A stretch of DNA of 64,000 nucleotides, from contig ONEW01000007.1 in NCBI GenBank assembly GCA_900316935.1, positions 1 through 64,000 on the forward strand. Direction: 5' to 3'. A program made the position numbers and the translations under genes. The notes beneath the pieces are model-generated. The model was not told the DNA's origin and did no database searches. It was given only the letters and a program-made list of their open reading frames with translations. Source of the DNA: an uncultured Selenomonadales bacterium (GTDB taxonomy: Bacteria; Bacillota; Negativicutes; Acidaminococcales; Acidaminococcaceae). Positions 1 through 64,000 of this stretch are shown here, piece after piece. Each line of letters begins with the position of its first letter. The first letter of the stretch is position 1.

Positions 1-106
1 TTATATGACCTGGTCTGTTCCCGTTTCCGGAAACATGACCCGCACATTTATCTGGTTCGTTGTTATTCAGTTTTCAAGGTTCCTGCCGTCTTGCGACAGT
101 TTGTTT
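1..106 (-). other. 5' leader of an rRNA-type operon, running off the left edge
   Basis: Read on the minus strand, the segment contains the block CCTTGAAAACTGAATA near positions 66-81. That block is characteristic of firmicute rRNA leaders and 16S-23S spacers. It lies directly downstream of a strong promoter (107-135) and no protein start follows before the window edge. The mature rRNA gene, probably 16S, should begin left of position 1. This is inference, because no mature rRNA sequence is visible. Confidence 0.65.
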
Positions 107-135
107 AGTTTACATCAACTCGCCGCCGATGTCAA
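107..135 (-). promoter_or_regulatory. sigma-A promoter of the rRNA-type operon
   Basis: On the minus strand, -35 TTGACA (130-135) and -10 TAAACT (107-112) are separated by 17 nt. The bases just upstream of the -35 box are an A/T-rich run (about 136-160) that would suit an UP element. It drives transcription leftwards, away from the PBP gene. Confidence 0.75.
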
Positions 136-334
136 CCGTTTTTTTAAATTTCCCGTAAAAATTACGAAAAATTTAGGTTCACCCTGTTCGGGTGAGTAAA
201 TATATGATATCCTTTTTTAGCAAAAAAAGCAAGTATTTTTTCGCTTTTTTCACTTGTAATGCGGGCCCTCCGCAAAACCAGGAAACGGCACGGCGGCCCC
301 GCCGGTTCCGCGTCAATACGCACCTGGCGCTCAC
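136..334. other. AT-rich intergenic region between divergent transcription units
   Basis: No gene is seen here. A perfect 6-bp hairpin, TCACCC/GGGTGA with a 5-nt loop, lies at 179-195 and is followed by A/T runs. It may end a transcript or be incidental. Confidence 0.4.
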
Positions 335-363
335 ATGACAAAACCCGGCCTGCGTGTTATAAT
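335..363 (+). promoter_or_regulatory. sigma-A promoter of the PBP gene
   Basis: -35 ATGACA (335-340) and a perfect -10 TATAAT (358-363) are spaced by 17 nt. The leader that follows carries a CCACGG/CCGTGG hairpin at 382-399, which argues against translation starting at the GTG inside it. Confidence 0.75.
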
Positions 364-473
364 ATGAAAAGTATGGCAATGCCACGGTGTATTCCGTGGT
401 ATTTTGCGTACTATCCGTACAGCAACATCTTATCAGTATAGAAGAAACACCTATTCCTAGGAAAGCAGAGGTA

Positions 474-2513
474 ATGAAGGATATGAAATCCACTCCCCGC
501 TCCGGCTGGAAACTGATTTTCACGCTGGCCCTGCTGGTAATGACGGCCCTCTTGTCCCTGTCCTGCACGAAACTGAGCGACTCAGCGCTGGAAGAGGGAC
601 TGGTGCCCGACGCGGTTTCCCAGTTCTATGACAACAAGGGAAAGGTCGTGTACACGACGGCATCGGCGGAACACCGCATTCCCGTCAAATTCGACCAGAT
701 TCCGAAGCATGTCCGTTATGCCTTTATTTCTATCGAAGACAACCGTTTCTACGAGCACGGCGGCATCGACTACCGGGGCACGCTGCGCGCCCTCGTCAGC
801 AATATCCTGGGCCACGACGTCCAGGGCGGCAGCACGATTACGCAGCAGCTGGCCAAAAACGCCTTCCTTTCGCAGGAACGCACCATTACGCGTAAAATCA
901 AGGAAGCCTTCCTGGCCAAACAGCTGGAGAACAAGTACACGAAGAACGAGATCCTCACCATGTACCTGAACCAGATCTATTTCGGCGAAGGTTCCTACGG
1001 CGTTGAATCGGCCGCCCTCACCTATTTCGGCAAACACGTGAGGGACCTGGACCTGACCGAAGCCGCCTGCCTGGCCGCCATCCCCAAGAGCCCGAATTAC
1101 TTCGACCCCATGGAGAATCCCCAGGCCAATAAGGAACGGCGGGACCTGGTCCTCGACCAGATGGTGAAATACGGCCACATCACGCAGGCCGAAGCCGATA
1201 AGGCGAAGGCGGCAAAGCTCGTCATCCGCCAGCCCCAGAAAGGCACTAAAAAGGATGTCCAGGGCTATTTCTTCGATTATGTCTCCCAGCTCATCGCCCA
1301 AAAATTTGGCGATGATGTCCTGTATAAGGGCGGCCTCAAAATCTACACGACCCTCGACAGCAACATGCAGGCTGCAGCCGAAAAAGCCATCACCAGGCTG
1401 CCCGACATCTATACCAAGGATCCGGACCATCTGACCCAGCCCCAGGTCGGCCTTATCGCCATCGACCCGAAGACGGGCTACATCAAGGCCATGATCGGCG
1501 GCCGCGGGCAGGACAAGTTCAACCGCGCCGTACAGGCCGTCCGGCAGCCCGGCTCCGCCTTCAAGCCTTTCGTCTACCTGACGGCCATGGACAACGGCAT
1601 GAACGCCGCTACCCTGATTGATGACAGCGAATACTCCGTCGGTTCCTGGAAGCCGCAGAACTACGGGCGCAACTACCATGGCAAAATCACGCTGCGCACG
1701 GCCCTGAAACATTCCTACAACGTGCCGGCCGTCAAGCTCGCCATGCAGCTCGGGCCGGAAAAGATCATCAAGAACGCCAAAGCACTGGGCATCACGACGC
1801 TGGTGGAAAGCGGCGCCCAGAACGATGTCAACGCGGCCATGGCCCTGGGCGGCCTGACCAAGGGTGTCAGCCCCATAGAGATGGCGGCCGCTTATGGCAC
1901 CATCGGCAATAACGGCGTCTACAACAAGCCGGTGGCCATCCTGAAGATTGTGGACCGCAACGGCAAAGTCATTTACGAACACAAACCGTCCGCAAAGCAG
2001 GTCGTCAGTGCCAAAGCGGCCTATCAGACGACGGATATGCTCATGGACGTCCTCGTCAGCGGCACTGCCGCCGGTGCAGGCCTGGGCCGTCCGGCCGCCG
2101 GCAAGACCGGTACGACCGACGACTACAAAGACGCCTGGTTCGTCGGCTACACGCCGAACCTGAGCTGCGCCGTCTGGATTGGGGACGACCGCAGCCGTAC
2201 CATGGGTGTGATGACCGGCTCCATGGCGCCGTTGTCCATCTGGCATGCCTTCATGACCCAGGCCGTGAAGGAAGTCCCCTACGCCAACTTCACCCGTCCT
2301 GCCGGCGCCGTAACGCCGCGTGGCGAGGATATCGGCAAGGAGGAGGACAAAGATAAGGATAAGGACAAAGACAAAGACAAAGAAAAGGATACTGACAAAA
2401 AGGGACAGGCCGACGTGAAGAAGGACGCCAAAGGCCAGAAACCCACCAAAGACACGCAGACCAGGAAGCCCGTCGTCAGCAACAAACCGACCGCCTCTTC
2501 CCAGAAGCGGTAA
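474..2513 (+). CDS. class A penicillin-binding protein (PBP1A family)
   Basis: Bifunctional peptidoglycan synthase: an N-terminal glycosyltransferase (GT51) polymerises lipid II and a C-terminal transpeptidase cross-links stems outside the inner membrane. From the ATG at 474 (679 aa) there is one membrane anchor (about 12-31), then GT51 motifs EDNRFYEHGG (88-97, catalytic Glu88) and GGSTITQQLAKN (118-129). The transpeptidase has SAFK (361-364, nucleophile Ser361), SYN (414-416) and KTG (544-546). The C-terminal tail, after about residue 615, is a low-complexity run of alternating Asp and Lys, then a Lys/Thr/Pro-rich end. An in-frame GTG at 387 is less likely because it lies in a leader hairpin. 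ATG 483 is an alternative start. The gene is alone between its promoter and a terminator. Confidence 0.95.
   Translation: MKDMKSTPRSGWKLIFTLALLVMTALLSLSCTKLSDSALEEGLVPDAVSQFYDNKGKVVYTTASAEHRIPVKFDQIPKHVRYAFISIEDNRFYEHGGIDYRGTLRALVSNILGHDVQGGSTITQQLAKNAFLSQERTITRKIKEAFLAKQLENKYTKNEILTMYLNQIYFGEGSYGVESAALTYFGKHVRDLDLTEAACLAAIPKSPNYFDPMENPQANKERRDLVLDQMVKYGHITQAEADKAKAAKLVIRQPQKGTKKDVQGYFFDYVSQLIAQKFGDDVLYKGGLKIYTTLDSNMQAAAEKAITRLPDIYTKDPDHLTQPQVGLIAIDPKTGYIKAMIGGRGQDKFNRAVQAVRQPGSAFKPFVYLTAMDNGMNAATLIDDSEYSVGSWKPQNYGRNYHGKITLRTALKHSYNVPAVKLAMQLGPEKIIKNAKALGITTLVESGAQNDVNAAMALGGLTKGVSPIEMAAAYGTIGNNGVYNKPVAILKIVDRNGKVIYEHKPSAKQVVSAKAAYQTTDMLMDVLVSGTAAGAGLGRPAAGKTGTTDDYKDAWFVGYTPNLSCAVWIGDDRSRTMGVMTGSMAPLSIWHAFMTQAVKEVPYANFTRPAGAVTPRGEDIGKEEDKDKDKDKDKDKEKDTDKKGQADVKKDAKGQKPTKDTQTRKPVVSNKPTASSQKR
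2338..2402 (+). repeat. short (GAC/GAT)AA(A/G) repeat coding for an Asp-Lys tail
   Basis: About ten near-identical hexamers of the gacaaa/gataag type run in tandem and encode the DKDKDKDK-like tail of the PBP. Such runs change length by slippage in units that keep the frame. Confidence 0.8.
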
Positions 2514-2557
2514 AAGGCTTGCGACAGGCGCCGCGGCAAACAACCAGTTCAAAAAGG

Positions 2558-2594
2558 AAACCCGTTCATGGCAACATGAACGGGTTTCTTTATC
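2558..2594. terminator. bidirectional rho-independent terminator
   Basis: A perfect 13-bp stem AAACCCGTTCATG (2558-2570) pairs with 2575-2587 around a GCAA loop. T-rich sequence follows on the plus strand, and an A-run at 2551-2555 gives T's on the minus strand. It separates the convergent PBP and kinase genes and can serve both. Confidence 0.85.
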
Positions 2595-2607
2595 CTTGTC
2601 TTCTGTT

Positions 2608-4275
2608 TTACAGCGCATAAGCGAACGTGGATCCGCCGATGAACTCCTTCATGATGGAGTTGTTCGGAATGGCCTTCTCCTCCATCGGTTCAATCAGGGA
2701 AAGGAGCACCAGGAGCCGCGAGGCAACGAAGTAGGCGCCGGCATCCTTCGGTTCGATGGTCTGGAGCAGCGGTTCCGCATACTTGCGCAGGACGGCCGGC
2801 TCGTAAATCAGGCTCGTGTTGAAGAACATGTCCGCCTCTTCCTGGCACGGGAAAATGTACTTCTCCTCCCCTTCCCGCACGGAAGGCCAGGTTTCGATGG
2901 TCTGGAGGGCGTTGTGGCTGCGGAATTTATTGTCCCGGACCATGCGCCGCAGCAGGCGCATATCCGTCGTATGGATGCGGTTGTAGTTATCGATGGACAT
3001 GGGCGTCAGAGCGCTGACGAAGATCTTCAGCTTGTTCTCCGCCGGAACGGATTCGCTCGTCCGCTTGTTCAGGGCGTGGATGCCTTCGATGACGAAGACG
3101 CTGTTGTCCTCCATCCGCATCAGATCGCCCTTGTATTCCCGTACGCCCTTCTTGAAGTTGAACTTGGGCAGTTCGATTTCCGCCCCCTGCAGCAATTCGT
3201 GCAGGTCGTGGTTGAAGAGCGGCATGTCGATGGCGTCGACGCTCTCGTAGTCATACGAACCGTCAGCCTTCTTCGGCGTCTTGTCCCGGTCCAGGTAATA
3301 GTTGTCCATGGAGATGGGGATGGCCTTGATGCCGTTCACTTCGAGCTGGACGCTCAGGCGTTGGGAGAACGACGTCTTGCCCGACGACGAAGGGCCGGCA
3401 ATGAGGACGAAGCGCAGCTTGTCTTTGCGGGACAGCACATAATCCGCAATCTGGGCGATCTTCTTTTCCTGCAGGGCCTCGGCCATGCGGATGATATTGT
3501 CGGACCGGCCGGAGCGGACCAGGCGGTTCAGTTTCGAGATGGTGTTGCAGCCGATCATGGCGGACCATTCCTCCGCTTCGTGATACACGCTGTTGATGCG
3601 GTGCCGGCGGTCCCACGGCAGCACTTTCGTATAATCCGTGTCTTCGGGATAGTTCAGCACGAATCCCTCTTCGTAGGGGATGATTTCAAAGGCATTAAGG
3701 AACTCCGTTCCCGGCAGCAGCGGCTCCAGGAAGAACTCGTATTTGCCGCCCAGCTTGTTGACCGGGATTTGCTCAAGGTCCGGCCGCATTTCCAGCAGGC
3801 CGATGCGGTCCTGGCCCTGGACGGAATCCCCCAGCACGTCATCGATGGCCAGTTTGCGCGGTGCCAGAAGGAACTGGATTGGTTCTTTGCGGGCAATGTA
3901 CTCCCGCATCCTCTTTTCAATAGCCCGCAGCATCTCCTCCGAATAACGGCCGCCATGGGTCACACAGTACAGCGCCGTTCCCAGGGAGTTGCGCACTTCC
4001 ACGTGGATATCGGGATACAGCTCTTCCGCCGAAACGAGGAACAGGAAGAGCAGGCTGCGCACATAGGCCCGCATGCCTTCGGGGCAGTTGATGGGCAGGA
4101 AATCCAGCGTGCAGTCTTTTTCCAAAGGCAGGCGCAAGTTCATCCCCACGCCGTTCACGATGGCTTCCGCAATGGACTGCCCACCGTGTTTCTGCCAGCC
4201 CTCGGCAATCTTTTTCGGCGTAATGCCGGCAGGATATTCCTGTACGGTGCCATCGGGCAATGTCACATGAATCAT
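2608..4275 (-). CDS. TGS-domain nucleoside (uridine-type) kinase
   Basis: 555-aa protein of the firmicute family that joins an N-terminal TGS domain (about 1-65) and a threonyl-tRNA-synthetase-like middle part to a C-terminal P-loop kinase of the uridine kinase/PRK type. Walker A is GPSSSGKTSFS (about residues 302-312), followed by a SMDNYY segment typical of uridine kinases. Family proteins are annotated as nucleoside kinases; the physiological substrate is usually not proven. The TGS domain suggests nucleotide or ligand sensing. It shares its strand with the aminotransferase gene but is separated from it by 68 nt, and it ends against the shared terminator. Confidence 0.85.
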   Translation of the reverse strand: MIHVTLPDGTVQEYPAGITPKKIAEGWQKHGGQSIAEAIVNGVGMNLRLPLEKDCTLDFLPINCPEGMRAYVRSLLFLFLVSAEELYPDIHVEVRNSLGTALYCVTHGGRYSEEMLRAIEKRMREYIARKEPIQFLLAPRKLAIDDVLGDSVQGQDRIGLLEMRPDLEQIPVNKLGGKYEFFLEPLLPGTEFLNAFEIIPYEEGFVLNYPEDTDYTKVLPWDRRHRINSVYHEAEEWSAMIGCNTISKLNRLVRSGRSDNIIRMAEALQEKKIAQIADYVLSRKDKLRFVLIAGPSSSGKTSFSQRLSVQLEVNGIKAIPISMDNYYLDRDKTPKKADGSYDYESVDAIDMPLFNHDLHELLQGAEIELPKFNFKKGVREYKGDLMRMEDNSVFVIEGIHALNKRTSESVPAENKLKIFVSALTPMSIDNYNRIHTTDMRLLRRMVRDNKFRSHNALQTIETWPSVREGEEKYIFPCQEEADMFFNTSLIYEPAVLRKYAEPLLQTIEPKDAGAYFVASRLLVLLSLIEPMEEKAIPNNSIMKEFIGGSTFAYAL

Positions 4276-4343
4276 AAGCGTCTACAGCTCCTTTATCAGC
4301 GTCCCTCCGGACCTTTTTCAGTAAAGCCGTCCCCCAGTTCCGC

Positions 4344-5588
4344 TCAGCCCAGGACTGCGTCCATGGCCCTCTTGATCTTGCCGGCCAGGCCCGGAATCTT
4401 GGACAGCGGCACGGAGCACATGGCGATACGGATGCCGCCGGCCTGCGGAACCAGGTAAATATGGTCTTCGTGCAGTTTGTCGCAGATTTCCTGGTTCTTT
4501 TCGCACGGAATGGACAGGAAGAATCCCGCCAGATACGGGATCATGGGCAGGCCGCAGGCCCTGGCTTCCTTTACGAAGACATCGGCACGGGCTTTGATCA
4601 TATTGTAGTAATGGCTGCGTTCGGCTTCGACAGCTTTCAGCAGCTCCGGATCGCTGTACACGATTTCCAGGGTCTTCATGGCCGGACGGTTGATGTTGGA
4701 CCAGGTGGCACGGCTGGAGTACTGGTTTACATCGAAGAACTCCTGTGCCGCTTCCGGCGTGTTGGCCACGCAGATCATGGCGCCTACGCGCTGGCCGTAC
4801 ATGGTGAAGCCTTTGGACATGCTGTACTGGACGACGGCCAGCACGCGGTCCGGCATATTGTCCAGGGCGTGGAACACTTCGCGGACTTCCTCCTTGTCTC
4901 CGCCGTAATCCAGGTAGGCCACGTCGAGGAAGAGCACGGCCTGTCTGCCCGTTTCTTCCGTCACATTGCCCAGCATGGTCACGACGCCTTCCATATCGGC
5001 ACGGGACAGGCCGTAGCCCGTCGGGTTGTGGGCCGGCGTGTTGATGATGACGAGGACGCTGTTCTGGCGGGACAGCAGTTCCCGGACCTTCTTTTCCAGG
5101 GCCGGCAGATTGAACTGTTCGCCGTCCGTCAGCATCTTGTAGTTGGTCAGTTTGCGGCCCAGGTCCTTGCAAAGCACGGAATAGGCACCCCAGAACCAGT
5201 CCGCCGTCAGGACTTCGTCCCCCGGCTCCGTATAGTTCCAGATGGCATGATGGATACCGCCGGTACCGCCGGCAGTGGCCACGGCCTTGATGTACCCTTT
5301 CGGTTTCCTGGCGCCGAAGCACGCGTCCTGGACCTTGTCCAGGAACCCGGGCATACCGGCGATGGGCGCGTAGGCCACGTAATCTTCGTCCGGCAGGGAC
5401 TTGAACACCTTCAATACGGTCGGCAGCGCGACGAGCTTGCCCCCGTCGTCGATCATGGCCCCGATGGTGCCGTTCGTCACCTTGTCAGCGCCCGTTTTGG
5501 CTGCATCTGCCACAGCCAGCGCATTCGCTGCAAAAATGTTGTCTTCCGCCGATTTTCCTTTTGCCTGGATGGCTGCAAAACTTTTCAC
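4344..5588 (-). CDS. class I/II aminotransferase, probably aspartate/aromatic type
   Basis: PLP-dependent fold type I aminotransferase, 414 aa. It has NPTG (about 188-191), an Asp-X-X-Tyr pair near 222-225 that contacts PLP, and the Schiff-base lysine in SMSKGF (Lys259). I chose GTG 5588 because AAGGAG sits 8 nt before it; the GTG at 5597 touches the ribosome-binding site. The gene starts 20 nt after the aspartokinase stop, so the two are likely cotranscribed. An aspartate-forming transaminase would feed the kinase, which is context inference. The family also includes aromatic aminotransferases. Confidence 0.8.
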   Translation of the reverse strand: MKSFAAIQAKGKSAEDNIFAANALAVADAAKTGADKVTNGTIGAMIDDGGKLVALPTVLKVFKSLPDEDYVAYAPIAGMPGFLDKVQDACFGARKPKGYIKAVATAGGTGGIHHAIWNYTEPGDEVLTADWFWGAYSVLCKDLGRKLTNYKMLTDGEQFNLPALEKKVRELLSRQNSVLVIINTPAHNPTGYGLSRADMEGVVTMLGNVTEETGRQAVLFLDVAYLDYGGDKEEVREVFHALDNMPDRVLAVVQYSMSKGFTMYGQRVGAMICVANTPEAAQEFFDVNQYSSRATWSNINRPAMKTLEIVYSDPELLKAVEAERSHYYNMIKARADVFVKEARACGLPMIPYLAGFFLSIPCEKNQEICDKLHEDHIYLVPQAGGIRIAMCSVPLSKIPGLAGKIKRAMDAVLG

Positions 5589-5608
5589 TTCAAACACTCC
5601 TTTTTACC

Positions 5609-6835
5609 TTATGCCTGTTCCGGGAAAAAGTGGTCGTGTACCGCATTGACGGCGATTTCCACCTGGTCCCGCGGAATCAGGCAGGAAATGCTGATTTCCG
5701 ACGTGCTGATGATGATGAGGTTGATGTTCTTGGCCGCCAGGGCGCCGAACATGCCGGCGGCGATACCGGGATTGCCCAGCATGCCGGCTCCGACGACGGA
5801 CACCTTGGCCACGTTCGCTTCCATATCGACGCGGCTGAAGCCCATGTCCGGTTTCAGGGTCTCCAGGACGCCGACGGCATCAGCCATATCGGCCTTCTGG
5901 CACGTAAAGGTGATGTCGTTCTTTTCCGGCACGGCACTGGCGCTCTGGACGATCATGTCCACATCGATATTGACCTTGGCCAGGGCGTCGAAGATGCGGA
6001 ACGCCACGCCGGGCAGGTCCTTTACGCCGCGGACGGCGATCTTCGCCACATTTACATCACTGGTTACACCGCGTACGACATATTCCTTTTCTGCTTCCAA
6101 CGTGTAGTTCCTCCTTATGATGGTGCCTTCCACATTGTGGAACGTGGAGCGCACATGAATATCGACTCCGGTGTGCTCGCCGTATTCGACGGCACGGGGC
6201 TGCATGACGCCGGCACCCAGACGGGCCAGTTCCAGCATATCCCCAAAGGTGATCTCCTTCAGCTTGCGGGCTCCCGGCACGACACGGGGATCCGCCGTAT
6301 AGACGCCGTCCACGTCCGTGTAAATTTCGCACAGGTCCGCCTTCAGGCCCGCTGCCACCGCCACGGCCGTCGTATCACTGCCGCCGCGGCCCAGCGTCGT
6401 GATATCGCCTGTATCGGCCAGCCCCTGGAAGCCGGCTACGACGACGACATTGCCGTCGTCCAGTTCCTTCAGGATGCGGTCCGGTTTCACTTCGAGGATG
6501 CCGGCCTTCGTATGGTTGGCATTGGTCCGTACGCCTGCCTGCGGTCCCGTCAGGGAAACCGCCTTCTGTCCCCGTTCCTGGAAGGCGGCCGCCAACAGGG
6601 CGATGGACACCTGTTCTCCGGTCGCGAGGAGCATGTCCATCTCGCGTTTCGGCATATGCCTGGAAACCCGCCCGGCCAGCGTGACCAGGTCATCCGTCGT
6701 GTCGCCCATGGCGGAAACGACGATGACGATCCTGTCGTCCGGTTTCTTTTCTGCCAGCACGCGGTCGACCAGATGGTAGATCTTTTCAGGGGTCGCCACG
6801 CTGCTGCCACCGAATTTTTTCACTAATAAAGCCAT
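5609..6835 (-). CDS. lysC: aspartokinase
   Basis: Phosphorylates L-aspartate as the first committed step to lysine, threonine and methionine (and diaminopimelate for the wall). 408 aa, with the N-terminal KKFGGSSVA motif (6-14) that binds ATP/aspartate and an amino-acid-kinase domain to about 245. Two C-terminal ACT domains, which in this family give feedback inhibition, follow from about 265. It is preceded by its own promoter with a leader of only about 25 nt, too short for a lysine riboswitch. An aminotransferase follows 20 nt downstream. Confidence 0.95.
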   Translation of the reverse strand: MALLVKKFGGSSVATPEKIYHLVDRVLAEKKPDDRIVIVVSAMGDTTDDLVTLAGRVSRHMPKREMDMLLATGEQVSIALLAAAFQERGQKAVSLTGPQAGVRTNANHTKAGILEVKPDRILKELDDGNVVVVAGFQGLADTGDITTLGRGGSDTTAVAVAAGLKADLCEIYTDVDGVYTADPRVVPGARKLKEITFGDMLELARLGAGVMQPRAVEYGEHTGVDIHVRSTFHNVEGTIIRRNYTLEAEKEYVVRGVTSDVNVAKIAVRGVKDLPGVAFRIFDALAKVNIDVDMIVQSASAVPEKNDITFTCQKADMADAVGVLETLKPDMGFSRVDMEANVAKVSVVGAGMLGNPGIAAGMFGALAAKNINLIIISTSEISISCLIPRDQVEIAVNAVHDHFFPEQA

Positions 6836-6867
6836 AATAACCCCCTCGTGGTACTTACATTAAGATA

Positions 6868-6897
6868 ATTATATCAAATTGCAGTACCGGGACTCAA
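6868..6897 (-). promoter_or_regulatory. promoter of the lysC-aminotransferase operon
   Basis: Minus-strand -35 TTGAGT (6892-6897) and perfect -10 TATAAT (6868-6873) with an 18-nt spacer. Confidence 0.65.
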
Positions 6898-6936
6898 TAA
6901 AAAATGCGGAAATTACTCCGTACAGTGCCGCGGCTG

Positions 6937-9297
6937 TCACTTCACCGTCACGATGGTCACACCGGCGCCGCCCAAAGACTCGTTGGCCATGGCGAAGGCC
7001 GCCACGCTGCGGTGGGTCTTCAGATAAGCGTGCAGACCGGCCCGCAGGGCCCCCGTCCCTTTGCCATGGATGATGCGCACCTGCGTCATGCCCGCCAGGA
7101 GCGCGTCATCGATGGCCCGGTCCACGTACGGAACCGCCTCGTCCGTCGTCATACCCCGCACGTCCACTTCCTGGGCTGCCGATTCCGCTTTTGCCACGAA
7201 CAGTTCGTGGGCCGTCCCGGCCCTGTATTTGGACCGCTCAGGCTGCGGTTTCGGCGCGTCCTTGACCAGCAGGCATTCCTGCAGGGGCAGGGTGATTTTC
7301 AGGACCCCGACACTGACCAGGGCCTCCCGGCCCTTCACTTCGCGGATGATGCCGTCCTTGCGCAGGTTCGTGACAAAGACCGTCATGCCCTCCTTCGCCG
7401 TCTTCGGCGTCAGCGGCTTTCCTTTCGGCAGGGGCTCTTCCAGGCTCAGCTGCTTGTTCAGGCGCTTGCGGGCCTCCATGGCCGTTTCCTGCAGCTGCTG
7501 CGGATCCGCATCCGCCCGCAGGTGGCGCAGTTCCTTCAGGACCGCCTCGGCCTCGCGGCGGCTGTTGCGGTAAATCTCGTCTGCCTGGTACCGCGCCTTG
7601 CGCAGCAGTTCGTTGCGCTGTTTCTCGAATTCCCGTTTCTTGAAGACCAGCTCGTTGCGCAGCGTTTCGCTTTCAAAGCGGAGCTGCTCCAGCTCACGGC
7701 TGCTTTCCTCGTACTGGCGCCGCTGGGTTTCCAGTCCCTGGATGACATCCTCCATATGGGCGTGTTCCTCGTTCAGGAATGCGCCGGCCTTGTCGATGAT
7801 GGCGTCCGGCAGGCCCAGACGGCGGCTGATGCTGAAGGCATTGCTGCTGCCCGGCACACCCATCAGCAGGCGGTACGTGGGCAGCAGCGTGTCGGGGTTG
7901 AACTCCACGCTGGCGTTCTCCATCCCTTTACGGCCGAAGGCGAACGTCTTCAGTTCGCTGTAATGGGTCGTCACGATGGACCAGACGCCCCGGCCCGTCA
8001 AATAATCAAGGATCGCCATGGCCAGCGCGGCTCCTTCGTTCGGGTCCGTGCCGGAACAGATTTCGTCCACCAGGAAGAGGTCCCCGGGACGGACGTCCCG
8101 CAAAATGGAGACGAGGTTGGTCATGTGTCCCGAAAAAGTACTCAGGCTCTGCTCGATGCTCTGCTCGTCGCCGATGTCGGCGTAAATGGCATGGAAGACC
8201 GGTAATTCCGCATGCAGGGCCGGAATGAACATGCCGGTCTGGGCCATGAGGGCGAAGATGCCCGTCGCCTTCAGGGCCACCGTCTTGCCGCCCGTATTGG
8301 GACCCGTCACGAGCAGCGTCTGGAATGTGCCGCCCAGGCTGATATCCAGGGGAACGCACGTATCCTTCGGCAGCAGCGGATGGCGTCCCTTTTCGATGCG
8401 CAGGCCGCCGTCCTGCACCAGGACCGGCTCCACAGCCTGCGTCTGCAGGGCGAACTCCGCTTTCGTTGCAATCACATCCACATCGGTCGCCGTTTCCAGG
8501 CAGCGCATCAGGTTGTCCGCCTCGCTGCCGGCCAGGGCCGACAGGTGGCGCAGGATGCGTTCCACCTCTTCCTTTTCCTGGACCAGGTAACGCTTGATCT
8601 CGTTATTCAGGTTGACCACGGCCAGCGGCTCAATGAAGAGCGTCGCCCCCGTGCCGGACTGGTCGTGGATGACGCCGGGGAAGTTGAGGCGGTATTCCTG
8701 CTTGATGGGAATCACGTAACGGTCCCCGCGCATGGTCACCAGGGCGTCCTGGAAATATTTCTGGTTGTCCGGGTCGTGGAGGATGTGTTCCAGCTGCGTC
8801 TTGACCCGGTTCTTGGCGGACGCGATGCCCACACGCAGGCCGCTCAGCTTGACGGAGGCCGTGTCAAGGATCTCCCCCTTTTCCGAGATGGCCTTCTCCA
8901 GCTGACGCACCAGTTTGGGGAATTCCTGCAGTTCCCGGCCGTACACGGCCAGGTTCGGATGGTCGTCGCTCCCCGTAAGAAGGAACCTCTTGAGGGCCGC
9001 AAACTCCTGGGCGCTCGTCTTGATGTCCTGCAGCTCGTCCACTTCCAGGACGCTGCCCATTTTAGCCCGCTTCACGGCAGACGCGATATTGTACAGCCCG
9101 CCGAAAGGGAACCGTTTGGCATTGTCCAGCAGGCGTTTGGCTTCCGCCGTTTCCGCCAGCATGCGGCGCACCGTCCCGAAGTCGGCGCTGACCGGCAGGG
9201 CGAGCAGCTTGTCCCGCCCCATCTCCGTCGCGGCGCAGGCTGCCGCCCGGGTCTTTACCTTGTCAAATTCCAGTGTCTTTATCGAAAAACGTGACAT
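6937..9297 (-). CDS. mutS2: MutS2 ATPase/nuclease
   Basis: 786 aa, the usual length for MutS2. It has the MutS core and ATPase with Walker A TGPNTGGKT (331-339) and a DEICSGTDP Walker B segment, then a long coiled stretch, then a C-terminal Smr domain (about 710-786) with the conserved HGKG (744-747). MutS2 lacks the mismatch-recognition domain of MutS. It has been linked to suppression of recombination and, in Bacillus, to splitting of collided ribosomes. The ATG at 9297 has GAAGGAAAG upstream. It lies 34 nt after the U32 gene and is probably cotranscribed. Confidence 0.95.
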   Translation of the reverse strand: MSRFSIKTLEFDKVKTRAAACAATEMGRDKLLALPVSADFGTVRRMLAETAEAKRLLDNAKRFPFGGLYNIASAVKRAKMGSVLEVDELQDIKTSAQEFAALKRFLLTGSDDHPNLAVYGRELQEFPKLVRQLEKAISEKGEILDTASVKLSGLRVGIASAKNRVKTQLEHILHDPDNQKYFQDALVTMRGDRYVIPIKQEYRLNFPGVIHDQSGTGATLFIEPLAVVNLNNEIKRYLVQEKEEVERILRHLSALAGSEADNLMRCLETATDVDVIATKAEFALQTQAVEPVLVQDGGLRIEKGRHPLLPKDTCVPLDISLGGTFQTLLVTGPNTGGKTVALKATGIFALMAQTGMFIPALHAELPVFHAIYADIGDEQSIEQSLSTFSGHMTNLVSILRDVRPGDLFLVDEICSGTDPNEGAALAMAILDYLTGRGVWSIVTTHYSELKTFAFGRKGMENASVEFNPDTLLPTYRLLMGVPGSSNAFSISRRLGLPDAIIDKAGAFLNEEHAHMEDVIQGLETQRRQYEESSRELEQLRFESETLRNELVFKKREFEKQRNELLRKARYQADEIYRNSRREAEAVLKELRHLRADADPQQLQETAMEARKRLNKQLSLEEPLPKGKPLTPKTAKEGMTVFVTNLRKDGIIREVKGREALVSVGVLKITLPLQECLLVKDAPKPQPERSKYRAGTAHELFVAKAESAAQEVDVRGMTTDEAVPYVDRAIDDALLAGMTQVRIIHGKGTGALRAGLHAYLKTHRSVAAFAMANESLGGAGVTIVTVK

Positions 9298-9331
9298 ACG
9301 CTCTTTCCTTCTGTCTTTCCCGTCCGGTGCG

Positions 9332-11818
9332 TCACAGCACGCCCCGGAAATAGTGTCCCCGCGTGGTGCCGGGCAGGTTTTCCATCGCATCCGGTCCGGC
9401 CGCGAGGGCTTCCTTGTACAGGGCCGTCAGTTTGCGGACCGTAGCCGCGTCGTACGTGCGCCCATCGATGCGCAGGCGCGCGATGCCCATGCAGGCCAGC
9501 ACAGCTGCACTGCCCACGACGGACAGGTCCTGGGAATTGAGCACGTGCATGCGGCAGAACTGGTCGCCGGCCAGGCGGAATTCGGCATCCTTCCGGTCGT
9601 GCAGGTACAGCGGTTCCCGGCAGCGGAACGTGCAGGCGCCCTGGTCGAGATGCCCCAGGAAACTGCCGCCCGCGCAGTATTCGGAAACCATCATCTCGAT
9701 GGGCCCCTGCACCAGGCACTCCAGCGGCAGCGGGCTGGTCTTGGCCAGATGCTCCAGCTGCCCCATGTTCAATTCAATGGACGGCACGGCACCGGCGGCA
9801 CCGGCCTCCTGCCAGAACCGCAGCGCCTCCGTGTTATAGATGTTGAGGCCCATATCGGCCCAGAGGGGCACGGACAGCTTCCGCTCCACCGCCGTCTGCC
9901 ACAGCCCCACATTGTGGATGCAGAGCAGGTCCGGGCCGGCAGCTTCCGCCTTGTCCAGGAAGGCCTGATAGTACGGCAGCTGCGCCTCCTTTACGATGCG
10001 CGACGTGCCGAATGCGATTTTGCGGCCGGCGCGGCGCGTCATCTCCAGCGCTTCCGCGTAGTCGCCGAAAGTGACATCCTTGGTACTGAAACGGTCCCCG
10101 CCGAACAGGATCCAGTCCGCCCCGCCTTCCAGCGCAGCTTCCACCTTGTCCAGCGTGTCCACCCAGGCCGTGATTTCCGTCCTGCCTTCTTGGCGGCGCA
10201 GTCCCTTCCCTTCGCTTTCCGCGATGGCCTGTGCCACGATCCCTTCGTTGCGGACCGGGGTCCGGGCCGGCAGGAAGGCGTTCAGGCGCGCTTCGTCCAA
10301 CGCCTCGCAGGCCTGGCGGCGTGCCTCGTTCAATTCGCTGACCGGCGCCATCAAGCCCCCGTCCAGTTCCAGCTCCAGGTCCGCCAGGCAGTATTCCGTC
10401 GTCCCGAGGCGCCCCACCTGTTTGCGGAGCGTGGCTTCATCCAGGGCGTGCTTCTGCGCCTTTTCCGCCAGGAACTTCGTCCGGCCGCGTCCCTCGTTGC
10501 CGTCGCCGTCCGTCAGGATGATTTCCAGCGGTTCTCCCAGGCGGGCCTTCACCCTGGCCGTTACAGGAATGCGCTTCCTGTTCTTTTCCCCGTAGAACTG
10601 GCCGGCATAGGCCATGAGCTCGCTGTCCAGGGTCCGGAACACGCGGTCGTTGAGACGGACGCCCTTCGGCACGTCGATTTCCGCCAGGGACCCAGCCGGA
10701 GCCGTCTCCACAGGACGGCCGTCCACCAGCAGCGACGTCACCGTCGTGCCCACCCGGCCCCCGACTTTGACCCAGAATTCCAGGCCGTCGCCGGCATGGA
10801 TATCCTTCTCCGTTTTGAGGACGGCCTTCGTATGGTTGTAGTTCAGGCTGTGCACACGGCCGACGAGGACGCCCCGGTTGTTGGGCCGGCGATCGCTCAT
10901 CATGCGGCGGCCCTGGGGTTTCTCCAGATAGGCCGTCGTGAAATCGCGGTTGAAGATCTGCTCGATGTTGGCCAGGTCCCGGGCCGGCACTTCATAATGG
11001 CCCGCCTTCCAACTGTCCATGGCGCGGCGGTAGGCATCGACGACGACCGCCACGTATTCAGGCCGTTTCATGCGGCCTTCAATCTTGTAGGAAAGGACGC
11101 CGGCCTCGATCATGCGGGGCAGGACCGCCAGCGTGTTCAGGTCTTTCGGGCTCAGCAGGTACTGTCCTGCCGAGGAGTCCTTCGCCAGCATGTCCTCCCC
11201 GTTGCCGTTGACCAGTTTATAGGGCAGGCGGCAGGGCTGGGCGCAGCGCCCCCGGTTGCCGCTGCGGCCGCCGATAAGGCTGCTCATGAGGCACTGGCCG
11301 GAATAACACACGCACAGGGCGCCGTGGATGAAGGCCTCGATTTCGACACCCGTCGCCGAAGCCTTTTCCAACTCTTTCAGGGTCAGTTCCCGTGCCGGAA
11401 CGGCACGGACCATCCCGTGGGCGGCGACGAAGCGCACACCGGCGGAACTCGTCACGGTCATCTGCGTGCTGGCATGCAGGGGCAGGTCCGGTACGACGCG
11501 CAGCGCCGCGCGGATGACGCCCAGGTCCTGCACAATGATGCCGTCCACGCCGGCGTTGTACAGGAAGACCAGGTAATCCTCCAGATCGGCCATCTCCCGG
11601 TCATCCACCAGGGTGTTGACCGTCACGTACAGGCGCACGTGATGCAGGTGGCAGAAGCGGATGGCCCGCCCCATCCCGTCCCGGTCGAAATTATCGGCAT
11701 AGGCACGGGCCCCGAAGGCTTTGCCGGCCAGATACACCGCATCCGCCCCGGCATTGACGGCGGCTTCCATAGCGTCCCAGGTGCCGGCCGGAGCCAGCAG
11801 TTCAATCTCTTTGTCCAT
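9332..11818 (-). CDS. large U32-family protein with a DUF3656-type C-terminal region
   Basis: 828 aa from ATG 11818, which has GAGG 8 nt upstream. The N-terminal half is a complete U32 domain starting ELLAPAGTWDAMEAAVNAGADAVY-like, with the cysteine cluster CVCYSGQC...RGRCAQPC (about 165-190) that binds an Fe-S cluster in this family. Although U32 proteins are named peptidases, characterised relatives (RlhA, TrhP) hydroxylate 23S rRNA or tRNA, so an RNA-modifying role is more likely than proteolysis. The long form with the extra C-terminal domains matches the RlhA type. Neighbouring genes also serve translation. Confidence 0.85.
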   Translation of the reverse strand: MDKEIELLAPAGTWDAMEAAVNAGADAVYLAGKAFGARAYADNFDRDGMGRAIRFCHLHHVRLYVTVNTLVDDREMADLEDYLVFLYNAGVDGIIVQDLGVIRAALRVVPDLPLHASTQMTVTSSAGVRFVAAHGMVRAVPARELTLKELEKASATGVEIEAFIHGALCVCYSGQCLMSSLIGGRSGNRGRCAQPCRLPYKLVNGNGEDMLAKDSSAGQYLLSPKDLNTLAVLPRMIEAGVLSYKIEGRMKRPEYVAVVVDAYRRAMDSWKAGHYEVPARDLANIEQIFNRDFTTAYLEKPQGRRMMSDRRPNNRGVLVGRVHSLNYNHTKAVLKTEKDIHAGDGLEFWVKVGGRVGTTVTSLLVDGRPVETAPAGSLAEIDVPKGVRLNDRVFRTLDSELMAYAGQFYGEKNRKRIPVTARVKARLGEPLEIILTDGDGNEGRGRTKFLAEKAQKHALDEATLRKQVGRLGTTEYCLADLELELDGGLMAPVSELNEARRQACEALDEARLNAFLPARTPVRNEGIVAQAIAESEGKGLRRQEGRTEITAWVDTLDKVEAALEGGADWILFGGDRFSTKDVTFGDYAEALEMTRRAGRKIAFGTSRIVKEAQLPYYQAFLDKAEAAGPDLLCIHNVGLWQTAVERKLSVPLWADMGLNIYNTEALRFWQEAGAAGAVPSIELNMGQLEHLAKTSPLPLECLVQGPIEMMVSEYCAGGSFLGHLDQGACTFRCREPLYLHDRKDAEFRLAGDQFCRMHVLNSQDLSVVGSAAVLACMGIARLRIDGRTYDAATVRKLTALYKEALAAGPDAMENLPGTTRGHYFRGVL

Positions 11819-11902
11819 AGTAGCGGCCTCTTTCTCCACTTGACCGGCAGCAGGAAACGGGAACGCCCTGCCCTGCCAGCCTGTTTCTCCTTAAACCCAA
11901 CG

Positions 11903-11935
11903 AAAGCAGCACCGGTCGGAACGCGATGCTGCTTT
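11903..11935 (-). terminator. terminator after the secreted inhibitor-like gene
   Basis: Inverted repeat AAAGCAGCA (11903-11911) with TGCTGCTTT (11927-11935). It stands between the secreted-protein stop and the U32 gene. Confidence 0.6.
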
Positions 11936-11952
11936 TCTAAATCCATTTTTTC

Positions 11953-12822
11953 TTATTCCTTCACGACGACCGTATACAGGAACTGGCGGATGCTGCCCAT
12001 CTTGTCCCAGGGCTTCTGGTAGCTCATGCGGACCGTATAGGTTCCCGGCGTCATGGCGCCCAGGAACTGGATCAGCGTCCCGGAAGAAGCACCGGAGGAA
12101 TCACGCGGCGTATCGCGCGGTATCACGAAGGATTCGCCGTTCCCCACGAGGCCGTCGGCCGGACCGTCGATGGTCCGGATCCACTGCATGCCCGTCGTCG
12201 GATTGGCGCTCAACTTGATGGCCAGCAGGTCGCCCTTCTGCACGGTGATGGATTTGCCCGCCGCGTTTTCCGTCAGTTTCCAGACCCGCAGCAGCCTCCC
12301 GATGTCGCCGATCCGGGCACAGGGAACCAGTTGGCCGTAGCTGTAAAAATGGTCGTAGGAACCGCCTTTGTGATCCGCCACGCGGACCCCGTCCTCCGTA
12401 AAGAGCACGTTTTCCGTCTTCGCACCGACAATCCCCTTTCGTTTGTCATTGTCGAAGAAGAACCCGTCGAGGCCGAACTCCTTCCCCGACGTCAGGTCGA
12501 TATTGACAGCCTTGTGGTACGCACTGCCGCCGTTTTTCGCGGTCAGCAGGACGCTCACCAGGCTAGGACGGTCCAAGGTGACCTCGTACGATACGGTGCC
12601 GCCCCGTCCCGCCTTGCCGGCCATTTCTTCCGCCACGTCATTGAGCAGCTGGTTGGCCGCTTTTTCCATGGTTTCGTCGTTGGCGCCGTCAATGTACGGC
12701 ACATGGACCGTGGCACCTTTCGTATTCCTCACTTCCGTAAGGACCGTCGTGGGCTGGTCCGCCAGGGCCAGGCCCGGAACCAGCAGCAGGGCCGAAAGCA
12801 GAAGGGATGCGATATGTTTCAT
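11953..12822 (-). CDS. secreted protein: DUF3298/DUF4163-like N-terminus plus chagasin (I42) domain
   Basis: 289 aa with a clear signal peptide (MKHIASLLLSALLLVPGLALA, cut after about residue 21; shown here only as a 21-residue hydrophobic leader). Residues about 25-160 resemble secreted DUF3298/DUF4163 modules. Residues about 190-289 carry the three loops of chagasin-type cysteine-protease inhibitors: NPTTGMQW (207-214), a SSGTLIQFLG loop (256-265) and YQKPWD (278-283, where RPW is usual). In the I42 family these loops plug papain-like active sites. The protein should be exported; inhibition of a protease is inference. It lies 55 nt after gltX. Confidence 0.7.
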   Translation of the reverse strand: MKHIASLLLSALLLVPGLALADQPTTVLTEVRNTKGATVHVPYIDGANDETMEKAANQLLNDVAEEMAGKAGRGGTVSYEVTLDRPSLVSVLLTAKNGGSAYHKAVNIDLTSGKEFGLDGFFFDNDKRKGIVGAKTENVLFTEDGVRVADHKGGSYDHFYSYGQLVPCARIGDIGRLLRVWKLTENAAGKSITVQKGDLLAIKLSANPTTGMQWIRTIDGPADGLVGNGESFVIPRDTPRDSSGASSGTLIQFLGAMTPGTYTVRMSYQKPWDKMGSIRQFLYTVVVKE

Positions 12823-12877
12823 GTTGTGACTCCTTGCAAAACTTCCCCGGAAACAATCCTGTGCGCGGACAGGGCGC

Positions 12878-14365
12878 TCAGGCTTCCGGCAATGTGCGGA
12901 TATAGGCCAGGGCCTTATCCATGCGCTCCAGGGTCTTGTCCCGGCCCAGGAGCACCATCACGTCGAACATGCCCGGCGTTACCGTACGGCCGGACAGGGC
13001 CAGGCGGCTCGGCTGGACGACTTTGCCCAGCGTGACGCCGTCTTCTTCGGCGATGGCGTTATACAGTTTTTCCAGGTCCGCCTCGTTGAAGGCGTCCGCC
13101 GGGGCGGCGGCGATGCGTTCGCGGCACTTGGCCAGCTGCGCGGCGCCTTCCTCCGTAAAGAACTTGCGGACCCCCTTGGCGTCGTATTCGTCAAAATCGC
13201 GGAAGAAATACGTCGATGCATCGACGATTTCCTGCAGGGTCTTGACGCGGACGCGGAGCACTTCGACCAAATGGGTGAAGTACCTGCCATGGGCCGGATC
13301 GCCGAACCAGTCCTCCGTCACGAGGCCGGCCTTCACGAAGAACGGCTGCGCGTCCTTCACGATGCGTTCCAGCGGCAGGCTGTTCAGGTACTGGCCGTTG
13401 ATCCAGTACAGTTTCTTGATGTCGTAGACGGCGCCCTTGTGGGACATGCGTTCCATGCGGAACTGCCTGACCGCCTCTTCCTTGGTGATGATTTCCTGAT
13501 CCCCGTCGGGCGACCAGCCTAACAGGAGCAGATAGTTCAACAGGGCTTCCGGCAGGTAGCCCATGGCCTGGAATTCTTCCACGGACTGGGCGCCATGCCG
13601 TTTGGACAGCTTGCTGCGGTCCGGCGCCAGGATCATGGACATGTGGCCGAACTGGGGCACTTCAAAGCCCAGGGCCTCGTACAGCAGGATCTGCTTCGGC
13701 GTGTTGGGGATGTGTTCCTCTGCGCGCAGGACGTGGGTCATGCCCATCAGATGGTCGTCGATGACGACGGCGAAGTTGTACGTCGGCGTACCGTTCGTCT
13801 TGGCAATGACGAAATCGTCGAACTGCGTCATATCGAAATCCATGCGGCCGTGGATCAGGTCGTGGACACGCATATTCCCCTTCATGGGCATCTTGAAGCG
13901 GATGGAATGCGGTTCCCCTGCAGCCAGGCGGCGTTCCACCTCTTCCTTGGACAGGTTGCGGCACGTCCGCGGATAGCGGAAGGGCTGCTTGCGGGCTTTC
14001 TGGATTTCGCGCTGCTTTTCCAGCTCTTCCGGCGTGCAGAAGCAGTAATAGGCTTTGCCTTCATCCAACAGCTGCTTCAGATATTTCTGGTAGATTTCCG
14101 TACGCTGCGACTGGAAATAGGGAGCGCCCGGACCGCCGACTTCCGGGCCTTCATCCCAGTCCAGGCCCAGCCATTTCATGCTGCGGATGATCTGTTCCAC
14201 GGAACCGGGCTTAAAACGGCTCGGATCCGTATCTTCGATACGCAGGACCAGTTTGCCGCCCGTGCTTCTGGCAAAGAGCCAGTTGAACAGGCAGGTACGG
14301 GCACCGCCCACATGCAGGTTGCCTGTGGGACTCGGCGCAAAACGTACGCGGACTTCTTCGCTCAT
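12878..14365 (-). CDS. gltX: glutamyl-tRNA synthetase
   Basis: Class I synthetase charging tRNA-Glu (in firmicutes often tRNA-Gln too, for later amidation). 495 aa from the ATG preceded by AAGGAGA. HIGH-type signature PSPTGNLHVGG (11-21) and KMSKS-type loop KLSKR near residue 245. A C-terminal anticodon-binding region follows. Lies 57 nt downstream of alaS on the same strand, so probably one operon. Confidence 0.95.
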   Translation of the reverse strand: MSEEVRVRFAPSPTGNLHVGGARTCLFNWLFARSTGGKLVLRIEDTDPSRFKPGSVEQIIRSMKWLGLDWDEGPEVGGPGAPYFQSQRTEIYQKYLKQLLDEGKAYYCFCTPEELEKQREIQKARKQPFRYPRTCRNLSKEEVERRLAAGEPHSIRFKMPMKGNMRVHDLIHGRMDFDMTQFDDFVIAKTNGTPTYNFAVVIDDHLMGMTHVLRAEEHIPNTPKQILLYEALGFEVPQFGHMSMILAPDRSKLSKRHGAQSVEEFQAMGYLPEALLNYLLLLGWSPDGDQEIITKEEAVRQFRMERMSHKGAVYDIKKLYWINGQYLNSLPLERIVKDAQPFFVKAGLVTEDWFGDPAHGRYFTHLVEVLRVRVKTLQEIVDASTYFFRDFDEYDAKGVRKFFTEEGAAQLAKCRERIAAAPADAFNEADLEKLYNAIAEEDGVTLGKVVQPSRLALSGRTVTPGMFDVMVLLGRDKTLERMDKALAYIRTLPEA

Positions 14366-14422
14366 GGATATTCTCTCCTTATGTCTTCCTTCTCTATGTA
14401 GGGCGCCTGTCAGCACCGCGGG

Positions 14423-17047
14423 TTACTTGACCTGGCCTTCGATGACCTTCCAGGCCGCTTCCAGCGCGGCATCCAGTTTAGCCGCGTCCTTGCCGCCGGC
14501 CTGGGCCATGTCGGGACGGCCGCCGCCGCCGCCGCCGCACAGGGAAGCGACTTCCTTGACAATCTTGCCGCAGTGGATGCCTTTGCCCACGGCTTCCCTG
14601 GCCGCCATGGCCAGGATGCCGATCTTGCCGTTCCCAAAGACGGAGGCCAGGACGACGACGCCCCCCGTGGTGTCGCGCAGCTGGTCTCCCAAAGTGCGCA
14701 GGGCCGGTACGTCGACGACGGACACCTTCTGGACCAGGGCCTTGACGCCCTTGATGTCCCGGGCCTGGCCGCCGGCATTTTTCGCGGCAGCAGCGTTCAT
14801 CTCCGCTTCCAGGGCCTTCACCTTCTGGTTCGCGTCGCGCAGTTCGTCCGTCAGGACATCCAGCCGTTCTTCCACATCGGTCGGACGGCAGTGCAGCTTG
14901 TACGCCACGCAGGCCAGGGTCTGCTGCAGCCCGTTCACATAGGCCAGGGCGCCGTGTCCCGTCACGGCCTCGATGCGGCGCACGCCGGCCCCGCTGGAAG
15001 CTTCGCTGATGATTTTGAACAGGCCGATTTCGGCCGTATTATGCACATGCACGCCGCCGCACAGTTCCATGGAGAAGCCCGGCACCGTCACGACGCGGAC
15101 GATTTTGCCATACTTTTCGCCGAACAGGGCGCGGGCGCCGCGTTTTCTGGCTTCATCCAGGAGCAGTTCCTCGAACGTCACGGTCTTGCCCGCCAGAATC
15201 TGGTCGTTGACCAGCCGCTCCACTTCGGCCAGCTCTTCCGCCGTCATCTGGGAGAAATGGGAGAAGTCGAAATGCAGGCGGTCCGGACCGACATAGCTGC
15301 CGGCCTGGTTGACATGGTCGCCCAGGACCTGGCGCAGGGCCGCCTGGAGCAGGTGGGTCGCCGTATGGTTGCGGGCAATGTCCGCCTTGCGGGCCTCATC
15401 CACTTCGTACGTCACTGCGTCTCCTGCGTTGATCGTGCCTTCCACCACCGTGCCGGCCATGTAGGTCACGCCGTCCGGCAGTTTCTTCGTCTTCACGACC
15501 TGCAGCACGCCGGCCGGCGCCTTGATGATGCCGGTATCCCCCACCTGGCCGCCGCCTTCGGCGTGGAAAGCCGTCACATCGAGGATGACGGCGGCGTCCC
15601 TGCCATCGGAAATGGAATCGACGGGCTGGGCGTCCTGCATGGGATACAGCTTCATAACCTTGCCGGCATGGGCGGTCTCGTCCACCTTCAGGGTGGCGGC
15701 GTTCAGGTCACGGTCATTGTAGATGACCGGACGGCCGGCTTTATCGTCACGGGCGTCACGGGCGCGTTTGCGCTGTGCCTCCAGCTCTTTTGCATAGCCT
15801 TCCTCATCCAGGGTGAGGCCCTGTTCGCTCAGGATTTCCTGGGTCAGTTCCTTCGGGAACCCGAACGTGTCGGACAGCTTGAATGCGGCGGCCCCGTCCA
15901 GGACGGTGCGGCCGGCCTCCTTCATGGCGGCGATTTCGCTGTCCAGCAGCTCGCTGCCGCTCTTCAGCGTCTTCAGGAAGCTGCTTTCCTCCATATGGAT
16001 GACCTTCTTGATGTAGTCCTGCTTCTCGCGGATTTCCGGATAGGCCTCGCCGAACATCCGGACGACGACGTCGACGGCGCCGCCCAGGAACTCCTCGTCG
16101 ATGCCGAGCAGGCGTCCGTGCCGGACGGCACGGCGCAGGATGCGGCGCAGGATATAGCCGCGGCCCTCATTGGAAGGCAGGATGCCGTCGCCGATCATGA
16201 AGACCAGGCTGCGTGCGTGGTCCGCAATGACCTTCAGGGAAACATCCTTCTTCGGGTCGCTGTTGTATTTCACACCGGAAACTTCCGCGGCGTATTCCAC
16301 GATGGGGAACATGAGGTCCGTCTCGAAGTTGGACGGTTTGCTCTGCAGTACCGAAGCCAGACGTTCCAGGCCGGCGCCGGTATCGATGTTCTTATGCACC
16401 AGCGGCGTGTACGTGCCGTCCTCGTTCTGGTTGTACTGTGTGAAGACCAGGTTCCACAGTTCCAGGTAACGTCCGCAGTCGCAGCCGGGGCCGCAGGTCG
16501 GTTTGCCGCAGCCGCGTTCTTTGCCCAGGTCGATGTGGATTTCGGAACACGGGCCGCAGGGGCCGCTGCCGATTTCCCAGAAGTTGTCTTCCAGGCGCAC
16601 GATACGGTCGTCAGGCACCCCGACGGCATCGTGCCAGATCCGGTAGGCCTCGTCGTCCTTCGTGTGGATCGTGATATACAGTTTGTCCGCCGGCAGTTCC
16701 AGCTCCTTCGTCAGGAACTCCCAGCTCCAGGGAATGATCTCCTTCTTGAAATAGTCGCCGAAGGAGAAATCCCCCAGCATCTCAAAAAATGTATGGTGGC
16801 GCGCCGTATGGCCCACGTTCTCGATATCGCCCGTGCGGACGCACTTCTGGCATGTCGTGATGCGCGGGGAAGGCGGTTTCAGTTTGCCCGTGAAGAACGG
16901 TTTGAAGGGCGCCATGCCGGCACCGATCAGGAGCAGCGTCGGATCGTCCTGCGGAATCAGGGATGCGCTCGGAAGCCACAGATGGCCCCTCTCCTGGAAA
17001 AATTTGATGAAACGGCTGCGGATTTCATTCCCGCTCATGTACTTCAT
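14423..17047 (-). CDS. alaS: alanyl-tRNA synthetase
   Basis: 874 aa, full length. Class II core at the N-terminus (to about 440), editing domain with the metal-binding HTATH motif (near 565) and the CGGVHVHNT motif (near 665), and a C-terminal coiled and DHHA1-like region with a Gly-rich GGGGGGRPDMAQAGG stretch near 845-860. The editing domain removes mischarged serine and glycine. Start ATG 17047; ATG 17038 is also possible. Its own consensus promoter lies 52 nt upstream. Confidence 0.96.
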   Translation of the reverse strand: MKYMSGNEIRSRFIKFFQERGHLWLPSASLIPQDDPTLLLIGAGMAPFKPFFTGKLKPPSPRITTCQKCVRTGDIENVGHTARHHTFFEMLGDFSFGDYFKKEIIPWSWEFLTKELELPADKLYITIHTKDDEAYRIWHDAVGVPDDRIVRLEDNFWEIGSGPCGPCSEIHIDLGKERGCGKPTCGPGCDCGRYLELWNLVFTQYNQNEDGTYTPLVHKNIDTGAGLERLASVLQSKPSNFETDLMFPIVEYAAEVSGVKYNSDPKKDVSLKVIADHARSLVFMIGDGILPSNEGRGYILRRILRRAVRHGRLLGIDEEFLGGAVDVVVRMFGEAYPEIREKQDYIKKVIHMEESSFLKTLKSGSELLDSEIAAMKEAGRTVLDGAAAFKLSDTFGFPKELTQEILSEQGLTLDEEGYAKELEAQRKRARDARDDKAGRPVIYNDRDLNAATLKVDETAHAGKVMKLYPMQDAQPVDSISDGRDAAVILDVTAFHAEGGGQVGDTGIIKAPAGVLQVVKTKKLPDGVTYMAGTVVEGTINAGDAVTYEVDEARKADIARNHTATHLLQAALRQVLGDHVNQAGSYVGPDRLHFDFSHFSQMTAEELAEVERLVNDQILAGKTVTFEELLLDEARKRGARALFGEKYGKIVRVVTVPGFSMELCGGVHVHNTAEIGLFKIISEASSGAGVRRIEAVTGHGALAYVNGLQQTLACVAYKLHCRPTDVEERLDVLTDELRDANQKVKALEAEMNAAAAKNAGGQARDIKGVKALVQKVSVVDVPALRTLGDQLRDTTGGVVVLASVFGNGKIGILAMAAREAVGKGIHCGKIVKEVASLCGGGGGGRPDMAQAGGKDAAKLDAALEAAWKVIEGQVK

Positions 17048-17098
17048 TTACAACATCGCTCCTTCTATCTGTATAAAGGGTATAAAAGCATACTTTAA

Positions 17099-17127
17099 AT
17101 TATATGCAATAACCCCGATAAAGTCAA
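17099..17127 (-). promoter_or_regulatory. promoter of alaS-gltX
   Basis: Minus-strand -35 TTGACT (17122-17127) and perfect -10 TATAAT (17099-17104), 17-nt spacer. No T-box motif is seen in the short leader. Confidence 0.8.
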
Positions 17128-17149
17128 TGCAGACGGCCCGTCCCCGCCG

Positions 17150-18439
17150 TCATCCCCTGCCCTTCAGCCTGCCGCGGAAGCGGGCCTCGAACCCGTTTTC
17201 CTTCGGTTCGTAGTACCGGGTCCCCTCCAGGGCGTCCGGCAGGTACTGCTGATCCACCCAGGCCCCGGGGTAATCGTGGGGATACTTGTAGTCCGTGCCG
17301 TGTCCCAGTTTCGCCGCCCCGCCGTAATGGGCGTCCCGCAGGTGCGCCGGCACACTGCCGCAGTCGCGGGTCCGCACATCGTGGCGCGCCGCGGAAATGG
17401 CCGTCGTGGCCGAATTGCTCTTCGGGGCCGTGGCGATGTAGAGCACCGCTTCGGACAAAATCAGCTGGGCCTCGGGCAGGCCGACGAAGTCTGCCGCCTG
17501 GGCCGCCGCGTTGGCCACCACCAGGGCTTGGGGGTCGGCCAGTCCCACATCTTCGGCGGCACAGATGACGATGCGCCGCGCGATGAAGCGCAGGTCCTCC
17601 CCTCCTTCGAGCATGCGGGCCAGATAATGCAGCGCTGCGTCAGGATGGCTGCCGCGCATACTCTTGATGAAGGCGCTTACGATGTCGTAATGGGAGTCGC
17701 CTTTCTTGTCGTAGCGGCGGAACGCCGTACCCAGGATCTCCCGAAGGGATGCCGCCGTGATCTGCGTCGTGCCGGGCGGCACCATAAGGGCGGCCTGCTC
17801 CAGCAGGTTGAGGGCGCTGCGGGCGTCCCCCTGGGCGAAGTCCGCCAGAATGTGCAGGGCCTCCGGCTCCATTGTGAAGCCTTCCGCCCCCAGGCCGTTC
17901 ACCTTGTCCGCCAGAGCCCGCTCCAGGATCTTTTCAATCTGGGCCGGCGTCAGCTTTTCCAGCGGAATGATCTTCATACGCGACAAGAGCGGCGAATTGA
18001 TTTCGAAGAAAGGATTCTCCGTCGTAGCGCCGATGAGGATGATGGTCCCGTTTTCGACGAAGGGCAGGAGGACATCCTGCTGGGCCTTGTTGAAACGGTG
18101 GATTTCGTCAATGAACACGACGGTCCGCCCCTGCCCCGCCATGCGGGCATCCCGGGCCTGGGCGATGACCTTGCGCAGTTCCGGGATGCCCGATGTGACG
18201 GCATTGACCGCCACAAAGCGGCTGTCCGTGCGGTGCGCGATGATGCGCGCCAGGGTCGTCTTGCCCGTACCCGGCGGTCCGTAGAACAACAGGGACTGCA
18301 AAGCGTCCTTTTGGATCATGCGGTTCAGCAGGCTGTGCGGTCCCGCCGCCTGCTCCTGCCCCACGAAATCGGCCAGGGCGGCCGGCCGCATCCGGTCCGC
18401 CAGCGGCTTGTAGGCCGGCACATCAAATAAACTGTCCAT
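17150..18439 (-). CDS. rarA: replication-associated recombination protein A
   Basis: AAA+ ATPase of the RarA/MgsA/WRNIP1 family that acts at stalled replication forks. 429 aa from the ATG 8 nt after GAGGAG. Walker A GPPGTGKT (54-61), Walker B FIDEIHRF, and the C-terminal MgsA tetramerisation region ending in RFRGRLKGRG. It follows the 6S RNA gene, an arrangement also familiar from other firmicutes (aspS, 6S RNA and rarA close together). Confidence 0.95.
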   Translation of the reverse strand: MDSLFDVPAYKPLADRMRPAALADFVGQEQAAGPHSLLNRMIQKDALQSLLFYGPPGTGKTTLARIIAHRTDSRFVAVNAVTSGIPELRKVIAQARDARMAGQGRTVVFIDEIHRFNKAQQDVLLPFVENGTIILIGATTENPFFEINSPLLSRMKIIPLEKLTPAQIEKILERALADKVNGLGAEGFTMEPEALHILADFAQGDARSALNLLEQAALMVPPGTTQITAASLREILGTAFRRYDKKGDSHYDIVSAFIKSMRGSHPDAALHYLARMLEGGEDLRFIARRIVICAAEDVGLADPQALVVANAAAQAADFVGLPEAQLILSEAVLYIATAPKSNSATTAISAARHDVRTRDCGSVPAHLRDAHYGGAAKLGHGTDYKYPHDYPGAWVDQQYLPDALEGTRYYEPKENGFEARFRGRLKGRG

Positions 18440-18469
18440 ATCCAATACTCCTCGGTTCCCTTTCGGGGA

Positions 18470-18511
18470 AAACAAAAACTTCCTTCCCGTGCAGCGTCAC
18501 GGAAAAGGAAG
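18470..18511 (-). terminator. rho-independent terminator between 6S RNA and rarA
   Basis: Stem of 18479-18491 with 18498-18511 (CTTCC...GTG/CAC...GGAAG) followed on the minus strand by a T-rich run (18470-18478). It backs up the end of the 6S transcript and lies just in front of the rarA start. Confidence 0.75.
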
Positions 18512-18520
18512 AAAGGCGAT

Positions 18521-18704
18521 AAAAAATACCCCACAATGCCGTTCTGACTTCGAAGTTTGAACCTGCAAATGCAGGTGGGTGCTCTGCTGTTTATCGCAAA
18601 AGTCCGTTCGGGGACGGCTGGTTTTTGATAAACACGACTTTCGGGCTCCCTAGGTAAAAGTGTTGGCTCAACGCAAAGAAGAGGATAACGTACACCGCAG
18701 GGTA
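18521..18704 (-). ncRNA. ssrS: 6S RNA
   Basis: Regulatory RNA that mimics an open promoter and sequesters the sigma-A RNA polymerase holoenzyme. A 12-bp terminal stem forms between TACCCTGCGGTG (18693-18704) and CATTGTGGGGTA (18527-18538), enclosing a long interrupted helix, and is followed by six T's on the minus strand. Between them are elements I recognise from 6S RNAs: GAGCCAACACTTTTACCTAG...GGGAGCC on the 5' side (split here) and the ACCTGCATTTGCAGGTTCAA hairpin plus GGCAT near the 3' end. Length about 180 nt and position between aspS and rarA also fit. The exact 5' end is uncertain because the nearest good promoter would add about 75 nt, which might be trimmed. Confidence 0.85.
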
Positions 18705-18788
18705 GTTGTCTGAAATTGGGATACCGGATTCCGCCGCGGGCGTCTCCGGGGAGCCGCGCCGAACATACCGCCCGGCCCCATTACCTAT

Positions 18789-18817
18789 ACTATAACAGAC
18801 CCGGGGCATTTTTTCAA
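18789..18817 (-). promoter_or_regulatory. promoter upstream of 6S RNA
   Basis: Minus-strand -35 TTGAAA (18812-18817) and -10 TATAGT (18789-18794) with a 17-nt spacer. It overlaps the GC-rich hairpin that follows aspS. Confidence 0.55.
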
Positions 18818-18830
18818 TATGCCCCGGGCC
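18800..18830 (-). terminator. hairpin after aspS
   Basis: CCCGGGGCAT pairs with ATGCCCCGGG around an A/T-rich loop, 20 nt after the aspS stop. There is no good T-run on the minus strand, so termination may be inefficient. Confidence 0.45.
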
Positions 18831-18849
18831 TGATTGCTTCCTTTTCCGC

Positions 18850-20643
18850 TTATTTCTTATTGTCCTTCTTCGCCACCAGGGTCGTGCGGATATGCAGCTC
18901 ACGCAGCTGCTTTTCGTCGACCGTGTTGGGAGCCTCGCTCATGAGGTCGTTGGCGTTCTGCGTCTTCGGGAAGGCGATGACGTCGCGGATGGACGGACGC
19001 TTGGCCATGAGCATGATCATGCGGTCCAGGCCGAAAGCCAGTCCTCCATGGGGCGGTGCGCCGTATTCGAAGGCCTTCATCATGAAGCCGAACTTTTCCT
19101 GGGCCTCTTCATCCGTCAGACCGATCGCTTCGAAGATCGCGTTCTGGATGTCGCGGCGATGGATACGGATGGAGCCGCCGCCCAGCTCGATGCCGTTCAG
19201 CACCATGTCATAGGCTTTGGCATAGACCTTGCCGGGATCCGTCTTGAGCAGCGGCAGGTCCTCGTCGCAGGGGGCCGTGAACGGATGGTGCATGGCGACC
19301 CAGCGGTGTTCCTCCTCGCTCCATTCGAACATGGGGAACTTCGTGACCCACGTGAAGCAGAGCTTGTCCTTGTCGATGAGGTTCCGGCGTTTCGCCATTT
19401 CGATACGCAGGGCACCCAGGGCCTGGGCCACGACGGCCGGCTTGTCGGCCACGAACAGGAGCAGGTCGCCCGGTTCCGCACCGGCGGTCTCCTTGATTTT
19501 GGCCAGGCGGGCTTCGTCAAAGAACTTGGCGATGGGCGACTTCACGCTGCCGTCTTCCTGGATCTGCATCCAGGCCAGGCCTTTGGCGCCGTAGATGGCG
19601 ACGAAATCGACCAGCCCGTCCAGTTCGCGGCGGGGGATCTTGGCATCGCCCTTGACGTTGATGGCCTTGACGATGCCGCCGTCGGCGATGATGTTGTTGA
19701 ATACCTTGAAATCGGAGCCGGAAACGGCATCCACCATGTTGATGAGCTGCATGTCGAAGCGCAGGTCCGGCTTGTCACTGCCGTACTTGTCCATGGCTTC
19801 GTCCCAGGAGATACGCTGCATGGGCAGGGGTACATCGACGCCCAGCGCGCCCCGGAAGACATAGGAAATCAGGCCTTCCATCAGGTCCATGATGTCGTCC
19901 ATTTCCACGAAGGACATTTCCATATCCAGCTGGGTGAATTCCGGCTGGCGGTCGGCGCGCAGGTCTTCGTCGCGGAAGCAGCGCACGATCTGGAAGTATT
20001 TTTCATAGCCTGCCACCATCAGCAGCTGTTTGAAGATCTGCGGGGACTGGGGCAGGGCGTAGAACTTGCCGGGGTTGACACGGCTCGGGACCAGGTAGTC
20101 GCGGGCGCCTTCCGGCGTGCTCTTGCACAGCATGGGCGTCTCGATTTCCAGGAAACCGTGTTCATCCAGATAGTCGCGCATCAGTTTCGTGACTTTGTGG
20201 CGCAGGATCAGGTTGGCCTGCATTTCCGGCCGGCGCAGGTCCAGATACCGGTATTTCAGGCGCAGATTCTCGTCCGTGTCAATCCCGTCCTGGATATAGA
20301 ACGGAGGTGTCTTCGAACCGTTCAAAACATTCAGGGTGTCCGCCACCACTTCGACGTCGCCCGTCGCGATGTTCGGGTTGACGGTGTCAGCCGAGCGTTC
20401 GCGCACCTTGCCGAACACCTGGATGACATACTCGCTGCGGATATGTTCTGCGTTCTTGAAGCTTTCGCCGGCATCGGGATCGATGACGATCTGGCAGATA
20501 CCGGAACGGTCGCGCAGGTCGATGAAGATCAGTCCGCCGTGGTCGCGGCGTTTGGATACCCAGCCGCACAGGGACACCTCCTTGCCCGTGTCCGCCTTGC
20601 CCAGGCTGCCGCAGTGATGGTCCCGCTTAAATTTCTCACTCAT
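18850..20643 (-). CDS. aspS: aspartyl-tRNA synthetase
   Basis: Class II synthetase, 597 aa, bacterial type. N-terminal OB-fold anticodon domain (CGWVSKRRDHGGLIFIDLRD, in which the ribbon follows a short basic turn), class II catalytic core, an inserted GAD domain in the middle, and motif 3 GLAFGLDRMIML near the C-terminus. The first codons overlap the end of hisS by 8 nt, so translation of the two is coupled. Confidence 0.97.
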   Translation of the reverse strand: MSEKFKRDHHCGSLGKADTGKEVSLCGWVSKRRDHGGLIFIDLRDRSGICQIVIDPDAGESFKNAEHIRSEYVIQVFGKVRERSADTVNPNIATGDVEVVADTLNVLNGSKTPPFYIQDGIDTDENLRLKYRYLDLRRPEMQANLILRHKVTKLMRDYLDEHGFLEIETPMLCKSTPEGARDYLVPSRVNPGKFYALPQSPQIFKQLLMVAGYEKYFQIVRCFRDEDLRADRQPEFTQLDMEMSFVEMDDIMDLMEGLISYVFRGALGVDVPLPMQRISWDEAMDKYGSDKPDLRFDMQLINMVDAVSGSDFKVFNNIIADGGIVKAINVKGDAKIPRRELDGLVDFVAIYGAKGLAWMQIQEDGSVKSPIAKFFDEARLAKIKETAGAEPGDLLLFVADKPAVVAQALGALRIEMAKRRNLIDKDKLCFTWVTKFPMFEWSEEEHRWVAMHHPFTAPCDEDLPLLKTDPGKVYAKAYDMVLNGIELGGGSIRIHRRDIQNAIFEAIGLTDEEAQEKFGFMMKAFEYGAPPHGGLAFGLDRMIMLMAKRPSIRDVIAFPKTQNANDLMSEAPNTVDEKQLRELHIRTTLVAKKDNKK

Positions 20644-21913
20644 TCTTGTGCACCTCTGTCTTTAATATTGTTGTCATTTCAGAAAGAGGGATCTCCTTCT
20701 GGTTGTGCTCCTTGTCTTCCGTCTTCATGTCGCGGAGCGTCACGCAGCCGCGGCTCAGCTCGTCCCCGCCGAAGATGACGGTGAAGCGCGCGTTCTGGCG
20801 GTTGGCCGCCTTCATCTGGGACTTCATGCTGCCCATCTTGTAATCGTAGGCCGCTTTCAGTCCGGCCCCGCGCAGTTCGTGGACGGCCTGGAAAGCCTGT
20901 ACTTCCGCGGCCCCGTTGGGAGCCACGACGAACACGTCGAGGGCATCGTCAAACGCCGGCAGCAGGTTCTGGCTCTGCAGGGCCAGGATCAGGCGTTCCA
21001 ACCCCATGGCGAAGCCGATGCCCGGCGTCGCGGGGCCGCCGACCTCTTCCACGAGGCCGTCGTAACGGCCGCCGCCGCACACGGCGCTCTGGGCGCCCAG
21101 CGGCGGATACTGGATCTCAAACGCCGTGCGGGTGTAGTAATCCAGACCGCGCACCAGCGTCGGATCGATGGCAAAGGAAACGCCGGCCGCCTTCAGCAGC
21201 TCCTGCACCTTGCCGAAATGGGCCTTGCACTTGTCGTCCAGGCAGTCCAGCAGCTTCGGGGCGCCGGCCGCCAGGGCATGGTCCGTTTTGCAGTCCAGGA
21301 TGCGCAGGGGATTGCGGTCGAACCGGGACCGGCAGTCCTCGCACAATTCCTCCAGATGCGGACGGAAATAGTCCTGCAGCATCTTGCGGTAGACCGGACG
21401 GCAGTCCGGGCAGCCCACGGTGTTGATCTTCAGCTGCAGGTCCTTCAAGCCGAGGGTCTTGAGGATTTCCACGGCCAGCAGGATGATTTCGGCATCCACG
21501 TTGGGGCCCGGTGCGCCGAGCACTTCCACGCCGAACTGGTGGAACTGGCGCTGCCGCCCCGCCTGGGGCCGGTCATAGCGGAACATGGGCCCGATATAGA
21601 ACAATTTGGCCGGGTCCGGTTCCGCGTACATCTTATGCTCCACAAAGGCACGCACGGCGGACGCCGTGTTTTCCGGGCGCAGCGTGATGCTGCGGTTGCC
21701 GCGGTCCGTGAAGGTGTACATCTCTTTTTCCACGACATCCGTTGTATCGCCGATGCCGCGCTGGAACAGCTCCGTGTGTTCGAACATGGGCGTCCGGATT
21801 TCCTGGAACCCGAACCGCGCGCACAAATCGCGCAGCACGGTTTCCACGTAGCGCCATGCGCCTACTTCCGACGGCAGGATGTCCTTGGTGCCGCGAGGCA
21901 TTGTCGTCAACAA
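20636..21913 (-). CDS. hisS: histidyl-tRNA synthetase
   Basis: Class II synthetase, 425 aa. N-terminal PRGTKDILP, motif 2 region FRYDRPQAGRQRQFHQ, the histidine-specific LVRGLDYYTRTAFE and motif 3 GFAMGLERL are all present. I keep the TTG at 21913 as the start because AGGGGG lies 7 nt before it; the in-frame ATG at 21901 is 19 nt away. hisS-aspS pairing is typical of firmicutes. Confidence 0.96.
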   Translation of the reverse strand: MLTTMPRGTKDILPSEVGAWRYVETVLRDLCARFGFQEIRTPMFEHTELFQRGIGDTTDVVEKEMYTFTDRGNRSITLRPENTASAVRAFVEHKMYAEPDPAKLFYIGPMFRYDRPQAGRQRQFHQFGVEVLGAPGPNVDAEIILLAVEILKTLGLKDLQLKINTVGCPDCRPVYRKMLQDYFRPHLEELCEDCRSRFDRNPLRILDCKTDHALAAGAPKLLDCLDDKCKAHFGKVQELLKAAGVSFAIDPTLVRGLDYYTRTAFEIQYPPLGAQSAVCGGGRYDGLVEEVGGPATPGIGFAMGLERLILALQSQNLLPAFDDALDVFVVAPNGAAEVQAFQAVHELRGAGLKAAYDYKMGSMKSQMKAANRQNARFTVIFGGDELSRGCVTLRDMKTEDKEHNQKEIPLSEMTTILKTEVHKNE

Positions 21914-21933
21914 GGTAATTCCCCCTTAATGCT

Positions 21934-21963
21934 ATCGGACCCCGGCAGATGTACCCGGGTCCG
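21934..21963 (-). promoter_or_regulatory. GC-rich stem-loop in the hisS leader
   Basis: CGGACCC... pairs with ...GGGTCCG across a 10-nt region between promoter and ribosome-binding site. No T-run and no T-box consensus are present. A role in translation control is only possible, not shown. Confidence 0.4.
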
Positions 21964-21986
21964 TCAAAGTCTTAACACGCCTAAAT

Positions 21987-22015
21987 ATTGTATCACTTTT
22001 ACAGCCTGCTGGCAA
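21987..22015 (-). promoter_or_regulatory. promoter of hisS-aspS
   Basis: Minus-strand -35 TTGCCA (22010-22015) and -10 TACAAT (21987-21992), 17-nt spacer. Confidence 0.75.
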
Positions 22016-22031
22016 ACATTCCCCCGGCCCG

Positions 22032-23384
22032 TCAGGGCATATCATTGTAATGGCCGCCCCGGGGACCCGTTCCCCCGGCCCGTTCCGCCTCTTCGCGGGC
22101 CTTGCGGGCCCTGTCGGCGCGCTTGCGGGCCTCTTCCTCCATCATATGGGTCAGCTCCCGCATGCAGTCCGCCTGCTCGGCCTTCGTCTCGGCAAAAGCC
22201 TCCTCCTCGGCCGCCACTTCCTCTTCGAGGGTCAATGAATCGGAATCGAACCCCTGTTCCCGCTTCTGCGCCAGCCGTTCCTGGACGGCGCGGTGCCGGA
22301 ACTCCTCTTCCTCGCCATCGTAGTACCAGAGCTCGTCGTAGAGCACGCGGTAGACCGCCGCCACAGGCGTTGCGATCAGCATACCGAAAATGCCGAAGAG
22401 CTTGCCGCCGATCAACAAAGCCAGCAGCACGACGACCGGGTGCAGGTTCAGGTTGCGCCCCATGATTTCCGGCTGCAGCACGTGGCTGTCAATCGTATAG
22501 TACACGATGTAGAACAACGCCACGTAGCCCGCCGTCTCCGGGGAGGCGCTCGTAAAGGCCACGAAGATCGCCGGAATGGCCGCCATCATGGCGCCCACGA
22601 TGGGGATCGTTTCCGACAGCAGGGCCACGAAACCGAAGACCAGGGGATACGGCACGCCCAAGATCAGGAGCGTAATGGTGACGCAGAACGAAGCCAGCAG
22701 GGACAGCTTCCACATGCCGTCCACAAAGTGGCTGATGGCCCGGCCCGTACGGGTCAGGATGCGGCCCACCTTCGGCCGCGCCTGGGGCATGAAGAGGTGG
22801 ACGATCATGCGGCACAGTTCCTTCCAGTCCTTCATGAAATAGAAGGCCAGGAACGGCACAATGATGAGGCCCACCAGGTTGGATACGATGTCCACGGTGG
22901 AATGGACCAGGTTCTGCACGGCGCTGGCGATGAAGCCTGTCAAGCTGGTGATGGACTGTTCGATGAGGCTCTCCACACTCGACGGCAGCATGGGCATGCC
23001 CGCACCGGACTGGGTCAGCACGCTCCGCAGCGAGTCGCCCTGCAGCTGCTTCGTATATTGCGGCAGCTGTTTCAGCAGTTCGTTGATCTGCCCGAACAGG
23101 GGCAGCACGATGAAGGATACCACCACGCCCAGGAAGATGGCCATGGCCACGAAGGCCAGGATGATGGCCGCCACCCGGGACGGATGCATACCTGTCTTGC
23201 CCAGCTTGATCCGCCCCAGGGCACGGGTCAGCGGGTACAGGGCGAAAGCCAGGCCGACGGCCAGGATCACCGACAGGAGCAGCGAGCTCAGTTCGTAAAA
23301 GATGAACGAAAGGCCCACGGTGACCAGGACTTTCAAAAACGTATGCTGTTGTATGTACTTGATTATGCCGTTTTCCATGTTCAT
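22032..23384 (-). CDS. AI-2E transporter family (PerM-like) membrane protein
   Basis: 450 aa with about eight hydrophobic segments in the first 350 residues and the family pattern PFLAFYFMKDW, ... LLSETIPIVGAMMAAIPA, ... NLHPVVVLLALLIGG. Members of this family export autoinducer-2 or act in other exchanges (sodium/proton antiport is reported for some), so the substrate is not predicted. After about residue 355 comes a highly charged cytoplasmic tail of roughly 95 residues rich in Glu, Arg and Lys, probably helical. Start may be ATG 23384 or ATG 23378. Last gene of the nfo-recJ-rel operon. Confidence 0.85.
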   Translation of the reverse strand: MNMENGIIKYIQQHTFLKVLVTVGLSFIFYELSSLLLSVILAVGLAFALYPLTRALGRIKLGKTGMHPSRVAAIILAFVAMAIFLGVVVSFIVLPLFGQINELLKQLPQYTKQLQGDSLRSVLTQSGAGMPMLPSSVESLIEQSITSLTGFIASAVQNLVHSTVDIVSNLVGLIIVPFLAFYFMKDWKELCRMIVHLFMPQARPKVGRILTRTGRAISHFVDGMWKLSLLASFCVTITLLILGVPYPLVFGFVALLSETIPIVGAMMAAIPAIFVAFTSASPETAGYVALFYIVYYTIDSHVLQPEIMGRNLNLHPVVVLLALLIGGKLFGIFGMLIATPVAAVYRVLYDELWYYDGEEEEFRHRAVQERLAQKREQGFDSDSLTLEEEVAAEEEAFAETKAEQADCMRELTHMMEEEARKRADRARKAREEAERAGGTGPRGGHYNDMP

Positions 23385-23441
23385 GTACCTGTCAAAAGCA
23401 TGTTCCCTGCCTGCCGGCCCTCCGCCGGCCGCGGCAGAAAA

Positions 23442-24056
23442 TCACTGCAGGAACGGGTTGCGCCTCCGTTCCCAGCCTACCGTCGTGGCCGGCCCGTGTC
23501 CGGGCAGCAGCGTCACGTCGTCGTCCAGTGGCAGGATCTTTTCGTGGATGGAACGCAGCAGCTCGTCGTAGGAACCGCCGGGCAGGTCCGTCCGGCCGAT
23601 GGACTCGGCGAAGACCGTATCCCCGCAGAACACCACGTCGCCGCACTTGAGGCAGACGCCGCCGGGCGTGTGGCCCGGTGTGGCGAGGACCTCGAAGGTG
23701 TACCCCGCCGCCTGCACCTTGTCGCCGTCCTTGTAGATTACGTCGGCCGGACCGAAGTCCTTGGCCGGGCCGAGGAAAAAGGCCGACGTGCAGTGCGTCA
23801 GCCGGTCCGCGTCCCCCGCGGCGATGCAGACCTTGGCATGGGTGGCTTCCCGTACCTCCTTCAGGCCGGAAATATGGTCCGCGTGGCCATGGGTGAGCAG
23901 GATGGCGTCCACTGTGATACCGTCGCCGTGCAGCAGGTCCACGATGCGGTCGCCATCGTCACCGGGATCGATGACGACGCCGTGTTTCGTCTCCTCGTTC
24001 TCCACAATATAGCAGTTGGTCATAATCGGGCCGACTTCCATCTGTTTGATCTTCAT
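23442..24056 (-). CDS. MBL-fold metallo-hydrolase, glyoxalase II-like
   Basis: 204 aa. Metal-binding motif THGHADH (near 58-64), further ligands in ATPGHTPG (His near 131) and CGDTVF (Asp near 150), and a final PGHGPATT. These match the YcbL/YqgX group of small glyoxalase II-like hydrolases; a thioester substrate is likely but unproven. ATG 24056 has GAGG 6 nt upstream; an ATG at 24068 overlaps the rel stop. Confidence 0.85.
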   Translation of the reverse strand: MKIKQMEVGPIMTNCYIVENEETKHGVVIDPGDDGDRIVDLLHGDGITVDAILLTHGHADHISGLKEVREATHAKVCIAAGDADRLTHCTSAFFLGPAKDFGPADVIYKDGDKVQAAGYTFEVLATPGHTPGGVCLKCGDVVFCGDTVFAESIGRTDLPGGSYDELLRSIHEKILPLDDDVTLLPGHGPATTVGWERRRNPFLQ

Positions 24057-24064
24057 AGCGTTCC

Positions 24065-26323
24065 TCATTTCTGTTTCTTCTTATGTTCGGCCGGCTCCGC
24101 CATGCCGGCGGTCAGGCGCTCCACGCGGTAAACACCCTGGATGCGCTTGATGCGGCTCATAATGGCGTCGAGCTGCCCCGTGTTGCCGATGTCCAGCCCC
24201 ATGTGGATGGTTGCCACCTTGTCCTTGTTGGAATGGCTGCTGACATTGTTGATGTTGATCTTGTTCTCGCTGATGGCCATCATGATGTCCATCATCATGC
24301 CCGGCTTGTCCACGGTCTGGATGAGGATGTTGGCCTTGTAGACATTGTCCGTCGCCACGTCCCACGTTACGGGGATGAGGCGCGCCTGCTCCTCCGGATT
24401 GTTGGACATCACGTTCGGGCAGTCGCTCCGGTGCACCGAGATGCCATTGCCGCGGGTGATGTAGCCCACCACGGGGTCGCCGGGAACCGGATTGCAGCAG
24501 CGGGCCAGTTTGACCATGATGCCGTCCTCGCCCTTGACCAGGATGCCGTGGCTTGATTTCGCATTGGACGTGCGCGGCTTCAGCTCGTTCAAAAGCTGCG
24601 TCAGGTCCTTGCTCTGCTTCAGCTTTTGCTGCTGTTCCTGCTTATACATCTCGACAAGCTTCGCCATGATGGTGTTCAGCGTGATGCCGCCGTACCCGAG
24701 GGCGGCCATCATGTTGTCCACGTCAGGCAGGTTCAGCTTGTCCGACACGGTCTTCAGTTTTTCCTGGCTGGCGAACTCCTTCGTATCGTAGCCCAGGCGC
24801 TTGCACTCCTTGTCCAGCATGTCACGGCCGCGCTCGATGTTCTCTTCCTTGCGTTCCTTCTTGAACCAGGACTTGATCTTGTTGCGCGTATCCGACGAAC
24901 CGGCGATGTTGATCCAGTCGCGGCTCGGCCCCGACGCCTGTTTCGACGTGATGACCTCGACGATGTCGCCGTTCGACAGCTTGTAGTCCAGCGGCACGAT
25001 GCGGCCGTTGACCTTGGCGCCGATGCAGCGGTTGCCCACGTCCGTATGGATGCGGTAGGCGAAGTCGATGGGCACGGAGCCCACGGGCAGGTCGATGACG
25101 TCGCCCCGGGGCGTGAACACGAAGACCTCGTCGGCAAATACATCGAGCTTCACCGTGTTGACGAAGTCGCGGGAATCACTCATGTCCTTGTGCCACTCCA
25201 GCAGCTGGCGCAGCCAGGACAGTTTCGCCGCATAGGCCTTCGTCGCACCCGTGGCCGGACTGGACCCGCCGCTTTCCTTATAGCGCCAGTGCGCCGCGAT
25301 ACCGTACTCGCTGATGCGGTGCATCTCGAAGGTGCGGATCTGGATTTCCAGGGGCTGGCCGTTCGTGAAGACCACCGTCGTGTGCAGGGACTGGTACATG
25401 TTCGACTTGGGCACGGCGATGTAGTCCTTGAAGCGGCCGGGAATAGGACGCCACAGGCTGTGGACCACGCCCAGGGTGCCGTAGCAGTCCTTGACCGTGT
25501 CGACGAGCACGCGGATGGCCAGCAGGTCGTAAATCTCGTTCAGCTCCTTGTGGTCCCGCATCATCTTCTTGTAGATGCTGTAGAAATTCTTCGGCCGGCC
25601 CTGGATCTCGCACTTGATGCTGACCTTGTCGAGCTCGGCCTGCATCTGCGCCATGGCGTCGCGGACCATGGCTTCGCGCTCGCGGCGCTTCACCTTGACC
25701 TGCTCCACCAGGTTGTAATAGACTTCGGGATCGCGGTAGCGGAAGGCCAGGTCCTCCAGTTCCCACTTGATCGTGTAGATACCGAGGCGGTTGGCCAGGG
25801 GCGCGTAAATCTCCAGGGTCTCCTTCGAAATGGACTGCTGCTTGTACACGGGCATGTATTTCATGGTACGCATGTTGTGCAGGCGGTCCGCCAGCTTGAT
25901 GATGACCACGCGGATGTCCTTGGCCATGGCCAGGAACATTTTGCGGTAGTTCTCAATCTGCCGTTCCTCTTTCGATATATATTCGATTTTACCCAATTTC
26001 GTGACGCCGTCGACCAGCATGGCCACCTTGGCACCGAACATCTCCTTGATGTCGTCCAGCTTCGTGTCCGTGTCCTCCACCGTGTCATGGAGGAACGCCG
26101 CGCAGAGCGTCTCGTCGTCCATCTTCATCTGCGCCAGGATATAGGCCACCTGGGTCGGATGGATAATGTACGGCTCGCCGGAACGGCGTTTCTGGTCCGC
26201 ATGGACCCGGGCCGCAAAATCGTAGGCTTTCTGCACCTTGGCCACCTGTTTGGGGGACAGGTAGTCGGCTATGTATTTCATGAAATCTTCAATGCTGATG
26301 TTCTGGTTTTCTGTAGAAGGCAT
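24065..26323 (-). CDS. relA: bifunctional (p)ppGpp synthetase/hydrolase (Rel)
   Basis: Stringent-response enzyme, 752 aa. HD hydrolase domain with FLHDTVEDT (His79-Asp80) and KLADRLHNMRTM, synthetase domain with the GRFKDYIAVPKSN segment, then TGS domain, helical and zinc-finger region (LARCCNPVPGD) and a C-terminal ACT domain. Both catalytic centres appear intact, so it should make and degrade the alarmone, using uncharged tRNA on the ribosome as signal. It starts 12 nt after recJ. Confidence 0.96.
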   Translation of the reverse strand: MPSTENQNISIEDFMKYIADYLSPKQVAKVQKAYDFAARVHADQKRRSGEPYIIHPTQVAYILAQMKMDDETLCAAFLHDTVEDTDTKLDDIKEMFGAKVAMLVDGVTKLGKIEYISKEERQIENYRKMFLAMAKDIRVVIIKLADRLHNMRTMKYMPVYKQQSISKETLEIYAPLANRLGIYTIKWELEDLAFRYRDPEVYYNLVEQVKVKRREREAMVRDAMAQMQAELDKVSIKCEIQGRPKNFYSIYKKMMRDHKELNEIYDLLAIRVLVDTVKDCYGTLGVVHSLWRPIPGRFKDYIAVPKSNMYQSLHTTVVFTNGQPLEIQIRTFEMHRISEYGIAAHWRYKESGGSSPATGATKAYAAKLSWLRQLLEWHKDMSDSRDFVNTVKLDVFADEVFVFTPRGDVIDLPVGSVPIDFAYRIHTDVGNRCIGAKVNGRIVPLDYKLSNGDIVEVITSKQASGPSRDWINIAGSSDTRNKIKSWFKKERKEENIERGRDMLDKECKRLGYDTKEFASQEKLKTVSDKLNLPDVDNMMAALGYGGITLNTIMAKLVEMYKQEQQQKLKQSKDLTQLLNELKPRTSNAKSSHGILVKGEDGIMVKLARCCNPVPGDPVVGYITRGNGISVHRSDCPNVMSNNPEEQARLIPVTWDVATDNVYKANILIQTVDKPGMMMDIMMAISENKININNVSSHSNKDKVATIHMGLDIGNTGQLDAIMSRIKRIQGVYRVERLTAGMAEPAEHKKKQK

Positions 26324-26335
26324 CGTACCCCGTCC

Positions 26336-28684
26336 TCATCTGCGCCACAGCGCATAAATCCGCTGACGCGTAATCTTCAGGCAGTTGTTGAACAGTTCCC
26401 GCAGCGCGTCGCCCTGCTTCTGCCGGTCGCAGAACGTGGGCGATTCCGTGAGGCTGCGGCGCTGCCGGCTGCCCATGGTCAGCTCGTCTTCCTGGCGGCG
26501 GAAGAAATGCAGTTCCTCGAAAATCTGCAGGTCCGTATCCGAAAGCGGCACCTGGCTGGAGGCGGCCGACTCCTTCAACGGACCGATCTTGCAGACCGCC
26601 TGGGACCGCAGGGTCCGGTAAATGTAGCGGTACGCCAGGGACAGATGGGCGTGGCCCGGCAATTCCGCCTCCAGCCCGTCCATGGCCTCGCGGAAATCCC
26701 GCCAGCCGTACAGCAGGCCCAGCATCTCCCCCACCTGCCCTTCCAGGGGGAAGGCCTCCGGCGTGAAGATGTCCTGCCGCGGCAGGTCGTAAAGGAGGAC
26801 GACCCGCTCGCCGCTGCCGCAGCGTTCGCCGTAGTGCCGCACTGTCAGGTTCGGACTGTCCGCGAAGGGCTCCGCCGATGCGCTGCCCCCGTTCACAAAG
26901 AGTGTGACGGACGGCTCGGAACGCAGGAAGGCGCGGACGATGTCCGCCTTTTCCCCTGCCTGCTGGCGGTAATCGAAAATGGTCAGCGGCTGCCGGATCG
27001 CCAGGAGCTGCAGGTTCACACTCTCCATGCCGCGGAAAAAGTTGATTTTCGGCAGAAAGGCCAGGTCGGCTTTCGTGTTGCTGCCGACAGCCGGCAGCAG
27101 GGCCCCTCCCTGCCACATGATGCTGTTATAGGAAACGCCGCCGTATTCGGCGAACAGGCGCAGGTGGTTCTGTTCGCGTCCCACCGTGCGGGGACTGTGG
27201 AGGACCGCGTCCCGCAGGGCGAACACGGGCGCCTCGTTCCCGCACCCGAAGGGTTCCAGGTGTTCCAGCTGGTGCAGCAGGTCCAGCGTGATGGCGTGGT
27301 CTTTCTTCAGAAAGACGTCGATGTTGATTTCCGGTTCAAAATCCCGCGGCTGCAGGCGCTCTGCCACAGTCCGGCAGAAGTCCTCGCGGAACCGGTCCAC
27401 CTGGTCCGCGTACAAGGTCAGCCCCGCAGCCTGGCTGTGCCCGCCGAACTGGATCAGGTCGGCGCTGCAGGCCTTGATGGCATCGTACAGGTCCAGCGGC
27501 GGGATACTGCGGCACGATCCCTTGGCACGGTCGCCGTCGAGACTCAGCAGGATGGCCGGCCGGTAATACTTGTCCACCAGGCGGGACGCGACGATACCGA
27601 TGACCCCGGCGTGCCAGCCCTCTTTGGCCAGCACGATGGCCGGCCCGATGGTTTCCTGTTCCGCCAGCATGGCCTCGGCCTCTTCGAAAATGGTCCGGCT
27701 GATCTCCTGCCGGCGCGCGTTCTCCTCGTTCAATTCCGCCGCGATGGACGAGGCCGCCTCCTCCTCCGTCGCAGTCAGCAGCTCCACGGCGCGCTGGGCA
27801 TGTTCCAGGCGGCCGACGGCGTTCAGGCGCGGTGCCAGGATGAAGCCCACATTTTCCGAAGTAATGTTCCGTACGGGGCAGCCGCTCACCTCGATCAGTT
27901 TCCGCAGCCCCACGAGGCGCGTCGTCTCCATGGCCTGGAGGCCCTTCTTCACGATGGCCCGGTTCTCGTCCCGCAAAGGCACGATATCGGCCACGGTGCC
28001 CAGGGCGGCCAGTTCGGTGAAGTCCTCCCACAGGGGCGCGTCCGGGTGGCGCAGTTTTTCCAGCGCCTGGCACAGCTTGAAGGCCACACCGGCGCCGGAC
28101 AGGCCCTTGAACGGGTACCCGCAGCCGGCCTGGTTGGGATTGACGACGGCATAGGCTTCGGGCAGCCGGTCCGGCGCGCGGTGATGGTCCGTGATGACGA
28201 TGTCCATGCCGGCCGGCGCCTCCGCGACTTCGCGCAGGCCGCTGATGCCGCAGTCCACGGTCACGACCAGCGTCGTCCCCCCCTCAAAGAGCGTCTGCAG
28301 GGCCTCCGAATTGAGGCCGTAGCCCTCGCCCTGCCGCTTCGGGATATAGGTCCCGACGCGGGCCCCGCGGGCCTTTAAATACAGGTATAAGGTGGAACTG
28401 GCCGTAATGCCGTCCACATCGTAATCCCCGAAGACGGTGATCTTCTCCTGGCGTTCCACGGCCTGCCAGATCCGGCCGGCCGCCTTCTTCAGGTCCTTCA
28501 TGAGGAAGGGGTCGTAATAGGGATCCGCCTTGCCGTAGAGGAAATCCCGCATCTCCCCTTCCGTCCGCAGGCCCCGGTTCAGCAGGATACCCGTCACAAC
28601 GGGGGAACTGTTCAGTTTTGCAGCCAGGGCTTCCGCCAGCGCCTCGTCGTAAGGGTGCGGAAGCCAGTGTCCGTATCTCTTCAT
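26336..28684 (-). CDS. recJ: single-stranded-DNA-specific exonuclease RecJ
   Basis: 5'-3' ssDNA exonuclease in recombination and mismatch repair. 782 aa, the long firmicute form. DHH-family motifs FGDYDVDG (85-92) and TDHHRAPD (165-172), DHHA1 motif GGHSQAAG near 390, and a C-terminal extension beyond about residue 560 that is found in firmicute RecJ. Only 3 nt separate it from nfo, so the two repair genes are coupled. Confidence 0.95.
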   Translation of the reverse strand: MKRYGHWLPHPYDEALAEALAAKLNSSPVVTGILLNRGLRTEGEMRDFLYGKADPYYDPFLMKDLKKAAGRIWQAVERQEKITVFGDYDVDGITASSTLYLYLKARGARVGTYIPKRQGEGYGLNSEALQTLFEGGTTLVVTVDCGISGLREVAEAPAGMDIVITDHHRAPDRLPEAYAVVNPNQAGCGYPFKGLSGAGVAFKLCQALEKLRHPDAPLWEDFTELAALGTVADIVPLRDENRAIVKKGLQAMETTRLVGLRKLIEVSGCPVRNITSENVGFILAPRLNAVGRLEHAQRAVELLTATEEEAASSIAAELNEENARRQEISRTIFEEAEAMLAEQETIGPAIVLAKEGWHAGVIGIVASRLVDKYYRPAILLSLDGDRAKGSCRSIPPLDLYDAIKACSADLIQFGGHSQAAGLTLYADQVDRFREDFCRTVAERLQPRDFEPEINIDVFLKKDHAITLDLLHQLEHLEPFGCGNEAPVFALRDAVLHSPRTVGREQNHLRLFAEYGGVSYNSIMWQGGALLPAVGSNTKADLAFLPKINFFRGMESVNLQLLAIRQPLTIFDYRQQAGEKADIVRAFLRSEPSVTLFVNGGSASAEPFADSPNLTVRHYGERCGSGERVVLLYDLPRQDIFTPEAFPLEGQVGEMLGLLYGWRDFREAMDGLEAELPGHAHLSLAYRYIYRTLRSQAVCKIGPLKESAASSQVPLSDTDLQIFEELHFFRRQEDELTMGSRQRRSLTESPTFCDRQKQGDALRELFNNCLKITRQRIYALWRR

Positions 28685-28687
28685 GGT

Positions 28688-29527
28688 TTATTTCTCTTCG
28701 CGGTAATGGCTCCGTAACAGGGAGATTTCCTTTGCATATCCATCCAGGTCGTTCGGTGTCTCCAAAAAGAACGGCAGATGCCGCAATTGCGGATGGTTCG
28801 TCACAGCCACCAGGGCGTCCAGTCCGATCCGGCCTTCGCCGATGCGGGCATGGCGGTCCTTATGGCTGCCCCGCCCGTTCAGGCTGTCGTTGAGGTGGAT
28901 GGCCTTGAGGCGGTCCAGGCCGATGACCCGGTCGAACTCCGCCACCACGCCGTCCAGGTCCCCGGCGATATCGTAGCCGGCGTCCCAGATATGGCACGTG
29001 TCCAGGCAGACCCCCATCTTTCCGCCCAATTCCACCCTGTCCAGGATGGCGGCGACCTCTTCAAAGGTCCGCCCCACTTCCGTGCCTTTGCCGGCCATGG
29101 TTTCCAGCAGGACCGTCGTTGTCTGTTCTTCCGTAAGAATCTGGTTCAGCAGGTCCGCAATCTGGGTGATGCCCGTCTCCGTCCCCTGCTTCGTATGGCT
29201 GCCGGGATGGAAGTTGTACAGCATGCCCGGCGTAAATTCCATGCGTTTCAGGTCATCGGCCATGGTCTCCAGCGCAAATTCCCGCGTTTCCGCCTTGGCC
29301 GAGCAGGGATTCAGCGTGTAGGGCGCATGGGCCAGGATGACAGGAAAATGTTCCTTCTGTATCAGCTCCATCAGGGCCGCCGCATCGGCAGGGTCGATGG
29401 CTTTCGCCCTGCTGCCCCGGGGATTCCGGGTAAAGAACTGGAACGTGTCGGCCCCGATGCCGAGCGCCGTCCTGCCCATGGCCAGAAACCCGTCGGCCGA
29501 GGAAAGGTGGCAACCGATATGCAGCAT
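28688..29527 (-). CDS. nfo: deoxyribonuclease IV (AP endonuclease)
   Basis: Zinc-dependent endonuclease IV that cuts 5' of abasic sites in base excision repair. 279 aa, TIM-barrel motifs [32 protein letters not shown] and [22 protein letters not shown] all present. ATG 29527 is 9 nt after GGAGG; two earlier in-frame ATGs are too close to or before the ribosome-binding site. First gene of the nfo-recJ-rel operon. Confidence 0.95.
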
Positions 29528-29565
29528 AGACATTCTCCTCCAATATAAAATCACTTTATCTTACA

Positions 29566-29571
29566 ATTATA
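29566..29571 (-). promoter_or_regulatory. -10 box upstream of nfo
   Basis: Perfect TATAAT on the minus strand 39 nt before the start. No convincing -35 box is seen at the right distance. Confidence 0.4.
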
Positions 29572-29623
29572 CAACAAAACGGTCTTTCATCCTATATATA
29601 GTTGAAAAATATTCTCCCTTTGT

Positions 29624-29658
29624 AAAAAAAGTACCCGAACCATTTCCGGTCCGGGTAC
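29624..29658 (-). terminator. terminator of tRNA-Leu
   Basis: GTACCCG...CGGGTAC stem (29631-29637 with 29652-29658) followed on the minus strand by seven T's (29624-29630). It starts 13 nt after the tRNA 3' end. Confidence 0.9.
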
Positions 29659-29671
29659 AGGTCTGTAAAAT

Positions 29672-29759
29672 TGGTGCCGCTGGCCGGAGTCGAACCGGCA
29701 CGTCTTTTGGGGACGGCAGATTTTGAGTCTGCTGCGTCTGCCAATTCCGCCACAGCGGC
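29672..29759 (-). tRNA. tRNA-Leu, anticodon CAA
   Basis: 88-nt cloverleaf with the CCA end encoded. Acceptor stem GCCGCTG (29753-29759) pairs with CAGCGGC (29676-29682). The anticodon stem GCAGA/TCTGC holds the loop CTCAAAA, giving anticodon CAA (reads UUG). A long variable arm with GTCCCC...GACG, expected for leucine, and a T-arm GCCGG-TTCGACT-CCGGC are present. It has its own promoter and terminator. Confidence 0.95.
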
Positions 29760-29772
29760 ATATAACGGTATC

Positions 29773-29801
29773 ATATTACCACGAAGGCCCGCCCTTGTCA
29801 A
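29773..29801 (-). promoter_or_regulatory. promoter of tRNA-Leu
   Basis: Perfect -35 TTGACA (29796-29801) and -10 TAATAT (29773-29778) on the minus strand with a 17-nt spacer. Confidence 0.8.
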
Positions 29802-29835
29802 ACAAAAGTACCTCCTACGCCGCCCTTTGCGCAGC

Positions 29836-30354
29836 TCAGGACAAGACTCCCCGCTGCTGCAGGGCGCGGCGCACGAAGAACGCCAGTACAAGGCCGATGG
29901 CCGCCGTCGCCCACTGGGGAACGGCCATGTAGACCATCAGCACCTGCTTCATCTGGGCGGGCAGGTGGAACAAGCCGGCCGTCAGGCCCGTGCCGCTCCA
30001 GAGCACGACGGCCTTCAGGACGGGCGGCAGGGCGACCTTCCAGCCCGCCGCCATTTTCAGGGACAGGCAGTAGACAAAGTTGCCGAGGAAGATGACCGGG
30101 ATGAGGGGCCAGAAGAACAGATGGCCTTGCAGCCATGCGAACACGGGCAGCAGCAGGCACGACACGGCCGTGAACTTCAGGCTGCCCGTCCACAGGGACA
30201 GGCACAGGCACAGGTTGACGACGGAGCCGATGAGCAGCATGGACGCGACAGGCGGCAGCGGCAGCAGCAGGCGGAGCCACTGCACGACGGCCGCAATGGC
30301 CAGCAGCACGGCGGCCCGTACCATTTTCCGCGTCCTGTCGTTCCCGTTCCCCAT
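29836..30354 (-). CDS. small integral membrane protein, possibly an ECF-type substrate-binding (S) subunit
   Basis: 172 aa, about five hydrophobic segments, with a basic N-terminus (MGNGNDRTRKMVR). The pattern of a Gly-Ser-Val-Asn helix (MLLIGSVVNL), an Ala/Leu-Gln-Gly-His loop and a Pro-Val-Ile-Phe-Leu-Gly-Asn helix recalls small ECF transporter S components, but I cannot assign a ligand. The start at 30354 lies 20 nt inside the previous coding end, so it is coupled to the aminotransferase gene. Function is not established. Confidence 0.6.
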   Translation of the reverse strand: MGNGNDRTRKMVRAAVLLAIAAVVQWLRLLLPLPPVASMLLIGSVVNLCLCLSLWTGSLKFTAVSCLLLPVFAWLQGHLFFWPLIPVIFLGNFVYCLSLKMAAGWKVALPPVLKAVVLWSGTGLTAGLFHLPAQMKQVLMVYMAVPQWATAAIGLVLAFFVRRALQQRGVLS

Positions 30355-30374
30355 ACGCCGTTCCCTGTCCTTCG

Positions 30375-31250
30375 TCACGGTCTGTCCGGCTGTTTCGCCG
30401 TCTCGTTCCGGATATACTCTTCCAGGGCCTGCTGCAGTTTCAGCGTCAGCGGCCCCGGTCTGCCCTCGCCGATGGGACGGCGGTCCAGTTTCACGACCGG
30501 CATGATCTCGCAGCGCGGCCCGCACAGGAAGGCTTCCTCCGCCTTCAGTGCGAAATCCTTCGTGAAGGACTTCTCAACGACCTGCATGTCGAACTGTTTC
30601 GCCAGCTGTTCCTTGATCAGGCTGCGCGTCAGGTTTTCATGGACCTCCTTGTCCGGGGCGGTCCAGAGCATTTCGTCCTTGACCAGCAGGAAGGCCGAAT
30701 CCGTGGCCTCCGTGATACGGTCGCCCTTGACGAAGAGGGCATCGTAGCAGCGGCCGACAGCGGCCGTATGCTTGGCCATAACCTCGTCCACGCGGTTCAG
30801 CACGTTGAACTTGCGGTTGGCCGGCCGTTCATCGGGCACGGTCATCAGGTTGACGCCGGCAGCCCGCCGGGCAGCCAGGGCGGCCCGGTCGACGGGTACG
30901 GTCTGCATGAGCAGGAGCGGGCGGCACTGTTCCGGGAAGTTCAATTCATAGGGACCGGCGCCGCGGGTGACCTGCGTGTAGATTTCCCCGTCGCCCATTT
31001 CCGTAAAGGATGCCATGTCCTCCACCAGTTCCACCAGCTCGTCCACCGTGTTGACGACAGGAATGCGCATCTGCACCACGTTGTTGAACAGGTTCTCCAT
31101 ATGCTTTTCCGTATCCAGCGGCTTGCCGTGGTAGACCGGCGTGATTTCGAAGACCCCGTCCCCGAACAGTAACCCGCGGTCGAAGGGACTGATCTGCGCC
31201 TTGTCCTTTTCCACGATGATGCCGTTGACCATAATGAGATTCTCTTTCAC
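30375..31250 (-). CDS. class IV aminotransferase (branched-chain/D-amino-acid type)
   Basis: PLP enzyme of fold type IV, 291 aa. Signature SPFDRGLLFGDGVFE near 21-35, a candidate Schiff-base lysine in the RKFNVLNR segment, and the ITEATDSAFLLV stretch near 190-201, which in relatives is ITE.S..N. The family covers branched-chain aminotransferases, D-alanine aminotransferases and aminodeoxychorismate lyase; the sequence looks closest to the first two. I chose GTG 31250 because GGAGGA lies 6 nt upstream; ATG 31232 is the alternative. Cotranscribed with the thioesterase. Confidence 0.75.
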   Translation of the reverse strand: MKENLIMVNGIIVEKDKAQISPFDRGLLFGDGVFEITPVYHGKPLDTEKHMENLFNNVVQMRIPVVNTVDELVELVEDMASFTEMGDGEIYTQVTRGAGPYELNFPEQCRPLLLMQTVPVDRAALAARRAAGVNLMTVPDERPANRKFNVLNRVDEVMAKHTAAVGRCYDALFVKGDRITEATDSAFLLVKDEMLWTAPDKEVHENLTRSLIKEQLAKQFDMQVVEKSFTKDFALKAEEAFLCGPRCEIMPVVKLDRRPIGEGRPGPLTLKLQQALEEYIRNETAKQPDRP

Positions 31251-31278
31251 CTTGACTCCTCCTCGCGATATAAGGGGC

Positions 31279-31812
31279 TCACCACTTGGCGGGGATGCCC
31301 TCGAACTTGCCCACATTCATCATGACGGACAGCATGCCCATGACGAGCCGGCCATCCTCGCCGTATATACGGCTCTGGATATCCATGGTCGTACGGCCGT
31401 GATGAGCCACGCGGCTGCGGCAATACAGCCGGCCCTGCGCCCGCACGGGGGACACGAAGCTCATGGACGACATGACCGTGACGACCCGTTCCCCCAGGGA
31501 CGCGCCCGTCACCCCCAGTACGGCGTCCGCCAGAGCGGACAGGACATCGCCGCCCACGAACTCCCCGTCGTCCGTATGCCGTTCCGGATCCAGCTGCAGG
31601 CTCACGACGGCACTGCCGCAATGGATTTCGTCAATATCGATATGGAAATAGTCCGCCATGAAGCAGTTCCGGGCGTAAATCTCCCGGATCCTGGCAGCAC
31701 AGTCCGTATAGTTTCCCGTTTCCGGATCCCGCGGGACACGGGACGGAACGGGCGGGTCTTTTGGATATTTTTCCTTTAAGGCGGTCCTCTGCCGCACCTG
31801 TTTTTCCAACAT
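31279..31812 (-). CDS. PaaI-type hotdog thioesterase
   Basis: 177 aa. The core from about residue 50 follows the hotdog pattern: N-terminal helix, GGDVLSALADAVLGVTGASLG as the central helix, TVMSSMSFVSPVRAQGRL as the following strands. Such proteins hydrolyse acyl-CoA thioesters; the acyl group is unknown. ATG 31812 follows GGGAGG. First gene of a three-gene minus-strand operon with its own consensus promoter. Confidence 0.75.
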   Translation of the reverse strand: MLEKQVRQRTALKEKYPKDPPVPSRVPRDPETGNYTDCAARIREIYARNCFMADYFHIDIDEIHCGSAVVSLQLDPERHTDDGEFVGGDVLSALADAVLGVTGASLGERVVTVMSSMSFVSPVRAQGRLYCRSRVAHHGRTTMDIQSRIYGEDGRLVMGMLSVMMNVGKFEGIPAKW

Positions 31813-31860
31813 GAGCTTCCTCCCGGCAATGCCCTTTCTGTCAAAAAGCCATACGTATAA

Positions 31861-31889
31861 ATTTTAATCTAGCATGACATAATTGTCAA
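31861..31889 (-). promoter_or_regulatory. promoter of the thioesterase operon
   Basis: Perfect -35 TTGACA (31884-31889) and -10 TAAAAT (31861-31866) on the minus strand, 17-nt spacer. The remaining part up to 31974 is AT-rich and should hold the lpxT promoter, but I see no clear pair of boxes. Confidence 0.75.
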
Positions 31890-31974
31890 TTTATGGTAAG
31901 ATAACGGGTAAAATCCATGTAAAATTCCTAAACAATCCTTAAACAAAGTTTAAACAACAAAGGAGATTCCCCCT

Positions 31975-32712
31975 ATGTCAGCGAAAAAAATCCTGTGCAT
32001 CATCGGGCTGAATATCCTGGGCGTCGCCCTGTTCCTGAGCTGGTACCTGCCGGTGAACCACGGGTTCTGGTTTGCCATCGACAAATCCATCTTCTACTTT
32101 TTCAACAACCTCGTCGCCGAAAGCAGGGCCTTCCTCTACCTGGTGGCCTTCACCAACTTCCGTGCCTTCGACGCCGTCGCCTTCCTCATCATGGCGGTCA
32201 TCTTCTTCCTGTATTTCCGGAAAAAGGACGCCAAAGGGAAACGCTGGATGTTCGCCATGGGCATCACCATGCTGCTGAGCATCATCCTCGTCAAACTCGT
32301 CGACAACCGGCTCGGCATCGACCGCCTCAGCGCCTCGGCCTACTTCGACAGCCTGCACGGACACGTCAACTTCGTCAGCAAAATGACAGGCTGGCACGTC
32401 AAAGACCGCTCCGCCACGAGTTTCCCCGGCGACCACGGCATGTGCCTCCTGATCTTCACGTCCTTCATGGGACGCTACCTGGGCAAAAAGGCCTTCTGGT
32501 CCGGCCTCGCCGTGTTCCTCCTGTTCTCCCTGCCGCGCATCATGTCCGGCGCCCACTGGTTCACCGACGTCGCCGTCGGTTCCCTCTCCATCGTCCTCGT
32601 CGTCCTGAGCTGGGTTCTGCTCACGCCCCTGTCCGACAAGGTGATTGCCTGGCTGGAACCGAAACTGCCCCTGAAATTCTTCGAAAAAACCGATACGCTC
32701 ATGCACCACTAA
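31975..32712 (+). CDS. lpxT: LpxT-like lipid A 1-phosphate phosphotransferase (PAP2 superfamily)
   Basis: 245-aa inner-membrane protein with about six hydrophobic helices. LpxT moves a phosphate from undecaprenyl pyrophosphate to lipid A on the periplasmic face, giving the 1-diphosphate form. Residues 11-45 (LNILGVALFLSWYLPVNHG followed by FW) and the PAP2 motifs SFPGDHG (149-155) and PRIMSGAHWFTD (187-198; Arg188, His194, Asp198) agree strikingly with enterobacterial LpxT as I remember it, more than a generic PAP2 match would. Start ATG 31975 follows AAGGAG. It implies an LPS-containing outer membrane. A general PAP2 phosphatase is the alternative. Confidence 0.85.
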   Translation: MSAKKILCIIGLNILGVALFLSWYLPVNHGFWFAIDKSIFYFFNNLVAESRAFLYLVAFTNFRAFDAVAFLIMAVIFFLYFRKKDAKGKRWMFAMGITMLLSIILVKLVDNRLGIDRLSASAYFDSLHGHVNFVSKMTGWHVKDRSATSFPGDHGMCLLIFTSFMGRYLGKKAFWSGLAVFLLFSLPRIMSGAHWFTDVAVGSLSIVLVVLSWVLLTPLSDKVIAWLEPKLPLKFFEKTDTLMHH

Positions 32713-32725
32713 GGAGATGTACCCT

Positions 32726-32986
32726 ATGGACACGTACGCAAACGCGCAGCCCCTCCCGGCACTCCCGTCCGTCCCGGTGCGGCCGCTCCTTCCGGTATTG
32801 CCGCCCCCCCGCCGGGCCGACGATGGCCACGGCGACTACAACCGCAGCTACGACCGCGGGTACGACGGCTTCGATTACGCCGACTACTCCACCGGCCGGG
32901 AAGACGACAACTTCCGCACACAGCAGAAAAAGAAACGCAAAACCAAGAAAGAGATCATCGACGACATCCTCAACCGCTGGGACTGA
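32726..32986 (+). CDS. small charged protein of unknown function
   Basis: 86 aa, not recognised. Pro-rich N-terminus (residues about 8-29), a Tyr/Asp/Gly-rich middle (NRSYDRGYDGFDYADY) and a basic-then-acidic C-terminus (KKKRKTKKEIIDDILNRWD). No signal peptide or membrane helix. The ATG at 32726 has AAGGAG 9 nt upstream and follows lpxT by only 13 nt, so the two are probably cotranscribed. The good ribosome-binding site and position before a terminator support a real gene. Confidence 0.6.
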   Translation: MDTYANAQPLPALPSVPVRPLLPVLPPPRRADDGHGDYNRSYDRGYDGFDYADYSTGREDDNFRTQQKKKRKTKKEIIDDILNRWD

Positions 32987-33002
32987 CCCGGGAAACACGG
33001 AA

Positions 33003-33038
33003 AACAGGTGGCCTGCAAAACAGGTCACCTGTTATTTT
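33003..33038. terminator. bidirectional terminator between converging genes
   Basis: AACAGGTG-G-CCTG pairs with CAGG-T-CACCTGTT (33003-33033) around a 5-nt loop, followed by a T-rich run on the plus strand and TTTTCC on the minus strand. It serves lpxT and the dehydratase operon. Confidence 0.7.
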
Positions 33039-33041
33039 ATT

Positions 33042-33070
33042 GGTTCTTCCCTAAAATTTGCGGGCAAAGC
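33042..33070. repeat. copy of a GGTTCT-ended terminal sequence
   Basis: GGTTCTTCCCTAAAATTTGC at 33042-33061 is nearly the same as the left end of the 135-bp element at 56018. No partner end or transposase is found nearby, so only a remnant is present. Confidence 0.5.
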
Positions 33071-33094
33071 CAATATTGGTTCCACGCTTCCCAC

Positions 33095-33604
33095 TCAGCG
33101 CTGTTTCGCTTCCTGCATGGCCCGGATCATGGGCTTGATGCCGCCGCTCTCCAGAATATGCATGATATAGTCCGACAAGGGCGTGGCCTGCGCCGTGGCA
33201 CCCGTCGTGAGGTTCTCGATGCGGCCGCTGCGGATATCGACGCGCAGCCTGTCCCCTGTCGAAGTCAGCTTTGAGATTCCCTTGCAGGTGAGGACCGGGA
33301 TGCCCAGGTTGATGGCATTGCGGAAAAAGATGCGACCGAAAGATTCCGCCACGATAGCCGACACCCCAACGCTCTTCAGGGTGATGGCTGCATGCTCGCG
33401 GGACGAGCCGCAGCCGAAATTGGTCTCCGCCACCACGATGTCGCCAGGTTTGAATTTTTTTGTGAAATCCGGGTCCGCCCCGTACATGGCATACTTCTTG
33501 ATATCCTCGGGCTCTGTGAGTTCCACGAAACGGCCCGGGTAGATCTGGTCCGTATCGATGTTTTTACCGAATGCAAAAACTTTGCCTTCCACTACGTTGT
33601 TCAT
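33095..33604 (-). CDS. aconitase-family dehydratase, small subunit (LeuD/DmdB type)
   Basis: 169 aa swivel domain of a two-subunit hydro-lyase. Typical blocks: GKNIDTDQIYPGRF (13-26), NFGCGSSREHA (about 62-72) and FFRNAINLGIPVL. It completes the active site of the large subunit encoded just upstream (30-nt gap). The family includes 3-isopropylmalate isomerase, 2,3-dimethylmalate dehydratase and related enzymes; no other leucine genes are in the window, so I do not call it leuD. ATG 33604 follows GGAAGG. Confidence 0.85.
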   Translation of the reverse strand: MNNVVEGKVFAFGKNIDTDQIYPGRFVELTEPEDIKKYAMYGADPDFTKKFKPGDIVVAETNFGCGSSREHAAITLKSVGVSAIVAESFGRIFFRNAINLGIPVLTCKGISKLTSTGDRLRVDIRSGRIENLTTGATAQATPLSDYIMHILESGGIKPMIRAMQEAKQR

Positions 33605-33634
33605 GGCAACCTTCCTTTCCAAACGTTCCCGCCG

Positions 33635-34891
33635 TCAGTCCTTCAGGTACGGCGTGGGGTCCGTGATGCAGCCGTTCAGAGCCGAAGCAGCCACTGCCGC
33701 CGGCGACGCCAGAAAAATCCCGGCATCCGTGGAACCCATGCGGCCCGGGAAATTACGGTTCGTCGAGCTGATGCAGGTCTCTCCGTCCGTCAGCATACCC
33801 TGGTGGACACCCAGGCAGGCAGCGCAGCCCGGTGCCGTGATGCAGGCTCCTGCCTCCATCAGCGTCTTGATATAGCCCTTGTCCATAGCTTCTTCCATGA
33901 CCTTTTTCGAAGCCGGCACGACAATCATGCGCGTGTCGCGCGGAATGTGTTTCCCCTTCAGAATCCGCGCCGCCACGGCAATATCCGGAACACGGCCGCC
34001 CGTGCAGGATCCCAGGTACGCCTCGTCAATCTTCGTCCCGGCATATTTGTCCAGGTCATACACGTTATCCACGCTCGACGGTGCCGAAACCTGGGGCTTC
34101 AGGCCGCTCACATCGCAGGTCAGTTCTTCGGCATACTGAAAATCGGGGTCCGTCGTATAAATCTTGTAGTCCCTGATCCCCTTCTCCTCCAGATACGCCA
34201 TCGTCACCGCATCGGGCTGGATGTAGCTCGTCTTGCAGCCCATCTCCGTCGACAAGTTGCACATACACATACGCTCGGAAACGCTCAGCCGTTCCACCAC
34301 AGGGCCGGCAAACTCCACAGCGCGGTACACATTGTAGTCCGCCCCCAGGTCGCCGATGATATGGAGGATGACATCCTTCGCGTAAACGCCCGGCCGCAGC
34401 GTCCCCGTGATATTGATCTTCACGATTTCCGGCACCTTGAACCACAGCTTGCCCGTAATCAGGATGGTCGCCAGGTCTGTCGCGCCGACGCCCGTGCCGA
34501 AAGCCCCGAAGGCCCCGTGGGTCGTGGTGTGCGAATCGGTCACTACGACGATCTTGCCCGGACAGACCAGTCCCTTGTCGGCCAGCAGCTGATGGCACAC
34601 GCCCTGGTCGATGTCGAAGAGTTTCCCAATGCCCTGCTCGCGGCAGAACTGGCGGAACTCCTTATGATTCTGCGCCTGCTTGATCGTCGCGCAGGGCGCG
34701 TAATGGTCAAAGAAGAGGACGACCTTGTCCGGGTCGTACACCTTGTCGCCCTTCATCTCGTAGAAAGACTTCACGGTCTGCAGATACAGGTCGTTGATAC
34801 CGGCCAGGTCCACGTCGCAATTGACGATTTCCCCGGTCTTGACACTTGCCTGATGGGCTTTCGCCGCCAACAGTTTCTCAATGGCATGCAT
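33635..34891 (-). CDS. aconitase-family dehydratase, large subunit (LeuC/DmdA type)
   Basis: 418 aa catalytic subunit that carries a [4Fe-4S] cluster. Conserved blocks: DSHTTTHGAFGAFGTGVGATD (about 117-137, cut here in family terms to the DSHT and GTGVG motifs), LGSCTGGR (near 302-309) and APGCAACLG (near 360-368), which supply the cluster cysteines. The enzyme isomerises or dehydrates a hydroxy-dicarboxylate. The compact length is that of the archaeal/clostridial LeuC-DmdA group. It lies 37 nt after the hydrolase gene in a LysR-linked operon, which points to catabolism more than leucine synthesis; this is inference. Confidence 0.85.
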   Translation of the reverse strand: MHAIEKLLAAKAHQASVKTGEIVNCDVDLAGINDLYLQTVKSFYEMKGDKVYDPDKVVLFFDHYAPCATIKQAQNHKEFRQFCREQGIGKLFDIDQGVCHQLLADKGLVCPGKIVVVTDSHTTTHGAFGAFGTGVGATDLATILITGKLWFKVPEIVKINITGTLRPGVYAKDVILHIIGDLGADYNVYRAVEFAGPVVERLSVSERMCMCNLSTEMGCKTSYIQPDAVTMAYLEEKGIRDYKIYTTDPDFQYAEELTCDVSGLKPQVSAPSSVDNVYDLDKYAGTKIDEAYLGSCTGGRVPDIAVAARILKGKHIPRDTRMIVVPASKKVMEEAMDKGYIKTLMEAGACITAPGCAACLGVHQGMLTDGETCISSTNRNFPGRMGSTDAGIFLASPAAVAASALNGCITDPTPYLKD

Positions 34892-34928
34892 GGCTTTTCC
34901 TACCTTTCCTCCCTATCCCTGTCCACCT

Positions 34929-35867
34929 TCAAATGGTACCGCGGTCCACATCGTCCAGAAAGCGGACCAGTTCATTATACACGACCTCCGGCTGCTCTTC
35001 CGGCACAAAATGGCCGCACTTGTCGATTCCGATGGCGCGCAGCCGGTCGGAATAGACCTGCCAGCCCGCCTTGACATCCCACAGCTTGCCGACCACACCG
35101 TTGTTGCCCCACATGGCGCACAGGGGTACGGCAATCTTCTTGTGGGGTACCACATCGGCCTTGTCGTATTCCCGGTCGATGCCGGCGCTGGCCCGGTAAT
35201 CCTCGGCGATGCCGTGGATGGTGCCCGGCAGGGCGAAGCATCGCGTGTATTCCTGCAGCACCTCTTCGGGGAAATTGGCCCGTGCAGCCGGGCCGACCTT
35301 CAGGTTCAGATTATAGTGGATGAAGTAATCCGGATCGGCGGCCAGCAATTTCTCCGGAAATCCGTTGCCTTGGATGTAGAAGAACCAGTGCCAGTACTTG
35401 GTGGCGAATTCCTCGTTTGTCCCGGCATACATGTCGTACGTCGGCAGAATGTCCATGAGCGTGCAGGACAAAGTTGTCTCCGGATGATCCAGGACCAGCC
35501 GGTGCAGGACACGGGCTCCACGGTCGTGCCCGACTGCATGGAACTGGCGGAACCCGTAATGGGCCATCACGCGGATCATGTCCTGCGCCATGGTACGCTT
35601 ACTGTAGTTTGAATGGTCCGGTAACCCCTGGGGCTTGCTGCTGTCGCCGTAACCGCGCATATCGACCAGGACGGTGAAATAGCGCTGCGCCAGCTTTTCC
35701 GCCATGAAGCGCCAAATCAGGTGCGTTTCAGGGTGTCCGTGAATCAGCAGCAAGGCTTCACGCCCCGAACCACCGGCCAGGGCGTTGATCTGCACGCCGT
35801 CCCCCACATCGACGAACTCCTGCCGGAAACTGGAAAAATACTTCGCATCCATCTTGTTGCCTTCCAT
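34929..35867 (-). CDS. alpha/beta hydrolase with the full fluoroacetate/haloacetate dehalogenase active site
   Basis: 312 aa. The nucleophile motif is GHDRGAR with Asp115 instead of Ser. All residues known from the Rhodopseudomonas fluoroacetate dehalogenase RPA1163 (D110, R111, R114, D134, H155, W156, Y219, H280) have counterparts at an almost constant offset: D115, R116, R119, D139, H160, W161, Y224 and H286. Arg116/Arg119 should hold the substrate carboxylate; His160, Trp161 and Tyr224 should hold the halide. The expected reaction is hydrolysis of a 2-haloacetate to glycolate and halide. Lead gene of a three-gene operon divergent from a LysR regulator. The natural substrate could be another 2-halo acid. 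Confidence 0.85.
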   Translation of the reverse strand: MEGNKMDAKYFSSFRQEFVDVGDGVQINALAGGSGREALLLIHGHPETHLIWRFMAEKLAQRYFTVLVDMRGYGDSSKPQGLPDHSNYSKRTMAQDMIRVMAHYGFRQFHAVGHDRGARVLHRLVLDHPETTLSCTLMDILPTYDMYAGTNEEFATKYWHWFFYIQGNGFPEKLLAADPDYFIHYNLNLKVGPAARANFPEEVLQEYTRCFALPGTIHGIAEDYRASAGIDREYDKADVVPHKKIAVPLCAMWGNNGVVGKLWDVKAGWQVYSDRLRAIGIDKCGHFVPEEQPEVVYNELVRFLDDVDRGTI

Positions 35868-35940
35868 AAAACGGACCTCCCTCCGTACACCTTTCTCCTG
35901 TTTCCATTATCCCTGACCCAGACTCTTCTGTAAAATACAA

Positions 35941-35959
35941 CTATTTAATATAATTATAG
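35941..35959. promoter_or_regulatory. candidate LysR operator 1
   Basis: CTAT-N11-ATAG, a symmetric T-N11-A site of the kind bound by LysR regulators. It overlaps the presumed -10 region of the leftward hydrolase operon. Confidence 0.5.
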
Positions 35960-35975
35960 GTAAAAACTATGAAAA
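35947..35975 (-). promoter_or_regulatory. presumed promoter of the hydrolase-dehydratase operon
   Basis: Minus-strand -10 TATATT (35947-35952) and weak -35 TTTTCA (35970-35975) with a 17-nt spacer. A weak -35 covered by LysR-type sites fits an activated promoter. Confidence 0.4.
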
Positions 35976-35985
35976 CAAGCTATAA
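35967..35985. promoter_or_regulatory. candidate LysR operator 2
   Basis: CTAT-N11-ATAA, spaced 26 nt from the first site. It overlaps the TATAAT (35981-35986) that probably serves the rightward regulator gene, so binding could cause autorepression. Confidence 0.4.
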
Positions 35986-36022
35986 TAAGAACCAGGAAAC
36001 GGACCGGTAGGAGGAACAGACC

Positions 36023-36901
36023 ATGAACTTTACGCAACTGCGTTATTTTTACGAAGTCTGCCGCTGGCAGAACATTACCAAGGCGGCTGAATACTTGCAC
36101 GTGTCCCAACCAACGGTCTCTCTCTCCATGCAGGACCTGGAAACCAAGACGGGACTGAACCTGTTCCACCGCGAGGGACGTCACATCGTCATCACCGACG
36201 ACGGCATGACGCTCTACCGGCGCATCATACCTATTTTAAAGAGCATGGAGGACCTGGACAAGACCGTCCGCGACCTGTCCCAAACCAAGAACCACATCCG
36301 CATCGCCGTGCCCCTGCAGATTGGCGCGCACATGCTGCCCATCTTGATGAGCCGCTTCCAACAAGATTATCCGGAAATCTCCCTGGAAATTTCCGAAGCA
36401 GGCGGCATAGACGCTCTGCGCATGCTGCTCAACGATGAACTGGACCTGGCCATCACGAACTACGATACTTCGTACAGCGACAACCTCGTCTACTGCCCCA
36501 TCTACAAAGTCGAAATCTGCTTCTGCACATATCCGGGACACCCACTTGCCGGCCGGTCTTCCGTTACGTGGGAAGAGATTGCCGCCGAACCGCTGGTCCT
36601 CCTGAACGGCGGCTTCTTCGTCAACGACCGCATCGATAAATCCTTCGTCGCCAAAGACCTCCATCCACGGATCCTGCTGCACACGACACAACTCCACACC
36701 GTCAAAAACCTGGTCTATGAACGCATCGCCTCCACGGTGCTCACACGGCAGGCCGTCCTGCCCCGGGACGGTATGGCCGTCGTGCCTTTCCGGGAGCCCG
36801 TGCGCATTACATCGGGCCTCGTTATGAAACGGGGCCACCACCTGTATGAAGATGAAAAAAAGCTCATCGCCTTCGTCAAGAAAACCTTCATACGGTCGTA
36901 A
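36023..36901 (+). CDS. LysR-family transcriptional regulator
   Basis: 292 aa. N-terminal winged helix-turn-helix (MNFTQLRYFYEVCRWQNITKAAEYLHVSQPTVS region, residues 1-33) and a C-terminal effector domain of the periplasmic-binding type from about residue 90. ATG 36023 follows TAGGAGGA. It is divergent from the hydrolase-dehydratase operon with candidate T-N11-A operators between them, so it most likely controls that operon in response to a small carboxylate. The inducer is unknown. Confidence 0.9.
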   Translation: MNFTQLRYFYEVCRWQNITKAAEYLHVSQPTVSLSMQDLETKTGLNLFHREGRHIVITDDGMTLYRRIIPILKSMEDLDKTVRDLSQTKNHIRIAVPLQIGAHMLPILMSRFQQDYPEISLEISEAGGIDALRMLLNDELDLAITNYDTSYSDNLVYCPIYKVEICFCTYPGHPLAGRSSVTWEEIAAEPLVLLNGGFFVNDRIDKSFVAKDLHPRILLHTTQLHTVKNLVYERIASTVLTRQAVLPRDGMAVVPFREPVRITSGLVMKRGHHLYEDEKKLIAFVKKTFIRS

Positions 36902-36904
36902 AAA

Positions 36905-36934
36905 AACGCCTGACTGCCAATGCAGCCAGGCGTT
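36905..36934. terminator. bidirectional terminator between the LysR gene and ileS
   Basis: AACGCCTGACTG (36905-36916) pairs with CAGCCAGGCGTT (36923-36934). The minus strand continues in a run of seven T's (complement of 36899-36906), a strong ileS terminator. On the plus strand the T-run is short. Confidence 0.85.
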
Positions 36935-36952
36935 TCGTTATGGTGTGATGGT

Positions 36953-39742
36953 TCAGTCGTCCACGCAGGAGGCGCAGCGGGCGCAAAGGGTCGGATGCTT
37001 CGGATCGGAACCGACGGTGTCGGAATAGGTCCAGCAACGTTCGCACTTTTTGCCTTCCGCCGGTTTCACGGCGACCTTCAGGTCTTCCCGGCCCGTGGCT
37101 TCGCCGGCCGCCGTATCTTCAACCACCTTGGCCTGGGATACGATCAGGAGGCTGGCCAGGTCTTTTTCAACGGCGCGCAGGATCGCCAGGGCTTCGCCCG
37201 TGGCATGCAGTTCCACCTGGGCATCCAGGGAGTTGCCGATATCCTTGGCACGGCGGTGTACTTCCAGGACCTTCGTCACTTCGCCGCGCAGGGAAATGAA
37301 CTTCGCCCATTTCTCTTCCATGGCGTCGTCAATGTATTCCTCCCTGGCTTCCGGCCAGGGAACCATCTGGACGGATTCGGGGGCATTGGCCGGTTTGCGC
37401 ATGTACTGCCAGGTTTCTTCCATGGTGAAGCTCAGGACCGGCATCAGCATGACGACCAGGTCGTAGAGGATCTCGTACATGGCGGTCTGGGCGCTGCGGC
37501 GTTCCTTGCTGTCCGGACGGCTCGTGTAGAGGCGGTCCTTGATGATGTCCAGATAGAAGCTGGACATTTCCACGGCGCAGAAGTTATGGATGGCATGGCA
37601 CAGCACATGGAAGTCGTAGGCTTCGTAGGCGGCCTTCACATCCTTCTTCAGGGACTGGAGGCACATCAGGGCCCACTGGTCCAGTTCCAGCATATCCTTG
37701 AAGTCCACCTTGTCCTTTTCGTAATCGAAATCGTAGGTGTTGCCAAGGATATAGCGGATGGTGTTGCGGATTTTGCGGTATACTTCGGCCAGCTGTTTCA
37801 GGATGACGTCGGAAATGCGGACATCCTGCTTGTAGTCGGACGATGCGGCCCACAGGCGGATGATGTCGGCGCCGTACTTCTTGATGACGTCCTTCGGGTC
37901 CACGCCGTTGCCCAGGGACTTGGACATCTTGCGGCCTTCACCGTCGACCACGTAGCCGTGGGTCAGGACGGATTTATACGGCGCGTGCCCCGTGACGGCC
38001 ACGGAGGTCAGCAGGGACGACTGGAACCAGCCGCGGTGCTGGTCGCTGCCTTCCAGGTACATATCGGCCGGCCATTGCAGTTCCGGACGCTTGCGCAGGA
38101 CGCCCATGTGGCTGGACCCGGAATCGAACCACACGTCCATGATATCCTTTTCCTTGCGGAAACGGGTGCCGCCGCACTTGGGGCACTTGGTGCCTTCCGG
38201 CAGCAGTTCCTCCGCCGTATGGCTCCACCAGGCATCGCTGCCTTCCTTTTCAAAGATGTTGGCGACCTTGTCGATCGTCGCTTCGTTGACCAGCGGTTCC
38301 CCGCAGTCTTCGCAGTAGAAGATGGGGATGGGCACGCCCCAGACGCGCTGACGGCTGATGCACCAGTCGTGGCGGTCGGCCACCATGTTGTGGATGCGCG
38401 GTTCGCCCCAGGCCGGAATCCATTTCACTTCGTTGTGGATGGCGTTCAGGGCGGCCTCGCGGAAGCCGTCGACAGACGCGAACCACTGTTCCGTGGCACG
38501 GTAGATGATGGGGTTCTTGCAGCGCCAGCAATGGGCGTACTGATGGTGGATGTTCTTTTTGCCGAGCAGCATGCCCAGTTCGGCCAGGTATTTCAGGACG
38601 GGCACGTTGGCGTCGAACACGAACATGCCTTTGAAGCGCCCGCCCGCTTCGGCCGTCATCTTGCCCTGGGCATCCACGGGGCAGACGATGGGCACATTGT
38701 ATTTGAGGCAGGTCAGATAGTCGACATCGCCGTGGCCGCCGGCCGTATGGACGCAGCCGGTACCGGTCTCCAGGTCGACATAGTCCGCCAGACAGATGAG
38801 GGATTTACGGTGGTTGTATTCGGGAAACGGATGCTCGCATTCGCCGTACTCCATTTCGCGGCCCTTGACGGTGCCCAGCACCTTGCCGAAGGTCAGGCCG
38901 CATTCGGAAGCCACGTGGTCCACCAGGTCCGAAGCCATGAACAGCACTTCGTCGCCGTTTTCCACAAAGGAGTATTCGAAATCGGGGTTCAGGGTGACCG
39001 CCATGTTGGCCGGAATGGTCCAGGGCGTCGTCGTCCAGATGACCACGTAGACCGGGCGGCCGTTCGCGCCGGCCGGCGTTTTGCCATTATCCTTCACCAG
39101 CGGGAATTTCACGAAGATGGTCGGCGTCTTCTGGTCGGCATATTCGATTTCCGCTTCGGCCAGGGCCGTTTCGCAGTGGGGGCACCAGTATACGGGCTTC
39201 AGGCCCTTATAGATGTAGCCCTTGTTGGCCATGGCGCCGAAGACGCGGATCTGTTCCGCCTCGAAGGAATGACGCAGGGTCAGGTAGGGATTGTCCCAGT
39301 CGCCCAGCACGCCGAGGCGCTTGAACTCATCGCGCTGGATGTCGATGTATTTGTGGGCGTACTCATTGCACTTCGCGCGCAGCTCCAGCGGCGTCATGCT
39401 GTGACGGTCCACGCCCATGGCGTTCAGGCAGGCGTGCTCGATAGGCATGCCGTGCGTATCCCAGCCGGGCACGTACGGCGTGTCGTACCCCTGGCTGTAC
39501 TTGTATTTGACGATGATGTCCTTCAGGACCTTGTTCATGGCCGTACCCATGTGGATATCGCCGTTGGCGTACGGCGGGCCGTCGTGGAGCACCCACTTCG
39601 TGTGCCCTTCATGGAGTTTCTGTTTCTTTTCGTAAATCTTGTTGGTGTACCAGAAATCCAGATATCCCGGTTCCGCCTTCGGCAGGCCTGCACGCATGGG
39701 GAAATCCGTCTGCGGCAGGTTCAACGTCTTGCTGTAATCCAT
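36953..39742 (-). CDS. ileS: isoleucyl-tRNA synthetase
   Basis: Class I synthetase with valine editing, 929 aa (bacterial type). Signature HMGT version of HIGH in DGPPYANGDIHMG (near 54-66), the KMSKS loop GRKMSKSLGNG (near 603), the CP1 editing insertion in between, and a C-terminal zinc finger CERCWTYS...CARC (last 35 residues). ATG 39742 follows AGGAGG. Expression should be controlled by the T-box leader directly upstream. Confidence 0.97.
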   Translation of the reverse strand: MDYSKTLNLPQTDFPMRAGLPKAEPGYLDFWYTNKIYEKKQKLHEGHTKWVLHDGPPYANGDIHMGTAMNKVLKDIIVKYKYSQGYDTPYVPGWDTHGMPIEHACLNAMGVDRHSMTPLELRAKCNEYAHKYIDIQRDEFKRLGVLGDWDNPYLTLRHSFEAEQIRVFGAMANKGYIYKGLKPVYWCPHCETALAEAEIEYADQKTPTIFVKFPLVKDNGKTPAGANGRPVYVVIWTTTPWTIPANMAVTLNPDFEYSFVENGDEVLFMASDLVDHVASECGLTFGKVLGTVKGREMEYGECEHPFPEYNHRKSLICLADYVDLETGTGCVHTAGGHGDVDYLTCLKYNVPIVCPVDAQGKMTAEAGGRFKGMFVFDANVPVLKYLAELGMLLGKKNIHHQYAHCWRCKNPIIYRATEQWFASVDGFREAALNAIHNEVKWIPAWGEPRIHNMVADRHDWCISRQRVWGVPIPIFYCEDCGEPLVNEATIDKVANIFEKEGSDAWWSHTAEELLPEGTKCPKCGGTRFRKEKDIMDVWFDSGSSHMGVLRKRPELQWPADMYLEGSDQHRGWFQSSLLTSVAVTGHAPYKSVLTHGYVVDGEGRKMSKSLGNGVDPKDVIKKYGADIIRLWAASSDYKQDVRISDVILKQLAEVYRKIRNTIRYILGNTYDFDYEKDKVDFKDMLELDQWALMCLQSLKKDVKAAYEAYDFHVLCHAIHNFCAVEMSSFYLDIIKDRLYTSRPDSKERRSAQTAMYEILYDLVVMLMPVLSFTMEETWQYMRKPANAPESVQMVPWPEAREEYIDDAMEEKWAKFISLRGEVTKVLEVHRRAKDIGNSLDAQVELHATGEALAILRAVEKDLASLLIVSQAKVVEDTAAGEATGREDLKVAVKPAEGKKCERCWTYSDTVGSDPKHPTLCARCASCVDD

Positions 39743-39766
39743 TTCTCTTCCTCCTGTGATCCTTGC

Positions 39767-40050
39767 AAAAAAATAAAGCCCCGACCCGCAAAGGGACGAG
39801 ACTTAGTTTACCCGTGGTACCACCCTGATGACGGTCCGAAGGCCGCCGCTCATTCAGCGCTGTAACGTGCGCCGCTCCGTCCGGGCCTACTCACCGCGTC
39901 ACCGCGCCTTTCAGCCGGATGCTCCGAAGGGATCTTCGTTCCGTTTCCGCACTGGTCCGGGCTCGCACCCTCCCCGGCTCGCTTTCCCGCTTCCACGGAC
40001 TACTGTCTTCGTCATCGCATTTCCGATATGGGTCTGGAACTTGTTAACGT
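39767..40050 (-). ncRNA. T-box leader (tRNA-Ile-sensing riboswitch) of ileS
   Basis: The minus strand contains the diagnostic T-box sequence AGGGTGGTACCACGGG (39812-39827), whose UGGU pairs with the CCA end of uncharged tRNA. Downstream is the terminator stem 39778-39802 followed by a T-run (39767-39777); the T-box side can form the competing antiterminator. Upstream lies a long stem I region with a GTAGT element near its start. A possible Ile specifier codon ATC is at 39931-39933. Uncharged tRNA-Ile should allow read-through into ileS. Confidence 0.9.
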
Positions 40051-40055
40051 CCATT

Positions 40056-40084
40056 ATTTTACTACTTTTGTTTCACCGCGTCAA
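40056..40084 (-). promoter_or_regulatory. promoter of the ileS T-box transcript
   Basis: Minus-strand -35 TTGACG (40079-40084) and -10 TAAAAT (40056-40061), 17-nt spacer. The -35 and spacer lie inside the last codons of the upstream phosphatase gene. Confidence 0.75.
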
Positions 40085-40751
40085 CATTCCCAAACTTGAA
40101 ATTGAACAATCCGTACCCTTCCCCGCCGTGCAGGTGGGATACATCGTTCAACAGGAACACGGCGTGCTCCTCCCACTTGTTGATGCCCAGCACCGTCACG
40201 CTCGACGGCAGCACGTCGACGGAAAAACAGAGGCGGGTTACGTCCGCGATATCGAGCCCCATCCAGGCGAAGACGATGTTCTGGATCGTCCCTTTGTGGG
40301 CCACAATGAGCAGGTTCTCCTTTTCCAGCGCGATGTCCTGTTCCTTAAAGCCGGCAAGGGTCCGTTGGAAAAAGCCCCGCCGCGTCTCCCCGCCCGGATA
40401 GTTGCGGTGGTCCAGCTCGCGCAGGGACGCCGACGGCATGTAGAGGCTCCGGGCCTCGCTCTCCTTGAGGCCCGCCGCCGCGCCATTGTTCTTTTCCCGC
40501 AGGAACGCGTACGGTTCCACCCGGCCGATGCCCAGGGCCGCAGCAAAAATGCGCGCCGACTCCCGGGCCCGCTTCAGGTCACTGCACAGGATGCGCAGCG
40601 GCACCTTCCGGCCGGCGAAGTCTTTCGCCAGTTTGGCTGCCGCCGCGGTAATCTGCTGCCGCCCCTTCGCAGTCAGGTCCGAATCAGTCCAGCCTCCCGT
40701 CAGGTGTTCCGTATGGTGTGTCGCTTCCCCGTGCCGCACAAGAATGATCAT
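40062..40751 (-). CDS. histidine phosphatase family protein (phosphoglycerate mutase-like)
   Basis: 229 aa. N-terminal RHG motif ILVRHGEATHHTEH (3-16, nucleophile His8), second Arg in SDLKRARESA and the distal His in VAHKGTIQN (near 155). These define the branch that contains GpmB, CobC and PhoE. The target is not predictable. The start ATGA overlaps the divIVA stop by 4 nt, so expression is coupled. The gene sits between divIVA and ileS, which are usually adjacent. Confidence 0.85.
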   Translation of the reverse strand: MIILVRHGEATHHTEHLTGGWTDSDLTAKGRQQITAAAAKLAKDFAGRKVPLRILCSDLKRARESARIFAAALGIGRVEPYAFLREKNNGAAAGLKESEARSLYMPSASLRELDHRNYPGGETRRGFFQRTLAGFKEQDIALEKENLLIVAHKGTIQNIVFAWMGLDIADVTRLCFSVDVLPSSVTVLGINKWEEHAVFLLNDVSHLHGGEGYGLFNFKFGNVDAVKQK

Positions 40752-42001
40752 GCTTCCTCTTCCCCCGCCGGCGCCTGTTCCGCGCCGGCCGCCGCACCGG
40801 CACCGTCCTGGAGCGGCTTCACACCCGTACCGTCCGCCTTATTTTCCGGCAGGCGGAGACCGTTCATCTTCGCCACAATGATGTCGTTGACCGCCTTGTC
40901 CACATTCAGCGTGTCATACAGCGACAGCTGCGTGCTCAGGATGTTCTTCATCTGCTTGCTGTGATTGTTCGCGTCGTCCAGCATGGCCTTGTACACATCC
41001 AGGGCCGCGCTGGCCTTTGTCTGCGCCTCGAACAGCATCGTATGGCTCTGCTCCTGCGCGTTGTACAGGATGGCGTGGCTCTGCTCCGCCGCCTTGTTCA
41101 AAATGTCCTGCGACTTTTTGCCCGCGTTGTCCAGGAGGTCCTGGGCCTCCCTCTGGGCCGAAGACACAATACCCCGCGCCTCCTTCGTCGCCGAAGACAC
41201 CATGTCCTGGCTCTGCTTCTGCGCCGTGGACACCATGCCCTGGCTCTGGGCGTTCGCCTCGTTGATCATCATCTGGGCCTTCTTGTTCGCGTCCGTAATC
41301 AGCTGGTTGGCACGCGCCGAAGCCTCCGACTGCATCGACGCAGCCTGCTCCCGCGCCTCTGACAGCAGGGTCCGGCTCTTCTCGTCGCTGGCCACCTTCA
41401 CGCGGGCCGCTTCGATTTCCGCAGCGCTCTTCATCTTCGTGACGAAAGCCTTCGCGTCCTCCTTCAGGCGGCTCGTGGCATTATCCGTATTCTTGACCAG
41501 GTTGGCCGCATACAGCTCGGCCTCGCCGCGCTTCGACTTATCATAGGCATCGGCAGCGGAGCGCACGCGGGCTGCATAATCGTCGGCACCGGCACGCACA
41601 TCGCTGGCATACTTGTCGGCGGCATCCTTGATATCCTTCACCTTGTGCTCCGTCTCCTGCTGCAGCTTCGCGCAGTACGCCTGCGTCGCCTCGCGCTGCT
41701 TCCGGCACTCCACTTCCAGGGCCTGGGCCATGACGGACGCCTTCTCCTTACTGCTCTTCTTCACCTCGTCCGCCGTTTCCTGGGCCACGGCGAGGGTGTT
41801 CTGCATCGTGCCTTCCATGCGCTGGTAATACTCCAGCTTGCTGCTGACACGTTCCACCGTATCCTTCAATTCCGCGTTATCCTGATACAGCCGTTCGTAG
41901 TCCTTGGCGATCTGCGCCATGAACTGGTTCACCTCGTCCGTGTCATACCCGCGGAACCCTTTTGAAAACACCTTTCCCTTCAATTCCATCGGTGTCAACA
42001 T
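40748..42001 (-). CDS. divIVA: DivIVA-domain protein with a long hendecad coiled coil
   Basis: 417 aa, far longer than typical DivIVA (about 160-230). The N-terminal DivIVA lipid-binding domain (residues 1-65: TPMELKGKVFSKGFRGYDTDEVNQFM) binds curved membrane at poles and septa. Then an almost uninterrupted alpha-helical coiled coil to about 345, of which 194-336 is made of 11-residue repeats. The C-terminus is a Gly/Ala/Glu-rich tail. Located after ylmH (12-nt gap), as in other firmicutes. It probably scaffolds division or cell-pole proteins. Confidence 0.88.
   Translation of the reverse strand: MLTPMELKGKVFSKGFRGYDTDEVNQFMAQIAKDYERLYQDNAELKDTVERVSSKLEYYQRMEGTMQNTLAVAQETADEVKKSSKEKASVMAQALEVECRKQREATQAYCAKLQQETEHKVKDIKDAADKYASDVRAGADDYAARVRSAADAYDKSKRGEAELYAANLVKNTDNATSRLKEDAKAFVTKMKSAAEIEAARVKVASDEKSRTLLSEAREQAASMQSEASARANQLITDANKKAQMMINEANAQSQGMVSTAQKQSQDMVSSATKEARGIVSSAQREAQDLLDNAGKKSQDILNKAAEQSHAILYNAQEQSHTMLFEAQTKASAALDVYKAMLDDANNHSKQMKNILSTQLSLYDTLNVDKAVNDIIVAKMNGLRLPENKADGTGVKPLQDGAGAAAGAEQAPAGEEEA
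40994..41422 (-). repeat. 11-residue (33-nt) repeat array within divIVA
   Basis: Thirteen consecutive 11-residue units span residues 194-336, with consensus A-x-x-x-S/A-Q/H-x-M/I/L-V/I/L-x-x. Units 249-259 (ANAQSQGMVST), 260-270 (AQKQSQDMVSS) and 315-325 (AQEQSHTMLFE) show it best. The period is that of hendecad coiled coils. Confidence 0.85.
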
Positions 42002-42013
42002 AGCGCTTCCTCC

Positions 42014-42799
42014 TTAGATGTACCGCTTCAACGTGATGCTGAAGCGTCCCTTTTTGGTGGTGCCGCGGACTTCCGCCAATTCCACCCTGCCCCGGCCGCG
42101 GAACGAGATTACATCTCCTGCTTCCACGGACTGGGCGGCATTCTTTGCTTCCTTCCAGTTGATCTTCACATTCTGGCTCTTGATTTCGTCCGCCATGCGG
42201 GAACGGCTCGTCCCGTACCCCGCCGCCGCCACGGCATCGAGCCGCAGAGCCGCCACGGTGGCACTGATGGTCTTCACCTTTTCCTCGCGGGCCTTCAGTT
42301 CCGACCGGTCAAGGGGCGTCACGGTCACATTGGCTGCGCCGATTGCCGTCAGGTTGCTCTCCAGATAGTTGCAGAAGGCCTTGTCCACGACAATCTGCGC
42401 CCCTTCGGGCACCAGCACGATATCCCCCAGGATTTCCCGGCGGCAGCCCATGCCCATGAACGCGCCCAGAACATCGCGGTGTCCCAACGTGTAGTACCGT
42501 TTGTCCCAGGCAATGAGATACGCCGCCATGTTGAAATCCGGCACGCCGTGGAACCCGTCCGACACAAAAGCAGCCTTGACGCGTTCCGCATTGGGAAAAC
42601 CGCCGTCCGTCACGAATTCAATGTCCGCAAAGTTCGCGGCGATGATCTTCGCCGTGTTCTGTCCGTGCGGATCCAGAAATTCTGTGACACGGAACGTGTT
42701 CGAGCGGTTCGCCCGTTCGGCCAGGTCAATCAGCCTGGCCGCCAGTTCCTCGTCTCCGCTGCCTTTGAAATACTTTAAGATTTTATCTCTTTCCGCCAT
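42014..42799 (-). CDS. ylmH: YlmH-family S4-domain RNA-binding protein
   Basis: 261 aa. C-terminal S4 domain (RLDAVAAAGYGTSRSRMADEIKSQNVKIN, about 185-215) and the N-terminal region of YlmH (FLDPHGQNTAKIIAANFADIEFVTDGGFPNAERV). YlmH of Bacillus lies in the sepF-divIVA cluster and has been linked to ribosome-associated rescue of stalled nascent chains and to division. ATG 42799 overlaps the proC stop in TGATG, so translation is coupled. Confidence 0.9.
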   Translation of the reverse strand: MAERDKILKYFKGSGDEELAARLIDLAERANRSNTFRVTEFLDPHGQNTAKIIAANFADIEFVTDGGFPNAERVKAAFVSDGFHGVPDFNMAAYLIAWDKRYYTLGHRDVLGAFMGMGCRREILGDIVLVPEGAQIVVDKAFCNYLESNLTAIGAANVTVTPLDRSELKAREEKVKTISATVAALRLDAVAAAGYGTSRSRMADEIKSQNVKINWKEAKNAAQSVEAGDVISFRGRGRVELAEVRGTTKKGRFSITLKRYI

Positions 42800-43626
42800 C
42801 ACTTGTTCCCTTTTATCTCTTCGCTGCGGTCCAGCACGGCCTGCACGGCATCGTACATGGCGCCGCGCACCCCGCGGTTCTCCAGGGCATGGATGCCGGC
42901 GATGGTCGTGCCGCCCGGCGACGTGACCTGATCGCGCAGCACGTCGGGATGCAGTCCCGTTTCCAGCACCATCCGGCCCGAGCCGGCGAACGTCTGGGCC
43001 GCCAGCTTGATGGCCGTGGCCCTCGGCAGGCCCGCCATGACGCCGGCGTCAGCCAGCGCGTCAATCAAAATGTACACATAGCCCGGCCCGCAGCCCGAAA
43101 CGGCCGTGACAGCCTCTATATCCTTTTCCTGGATGACCGTGATTTCGCCGCAGGACCCGAAAATCGTTTCCGCGTCTTCCAGCGCTTCCGCCCGCACGCC
43201 TTCGCCGGGTGCGATGGCCGTCATACCAGCCCCGACCGCCAGCGGCGTATTCGGCATGGTGCGGATGACCGCGTGTCCCGGAAACAGGCCCGCCACGCGG
43301 GCGGTCGTCACGGACCCCATGATGGACAGCACCGTGGCGTCCTTCTTCAGGGCTGCCGCCACGTCCGGCGTCAGCGCCGTGTCCACCATCTGGGGCTTGA
43401 TGGCCAGAATGACCAGGTCCGCCTCCCGGACGGCTTCGCAGTTATCGACGAGGCCCGTGACCCCGTACGTTTTGTGCAGGTATTCCGCCCGCTCCGCACG
43501 GTGGGCGCCGACGGAGACGCGTTCCGCCGGCAGCAGGCCGGCCGCCGTAATGCCTTTGATGATGGCTTCGCCCATGGCGCCGCCGCCGATAAAGGCCACT
43601 TTCCGTGCATGCAGTGCTGCAGCCAT
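42799..43626 (-). CDS. proC: pyrroline-5-carboxylate reductase
   Basis: Last step of proline synthesis, NAD(P)H-dependent. 275 aa. N-terminal Rossmann motif IGGGAMGEAII (13-23), MPNTPLAVGAGMTA in the middle, and the C-terminal signature DQVTSPGGTTIAGIHALE. ATG 43626 has AGGGGGG 7 nt upstream and lies 2 nt after the sepF stop. It sits in the firmicute division cluster, where proC and yggT/ylmG are common. Confidence 0.94.
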   Translation of the reverse strand: MAAALHARKVAFIGGGAMGEAIIKGITAAGLLPAERVSVGAHRAERAEYLHKTYGVTGLVDNCEAVREADLVILAIKPQMVDTALTPDVAAALKKDATVLSIMGSVTTARVAGLFPGHAVIRTMPNTPLAVGAGMTAIAPGEGVRAEALEDAETIFGSCGEITVIQEKDIEAVTAVSGCGPGYVYILIDALADAGVMAGLPRATAIKLAAQTFAGSGRMVLETGLHPDVLRDQVTSPGGTTIAGIHALENRGVRGAMYDAVQAVLDRSEEIKGNK

Positions 43627-43628
43627 GG

Positions 43629-44138
43629 TCATTCCCCCCTGTTTTCCCCGTACAGTTCCGCTTCCGCATCGATATTCACATTGTGGGGAGCGCACACGAG
43701 GATGTTCGGCCCGATGTTGCGGATGGTGCCGTTCAGGGCATAGACCGTGCCCGTCACGAAATCCGTGATGCGGCGCTTGACCGCCGTATCCGTATTCTCG
43801 AAATTCACGACCACCGGCTGGTCCTTGGCCAGGCAGTCGGCAATGTTCTTGCAGTCATCGAACCCTTCCGGTTCCAGTACGATGACGCGGATATCCGTCG
43901 TCGCCTTCATCTGGATCAGGTTCTTGCCACTGTTCTTTTTGCTGCGGGAGAAGAACGACTTCTTAGGCTTTTCCGGGGACGTCTCTTCCGCCTTGGACAG
44001 CGGAACAGGCTTGCGTTCTTCCTTCTCTTCCTCGTCCGGTTCCAGTCCGTCTTCGTCCAGATCCTCCGGATCGTACTTGTCGCTGTCATAAAGACCCAGA
44101 AAATCGGTGATGCGGTCCATGACCTTCTTTTTTCCCAT
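43629..44138 (-). CDS. sepF: cell division protein SepF
   Basis: 169 aa. N-terminal amphipathic membrane-targeting helix (MGKKKVMDRITDFLGL), a charged linker (about 18-75) and the C-terminal SepF domain with QMKATTDIRVIVLEP and the NFENTDTAVKRRITDFVTGTVYAL-like core. SepF bundles FtsZ filaments and ties the Z-ring to the membrane. ATG 44138 follows GGAGGA. A 102-nt gap to pgeF might hold a promoter, but none is clear. Confidence 0.93.
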   Translation of the reverse strand: MGKKKVMDRITDFLGLYDSDKYDPEDLDEDGLEPDEEEKEERKPVPLSKAEETSPEKPKKSFFSRSKKNSGKNLIQMKATTDIRVIVLEPEGFDDCKNIADCLAKDQPVVVNFENTDTAVKRRITDFVTGTVYALNGTIRNIGPNILVCAPHNVNIDAEAELYGENRGE

Positions 44139-44240
44139 AATCGTCTTCCTCCACTTGTTGCTTGCGCAAAACTTGCTGGCAGTCCGGGGCGTCCGCCTGG
44201 CGTCCGTATCCCCCTCCTGCCTTTCCATATCGGCAATATT

Positions 44241-45104
44241 TTACTCTATTTTACCACTTTTTGCAAAACCGGGACGGCAGAGGCAGACGCCCATGCGGCC
44301 GGTCTTCCCTTTTTCAAAACGGTACGAACAGAACAGTTCGTGATTGTCCTCCGTGCAGACACCGGCCGTCACAATCCGGGCCGCCGGTACACCGGCCTCC
44401 TCGAGCTGGCGGCGGTTGACGCCCCACAGGTCGAGCAGGTAGCGCCCATTCCCCCGGCTCCGGAAAAACTCCATGTAGCCGGGCATCCTGTCCCGCACGC
44501 CGTCGTCGACCTCGTAGCAGCAAGGTCCGATGGACGGCCCGATGGCGGCCAGCAGGTTTTCCGGCCGGACAGCGAAATGCTCCACCAGGGCGGCCACGGT
44601 CTTTTTCGCAATTTCCGCCGCCGTCCCCCGCCAGCCCGCGTGAGCCAGCCCCATGGCGCCCGTCACCGGGTCCGCCAGCAACACCGGCGTGCAGTCCGCG
44701 TAGAACAGCAGCAGGGGCACGTCGGGCAGATCCGTGATGAGGGCATCCGTTTCCGCCAAAGTGCCCCGCACAGGACGGCCGTCGAGGACCCCGTCCTGCA
44801 GTGCCAGGGCGCCGCTGCCAACCTTGTCGGCCGTCACCACCTCCACCCGGGAGCCGTGGACCTGGGCGCATGTCGTGAAGCGGGCCGCGTCCACGCCGAT
44901 GGCGTTGGCGAAACGCTGCCGGTCCGCCCGTACCCGGTCCGGGTCATCGCCCACATGGAGGGCCAGGTTCAGCGTTCCCGGCACAAGGGTGCCCGACCCG
45001 TGCAGGCGGCAGGAGCAGGCCGTCAGAAAGCCCGCCCCGGCAAAGCGGGGAAAGGTGCCCCACCAGATGCCGTCCTGCATTTGCAATACAAAATCCTGTT
45101 CCAT
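44241..45104 (-). CDS. pgeF: peptidoglycan editing factor PgeF (YfiH/YlmD family)
   Basis: 287 aa cytosolic protein of the former 'laccase domain' family. It has the metal/active-site motifs TCAQVHGSRV (near 78-87), YADCTPVLL (near 138) and LAHAGWRGTAAEIA (near 155). E. coli PgeF removes non-canonical L-Ser from UDP-MurNAc dipeptide; purine-nucleoside activities are reported for relatives. ATG 45104 follows GAGG by 6 nt; its start region overlaps the end of the radical SAM gene. Confidence 0.88.
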   Translation of the reverse strand: MEQDFVLQMQDGIWWGTFPRFAGAGFLTACSCRLHGSGTLVPGTLNLALHVGDDPDRVRADRQRFANAIGVDAARFTTCAQVHGSRVEVVTADKVGSGALALQDGVLDGRPVRGTLAETDALITDLPDVPLLLFYADCTPVLLADPVTGAMGLAHAGWRGTAAEIAKKTVAALVEHFAVRPENLLAAIGPSIGPCCYEVDDGVRDRMPGYMEFFRSRGNGRYLLDLWGVNRRQLEEAGVPAARIVTAGVCTEDNHELFCSYRFEKGKTGRMGVCLCRPGFAKSGKIE

Positions 45105-45105
45105 G

Positions 45106-46863
45106 CTATGCCTCATTTCCTTGTCCGTCCGGCGCCGTTTCCCCGCGGCACACGCCGCAGCGCCGGCAGCCGTCGGAACAGGGCGGCGTACAGGCCCCCT
45201 GTTCCGCCTTCTTCCGTTCTGCCAGCAGATAGGCGCCGCGCACGCCCATGTCCAGGTGTCCCCAGGGCAGCGGTGCGTCCAGCGGAAACGCCCGGCCGGC
45301 GTAATCCTGCTCCGGCAGCCCGCAGGACGCCAGGGCCTCCTTAAAGCCCGTCCCTTCGTCCAGGGCCCGCCGCAGCACGGCGCCCAGCCGCCGCGTACCG
45401 CGGGACAGGACGGCCTGCTGGACCGACTCCTTGAGGGACTCCGTCAACAGGCGGATGCGCCGGTCCTTCCGGAACCCTGCCTGAAGGGCGCGGATGCGTT
45501 TCTTCAGCACGGGCAGCGGCACCATGGGGTTCCACTGGAACGGCGTGAAGGGTTTCGGGATGAAGGGGTTCACGGACAGCACCAGATCGCCCTTGTGCCC
45601 CAGTTCATCCATGCGCGCCCGCACACGGTGCACCAGGCGGATCATTTCCTCTATATCAGCGTCCGTTTCGCCGGGCAGGCCGATCATAAAGTAGAGCTTG
45701 ATGTTCTGCATGCCCGCTTCGGCGGCGTATTCCATGGCCTTGTAAATATGCTCTTCCGTGATGCCTTTATTGATGGCGGCGCGCATCTTCGCACTGCCCG
45801 CCTCGGGCGCCACGGTCATGGTGCGCTGGCCGCAGGCAGCCAGGGCCTGCACCAGCTCCGGCGTCAGCGTGTCCGCCCGCAGGGAGGCACAGGAAAAAGG
45901 AACCTGTTCCTGCACCAGCCGTTCCGTCAGCTCCTGCATGGCGGGATAATCCGATACGGCGGCCCCCATGAGCCCCACCCGGGCCGTTTGCGCCGGACGG
46001 CCCGCGATATCGCGCCAGAGGGCCTCCAGCCCCCTGTTGCGCGGTTTGCGGAAACAGTAGCCGGCCATGCAGAAGCGGCAATGGCGGCCGCAGCCCCGCG
46101 CCACCTCCACGATGTACATGTCCGCAAATTCCGTCAAAGGAGACACGATGGCCGACGTATGGGGATAGTCGTCCAGGTTGCGCACCCACTGGCGCTGCAC
46201 CGTCGGCGGCACGCCGGGGTCCGCCGTCAGGCCCGCAAAGGTCCCGTCGCCGCTGTAGCGCGGCGTGTAGAAGCGCGGCACGTAGATACCCGGCAGCTGC
46301 GCGGCGGCCCGGAGCTTCTCCTCCCGGCCTTTGCCTTCCAGCCGCAGTCTTTCCAGCAGGGACAGCAGACGCGGCAGCGTCTCCTCCCCTTCGCCGATGA
46401 CGAAACAGTCGACGAAATCGGCCAGGGGTTCGGGGTTGAAGGTCGCACAGGGTCCGCCCGCGATGACGAAGGGGTCTCGGGCGCCCCGTTCCTCCGCCGT
46501 CAGCACGATATGCCCCAGGCGCAGTTCCTCCAGGAAATGGAGGTAGTCCAGTTCAAACGGAATGGTGGCGCAGATATAGGGAAACTCGGCCAGGGGCCGC
46601 TGGTTCTCCATGGACAGGAGGGGCGTCTTCGTCTTCACGTATTCCGGCAGCTCCCGGCGTCCCGGCAGAAAGAACCGTTCCACGGCCCAGCCTCTGTCAT
46701 CGAGGACCTGGTACAGGATATGGAGTCCCAGATTGGACATACCCAGATGATACGTGTTCGGGTATAAAAAAGCCACCGGGGTGCGGGACCCCGGGGCATG
46801 AATCCGCGTGCCGGTCTCTTTGGCCAGTATATCCTTGATTTCCTTGCGCAGATTCCAGCTCAA
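45106..46863 (-). CDS. B12-binding-domain radical SAM protein (TIGR03960-like)
   Basis: 585 aa. An N-terminal B12-binding-like Rossmann region (VAFLYPNTYHLGMSNLGLHILY) is followed by a radical SAM domain with CGRHCRFC (near 252-259, CxxxCxxC cluster) and ends in a Cys-rich tail (CTPPCSDGCRRCGVC). Family members are usually split next to a second gene with a DUF2344 domain; no such partner is found here. The reaction is unknown, though the family often accompanies tRNA- or ribosome-modification genes. It starts 10 nt after ppk2. Confidence 0.8.
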   Translation of the reverse strand: MSWNLRKEIKDILAKETGTRIHAPGSRTPVAFLYPNTYHLGMSNLGLHILYQVLDDRGWAVERFFLPGRRELPEYVKTKTPLLSMENQRPLAEFPYICATIPFELDYLHFLEELRLGHIVLTAEERGARDPFVIAGGPCATFNPEPLADFVDCFVIGEGEETLPRLLSLLERLRLEGKGREEKLRAAAQLPGIYVPRFYTPRYSGDGTFAGLTADPGVPPTVQRQWVRNLDDYPHTSAIVSPLTEFADMYIVEVARGCGRHCRFCMAGYCFRKPRNRGLEALWRDIAGRPAQTARVGLMGAAVSDYPAMQELTERLVQEQVPFSCASLRADTLTPELVQALAACGQRTMTVAPEAGSAKMRAAINKGITEEHIYKAMEYAAEAGMQNIKLYFMIGLPGETDADIEEMIRLVHRVRARMDELGHKGDLVLSVNPFIPKPFTPFQWNPMVPLPVLKKRIRALQAGFRKDRRIRLLTESLKESVQQAVLSRGTRRLGAVLRRALDEGTGFKEALASCGLPEQDYAGRAFPLDAPLPWGHLDMGVRGAYLLAERKKAEQGACTPPCSDGCRRCGVCRGETAPDGQGNEA

Positions 46864-46873
46864 AAACGTTCCC

Positions 46874-48358
46874 TCATTTCTCTTTCAGTTTGGCTTCCAG
46901 CCGGTCGATGACCGTCTTCAGCACTTTCAGGCGGGCGTAATACTTGCTTTCCGCCTCAACCACGACCCACGGCGCCCAGGGCGTATTGGTGCGGCCCAGC
47001 ATCTCGTTGACCGCGTCTTCGTACTGGGGCCACTTGGCCCGGTTGCGCCAGTCCTCGTCGGTGATCTTCCACACCTTTTCCGGGTTCTCCTCGCGCTCCT
47101 TGAAACGGCGGGCCTGTTCGTCCTGGTCGATCTGCAGCCAGAACTTGACGATGACCATGTCCGCCTCGGACCACTGTTTCTCTGTCTCGTTGATTTCGTC
47201 ATAGGCACGGCGCCAGTCCGCGTCGGGCGTCAGCTTCTCGATGCGCTCCACCATGACGCGGCCGTACCACGTGCGGTCGAACACGGCGATCTGCCCCGGC
47301 GCGGGAATGTTCACCCAGAAGCGCCACATATAATGGAACATGCGCTCCACCGCATTCGGCGCCGAATAGGGATGGACGGCGAAGCCCAGGGGATCAAGGG
47401 CGGCCGTGACACGGCGGATGGCACCGCCCTTGCCGGCCGCATCCCAGCCCTCGAAAGCCAGGATGGTCGCAACCTGCTTGTGGAAGGCCTCGATCTGGAG
47501 CACCCGCAGGCGGTCCTGGTATTCCTTCAGTTTCTTCTTATATTCCTCTTTCGTGACGGTCTTCGTCAGGTCGGCCTTGCTCAGGATATCGAACTTCTTG
47601 TTGCTGTCGCTGATGTTCGTCGAAGGGAGCGGATGTTTTTTGGCTTCCGTATAATCAGCCACGGCCTTCTTCAACACTTCCACAATGGTCGTGAAGACCT
47701 GGTATTCCGCCACGTCCACATCGTCGCCACTGATTACGTGCCACGGCGCATTGAGGGTGTCCGTCTGCTGCAGCATGACGTTGTACCGTTCTTTGAACTC
47801 CTTGTAACGGCCTTCTTCCGTATAGATATCCGTAAAAGGTTCCCAGGCCTTGCCCAGTTCCCTGGCAGACTTCTTGCGGTTCTCCGCCTGCTGCTTCTCC
47901 GAAACATGGACAAAGAACTTGATCAGGCAGTAATGGCCGTCGGTCAGCATCTTTTCGAATTTGTTGATGTGGTCGAAGGTCGTCCGCGTGCCGACATAGC
48001 CCTCTTCCACTTCGCTCTCGTTCTTCTGGTAGTACCAGCTGTGGCGGTAGACGGTCATGTTCCCCGGCTCGGGAAGAAGCTGCCAGTACCGCGTGAAGAA
48101 AGGCATCCGGCGGCTCAGCTTGTCGAACTTCGCCGAAGAAAACACGCGGAACCCGCGGGCATCCATGTACTGCATCATCCTGCCCAGGATTTCGCTGCGG
48201 CGGGAATGGCGCCACCCCTCGAAGAGGATGATGACCGGCAGTCCCGCGTTGCGGGCATCGCGCTGCACCTGTCCCAGCTCATTGCCCAGGCTTTCGTCGA
48301 GAATCTTCTTCAGCTTGTCCTTCTTCAACCGTTCATCCAGATTGACACTTTTCAGCAT
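46874..48358 (-). CDS. polyphosphate:AMP phosphotransferase (two-domain PPK2)
   Basis: 494 aa made of two PPK2 domains. The C-terminal one has a proper Walker A FEGWDAAGKGG and FDRTWYGRVMVERIE; the N-terminal one keeps the fold but has a degenerate loop (FEGWRHSRRSEILGR). This is the class II architecture, which phosphorylates AMP to ADP with polyphosphate. ATG 48358 overlaps the preceding stop in TGATG, giving translational coupling to the 129-aa gene. Confidence 0.9.
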   Translation of the reverse strand: MLKSVNLDERLKKDKLKKILDESLGNELGQVQRDARNAGLPVIILFEGWRHSRRSEILGRMMQYMDARGFRVFSSAKFDKLSRRMPFFTRYWQLLPEPGNMTVYRHSWYYQKNESEVEEGYVGTRTTFDHINKFEKMLTDGHYCLIKFFVHVSEKQQAENRKKSARELGKAWEPFTDIYTEEGRYKEFKERYNVMLQQTDTLNAPWHVISGDDVDVAEYQVFTTIVEVLKKAVADYTEAKKHPLPSTNISDSNKKFDILSKADLTKTVTKEEYKKKLKEYQDRLRVLQIEAFHKQVATILAFEGWDAAGKGGAIRRVTAALDPLGFAVHPYSAPNAVERMFHYMWRFWVNIPAPGQIAVFDRTWYGRVMVERIEKLTPDADWRRAYDEINETEKQWSEADMVIVKFWLQIDQDEQARRFKEREENPEKVWKITDEDWRNRAKWPQYEDAVNEMLGRTNTPWAPWVVVEAESKYYARLKVLKTVIDRLEAKLKEK

Positions 48359-48747
48359 CACAACTCGTCTCCTTCTTTTTGCAAGGCCTTCGGCCTGCCA
48401 AGTACGATGGCCATTTTTATGCCGCGGCGCAATTCTGCCCGGCTGAACGGGGGCTGCCGCTCCACCCCCGCCGCGGGAACCGGCGCACCCGCAGCCGCAA
48501 CCGTGGGTTCCGGGCGCGGCTCTTCCTGGGGCAGGGGCAGATCCTCCGCCGACGTGTCCGGCGGCAGCGGCACCTCTTCCAGGGACGGCGGCGGCTGTTC
48601 CGCCGGTGCGGCGTCTTGCGGCACGGCGCTCTCAGGCCGCCCTGCGGGCCCCTTTCCCGGGCCGAAGATGGCCGCTTCCCGCTTCAGTTCCTCCTCCAAC
48701 CACGCCTCGTCGTCCAGGGGCGGCAGTCCCTTGTAATCCTTTTCCAT
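48358..48747 (-). CDS. Pro/Glu-rich protein of unknown function
   Basis: 129 aa, not recognised. Short conserved-looking ends (MEKDYKGLPPLDDEAWLEEEL at the N-terminus, only partly listed here, and SRAELRRGIKMAIVLGRPKAL at the C-terminus) flank a disordered Pro/Glu/Ala region (about 30-95). No membrane segment. It is translationally coupled to ppk2 and 18 nt after floA, so it is very probably expressed. Possibly an adaptor of the PPK2 or FloA systems; that is a guess. Confidence 0.6.
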   Translation of the reverse strand: MEKDYKGLPPLDDEAWLEEELKREAAIFGPGKGPAGRPESAVPQDAAPAEQPPPSLEEVPLPPDTSAEDLPLPQEEPRPEPTVAAAGAPVPAAGVERQPPFSRAELRRGIKMAIVLGRPKALQKEGDEL

Positions 48748-48765
48748 CGCTTACCTGCCTGTCCT

Positions 48766-49749
48766 TCAATTCTTCTGTTCCGAATCGTCTTCCCCGGAAA
48801 TGGCTTTGCGCATCTTCGTGTCCGCATTGATGTTGTTCATGCGGTAGTAATCCATGACGCCGAGGTTGCCGCTGCGCAAGGCTTCCGCCATGGCGGCGGG
48901 CACCTGGGCCTCGGCCTCGACGACCTTGGCCTTCATTTCCTGCGTGTAGGCCTTCATTTCCTGTTCCTTGGCGACCGCCATGGCACGGCGCTGTTCCGCC
49001 TTGGCCTGGGCGATGCGCTTGTCCGCCTCGGCCTGGTCCGTCAGCAGGGCCGCCCCGATGTTGCGCCCCACGTCCACATCGGCAATGTCGATGGAGAGGA
49101 TCTCAAAAGCGGTCCCTGCATCAAGGCCCTTCTCCAAGACGGTCTTGGAAATATGGTCCGGCGATTCCAGGACATCCGTATGGGCATCGGACGAACCGAC
49201 GGTCGTGACGATGCCTTCACCGACACGGGCGATGACCGTCGCCTCGCCGGCACCGCCGACCAGGCGGTCGATATTGGCCCGCACGGTGACACGGGCCTTG
49301 ACGCGCAGCTCAATGCCGTTCTTGGCCACGGCACTGACCACGGGGGTTTCAATGACTTTGGGGTTGACGCTCATCTGCACGGCTTCGAGCACGTCGCGGC
49401 CGGCCAGGTCGATGGCGCAGGCCCGTTCGAAGCTCAGGTCGATATCGGCACGGTGCGCCGCAATGAGGGCGTCGATGACGCGGTCCACATTGCCGCCGGC
49501 CAGGTAATGGGCTTCCAGCTGGTTGACGTTCACATTGAGGCCGGCCTTGTTCGCCTTGATCAGGGGCAGCACGATCTTCCCCGGTACCACGCGGCGCAGC
49601 CGCATGCCGATGAGGTTGATGATGCCCACGTTCACGCCGGCGGAAATGGCCGAAATCCACAACCCGACGGGTACAAACTGGAAAAACAGCCAAATCAGCA
49701 CCAACAGCACGATGATGCTGAAACCACTGCCTAAAATCGCTGTCAACAT
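48766..49749 (-). CDS. floA: flotillin-like protein FloA
   Basis: 327 aa. One N-terminal hairpin or membrane helix (about 8-30), an SPFH-like domain, and a C-terminal Ala/Glu/Lys/Gln-rich coiled segment ([36 protein letters not shown], about 232-267). FloA scaffolds organise membrane microdomains and influence wall synthesis and secretion. The partner NfeD gene is 27 nt upstream, the usual arrangement. Confidence 0.93.
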
Positions 49750-49776
49750 AGAGATCCTCCGTTTCTTAAGAACAAC

Positions 49777-50256
49777 TTACTTTGCTTTATCCGGCACGGC
49801 CCCCACAAGGACCTTGCTGCCTTCGGTGCGCAGCACCACCACGGTTGTCCCCGGTTCGATGAATTCGCCCTGGGTCTGCACATCGATGCGCCGGCCGTCC
49901 ACCTCGGCAATACCTGCCGGCCGCAGAGGCGTCAGGGCCTTCCCCGTCCGCCCGGTGTATTCCTTCACTTCCCGCGACAGGGTGTTGCTGCCACTGCTCT
50001 TCTGACGGTCCCACAGGACGAAGGGATTGTACTTGCTGTCCCGCGGCAGATACCAGGCCAGGAACGCGATGACCAGCAGCACGACCGCGTACACCGCCGC
50101 AATCACGGCGGCCGCCGTCACGCCGGCCCCCATCAGGAAGAACGCACTCGCCGTAAGGCACAAAATGCCGGCCACGCCGAACACCCCGAACCCGGGAATC
50201 ACGGCTTCGATGCCCAGCAAAAGGAAGCCTGCCACTGCCAGTCCGATTGTCTCCAT
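49777..50256 (-). CDS. NfeD-family membrane protein
   Basis: 159 aa, short NfeD form without the protease domain. Three to four hydrophobic helices in residues 5-80 followed by an OB-fold domain (GRTGKALTPLRPAGIAEVDGRRIDV...GTTVVVLRTEGSKVLV). It works with flotillin-like proteins such as the FloA encoded next. ATG 50256 follows AAGGAG by 7 nt. Confidence 0.88.
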   Translation of the reverse strand: METIGLAVAGFLLLGIEAVIPGFGVFGVAGILCLTASAFFLMGAGVTAAAVIAAVYAVVLLVIAFLAWYLPRDSKYNPFVLWDRQKSSGSNTLSREVKEYTGRTGKALTPLRPAGIAEVDGRRIDVQTQGEFIEPGTTVVVLRTEGSKVLVGAVPDKAK

Positions 50257-50547
50257 GGTGCTTCTCCTTCCTATCACGTCTGTAAAGATGCCTGTATAAT
50301 TTCATTATACTATAATTGTACCACGATTGCGACAGAAAACGGTATGACACAGGCCTTCCCTGCCCCTTTTCCATATTGAAATCACAAAAACTTCATGATA
50401 TATTGATGTCAGAATATTCCTACTAAATTTACTTATATTTTACATTTATTTTACACAATTTTTACCGTTAAAATCCGGCGAGGTCTTCCACCCCGCCTTG
50501 AAGCATATATTCCATCAAACCCATTCGAAAGGAGTAGCTGAGGCATC
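50257..50547. other. intergenic region between divergent nfeD and ABC operons
   Basis: Very AT-rich from 50380 to 50460. On the minus strand a TATAAT at about 50305-50310 may serve the nfeD operon, without a good -35. On the plus strand I see no clear -35/-10 pair, riboswitch or obvious Fur box for the ABC operon. Confidence 0.4.
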
Positions 50548-52236
50548 ATGAAAAAGAATCCCTTCTCATCCGCAATAGCTACCACCCGCGCCACCTTCCG
50601 TGACCCCATGGTCGCTATCAGCGCCGTCGGCATCATCCTGCTGCTGTTCCTCTTCGTCGTATGGCCGCTGCTGGAAGTGGTAAAGCAGAGCGTCATCGGA
50701 CCGGACGGCACGGCCAGCCTCACGGCCTATTTCAAAATCATCACGACGCGCCAGAACTATCAGGCCTTCGTGAACACCATGCAGCTGGCAATTATCGTGA
50801 GCATCCTCGCCACCATCATCGGCTTCCTGTTTGCGTACTGCACATCGCATCTCGCCATTCACGGGAAAAAGGCCTTCTCCCTGATGGCCATGCTGCCCAT
50901 GGTATCTCCGCCCTTTTCCGTGGCCATGTCCATCATCATGCTGTTCGGTGCCCGCGGCCTCATTTCCTACACCATTTTGGGAATGCGCGACGCCAACATC
51001 TACGGCTTCATGGGGCTGGTCTTTACGCAGACCATTTCCTACTTCCCCATCGCCTACCTGCTGCTGGCAGGTATGCTGCAGTCCATCGACCCGTCCATCG
51101 AGGATGCCGCCCGTGACCTGGGTTCCTCCAAATGGAGGACCTTCCGTACCGTCACGGTGCCCCTGGTGCGTCCCGGCATTGCGAACGCCTTCCTGCTGGT
51201 CTTCATCAAGTCGGTGGCAGACTTCGCGAACCCCATGGCGATCGGCGGCAACTACATCACCCTCGCCACGCAGATCTACCTGCAGGCCATCGGCAGCTAC
51301 GACATCCAGGGCGGTGCCGCAGTGGCCGTCGTCCTGCTCGATATCGCCATCATCCTGTTCATCATTTCCAAATACTGGTTGGAAAAGAAGTCCTATGTAA
51401 CGATCACCGGTAAAGCGACCCAGGCCCGCGTCCTCATCCGGGACCGCTCCATCGTCTGGCCGGTTGCCGGGTTCTGCTTCCTCGTGACGGCCATCGTCTT
51501 CCTGATCTACATCCTGATTCCCATTGCTTCGTTCATCAAGGTCTGGGGCATGAACTACTCGCTTACGCTGGATCATTACCGGTACGCCTTCGACGTAGGT
51601 GGGCGCGCCATCAAGGACACGACGATGCTGGCCATCATCGCGACCCCGATTGCGGGCCTCCTCGGTATGGTCATCGCCTTCCTCGTCGTCCGTAAAAAGT
51701 TCATCGGACGGGGCTTCATCAACTTCTCGTCCCTGCTGAGCATCGCCGTGCCCGGCACCGTCATCGGTATCGGCTACATTTTGACGTTCAACACGCCGCC
51801 CCTGCAGCTGACCGGCACCGCAGCCATCCTGATTGCGGCCTTCGTCGTCCGGGCACTGCCCATCGGCATCCGCGCCGGCGTCTCCTCGCTGGAGCAGATT
51901 GACCCGGCCATCGAGGAAGCGGCCGCCGACCTCGGTTCCAGCGCGACCAAGGTGTTCCGCACCATTACGCTGCCTTTGATCCGGAACGCGTTCTTCGGCG
52001 GACTGGTTTATGCCTTCATCCGCAGCATGACCTCCATCAGCGCCGTCATCTTCCTGGTTTCGGCAAACTACAGTCTGCTGACCATCCTCACGCTGGACCA
52101 GGTGGAAGACAGCCGCTACGGTGTCGCCAGTGCCTTTTCCACCATCCTCATCCTCATCGTCTACGCGGCCATCCTAATCATCAACCTCATGCTGCGGCAG
52201 ATGGGATCGAAAAACAGCACTGTCAACCATCCTTAA
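50548..52236 (+). CDS. ABC transporter permease, two fused domains (Fe(III)/phosphonate type)
   Basis: 562 aa with about twelve hydrophobic helices. It is a tandem fusion of two BPD-type permease units, each ending in an EAA loop that contacts the ATPase: EDAARDLGSSKWRTFRTVTVP (near 190-210) and EEAAADLGSSATKVFRTITLP (near 453-473). Such fused permeases belong to the FbpB/SfuB and 2-aminoethylphosphonate importers. ATG 50548 follows AAAGGAG. First gene of a permease-ATPase-binding protein operon. Confidence 0.9.
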   Translation: MKKNPFSSAIATTRATFRDPMVAISAVGIILLLFLFVVWPLLEVVKQSVIGPDGTASLTAYFKIITTRQNYQAFVNTMQLAIIVSILATIIGFLFAYCTSHLAIHGKKAFSLMAMLPMVSPPFSVAMSIIMLFGARGLISYTILGMRDANIYGFMGLVFTQTISYFPIAYLLLAGMLQSIDPSIEDAARDLGSSKWRTFRTVTVPLVRPGIANAFLLVFIKSVADFANPMAIGGNYITLATQIYLQAIGSYDIQGGAAVAVVLLDIAIILFIISKYWLEKKSYVTITGKATQARVLIRDRSIVWPVAGFCFLVTAIVFLIYILIPIASFIKVWGMNYSLTLDHYRYAFDVGGRAIKDTTMLAIIATPIAGLLGMVIAFLVVRKKFIGRGFINFSSLLSIAVPGTVIGIGYILTFNTPPLQLTGTAAILIAAFVVRALPIGIRAGVSSLEQIDPAIEEAAADLGSSATKVFRTITLPLIRNAFFGGLVYAFIRSMTSISAVIFLVSANYSLLTILTLDQVEDSRYGVASAFSTILILIVYAAILIINLMLRQMGSKNSTVNHP

Positions 52237-52260
52237 GGCATTGGGCAAAGGAGCTATATC

Positions 52261-53346
52261 ATGGTGAAACAATCCAGCATCGAAATCAAGCATTTGGTAA
52301 AGGAATACGACAATCCGGACGGCAGCGGCATCTTCCGCGCCGTCGACGACATCTGCATGGCCATCCCCCGGGGACAGTTCGTCACCCTGCTCGGCCCGTC
52401 TGGCTGCGGCAAGACCACGACGCTCCGCATGATTGCCGGGTTTGAGACGGCGACATCGGGCGACATCCTGCTGGACGGCAAGCGCATCAACAACGTGACA
52501 CCGGACAAGCGGGACAGCGCCATGGTCTTCCAGAGCTACGCCCTTTTCCCGCACTACGACGTCTTCGACAACGTGGCCTACGGCCTCGTCAACAAGAACT
52601 TCGGCAAAGCGGAAATCAAGGAAAAGGTCCTGCGCATGCTGAAACTCGTCGGCCTGGAAGGCATGGAGCTGCGCAGCACCAACCAGCTTTCCGGCGGCCA
52701 GCAGCAGCGCGTCGCCCTGGCCCGGGCGCTCGTCATGGAACCGGCCGTGCTGCTCTTTGATGAACCGCTGTCCAACCTGGATGCCAAGCTGCGCACCTAT
52801 ATGCGCAAGGAAATCCGCAAGATCCAGCAGAGCGTCGACATCACCAGCATCTATGTCACCCATGACCAGTCCGAAGCCATGGCCCTCTCCGACCGTATCA
52901 TCATCATGAACAAGGGCCGCATCGAACAGGAAGGGACGCCGGAAGACATCTACCAGCACCCGGCCAACCGCTTCGTGGCCGACTTCATCGGCAATGCGAA
53001 CTTCGTACCGGCCCGTATCGGGGCGGTACACGACGACAAGCTCGAAATCACGATGCTGGGGCATCGGTTCACAATTTCCGCCGATGCCACCCGTTTCGAA
53101 CCCCAGGAAGAGGTCGACATCGTCGTCCGTCCGGAAGGCGTGGACCTGGCCGACAGCGACGGCATCCCGGGCACGGTGACATCGTCCACCTACATGGGCA
53201 ACATGCAGGAATACACGGTCCGCGTCGGCGACATCGACCTGAACCTGGAAGCCTACGATCCCGCCGGCATCAAGATCTACCACGCCGGAGATGCGGTCTG
53301 CGTCCAGTTCCGGCCCCTCAACCTGCACGCCATCAAGAAGGCGTGA
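52261..53346 (+). CDS. ABC transporter ATP-binding protein (Fe(III)/phosphonate/spermidine type)
   Basis: 361 aa. Walker [10 protein letters not shown] (about 45-53), signature [15 protein letters not shown], Walker [16 protein letters not shown], and a C-terminal TOBE domain (from about 280) as in FbpC and PotA. It follows the permease gene by 24 nt and energises the importer. Confidence 0.93.
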
Positions 53347-53399
53347 TTGCACAGGCAGTAAAGTGTACGCTTGCATCATATTATAAGGAGGAAACCAAT

Positions 53400-54446
53400 A
53401 TGAAATCATTTTGGAAGAAAGCGTTGATGAGTGCGGCCATCGCCGCACTGGCTGTCGGCACCCTGAGCGGCTGCGGCGGCGGGGACAAGAAGGGCGAAGC
53501 GCCCAAGGGCAACCCGAAGGAAATCACGGTCTACATGGGCGTCGTGGAAAAACAGGCCAAGGTGCTGGCAGACGAGTTCAAGAAGGACACGGGCATCGAA
53601 GTCAAGTTCGTGCGCATGTCCGGCGGGGAAACCCTGAGCCGTATCCGCGCTGAAAAACAGGCACCGAAAGCCGACGCCTGGTATGGCGGCAGTGCGGACA
53701 GCTACATCGTCGCAGCCAACGAAGGACTCCTGGAAGCCTACAAATCGCCCAATGCCGCCAAGATCCCTGACCAGTTCAAAGACAAGGATGGCTATTGGAC
53801 GGGTGTATACCAAGGCTACCTGGGCTTCATCTGCGACGGCCGCTTCTTCAAGGAAAAGAACGTGAAGCTGCCCGAAACATGGGATGACCTGCTGAAACCG
53901 GAATTCAAGGGCCAGATCATCGTATCCAACCCCGGTTCGGCGTCCACGGGCTATGTGCTCGTTTCCACGCTGACCCAGCTGTGGGGGGAACAGAAGGCCA
54001 TGGACTACTTCGCCAAACTGAACAAGCAGGTCAAGCAGTACACCAAGGCCGGTGCGGCTCCCGCACGCAGCGCGGCCCTCGGCGAATGCGCCATTGGCAT
54101 CACCTACATCCACAACGGCATCCGCCTGCTCAAGGAAGGCTATGACAACGTGAAACTGTCCGTCCCGAAAGACGGGACCGCCTACGAACTGGGTGCCGTC
54201 GCCGTCATCAAGGGCGCTCCCAATGCCGAAGGCGCGAAAAAGTTCGTCGACTGGTGCCTTACCAAGAAGACTCAGGAACTGGGCCAGAAGAATGGTTCCT
54301 ATCAGTTCCTGACCAACCCGGAAGCCACGCCGCCGGCGGAAGCGCTGCCTTTCAAGGACACGAAGCTCATCAAGTATGATTTCGCATGGTCCGGCAAAAA
54401 CCGTGCCCATCTGCTGGAAGCCTGGAACAACGCGGTCAAGCAGTAA
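53400..54446 (+). CDS. ABC transporter substrate-binding lipoprotein
   Basis: 348 aa. Lipoprotein signal with lipobox LSGC (Cys25), then a class II periplasmic-binding protein of the AfuA/FbpA type (KEITVYMGVVEKQAKVLADEFKKDTGIEVKF; WYGGSADSYIVAANEGLL). Relatives bind ferric iron, phosphonates, thiamine or sugar phosphates. A ferric-ion site would need two adjacent tyrosines; YWTGVYQGYL and TGY are present but I cannot prove metal binding. ATG 53400 follows AGGAGG. A hairpin follows before gnd. Confidence 0.88.
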   Translation: MKSFWKKALMSAAIAALAVGTLSGCGGGDKKGEAPKGNPKEITVYMGVVEKQAKVLADEFKKDTGIEVKFVRMSGGETLSRIRAEKQAPKADAWYGGSADSYIVAANEGLLEAYKSPNAAKIPDQFKDKDGYWTGVYQGYLGFICDGRFFKEKNVKLPETWDDLLKPEFKGQIIVSNPGSASTGYVLVSTLTQLWGEQKAMDYFAKLNKQVKQYTKAGAAPARSAALGECAIGITYIHNGIRLLKEGYDNVKLSVPKDGTAYELGAVAVIKGAPNAEGAKKFVDWCLTKKTQELGQKNGSYQFLTNPEATPPAEALPFKDTKLIKYDFAWSGKNRAHLLEAWNNAVKQ

Positions 54447-54473
54447 CGGAAACGGAATCTGGGAATACACTGC

Positions 54474-54498
54474 AAAGACCGGCTTCCAGCCGGTCTTT
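54474..54498 (+). terminator. hairpin between the ABC operon and gnd
   Basis: Perfect 11-bp stem AAAGACCGGCT/AGCCGGTCTTT with a TCC loop. The following bases are not a T-run, so it may reduce rather than stop read-through into gnd. Confidence 0.6.
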
Positions 54499-54521
54499 GC
54501 CACATTTCAAGGAGAATCATC

Positions 54522-55940
<1,419 letters not shown>

Positions 55941-55958
55941 AATCCTGAAACGAAAGAA

Positions 55959-55994
55959 CCGCGGCTGCAGACTCTGCTGCAGCCGCGGCTTTTC
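55959..55994 (+). terminator. terminator of gnd
   Basis: Perfect 12-bp stem CCGCGGCTGCAG (55959-55970) with 55977-55988, followed by CTTTTCT. Confidence 0.9.
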
Positions 55995-56017
55995 TATGCG
56001 TGCTGTATCTTTAATTT

Positions 56018-56152
56018 GGTTCTCCCCTAAAACTTGTGGCATCAAAGACAAGGAAGACCCATTTTTAATACGTGTCGAAAAAATACGTATAAAAGTGACA
56101 CGTATCAAATTATCCACTTTGCGATAAATTAAGTTGCGATAAATTAAGAACC
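56018..56152. mobile_element. 135-bp element with GGTTCT inverted ends (mobile-element relic or MITE)
   Basis: Starts GGTTCTCCCCTAAAACTTGT and ends ...TTAAGAACC. It contains no gene. Inside are an inverted repeat ATACGTGTC/GACACGTAT (56068-56076 with 56097-56105) around a central TACGTA, and two exact tandem copies of a 15-mer (56119-56148). The left end recurs at 33042. GGTTCT-type ends recall ISL3-family elements, but no transposase or target duplication is seen. Confidence 0.5.
56119..56148. repeat. exact tandem duplication of a 15-mer
   Basis: TTGCGATAAATTAAG occurs twice in a row (56119-56133 and 56134-56148) at the right end of the 135-bp element. Confidence 0.85.
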
Positions 56153-56156
56153 AAAA

Positions 56157-56184
56157 ATAGCAGTACCGTTTCCGGCACTGCTAT
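56157..56184 (-). terminator. terminator of rpsU-yqeY
   Basis: ATAGCAGT pairs with ACTGCTAT, extended by CCG/CGG inside, and is followed on the minus strand by TTTTTGG. Its T-run reaches into the right end of the 135-bp element. Confidence 0.8.
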
Positions 56185-56201
56185 CGGTCTCTTGAAATCT
56201 C

Positions 56202-56660
56202 TCACTGGCTCAACAGCGTCTTGGCAAGCTTGCTGATGCGCGACCCGTCGGCACGTCCCTGCACCTGGGGCAGCACGGTCTTCATGATAAGCCCGATGCC
56301 CTTCGGTCCCTGGGCGCCTGTTTCGGCGATGGCCTTCCGGATGATTTCCGTCAGCTCTTCGTCGCTCAGTGCCGCCGGCAGGTAGGATTTCAGGATGGCG
56401 ATTTCCTCTTTCGTCTGGTCAATCAGGTCCTGGCGCCCGCCCTTCGTGAATTCCGCCAGGGAATCCTCGCGCAGTTTGACGCCTTTCATGATGACGGCCA
56501 GCACTTCGCTCTCCGTCAGCTCTTCCTTACCCTTATTGTTGATTTCGGCATTGCGGATATCGGACCGGATCATACGGATGACTTCCAAACGGAGCTTCCC
56601 TGCTTCGCGGTCCTTCATCGCCTGCTTCATATCAGCCATGAGCTTTTCTTTTGTGGTCAT
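56202..56660 (-). CDS. GatB/YqeY-domain protein
   Basis: 152 aa, the usual YqeY length. It is the stand-alone form of the helical tail of the GatB amidotransferase subunit, which binds tRNA there. N-terminal KLMADMKQAMKDREAGKLRLEVIRMIRSDIRNAEI and C-terminal QVQGRADGSRISKLAKTLL are typical. The exact role is unknown. It follows rpsU by 15 nt, the common firmicute order. Confidence 0.9.
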   Translation of the reverse strand: MTTKEKLMADMKQAMKDREAGKLRLEVIRMIRSDIRNAEINNKGKEELTESEVLAVIMKGVKLREDSLAEFTKGGRQDLIDQTKEEIAILKSYLPAALSDEELTEIIRKAIAETGAQGPKGIGLIMKTVLPQVQGRADGSRISKLAKTLLSQ

Positions 56661-56675
56661 TACAGCCCGCCTCCA

Positions 56676-56852
56676 TTATCTGGACTTACGCTTTCTGGCT
56701 GCTTCGGATTTCTTTTTACGGGCAACACTCGGTTTCTCGTAGTGTTCGCGCTTTCTTACTTCGGAAAGGATGCCAGCCTTCTGGGTCGCTCTCTTAAAAC
56801 GACGCAGAGCGCTTTCCAGGGACTCGCCTTTGCCGACCTTGATTTCTGCCAT
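56676..56852 (-). CDS. rpsU: 30S ribosomal protein S21
   Basis: 58 aa: [41 protein letters not shown] and a basic C-terminus [15 protein letters not shown]21 binds the 30S platform near the anti-Shine-Dalgarno end. ATG 56852 lies after GGAGGGAGGGAG. A structured leader of about 95 nt separates it from a perfect consensus promoter. Confidence 0.97.
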
Positions 56853-56871
56853 TTGATCTCCCTCCCTCCAC

Positions 56872-56936
56872 ACACTTTAGGGAAGTGTTTAGGTATAGGA
56901 TACCTGTATCGGTTTCCGAACGGTATGCCGATACAG
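56872..56936 (-). promoter_or_regulatory. structured leader of rpsU
   Basis: Two stem-loops: CTGTATCGG/CCGATACAG (9 bp, 56904-56912 with 56928-56936) and ACACTT/AAGTGT (56872-56888), with an alternative AGGTA/TACCT pairing at 56891-56905 that competes with the first. The arrangement would suit autoregulation by S21, which is inference. Confidence 0.5.
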
Positions 56937-56950
56937 AATCTCACTTGTTA

Positions 56951-56979
56951 ATTATATCGTAATCCGGCGTCCGTGTCAA
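56951..56979 (-). promoter_or_regulatory. perfect consensus sigma-A promoter of rpsU-yqeY
   Basis: Minus-strand TTGACA (56974-56979), 17-nt spacer, TATAAT (56951-56956): both hexamers and the spacing are ideal. Confidence 0.92.
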
Positions 56980-57011
56980 TAATTCCACGGCGCCTGAACC
57001 CGCTTTTCGGT

Positions 57012-57359
57012 TTACTTTTCCGGTGGGAACGGAGGCCAGCCCAGCGCTTTGCCGCCAATCAGGTGCATATGCAGGTGATGGATCGTCTGGCCGCCTTCGT
57101 CACCGGTGTTGATGACCAGGCGGAAGCCCTTTTCCGCCACGCCCAGCTTGTTGGCGATTTCCCCGACCTTGCCCACCATGTAGGCCACGAGTTCCGGGTC
57201 CGCCACGGTGACGTTGTCGAAATGCTTCTTCGGAATCAGCAGCACATGGACGGGAGCCGCCGGCTCCAAATCCTTGAAAGCCACCATCTTGTCGTCTTCG
57301 TACACTTTATTGGACGGGATTTCCCCGGCTGCAATCTTGCAGAATACGCAATCTGCCAT
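57012..57359 (-). CDS. HIT-family nucleotide hydrolase (HinT-like)
   Basis: 115 aa. N-terminal zinc-type DCVFCKIAAGEIPS and the histidine triad HHLHMHLIGG (His-x-His-x-His, near 96-105). HinT proteins hydrolyse purine-nucleoside phosphoramidates and aminoacyl adenylates. ATG 57359 follows AGGAG. Last gene of the rsmE-prmA-mtaB group. Confidence 0.93.
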   Translation of the reverse strand: MADCVFCKIAAGEIPSNKVYEDDKMVAFKDLEPAAPVHVLLIPKKHFDNVTVADPELVAYMVGKVGEIANKLGVAEKGFRLVINTGDEGGQTIHHLHMHLIGGKALGWPPFPPEK

Positions 57360-57405
57360 CTGTATCACTCCTTAATGCGTCGATATCAATCCATACCTGT
57401 AAAAA

Positions 57406-58773
57406 TTATAGGCGTTCTCCCTCGCACTTGTCAACGCCCGCCGCCGTGATTTTGACGGGCACAATGGTCCCGCACAGCGACGCGTCGCCGGGCAGTTCCA
57501 CGCGCACGTAGTTCCCGGCCAGGCCTTCCACCTTGTGCGGGTCTTCCCCGTCCCGGCCACGGACCGGCTGTTCCACGAGCACCCGGACCGTCCGGCCCAC
57601 ATTGTCCGCGAAATAGGCCTGCTGCATGGCGCGGTCGATGGCGGCCAGGGCCTCGGCCCGTTCCTTCTTCACCGGATCCGGCACCTGGTCCTTCCGCTCC
57701 GCCGCCGGCGTGCCCTGGCGCATGGAATAGGGGAAGATGTGCATCTTCGCAAAGCGGCACTGGCGCACAAAGTCACACGTGGCCGCAAAGTCCCCGTCCG
57801 TCTCCCCGGGGAACCCGACGATGACATCGGTCGTGATGGCGATGCCGGGCACTTTCGCGCGGATGTCCTGCAGCAAAGCCGCAAATTTCACCGTATCGTA
57901 AGGCCGGTGCATGTCCCGCAGCACCTTGTCGCAGCCGCTCTGGAGGGGCAGGTGCAGGTGCGGACAGAAGCGCGGGTCCTGCTGCATCAGGTCCAGCAGG
58001 CGCGGCTCCACTTCGACGGACTCCAGGGAGCCCAGGCGCAGACGCCGCAGGGCCGGCACGGAAAGGGCCGCCCGGACCGCGTCATAAAGCGTCGTGCCGT
58101 CCTGTCTGTCCTGGCCGTAGCAGCCCAGATGGATGCCGATAAGGACGACCTCCTGGTACCCTGCCGCGGTCAGCTTCCCCACTTCCGCCCGGATGCTTTC
58201 CAGGCTGCGCGAACGCACGGGGCCGCGGGCGTAGGGGATGATGCAGTACGCGCAGTACTGGTTGCAGCCTTCCTCGATCTTCAGGTAGGCCCGCGTCTTG
58301 TCTTCCTCGTTGCCGCCGGCCATTTCCTCGAACAGGACCCGGCCGTCCCAGGGCCGCACCTCGTCATCGGGCCCGGCCGCCGGGCTTCCCGCACCGTCCG
58401 CAGTCCCGTCCGCACCGCCGCGCTTGCGCGCCACGGCCGCCTCGACGAGCTCCACGATGCGGTGCCGGTCCTGGGTCCCTATGATGAGGTCCACGCCTTC
58501 GATGGCCTTCACCTCGTCCCGCGCCGTCTGGGGATAGCATCCCGTCACGGCGATGACCGCACCGGCCCGCTTGCGCACGGCCCGGTGGATCATCTGGCGC
58601 GACTTCTGCTGCCCCGTGTTCGTCACGACACACGTATTGACAATATAGACATCCGCTTCGGCCTCCGTAAAGGGCACAATCCCGTGTCCCGCCTTCCGGA
58701 ACAGAAGCTCCATGCTGGCGCTGTCAGCCTGGTTGACCTTGCAGCCCAGCGTCAGAAACGCAATCTTCAACAT
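57406..58773 (-). CDS. mtaB: tRNA t6A37 methylthiotransferase MtaB
   Basis: 455 aa radical SAM enzyme that turns t6A37 into ms2t6A in tRNAs reading ANN codons. UPF0004 domain with cluster cysteines (TLGCKVNQAD, NTCVVTNTG, TGCYPQ), radical SAM motif EEGCNQYCAYCIIPYARG, and a C-terminal TRAM domain. A Gly/Ala/Asp-rich stretch at about 117-140 looks like a flexible insertion between the first two domains. HinT follows 46 nt downstream. Confidence 0.93.
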   Translation of the reverse strand: MLKIAFLTLGCKVNQADSASMELLFRKAGHGIVPFTEAEADVYIVNTCVVTNTGQQKSRQMIHRAVRKRAGAVIAVTGCYPQTARDEVKAIEGVDLIIGTQDRHRIVELVEAAVARKRGGADGTADGAGSPAAGPDDEVRPWDGRVLFEEMAGGNEEDKTRAYLKIEEGCNQYCAYCIIPYARGPVRSRSLESIRAEVGKLTAAGYQEVVLIGIHLGCYGQDRQDGTTLYDAVRAALSVPALRRLRLGSLESVEVEPRLLDLMQQDPRFCPHLHLPLQSGCDKVLRDMHRPYDTVKFAALLQDIRAKVPGIAITTDVIVGFPGETDGDFAATCDFVRQCRFAKMHIFPYSMRQGTPAAERKDQVPDPVKKERAEALAAIDRAMQQAYFADNVGRTVRVLVEQPVRGRDGEDPHKVEGLAGNYVRVELPGDASLCGTIVPVKITAAGVDKCEGERL

Positions 58774-58797
58774 TACACAAGAACTCCCGCTTCAGAT

Positions 58798-59739
58798 TCA
58801 GGCCTTTTTCATCTGGATGCCCAGCCAGTCCTGGATATGGTCCACCTTGGTGACCTGCAGGCCCGCCTGCTCCGCGGCGCGCGTCACATCGGCCCGGTAT
58901 GCGTCGATGATGCCGCTGGCCAGGAACACGCCGTCGTCCTTCAATTTGCCCGGCACGTCGGGCAGGAGCTGGATGATGATGTCCGCCAGGATGTTGGCCA
59001 CAATCACGTCGGCCCGGCCGTCCGTCCCGTGGAGCAGATCGCCCTGCTGCACGTCGATGCAGCCGGCCAGCCCGGCCTTGGCGATATTTTCCTTTGCCGT
59101 GCGCACGGCGACGCCGTCGATGTCGACGGCCTTGATCCGGCGGGCGCCCATTTTGGCCGCCGCCATGGCCAAGATGCCGCTGCCCGTTCCAACGTCAAAG
59201 ACCACCGTGTCAGGGCGGATGATCTCCTCCAGTCCCTGCAGGCACAGGCATGTCGTGGGGTGCGTCCCCGTCCCGAAGGCCATGCCCGGGTCCAGTTCCA
59301 GCACCACGTCGTCCGCCTCGGCCTCATACGCCTCCCACGACGGTTTGATGACGATGTGCTTTCCCACGTGCGTCACGTGGAAATACTGCTTCCATTCATT
59401 GGCCCAGTCCTGCTCGCTCACCTTGCGGAACAGCACGGGGCCGAACCGGAACTCCCCGATGCGCGACGCAATCGCCGCCAGCCCGGCGTCAATCCGCTGC
59501 AGGCGCGGCTGCAGTTCCTCGTCCTCGGGATAGAAGGCGGACACCGTGACCACCTCGAGCTCCTTGTCCGACGGCTGCGGCGGGCACAGTCCCCACTCCG
59601 TATGCTCCCGCAACTCTTCCAGCAGCTGCGGGTCCTCGATGAGGACGCCGTTGCGGGCGCCCGTCTCGCGCAGCAGCTCCGCCACGGCCTCCACCGCCTC
59701 GCGGGTCACTTTGACGCTGACTTCCAGCCATTCCTCCAT
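58798..59739 (-). CDS. prmA: ribosomal protein L11 methyltransferase
   Basis: 313 aa. N-terminal L11-recognition domain and a C-terminal SAM-dependent domain with FDVGTGSGILAMAAAK (motif I, near 178-193) and VIVANILADII (motif IV, NxL). It trimethylates L11. ATG 59739 has AAGGAG 9 nt upstream. A longer frame upstream is unlikely to be used because it would overlap rsmE. Gap to rsmE is 19 nt. Confidence 0.95.
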   Translation of the reverse strand: MEEWLEVSVKVTREAVEAVAELLRETGARNGVLIEDPQLLEELREHTEWGLCPPQPSDKELEVVTVSAFYPEDEELQPRLQRIDAGLAAIASRIGEFRFGPVLFRKVSEQDWANEWKQYFHVTHVGKHIVIKPSWEAYEAEADDVVLELDPGMAFGTGTHPTTCLCLQGLEEIIRPDTVVFDVGTGSGILAMAAAKMGARRIKAVDIDGVAVRTAKENIAKAGLAGCIDVQQGDLLHGTDGRADVIVANILADIIIQLLPDVPGKLKDDGVFLASGIIDAYRADVTRAAEQAGLQVTKVDHIQDWLGIQMKKA

Positions 59740-59758
59740 CGCATGTATCTCCTTCAAT

Positions 59759-60493
59759 TCATAAATCCAGGTTATCCGTTTCGTACAAAATGGCGACGCA
59801 GGCCACCAGGCCCGCCGTCTCGGTCCGCAAAATGCGCGGTCCCAGACTCGCCGCCACGGCGCCGTGCGCCTTGGCCAGGTCCGCCTCTTCCGTCGCAATG
59901 CCCCCTTCGGGGCCAATGACGACCGCCACGCTGCGTGCACCCTCGTGAGCCTGCAGGACCGCCTTCAGGCCTGTCCGGTCCTCACTCTCGTACGCCAGGA
60001 CGGCCAGCTCGCAGGCCGCTTCCTCCAGGGCCTTGTCCAGCGGCAGGACCGAATGCACACGGGGCACCACATCGCGCTTGCTCTGCTTGGCCGCCGACTC
60101 GGCAATCTTCTGCCACCGCTCGATCTTCTTTTCCGCCCGGCCGCTCTCCAGGCGCACCACGGAATGGGCCATGGCCACGGGATAGATGTCCGACACGCCG
60201 ATTTCCACTGCCTTCTGGACGATCCAGTCCATCTTCTCCCCCTTTGCCAGCCCCTGCAGCAGCGCCAGGCGCACCGTCGGCTCGTGGCTGTCGTGGAGGA
60301 TCTCCACCGCCTGCACCGTCACCGTGTTGCGGCCCAGTCCCGTAATGCGGCCGACGAAGCGGATACCGTCGTCCGCCGCCACCTGGACCGTGTCCCCGGG
60401 CTGCATGCGCAGCACATCGATGATGTGATGGGCGTCCATGCCGGAAATGACCATTTCCTCTGCATAGGGTTTGGGGAGGAAGAAACGATGCAT
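59759..60493 (-). CDS. rsmE: 16S rRNA m3U1498 methyltransferase
   Basis: 244 aa SPOUT-class enzyme. Start MHRFFLPKPY, then the PUA-like N-terminal domain, and the C-terminal knot with VVIGPEGGIATEE and LGPRILRTETAGLVACVAIL. It methylates U1498 in the decoding region of 16S rRNA. ATG 60493 follows AAAGGAG. First gene of the rsmE-prmA-mtaB-hit operon. Confidence 0.95.
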   Translation of the reverse strand: MHRFFLPKPYAEEMVISGMDAHHIIDVLRMQPGDTVQVAADDGIRFVGRITGLGRNTVTVQAVEILHDSHEPTVRLALLQGLAKGEKMDWIVQKAVEIGVSDIYPVAMAHSVVRLESGRAEKKIERWQKIAESAAKQSKRDVVPRVHSVLPLDKALEEAACELAVLAYESEDRTGLKAVLQAHEGARSVAVVIGPEGGIATEEADLAKAHGAVAASLGPRILRTETAGLVACVAILYETDNLDL

Positions 60494-60526
60494 GGTAGTG
60501 GCTCCTTTCAAATAAGCGTATTTAAT

Positions 60527-60554
60527 ATTATACCACACATTGCCCTGAAGACAA
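60527..60554 (-). promoter_or_regulatory. promoter of rsmE operon
   Basis: Minus-strand -10 TATAAT (60527-60532) and -35 TTGTCT (60549-60554) with a 16-nt spacer. It directly abuts the T-run of the upstream terminator. Confidence 0.6.
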
Positions 60555-60608
60555 AAAAGTGACTCCCTTCCCGGCCAACAAGCATACACTTGTGGCCGGG
60601 AAGGGAGT
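60553..60608 (-). terminator. long terminator of the DUF3298-like gene
   Basis: Perfect 15-bp stem ACTCCCTTCCCGGCC (60562-60576) with 60594-60608, extended by ACAAG/CTTGT, followed on the minus strand by CACTTTTTTG. Confidence 0.9.
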
Positions 60609-60618
60609 GGTTTCCGGT

Positions 60619-61392
60619 TCAGCCGAATGCCGCGCAGGCTGCGTAGAGTTCCGTCCAGTAACGATAGACCCAGCCCGTGCAGACTTCTCCCGGATTGAAG
60701 AGAAACACAATGACACCGTGGTCGAGGATATAGTTCTCCGGCAGCTGCCGGATTCCCCGGTACCGGGTGGAGCGGTCGGCCAGCGCAACCGTTTCGCGTA
60801 TCCTGTGCTCGATATCACCGCACTGCACAGTCTGCACAAGCCGTTCGCGGTCGCCTTTCCAGATCTGCTCCTGCCAGGTGAGCTGCCGCCCCGTCTCCAG
60901 GTCGAAATGGATGCCCCGGACGGACACCAGGCGGTACTTTTCCTGCGGCGTCTGCCCGGCCGGATTGTCGAGGTAGCGGATCTGGATTCCCCCGTAGACG
61001 CCATTCAGGTGATACATGGGGTGGAACACCACCTTCGTGTCCCCGCCGGTGAGCCGCTGCTCTTGCGCATCACGGCGGAACCACTCGTTGACGCCCCCTA
61101 TCCCCGGCGCCTCCCCCGTAAGCTTCGGATACCGGATGCCCGTACCATCCAGGTCCAGGATTTCCGTCCGGATGCTGCAGGGCGTCTTTGCCGCCTCCTG
61201 CTCGGGCAGCTCGCGCGTGCAGCTGTCGTAATATGCCGCATCCGCAATGCCATCCAGCCCCACGTGATTCACGAACGTTCCCCATGCATCCGTCGCCGGG
61301 TGGCTGCCACAGGCATCTGCAGGCACCACGCCGAAGACGAGCAAGGAAAGGAGCATACAGAACGCAAGGGTCAGACGTAACCAGATCCTCAT
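60619..61392 (-). CDS. secreted DUF3298-like protein
   Basis: 257 aa. Signal peptide (about 1-27, ending PADA before Cys) and a mature part with the DUF3298 pattern: HFDLETGRQLTWQEQIWKGDRERLVQTV, then LPENYILDHGVIVFLFNPGEV near the C-terminus. The family includes secreted proteins and the RsiV anti-sigma extracellular domain, which binds lysozyme; here no membrane anchor is present. Several cysteines could form disulfides. ATG 61392 follows GGGAGG. Function is unknown. Confidence 0.7.
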   Translation of the reverse strand: MRIWLRLTLAFCMLLSLLVFGVVPADACGSHPATDAWGTFVNHVGLDGIADAAYYDSCTRELPEQEAAKTPCSIRTEILDLDGTGIRYPKLTGEAPGIGGVNEWFRRDAQEQRLTGGDTKVVFHPMYHLNGVYGGIQIRYLDNPAGQTPQEKYRLVSVRGIHFDLETGRQLTWQEQIWKGDRERLVQTVQCGDIEHRIRETVALADRSTRYRGIRQLPENYILDHGVIVFLFNPGEVCTGWVYRYWTELYAACAAFG

Positions 61393-61566
61393 AAAACACA
61401 CCTCCCTGAGCACTACCGATTCGACGGCGGTCCTACGTAGCTCCCGCCATCCTTGGCAAGCCATTCCGCCAGTTCGCTACTTATAGGATACCATGCCGCA
61501 ATGCCCGACTGTACTAAGGGATTCCTCAGTCTCCCGTAACCGATCCGCTTCCTTCTTGGAAGGTTA
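61393..61566. other. intergenic region, no gene recognised
   Basis: The 174 nt between the aldolase and the secreted protein hold a GTAACC/GGTTAC inverted repeat near 61537-61566 and a short open frame with no good start or similarity I can name. Confidence 0.35.
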
Positions 61567-62316
61567 CTATTCCTCCTCCACCTTTGCATGGAACTCATGC
61601 ACCAGATTCCGGAACGCCTGAATCAACACCGCCGCATCCAACCCGTAGGCGATACCGTCAAAGCCCCGTTCAGCCCAGTACGATGCATTGTCCATGTTGC
61701 CCGCAAAAATATAGCTCTCCTTGCCTTCATTCTTGCAGGCCTGCAGAATCCGTTCAATAGCCCGGTGCAGGACCGGGTTGTCAAACTGCAAAGGAATATC
61801 CAGCGCGATGGACAGATCGCAGGGCCCGACAAAAATGCCGTCCACGCCGGGCATGGCCGTAATCCGCTCAATCAAATCCAGGGCTTCCTTCGTTTCACAC
61901 TGGGGAATCACCTTGCAGCGCCGATTGCACTCCGCCATGTAGGCTCCCACGTCCTGCGCCCACGCGTCGGCACCCCAGCCGCTGGTCCGGTTAGGACAGA
62001 AACCGCGGCTCCCTACCGGCGGGAATTTGGCGGCATCCACCAGCTCCCGTACCTGATCCAAAGTCCGGATATACGGTACAATCAGGCCTCTGGCACCGAT
62101 ATCGAGCATACGCAGCACATACGGACGGCGCGTGTCGCCAATACGCACGTAGGGCAACAGCCCGCCTTTCTCTGCCGCCAAAATGAGGTCAGCTGTCGTT
62201 TCTTCAGAGAAACAGCCGTGTTCCGTATCGATGATGACATAATCGAGACCGGTACGGCAGAGGCTTTCCATAGCACCACGGCCGCCAAGTTCAAAAAAGG
62301 TACCGAAAGTTTTCAT
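61567..62316 (-). CDS. HpcH/HpaI-family aldolase
   Basis: 249 aa class II (metal-dependent) aldolase/citrate-lyase-beta family. TIM-barrel motifs: DYVIIDTEHGCFS (metal Glu and catalytic His), IGDTRRPYVLRMLDIGARGLIVPYI, ETKEALDLIERI (metal Glu) and FVGPCDLSIALDIP (metal Asp). The family cleaves 4-hydroxy-2-oxo acids to pyruvate and an aldehyde. ATG 62316 follows AAAGGAG. It is a single gene, less GC-rich than its left neighbours. Confidence 0.85.
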   Translation of the reverse strand: MKTFGTFFELGGRGAMESLCRTGLDYVIIDTEHGCFSEETTADLILAAEKGGLLPYVRIGDTRRPYVLRMLDIGARGLIVPYIRTLDQVRELVDAAKFPPVGSRGFCPNRTSGWGADAWAQDVGAYMAECNRRCKVIPQCETKEALDLIERITAMPGVDGIFVGPCDLSIALDIPLQFDNPVLHRAIERILQACKNEGKESYIFAGNMDNASYWAERGFDGIAYGLDAAVLIQAFRNLVHEFHAKVEEE

Positions 62317-62429
62317 AAGTAATCTCCTTTGACCAATTGGAAACACACAGCGCATACGGAGCTACCGACAACGTTAACGGCGTTGTTTTATCTCCCTCTT
62401 TGAGCGCCGGCTCTGTAGAGTTCAAGTTT

Positions 62430-62540
62430 TCAAAACCAGTTGCGAATCATCTGAAGTATCCCGGGTAATGCTGATGATTTGAAGCTTGCCCTCCGCTCTG
62501 CCTGATTATCTCCATCCTTAAAATTTATCTGTTCTGCCAT
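62430..62540 (-). pseudogene. 36-codon open frame after the R-M gene, possible gene remnant
   Basis: Begins ATG (62540) after AAGGAAAG, 12 nt downstream of the R-M gene stop, and encodes MAEQINFKDGDNQAERR... ending ...MIRNWF. The good ribosome-binding site and spacing suggest a real start, but the short length and abrupt end suggest the truncated N-terminus of a following gene. It could also be a small accessory peptide. Confidence 0.4.
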
Positions 62541-62552
62541 TATTATCTTTCC

Positions 62553-64000
62553 TTATTTCGAAACATTAAAAATCTCCCTCAGCTTCTCATCCATCAATCC
62601 TTCCTTTGCGTATTCAAGGGTGTCGCAGAGCTTGATATTGTTTTTCTCTATCTTGATTTCATCGCTGAATCCAAGAATGTAGCGAAGACAAATCCGGTAG
62701 ATAATCTCTGTCGGTGCGCATCCGTACACCTGATTGGCAAAGATGTGATTCAGGCGTTCCTGGTCATCCGGGAACAGCCTCTTCATCCGTTTGCTCTGGA
62801 AAAGCCGGGTAACAATTTCCGTGATATACAAGCCAGATTTCATATACAAATCTGCAAAGGTATAATCAGGATTATCAAAACATCCAGGATTTTCCTTCCC
62901 CAACCGGTCCACCATATTTTTCACCACCCGTTTAGGCGTGAAGATTTGGTTGGTTTTCTGTGGCGGAATATAGTCAAAAATATCCTTTTGGTTCTTTCCA
63001 TCAAAGTAATCCGCCAGTTCTGAACGTTTTTTCATGAACTCTTGGACCGCGTCGTTAAACACCACCTCATCGAACAGGTGTCCATCAAAGTGCTTCTTAT
63101 GTGCTTCGCCCCGGATTTCCTGTCCGTTCTCATCTTTTTGATAGTAATCTCCGCCATCACGCAAGAGCCGGAATTGATCAAGAGTCACCCCTTCGCCAGT
63201 CTGCGGGTTGACCGTCACTTCCCAGAACACATCAGCAGGAACCAAAGAATCAAAATTGGCCAGGGTGGTCTGTTCATCACCGTATGCCATCAAGAAAGCC
63301 GGGATGGTGCGGGAAAAGCCGCGCAAGTGATCACGGACATTGTTTTCAATGGATTCTTTCTGGTTGTTCAGTTTTTCGGTTTCCACCGTCTGGACAATTG
63401 TTTCAGCAGCCTCTTTAATGGTTTCCTCACTGTATAAGGTCTCACGGATGCGGGACACCATTTCCTCATATCCCGCTTGTCGTTTTTGGATATACTCCTC
63501 ATCCAGTTTCGTTATTTCACTCATGGAAGCACCGTTTCTCTGGGCTTCCTCCATCATCTGCCTCTGTTCATTTGCCAGTTGGTTATTCTTAATCGTATAG
63601 CTACCATATTCTTTGTTGACAATCTGATTCGTTGCGGCTTGGATTTTATGTTCCAACTGCTTCTGGGTAGACTTTCTCAGTTCCCCACCATATTGCTGTT
63701 TTGCCGTTTTAATCAGGGTATCCGAAATGGGTTTGCTGAATTTTTCCCGAAGTTTTTCCAGTTCATTTTTAAAAGGTTCAGGTTTTGTTTCATGTTCTTT
63801 CGTAATATCTGCAACCGTTTGACTCAGTGAATCATCTATATCCTGATATACCTTATCGCCAAATACACCGGCTGCTGTTCCGATAACCTGTTCGGTCGGA
63901 ATGGAAACGTTTCCCTCAGAATCAAGATGTAAATCGCTCGCCGTTTCATCCGTAATGCCGGTGTCTCCAAGTTTTTTCGGTTCTTCAAGAGCCTGCATAT
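62553..64000 (-). CDS. C-terminal part of a large restriction-modification protein (partial)
   Basis: At least 481 aa are visible; the frame is open to the window edge, so the ATG at 63998 need not be the true start. Residues about 105-210 form a charged coiled region. The C-terminal part (from about 345) has IFTPKRVVKNMVDRLGKENP, ADLYMKSGLYITEIV and FANQVYGCAPTEIIYRICLRYILGF, which I recognise from large helicase/N6-adenine methylase proteins of restriction systems. No NPPY motif follows before the stop. The DNA is clearly poorer in GC than the rest, a sign of transfer. Confidence 0.65.
   Translation of the reverse strand, partial: MQALEEPKKLGDTGITDETASDLHLDSEGNVSIPTEQVIGTAAGVFGDKVYQDIDDSLSQTVADITKEHETKPEPFKNELEKLREKFSKPISDTLIKTAKQQYGGELRKSTQKQLEHKIQAATNQIVNKEYGSYTIKNNQLANEQRQMMEEAQRNGASMSEITKLDEEYIQKRQAGYEEMVSRIRETLYSEETIKEAAETIVQTVETEKLNNQKESIENNVRDHLRGFSRTIPAFLMAYGDEQTTLANFDSLVPADVFWEVTVNPQTGEGVTLDQFRLLRDGGDYYQKDENGQEIRGEAHKKHFDGHLFDEVVFNDAVQEFMKKRSELADYFDGKNQKDIFDYIPPQKTNQIFTPKRVVKNMVDRLGKENPGCFDNPDYTFADLYMKSGLYITEIVTRLFQSKRMKRLFPDDQERLNHIFANQVYGCAPTEIIYRICLRYILGFSDEIKIEKNNIKLCDTLEYAKEGLMDEKLREIFNVSK

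Follow-up and report, generated by a model that had tools for sequence, protein, structure and literature searches.

A fluoroacetate dehalogenase-like hydrolase beside a LeuC/LeuD-type hydro-lyase in a rumen-type Negativicute: a candidate trans-epoxysuccinate hydrolase

Introduction

The closest described relatives of the hydrolase discussed here are the fluoroacetate dehalogenases (FAcDs; EC 3.8.1.3), two of which, Alr0039 (NOS0089; structure 3qyj) and DAR3835 (8sdc), have been assayed as such (PMC11022551). Together with RPA1163 (3r3u), they share with our enzyme the fold, an Asp-His-Asp triad, two carboxylate-binding arginines and a His-Trp-Tyr halide pocket, at 37-45% identity in the structural match. 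The gene content of a dedicated fluoroacetate cluster is illustrated by Caballeronia S22, in which a dehalogenase is accompanied by a fluoroacetyl-CoA thioesterase, an aconitate methyltransferase and CrcB (PMC11812338). The solved structure closest to our enzyme is 9c9f, the fluoroacetate dehalogenase D4B of Delftia acidovorans, with 46% identity and with His45 and Arg190 in its pocket. DeHa4 of the same Delftia strain defluorinates mono- and difluoroacetate, and 9c9f would cleave both compounds if it is identical to DeHa4.

A second activity of importance is that of trans-epoxysuccinate hydrolase (EC 3.3.2.4), which yields meso-tartrate and whose reaction and product are those proposed below for our enzyme. 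A parallel case is provided by the cis-epoxysuccinate hydrolases CESH[L], which are closely related to 2-haloacid dehalogenases (PMC10869282), but which have a HAD-like fold, act on the cis substrate and form L-tartrate. Several fungi produce the trans acid, for which a biotransformation to meso-tartaric acid is listed (PMC8230503); its formation from fumarate has been described (PMC12568646). The literature searched gave nothing direct on a trans-epoxysuccinate hydrolase, on the combination of haloacetate dehalogenase and isopropylmalate dehydratase, or on a LeuCD-type tartrate dehydratase.

Here we describe a FAcD-like gene in a 64,000-nucleotide stretch of DNA (the window) from an uncultured Selenomonadales bacterium. 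Its product is probably a dicarboxylate-adapted relative of the FAcDs, acting as a trans-epoxysuccinate hydrolase that forms meso-tartrate within a tartrate-to-oxaloacetate unit.

The gene and its surroundings

An earlier note had placed a probable fluoroacetate/haloacetate dehalogenase at 34929-35867. These coordinates are right and the coding strand is the minus strand, a plus-strand frame over the same interval being ruled out by stop codons. The features of the locus are as follows.

33095..33622, minus strand: LeuD-like small subunit, 175 aa, TTG start as listed, 12 bases after the LeuC-like gene
33635..34891, minus strand: LeuC-like large subunit of an aconitase-family hydro-lyase, 418 aa, 37 bases past the FAcD-like gene
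34929..35867, minus strand: FAcD-like alpha/beta hydrolase, 312 aa, ATG start at 35867
Catalytic and binding residues of the hydrolase: nucleophile D115; R116/R119; acid D139; base H286; H160/W161/Y224
Subfamily marks of the hydrolase: H45, W159, K190
Upstream of the FAcD-like ATG: GGAGGGAGG, a ribosome-binding-site-like stretch
35868..36022, no strand: divergent intergenic region of 155 bases between the FAcD-like and LysR genes
36023..36901, plus strand: divergent LysR-type regulator, kept beside the cluster in Acidaminococcaceae and Anaerospora

All eight residues named in the earlier note (D115, R116, R119, D139, H160, W161, Y224 and H286) were found at their numbers, and alignment reproduces their offset from RPA1163 (D110, R111, R114, D134, H155, W156, Y219 and H280), namely +5 for seven of them and +6 for the last. 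That this likeness is not casual is confirmed by phmmer, which returned homology to the solved structures with 304 bits for 9c9f, 294 for Alr0039, 257 for DAR3835 and 214 for RPA1163. The gene is real, because uncultured Selenomonadales RUG113 (locus L001) holds an orthologue that is 96% identical and has the same neighbours. Matches at E 1e-60 or better occur in 17 of 300 Negativicutes genomes. The source genome (1.95 Mb, about 92.5% complete) belongs to the same genus as G004, probably Succiniclasticum ruminis, in agreement with the gut or rumen Negativicute host suggested earlier. Within the divergent region, a sigma-70-like match (TTTACA-17-GATAAT, 35934-35906) scores no better than shuffles.

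Fold and catalytic residues

The AlphaFold model of the hydrolase (pLDDT 93.3, pTM 0.93) recovers the FAcD fold and cap at high confidence: the predicted alpha/beta-hydrolase with a FAcD-type cap, as in EC 3.8.1.3, aligns with 9c9f, 3qyj, 8sdc, 1y37 and 3r3u at Foldseek TM values of 0.88-0.96. The residues typical of EC 3.8.1.3 are likewise present, that is, the triad D115-H286-D139, the carboxylate arginines and H160/W161/Y224, but they are not diagnostic. The eight-residue fingerprint occurs in practically all compared homologues, down to 32-35% identity, the exceptions being some with Glu for D139 and one gap at H160, and for this reason it does not name the substrate. It is proof of the family and its Asp-nucleophile chemistry, not of the substrate, and its earlier use as the hallmark of true fluoroacetate dehalogenases is therefore not borne out among the homologues compared.

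Pocket positions 45, 159 and 190

The comparison in the earlier note had left out positions 45 and 190, at which the window enzyme departs from the characterised enzymes. Across 86 aligned homologues, His at position 45 and a basic residue (Lys or Arg) at position 190 always occur together and never apart (64/64), with 30 Lys190 enzymes forming an anaerobe clade and 34 Arg190 enzymes a Burkholderiaceae clade that includes 9c9f. The remaining 22 have Phe, Tyr or Asn at position 45, and 19 of these 22 have Trp at position 190; to the Phe/Tyr45 and Trp190 type belong RPA1163 (Phe40 and Trp185 in its own numbering), Alr0039 and DAR3835. Position 159 shifts from Tyr to Trp together with the other two. 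Whereas the FAcDs thus line the pocket with the aromatics Phe/Tyr40 and Trp185 that characterise EC 3.8.1.3, the window enzyme has His45 and Lys190, and it also differs from them in its LeuCD operon and in that no fluoride-resistance genes were found. We infer from the sequence comparison that His45 and Lys190 may form a site for a second carboxylate.

The importance of the aromatic position is underlined by enzyme H1, in which Trp180 lines the active site and persisted through growth selections. The study on H1 considers this residue critical for defluorination, and notes Arg at the same position in the natural alignment, although none was recovered (PMC12955510). Trp180 of H1 was matched to Trp185 of RPA1163 by a five-residue offset of the nucleophile. 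In the tree, the His enzymes fall into two starred clades, and the combination of His45 with a basic residue at 190 arose once or twice (2 changes). Odd pockets are seen at loci L042 and L101, which pair Asn45 with Glu190 or His190. The LeuCD genes are nevertheless present at L101, whose enzyme may represent an intermediate state or another substrate type.

The LeuC/LeuD cluster and its conservation

The window LeuC and LeuD belong to the same family as isopropylmalate/citramalate isomerase (4nqy, 3vba) and homoaconitase (4kp2, 2pkp), but to a distinct subfamily with a mostly acidic specificity loop. The window LeuC is 39% identical to the other LeuC of the genome, which lies with its own LeuD on contig C42; this separate pair rules out the leucine pathway as the role of the window LeuCD and makes the latter accessory. 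The LeuD specificity loop is FVEL, with an acidic third residue, as compared with YLNI in the other LeuD of the genome, YLVY in 3vba and YLRT in 2pkp, so that neither the loop nor the sole LeuCD of a genome, both marks of a leucine-biosynthetic isopropylmalate isomerase, is found here. Loops with an acidic third residue (FVEL, YVEL, FVEF, YLDL and alike) occur throughout the subfamily with or without the hydrolase, the exceptions being FVQY in two Sulfurospirillum, FLAI in two clostridial loci and YVNI in L101.

Adjacent genes for the hydrolase, LeuC and LeuD, in either order, were found in Phascolarctobacterium, Succiniclasticum, Pectinatus, Sulfurospirillum, Epulopiscium, Lacrimispora, Maledivibacter and a Methylobacteriaceae assembly, and the cluster thus extends to anaerobes of several phyla. 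Among 61 relatives, the subfamily LeuC is present in all genomes with a close hydrolase homologue (8/8), and in 7 others without the hydrolase. Where the genes are not adjacent, as for some homologues of Sulfurospirillum or Anaerospora, LeuC is found about 5 kb away or in another part of the genome. Carriers of the CitMHS, DASS or DcuC type stand beside several cluster loci; no transporter adjoins the window cluster. The Anaerospora locus L116 (G140:C12:143000-154008) unites the hydrolase, LysR, a PrpR-type activator, a DASS symporter, LeuC, LeuD and OadA, and is the fullest version of the pathway proposed below. In Epulopiscium (L020, L021), an M20-family peptidase precedes the cluster, hinting that the source of the acid may be an amide or peptide conjugate; in L021, two DcuC-type carriers follow.

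Links to tartrate and oxaloacetate metabolism

In the absence of the hydrolase, the LeuCD subfamily adjoins LarA-family racemases, DASS symporters and the oxaloacetate decarboxylase alpha subunit. The closest solved structure to the LarA neighbour is the malate racemase Mar2, with 340 bits as against 218 for lactate racemase. At loci L091, L087 and L073 (genomes G042, G033 and G020), a malate-type LarA racemase lies directly beside LeuCD without the hydrolase, the one in L073 being an unscanned 426-aa gene of fitting size and position. A malate racemase of the LarA superfamily from Sporomusa has a side activity that interconverts L- or D-tartrate and meso-tartrate (PMC11770544). These neighbourhoods (LarA, DASS, OadA), together with tartrate racemisation, fit the formation of oxaloacetate from a tartrate.

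A comparable linkage was seen in the Burkholderiaceae clade of 9c9f, most members of which have tartrate dehydrogenase or a different LeuC as a neighbour. The 29 loci in question were taken as relatives of the Comamonas homologue with flanks of about 1.5 kb, and were not chosen by context; 17/29 hold a tartrate dehydrogenase gene (TIGR02089, 541.7 bits against a cut-off of 470.4), 5/29 hold the different LeuC-type gene and some also carry TctC. The TIGR02089 model may take in D-malate dehydrogenases too. A HAD protein near the Comamonas homologue was considered as a cis-epoxysuccinate hydrolase and rejected, as it is a weak match to other HAD proteins. In two Burkholderiaceae loci (L161, L163), the homologue is accompanied by an AtuA-type family protein and ABC transporter genes, and no tartrate genes are present.

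None of these tartrate dehydrogenase or LeuC-type genes occurs at the Phe/Tyr-type homologue loci, and the sole non-His locus that has them is L101 (Asn45). The association of pocket and context reaches p of about 2e-9 in a Fisher test that ignores relatedness, with L164-L166 having been fetched for a LeuC already seen. It is phylogenetically clustered, because the His45/basic190 pair arose only once or twice, and one or two independent switches give low power to a kinship-independent test. His-clade loci without a nearby tartrate gene are L003, L006, L012, L013, L026 and L098. The three Sulfurospirillum-type loci among them (L012, L013, L026) encode the hydrolase next to an EamA transporter and uncharacterised genes; LeuC, and LeuCD as a whole, lies elsewhere in their genomes. 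Overall, a tie to tartrate and oxaloacetate catabolism, which is expected of a trans-epoxysuccinate hydrolase without defining it, is present.

Fluoride resistance

No CrcB was found in the source genome (about 92.5% complete), in the hydrolase-positive congeners or within any homologue locus, and no fluoride riboswitch was detected in the source genome; since this genome is incomplete, the absence is not absolute. The single CLC of the source genome has the motifs GSGIP and GREGP, which we take to be of the chloride type. Looked for as CrcB, riboswitch or CLC, a fluoride-type exporter was thus not found there. Phascolarctobacterium faecium (G015) has CrcB elsewhere in its genome. A fluoride-resistance context is expected of a physiological FAcD role, though not strictly defining, and its absence is a suggestive argument against such a role. 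The window cluster is also quite different in gene content from the fluoroacetate cluster of Caballeronia S22.

Proposed pathway and competing readings

In the proposed reaction, Asp115 would attack one epoxide carbon of trans-epoxysuccinate by SN2 with inversion, and the oxyanion leaving group would be held by H160/W161/Y224, the fluoride pocket of the FAcDs. The first carboxylate would rest on R116/R119 and the second on K190 and H45. His286 and Asp139 would then activate water for hydrolysis of the ester. The product set free would be meso-tartrate (2R,3S), which follows from inversion at only one carbon and is the stereoisomer that the LeuCD family would be expected to take. The adjoining LeuC/LeuD-type Fe-S hydro-lyase would convert meso-tartrate via enol-oxaloacetate to oxaloacetate, feeding an oxaloacetate/succinate route, and the LysR regulator may control the unit. 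A check of the stereo labels showed that (2R,3S)-3-isopropylmalate with its isopropyl group replaced by hydroxyl is meso-tartrate. Meso-tartrate is not a substrate of fumarase-type enzymes (PMC3565967), and this would account for an aconitase-family enzyme being used instead. The proposal builds on the catalytic residues, the fold model, gene order, conserved linkage, pocket co-variation and the acidic LeuD loop, and from these observations we infer co-transcription, the role of the regulator, the substrate and both reactions. The libraries searched gave no sequence of a characterised trans-epoxysuccinate hydrolase, and membership in EC 3.3.2.4 is putative.

The original reading, a true fluoroacetate or haloacetate dehalogenase that serves detoxification or growth by converting fluoroacetate to glycolate and fluoride, now appears distinctly improbable. 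Part of it stands: the gene belongs to a FAcD-like branch with intact triad, arginines and halide pocket, its top fold and sequence matches have been named FAcDs or assayed as such (PMC11022551), and the rumen is a habitat where fluoroacetate can be met. Haloacid cleavage as the main function is not supported, given that the gene is tied to dicarboxylate and tartrate metabolism rather than to fluoride resistance, and that the pocket Trp, critical in the H1 selections, is replaced by Lys and Phe40 by His. The fingerprint is family-wide, and the operon partner is a dicarboxylate hydro-lyase with no obvious role for glycolate. The lack of CrcB and riboswitch, the presumably chloride-type CLC and the unlike Caballeronia S22 cluster point the same way. 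As a side activity, defluorination is a different matter: 9c9f, which is titled a fluoroacetate dehalogenase, has the same His/basic pocket, so that a putative side activity of the window enzyme on fluoroacetate is quite possible and putative C-F or C-Cl cleavage in vitro plausible. The theme of gut defluorination by HAD enzymes is not contradicted (PMC12184663).

Two further readings keep the dicarboxylate context. Dehalogenation of a halogenated C4 dicarboxylate (2-halosuccinate or 3-halomalate), delivering D-malate or tartrate to the linked enzymes, would make use of the retained halide pocket and of the basic residues, which suit a second carboxylate. D-malate could even be a shared intermediate, since LarA is of the malate type and the tartrate dehydrogenase family may also take D-malate. 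It would nevertheless be a dead end in those hydrolase and LeuCD clusters that have no racemase or dehydrogenase, because LeuCD would turn it into maleate, and the acidic LeuD loop would suit a hydroxyl better than a hydrogen. To our knowledge, natural halogenated C4 dicarboxylates are rare, whereas fungi are known to make trans-epoxysuccinate, and we regard this reading as unlikely. Hydrolysis of another epoxy-dicarboxylate or -tricarboxylate such as epoxyaconitate would accord with the aconitase-family partner and the CitMHS-type transporters near several loci, but the LeuD loop has no Arg as in the homoaconitase loop, the aerobes link the gene to tartrate dehydrogenase and the pocket of the relatives is built for small acids, which leaves it very improbable.

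Implications

Trans-epoxysuccinate is the most likely substrate of the window enzyme. Extended to the whole clade the proposal is more tentative, its chance falling a little short of even: the His45 and Lys/Arg190 enzymes annotated as fluoroacetate or haloacetate dehalogenases, including 9c9f, may be meso-tartrate-forming trans-epoxysuccinate hydrolases, which, coupled to a LeuCD-type meso-tartrate dehydratase, would give bacteria of the rumen, the gut and sediments an anaerobic route, not described before, by which an epoxide acid of fungi is turned into oxaloacetate. If so, many genes called fluoroacetate or haloacetate dehalogenases should not count as defluorinating capacity, including some from Phascolarctobacterium faecium, Succiniclasticum and other inhabitants of gut and rumen, and positions 45, 159 and 190 would suffice to sort annotated dehalogenases. 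Candidate genes for trans-epoxysuccinate hydrolase and meso-tartrate dehydratase would be at hand, and a small pocket change would connect C-F cleaving enzymes with epoxy-acid hydrolases, offering a lead for engineering.

Other genes of the window

Very long plus-strand open reading frames at 24626-28378, 33392-35074 and 36920-39865 lie opposite the RecJ-like, LeuC and IleRS genes, and are probably shadow frames of a GC-rich genome, not genes. At 30375-31316 on the minus strand, a protein resembling D-amino-acid and branched-chain aminotransferases is encoded; for each NCBIfam model that it matches, its score stays below the curated cut-off.
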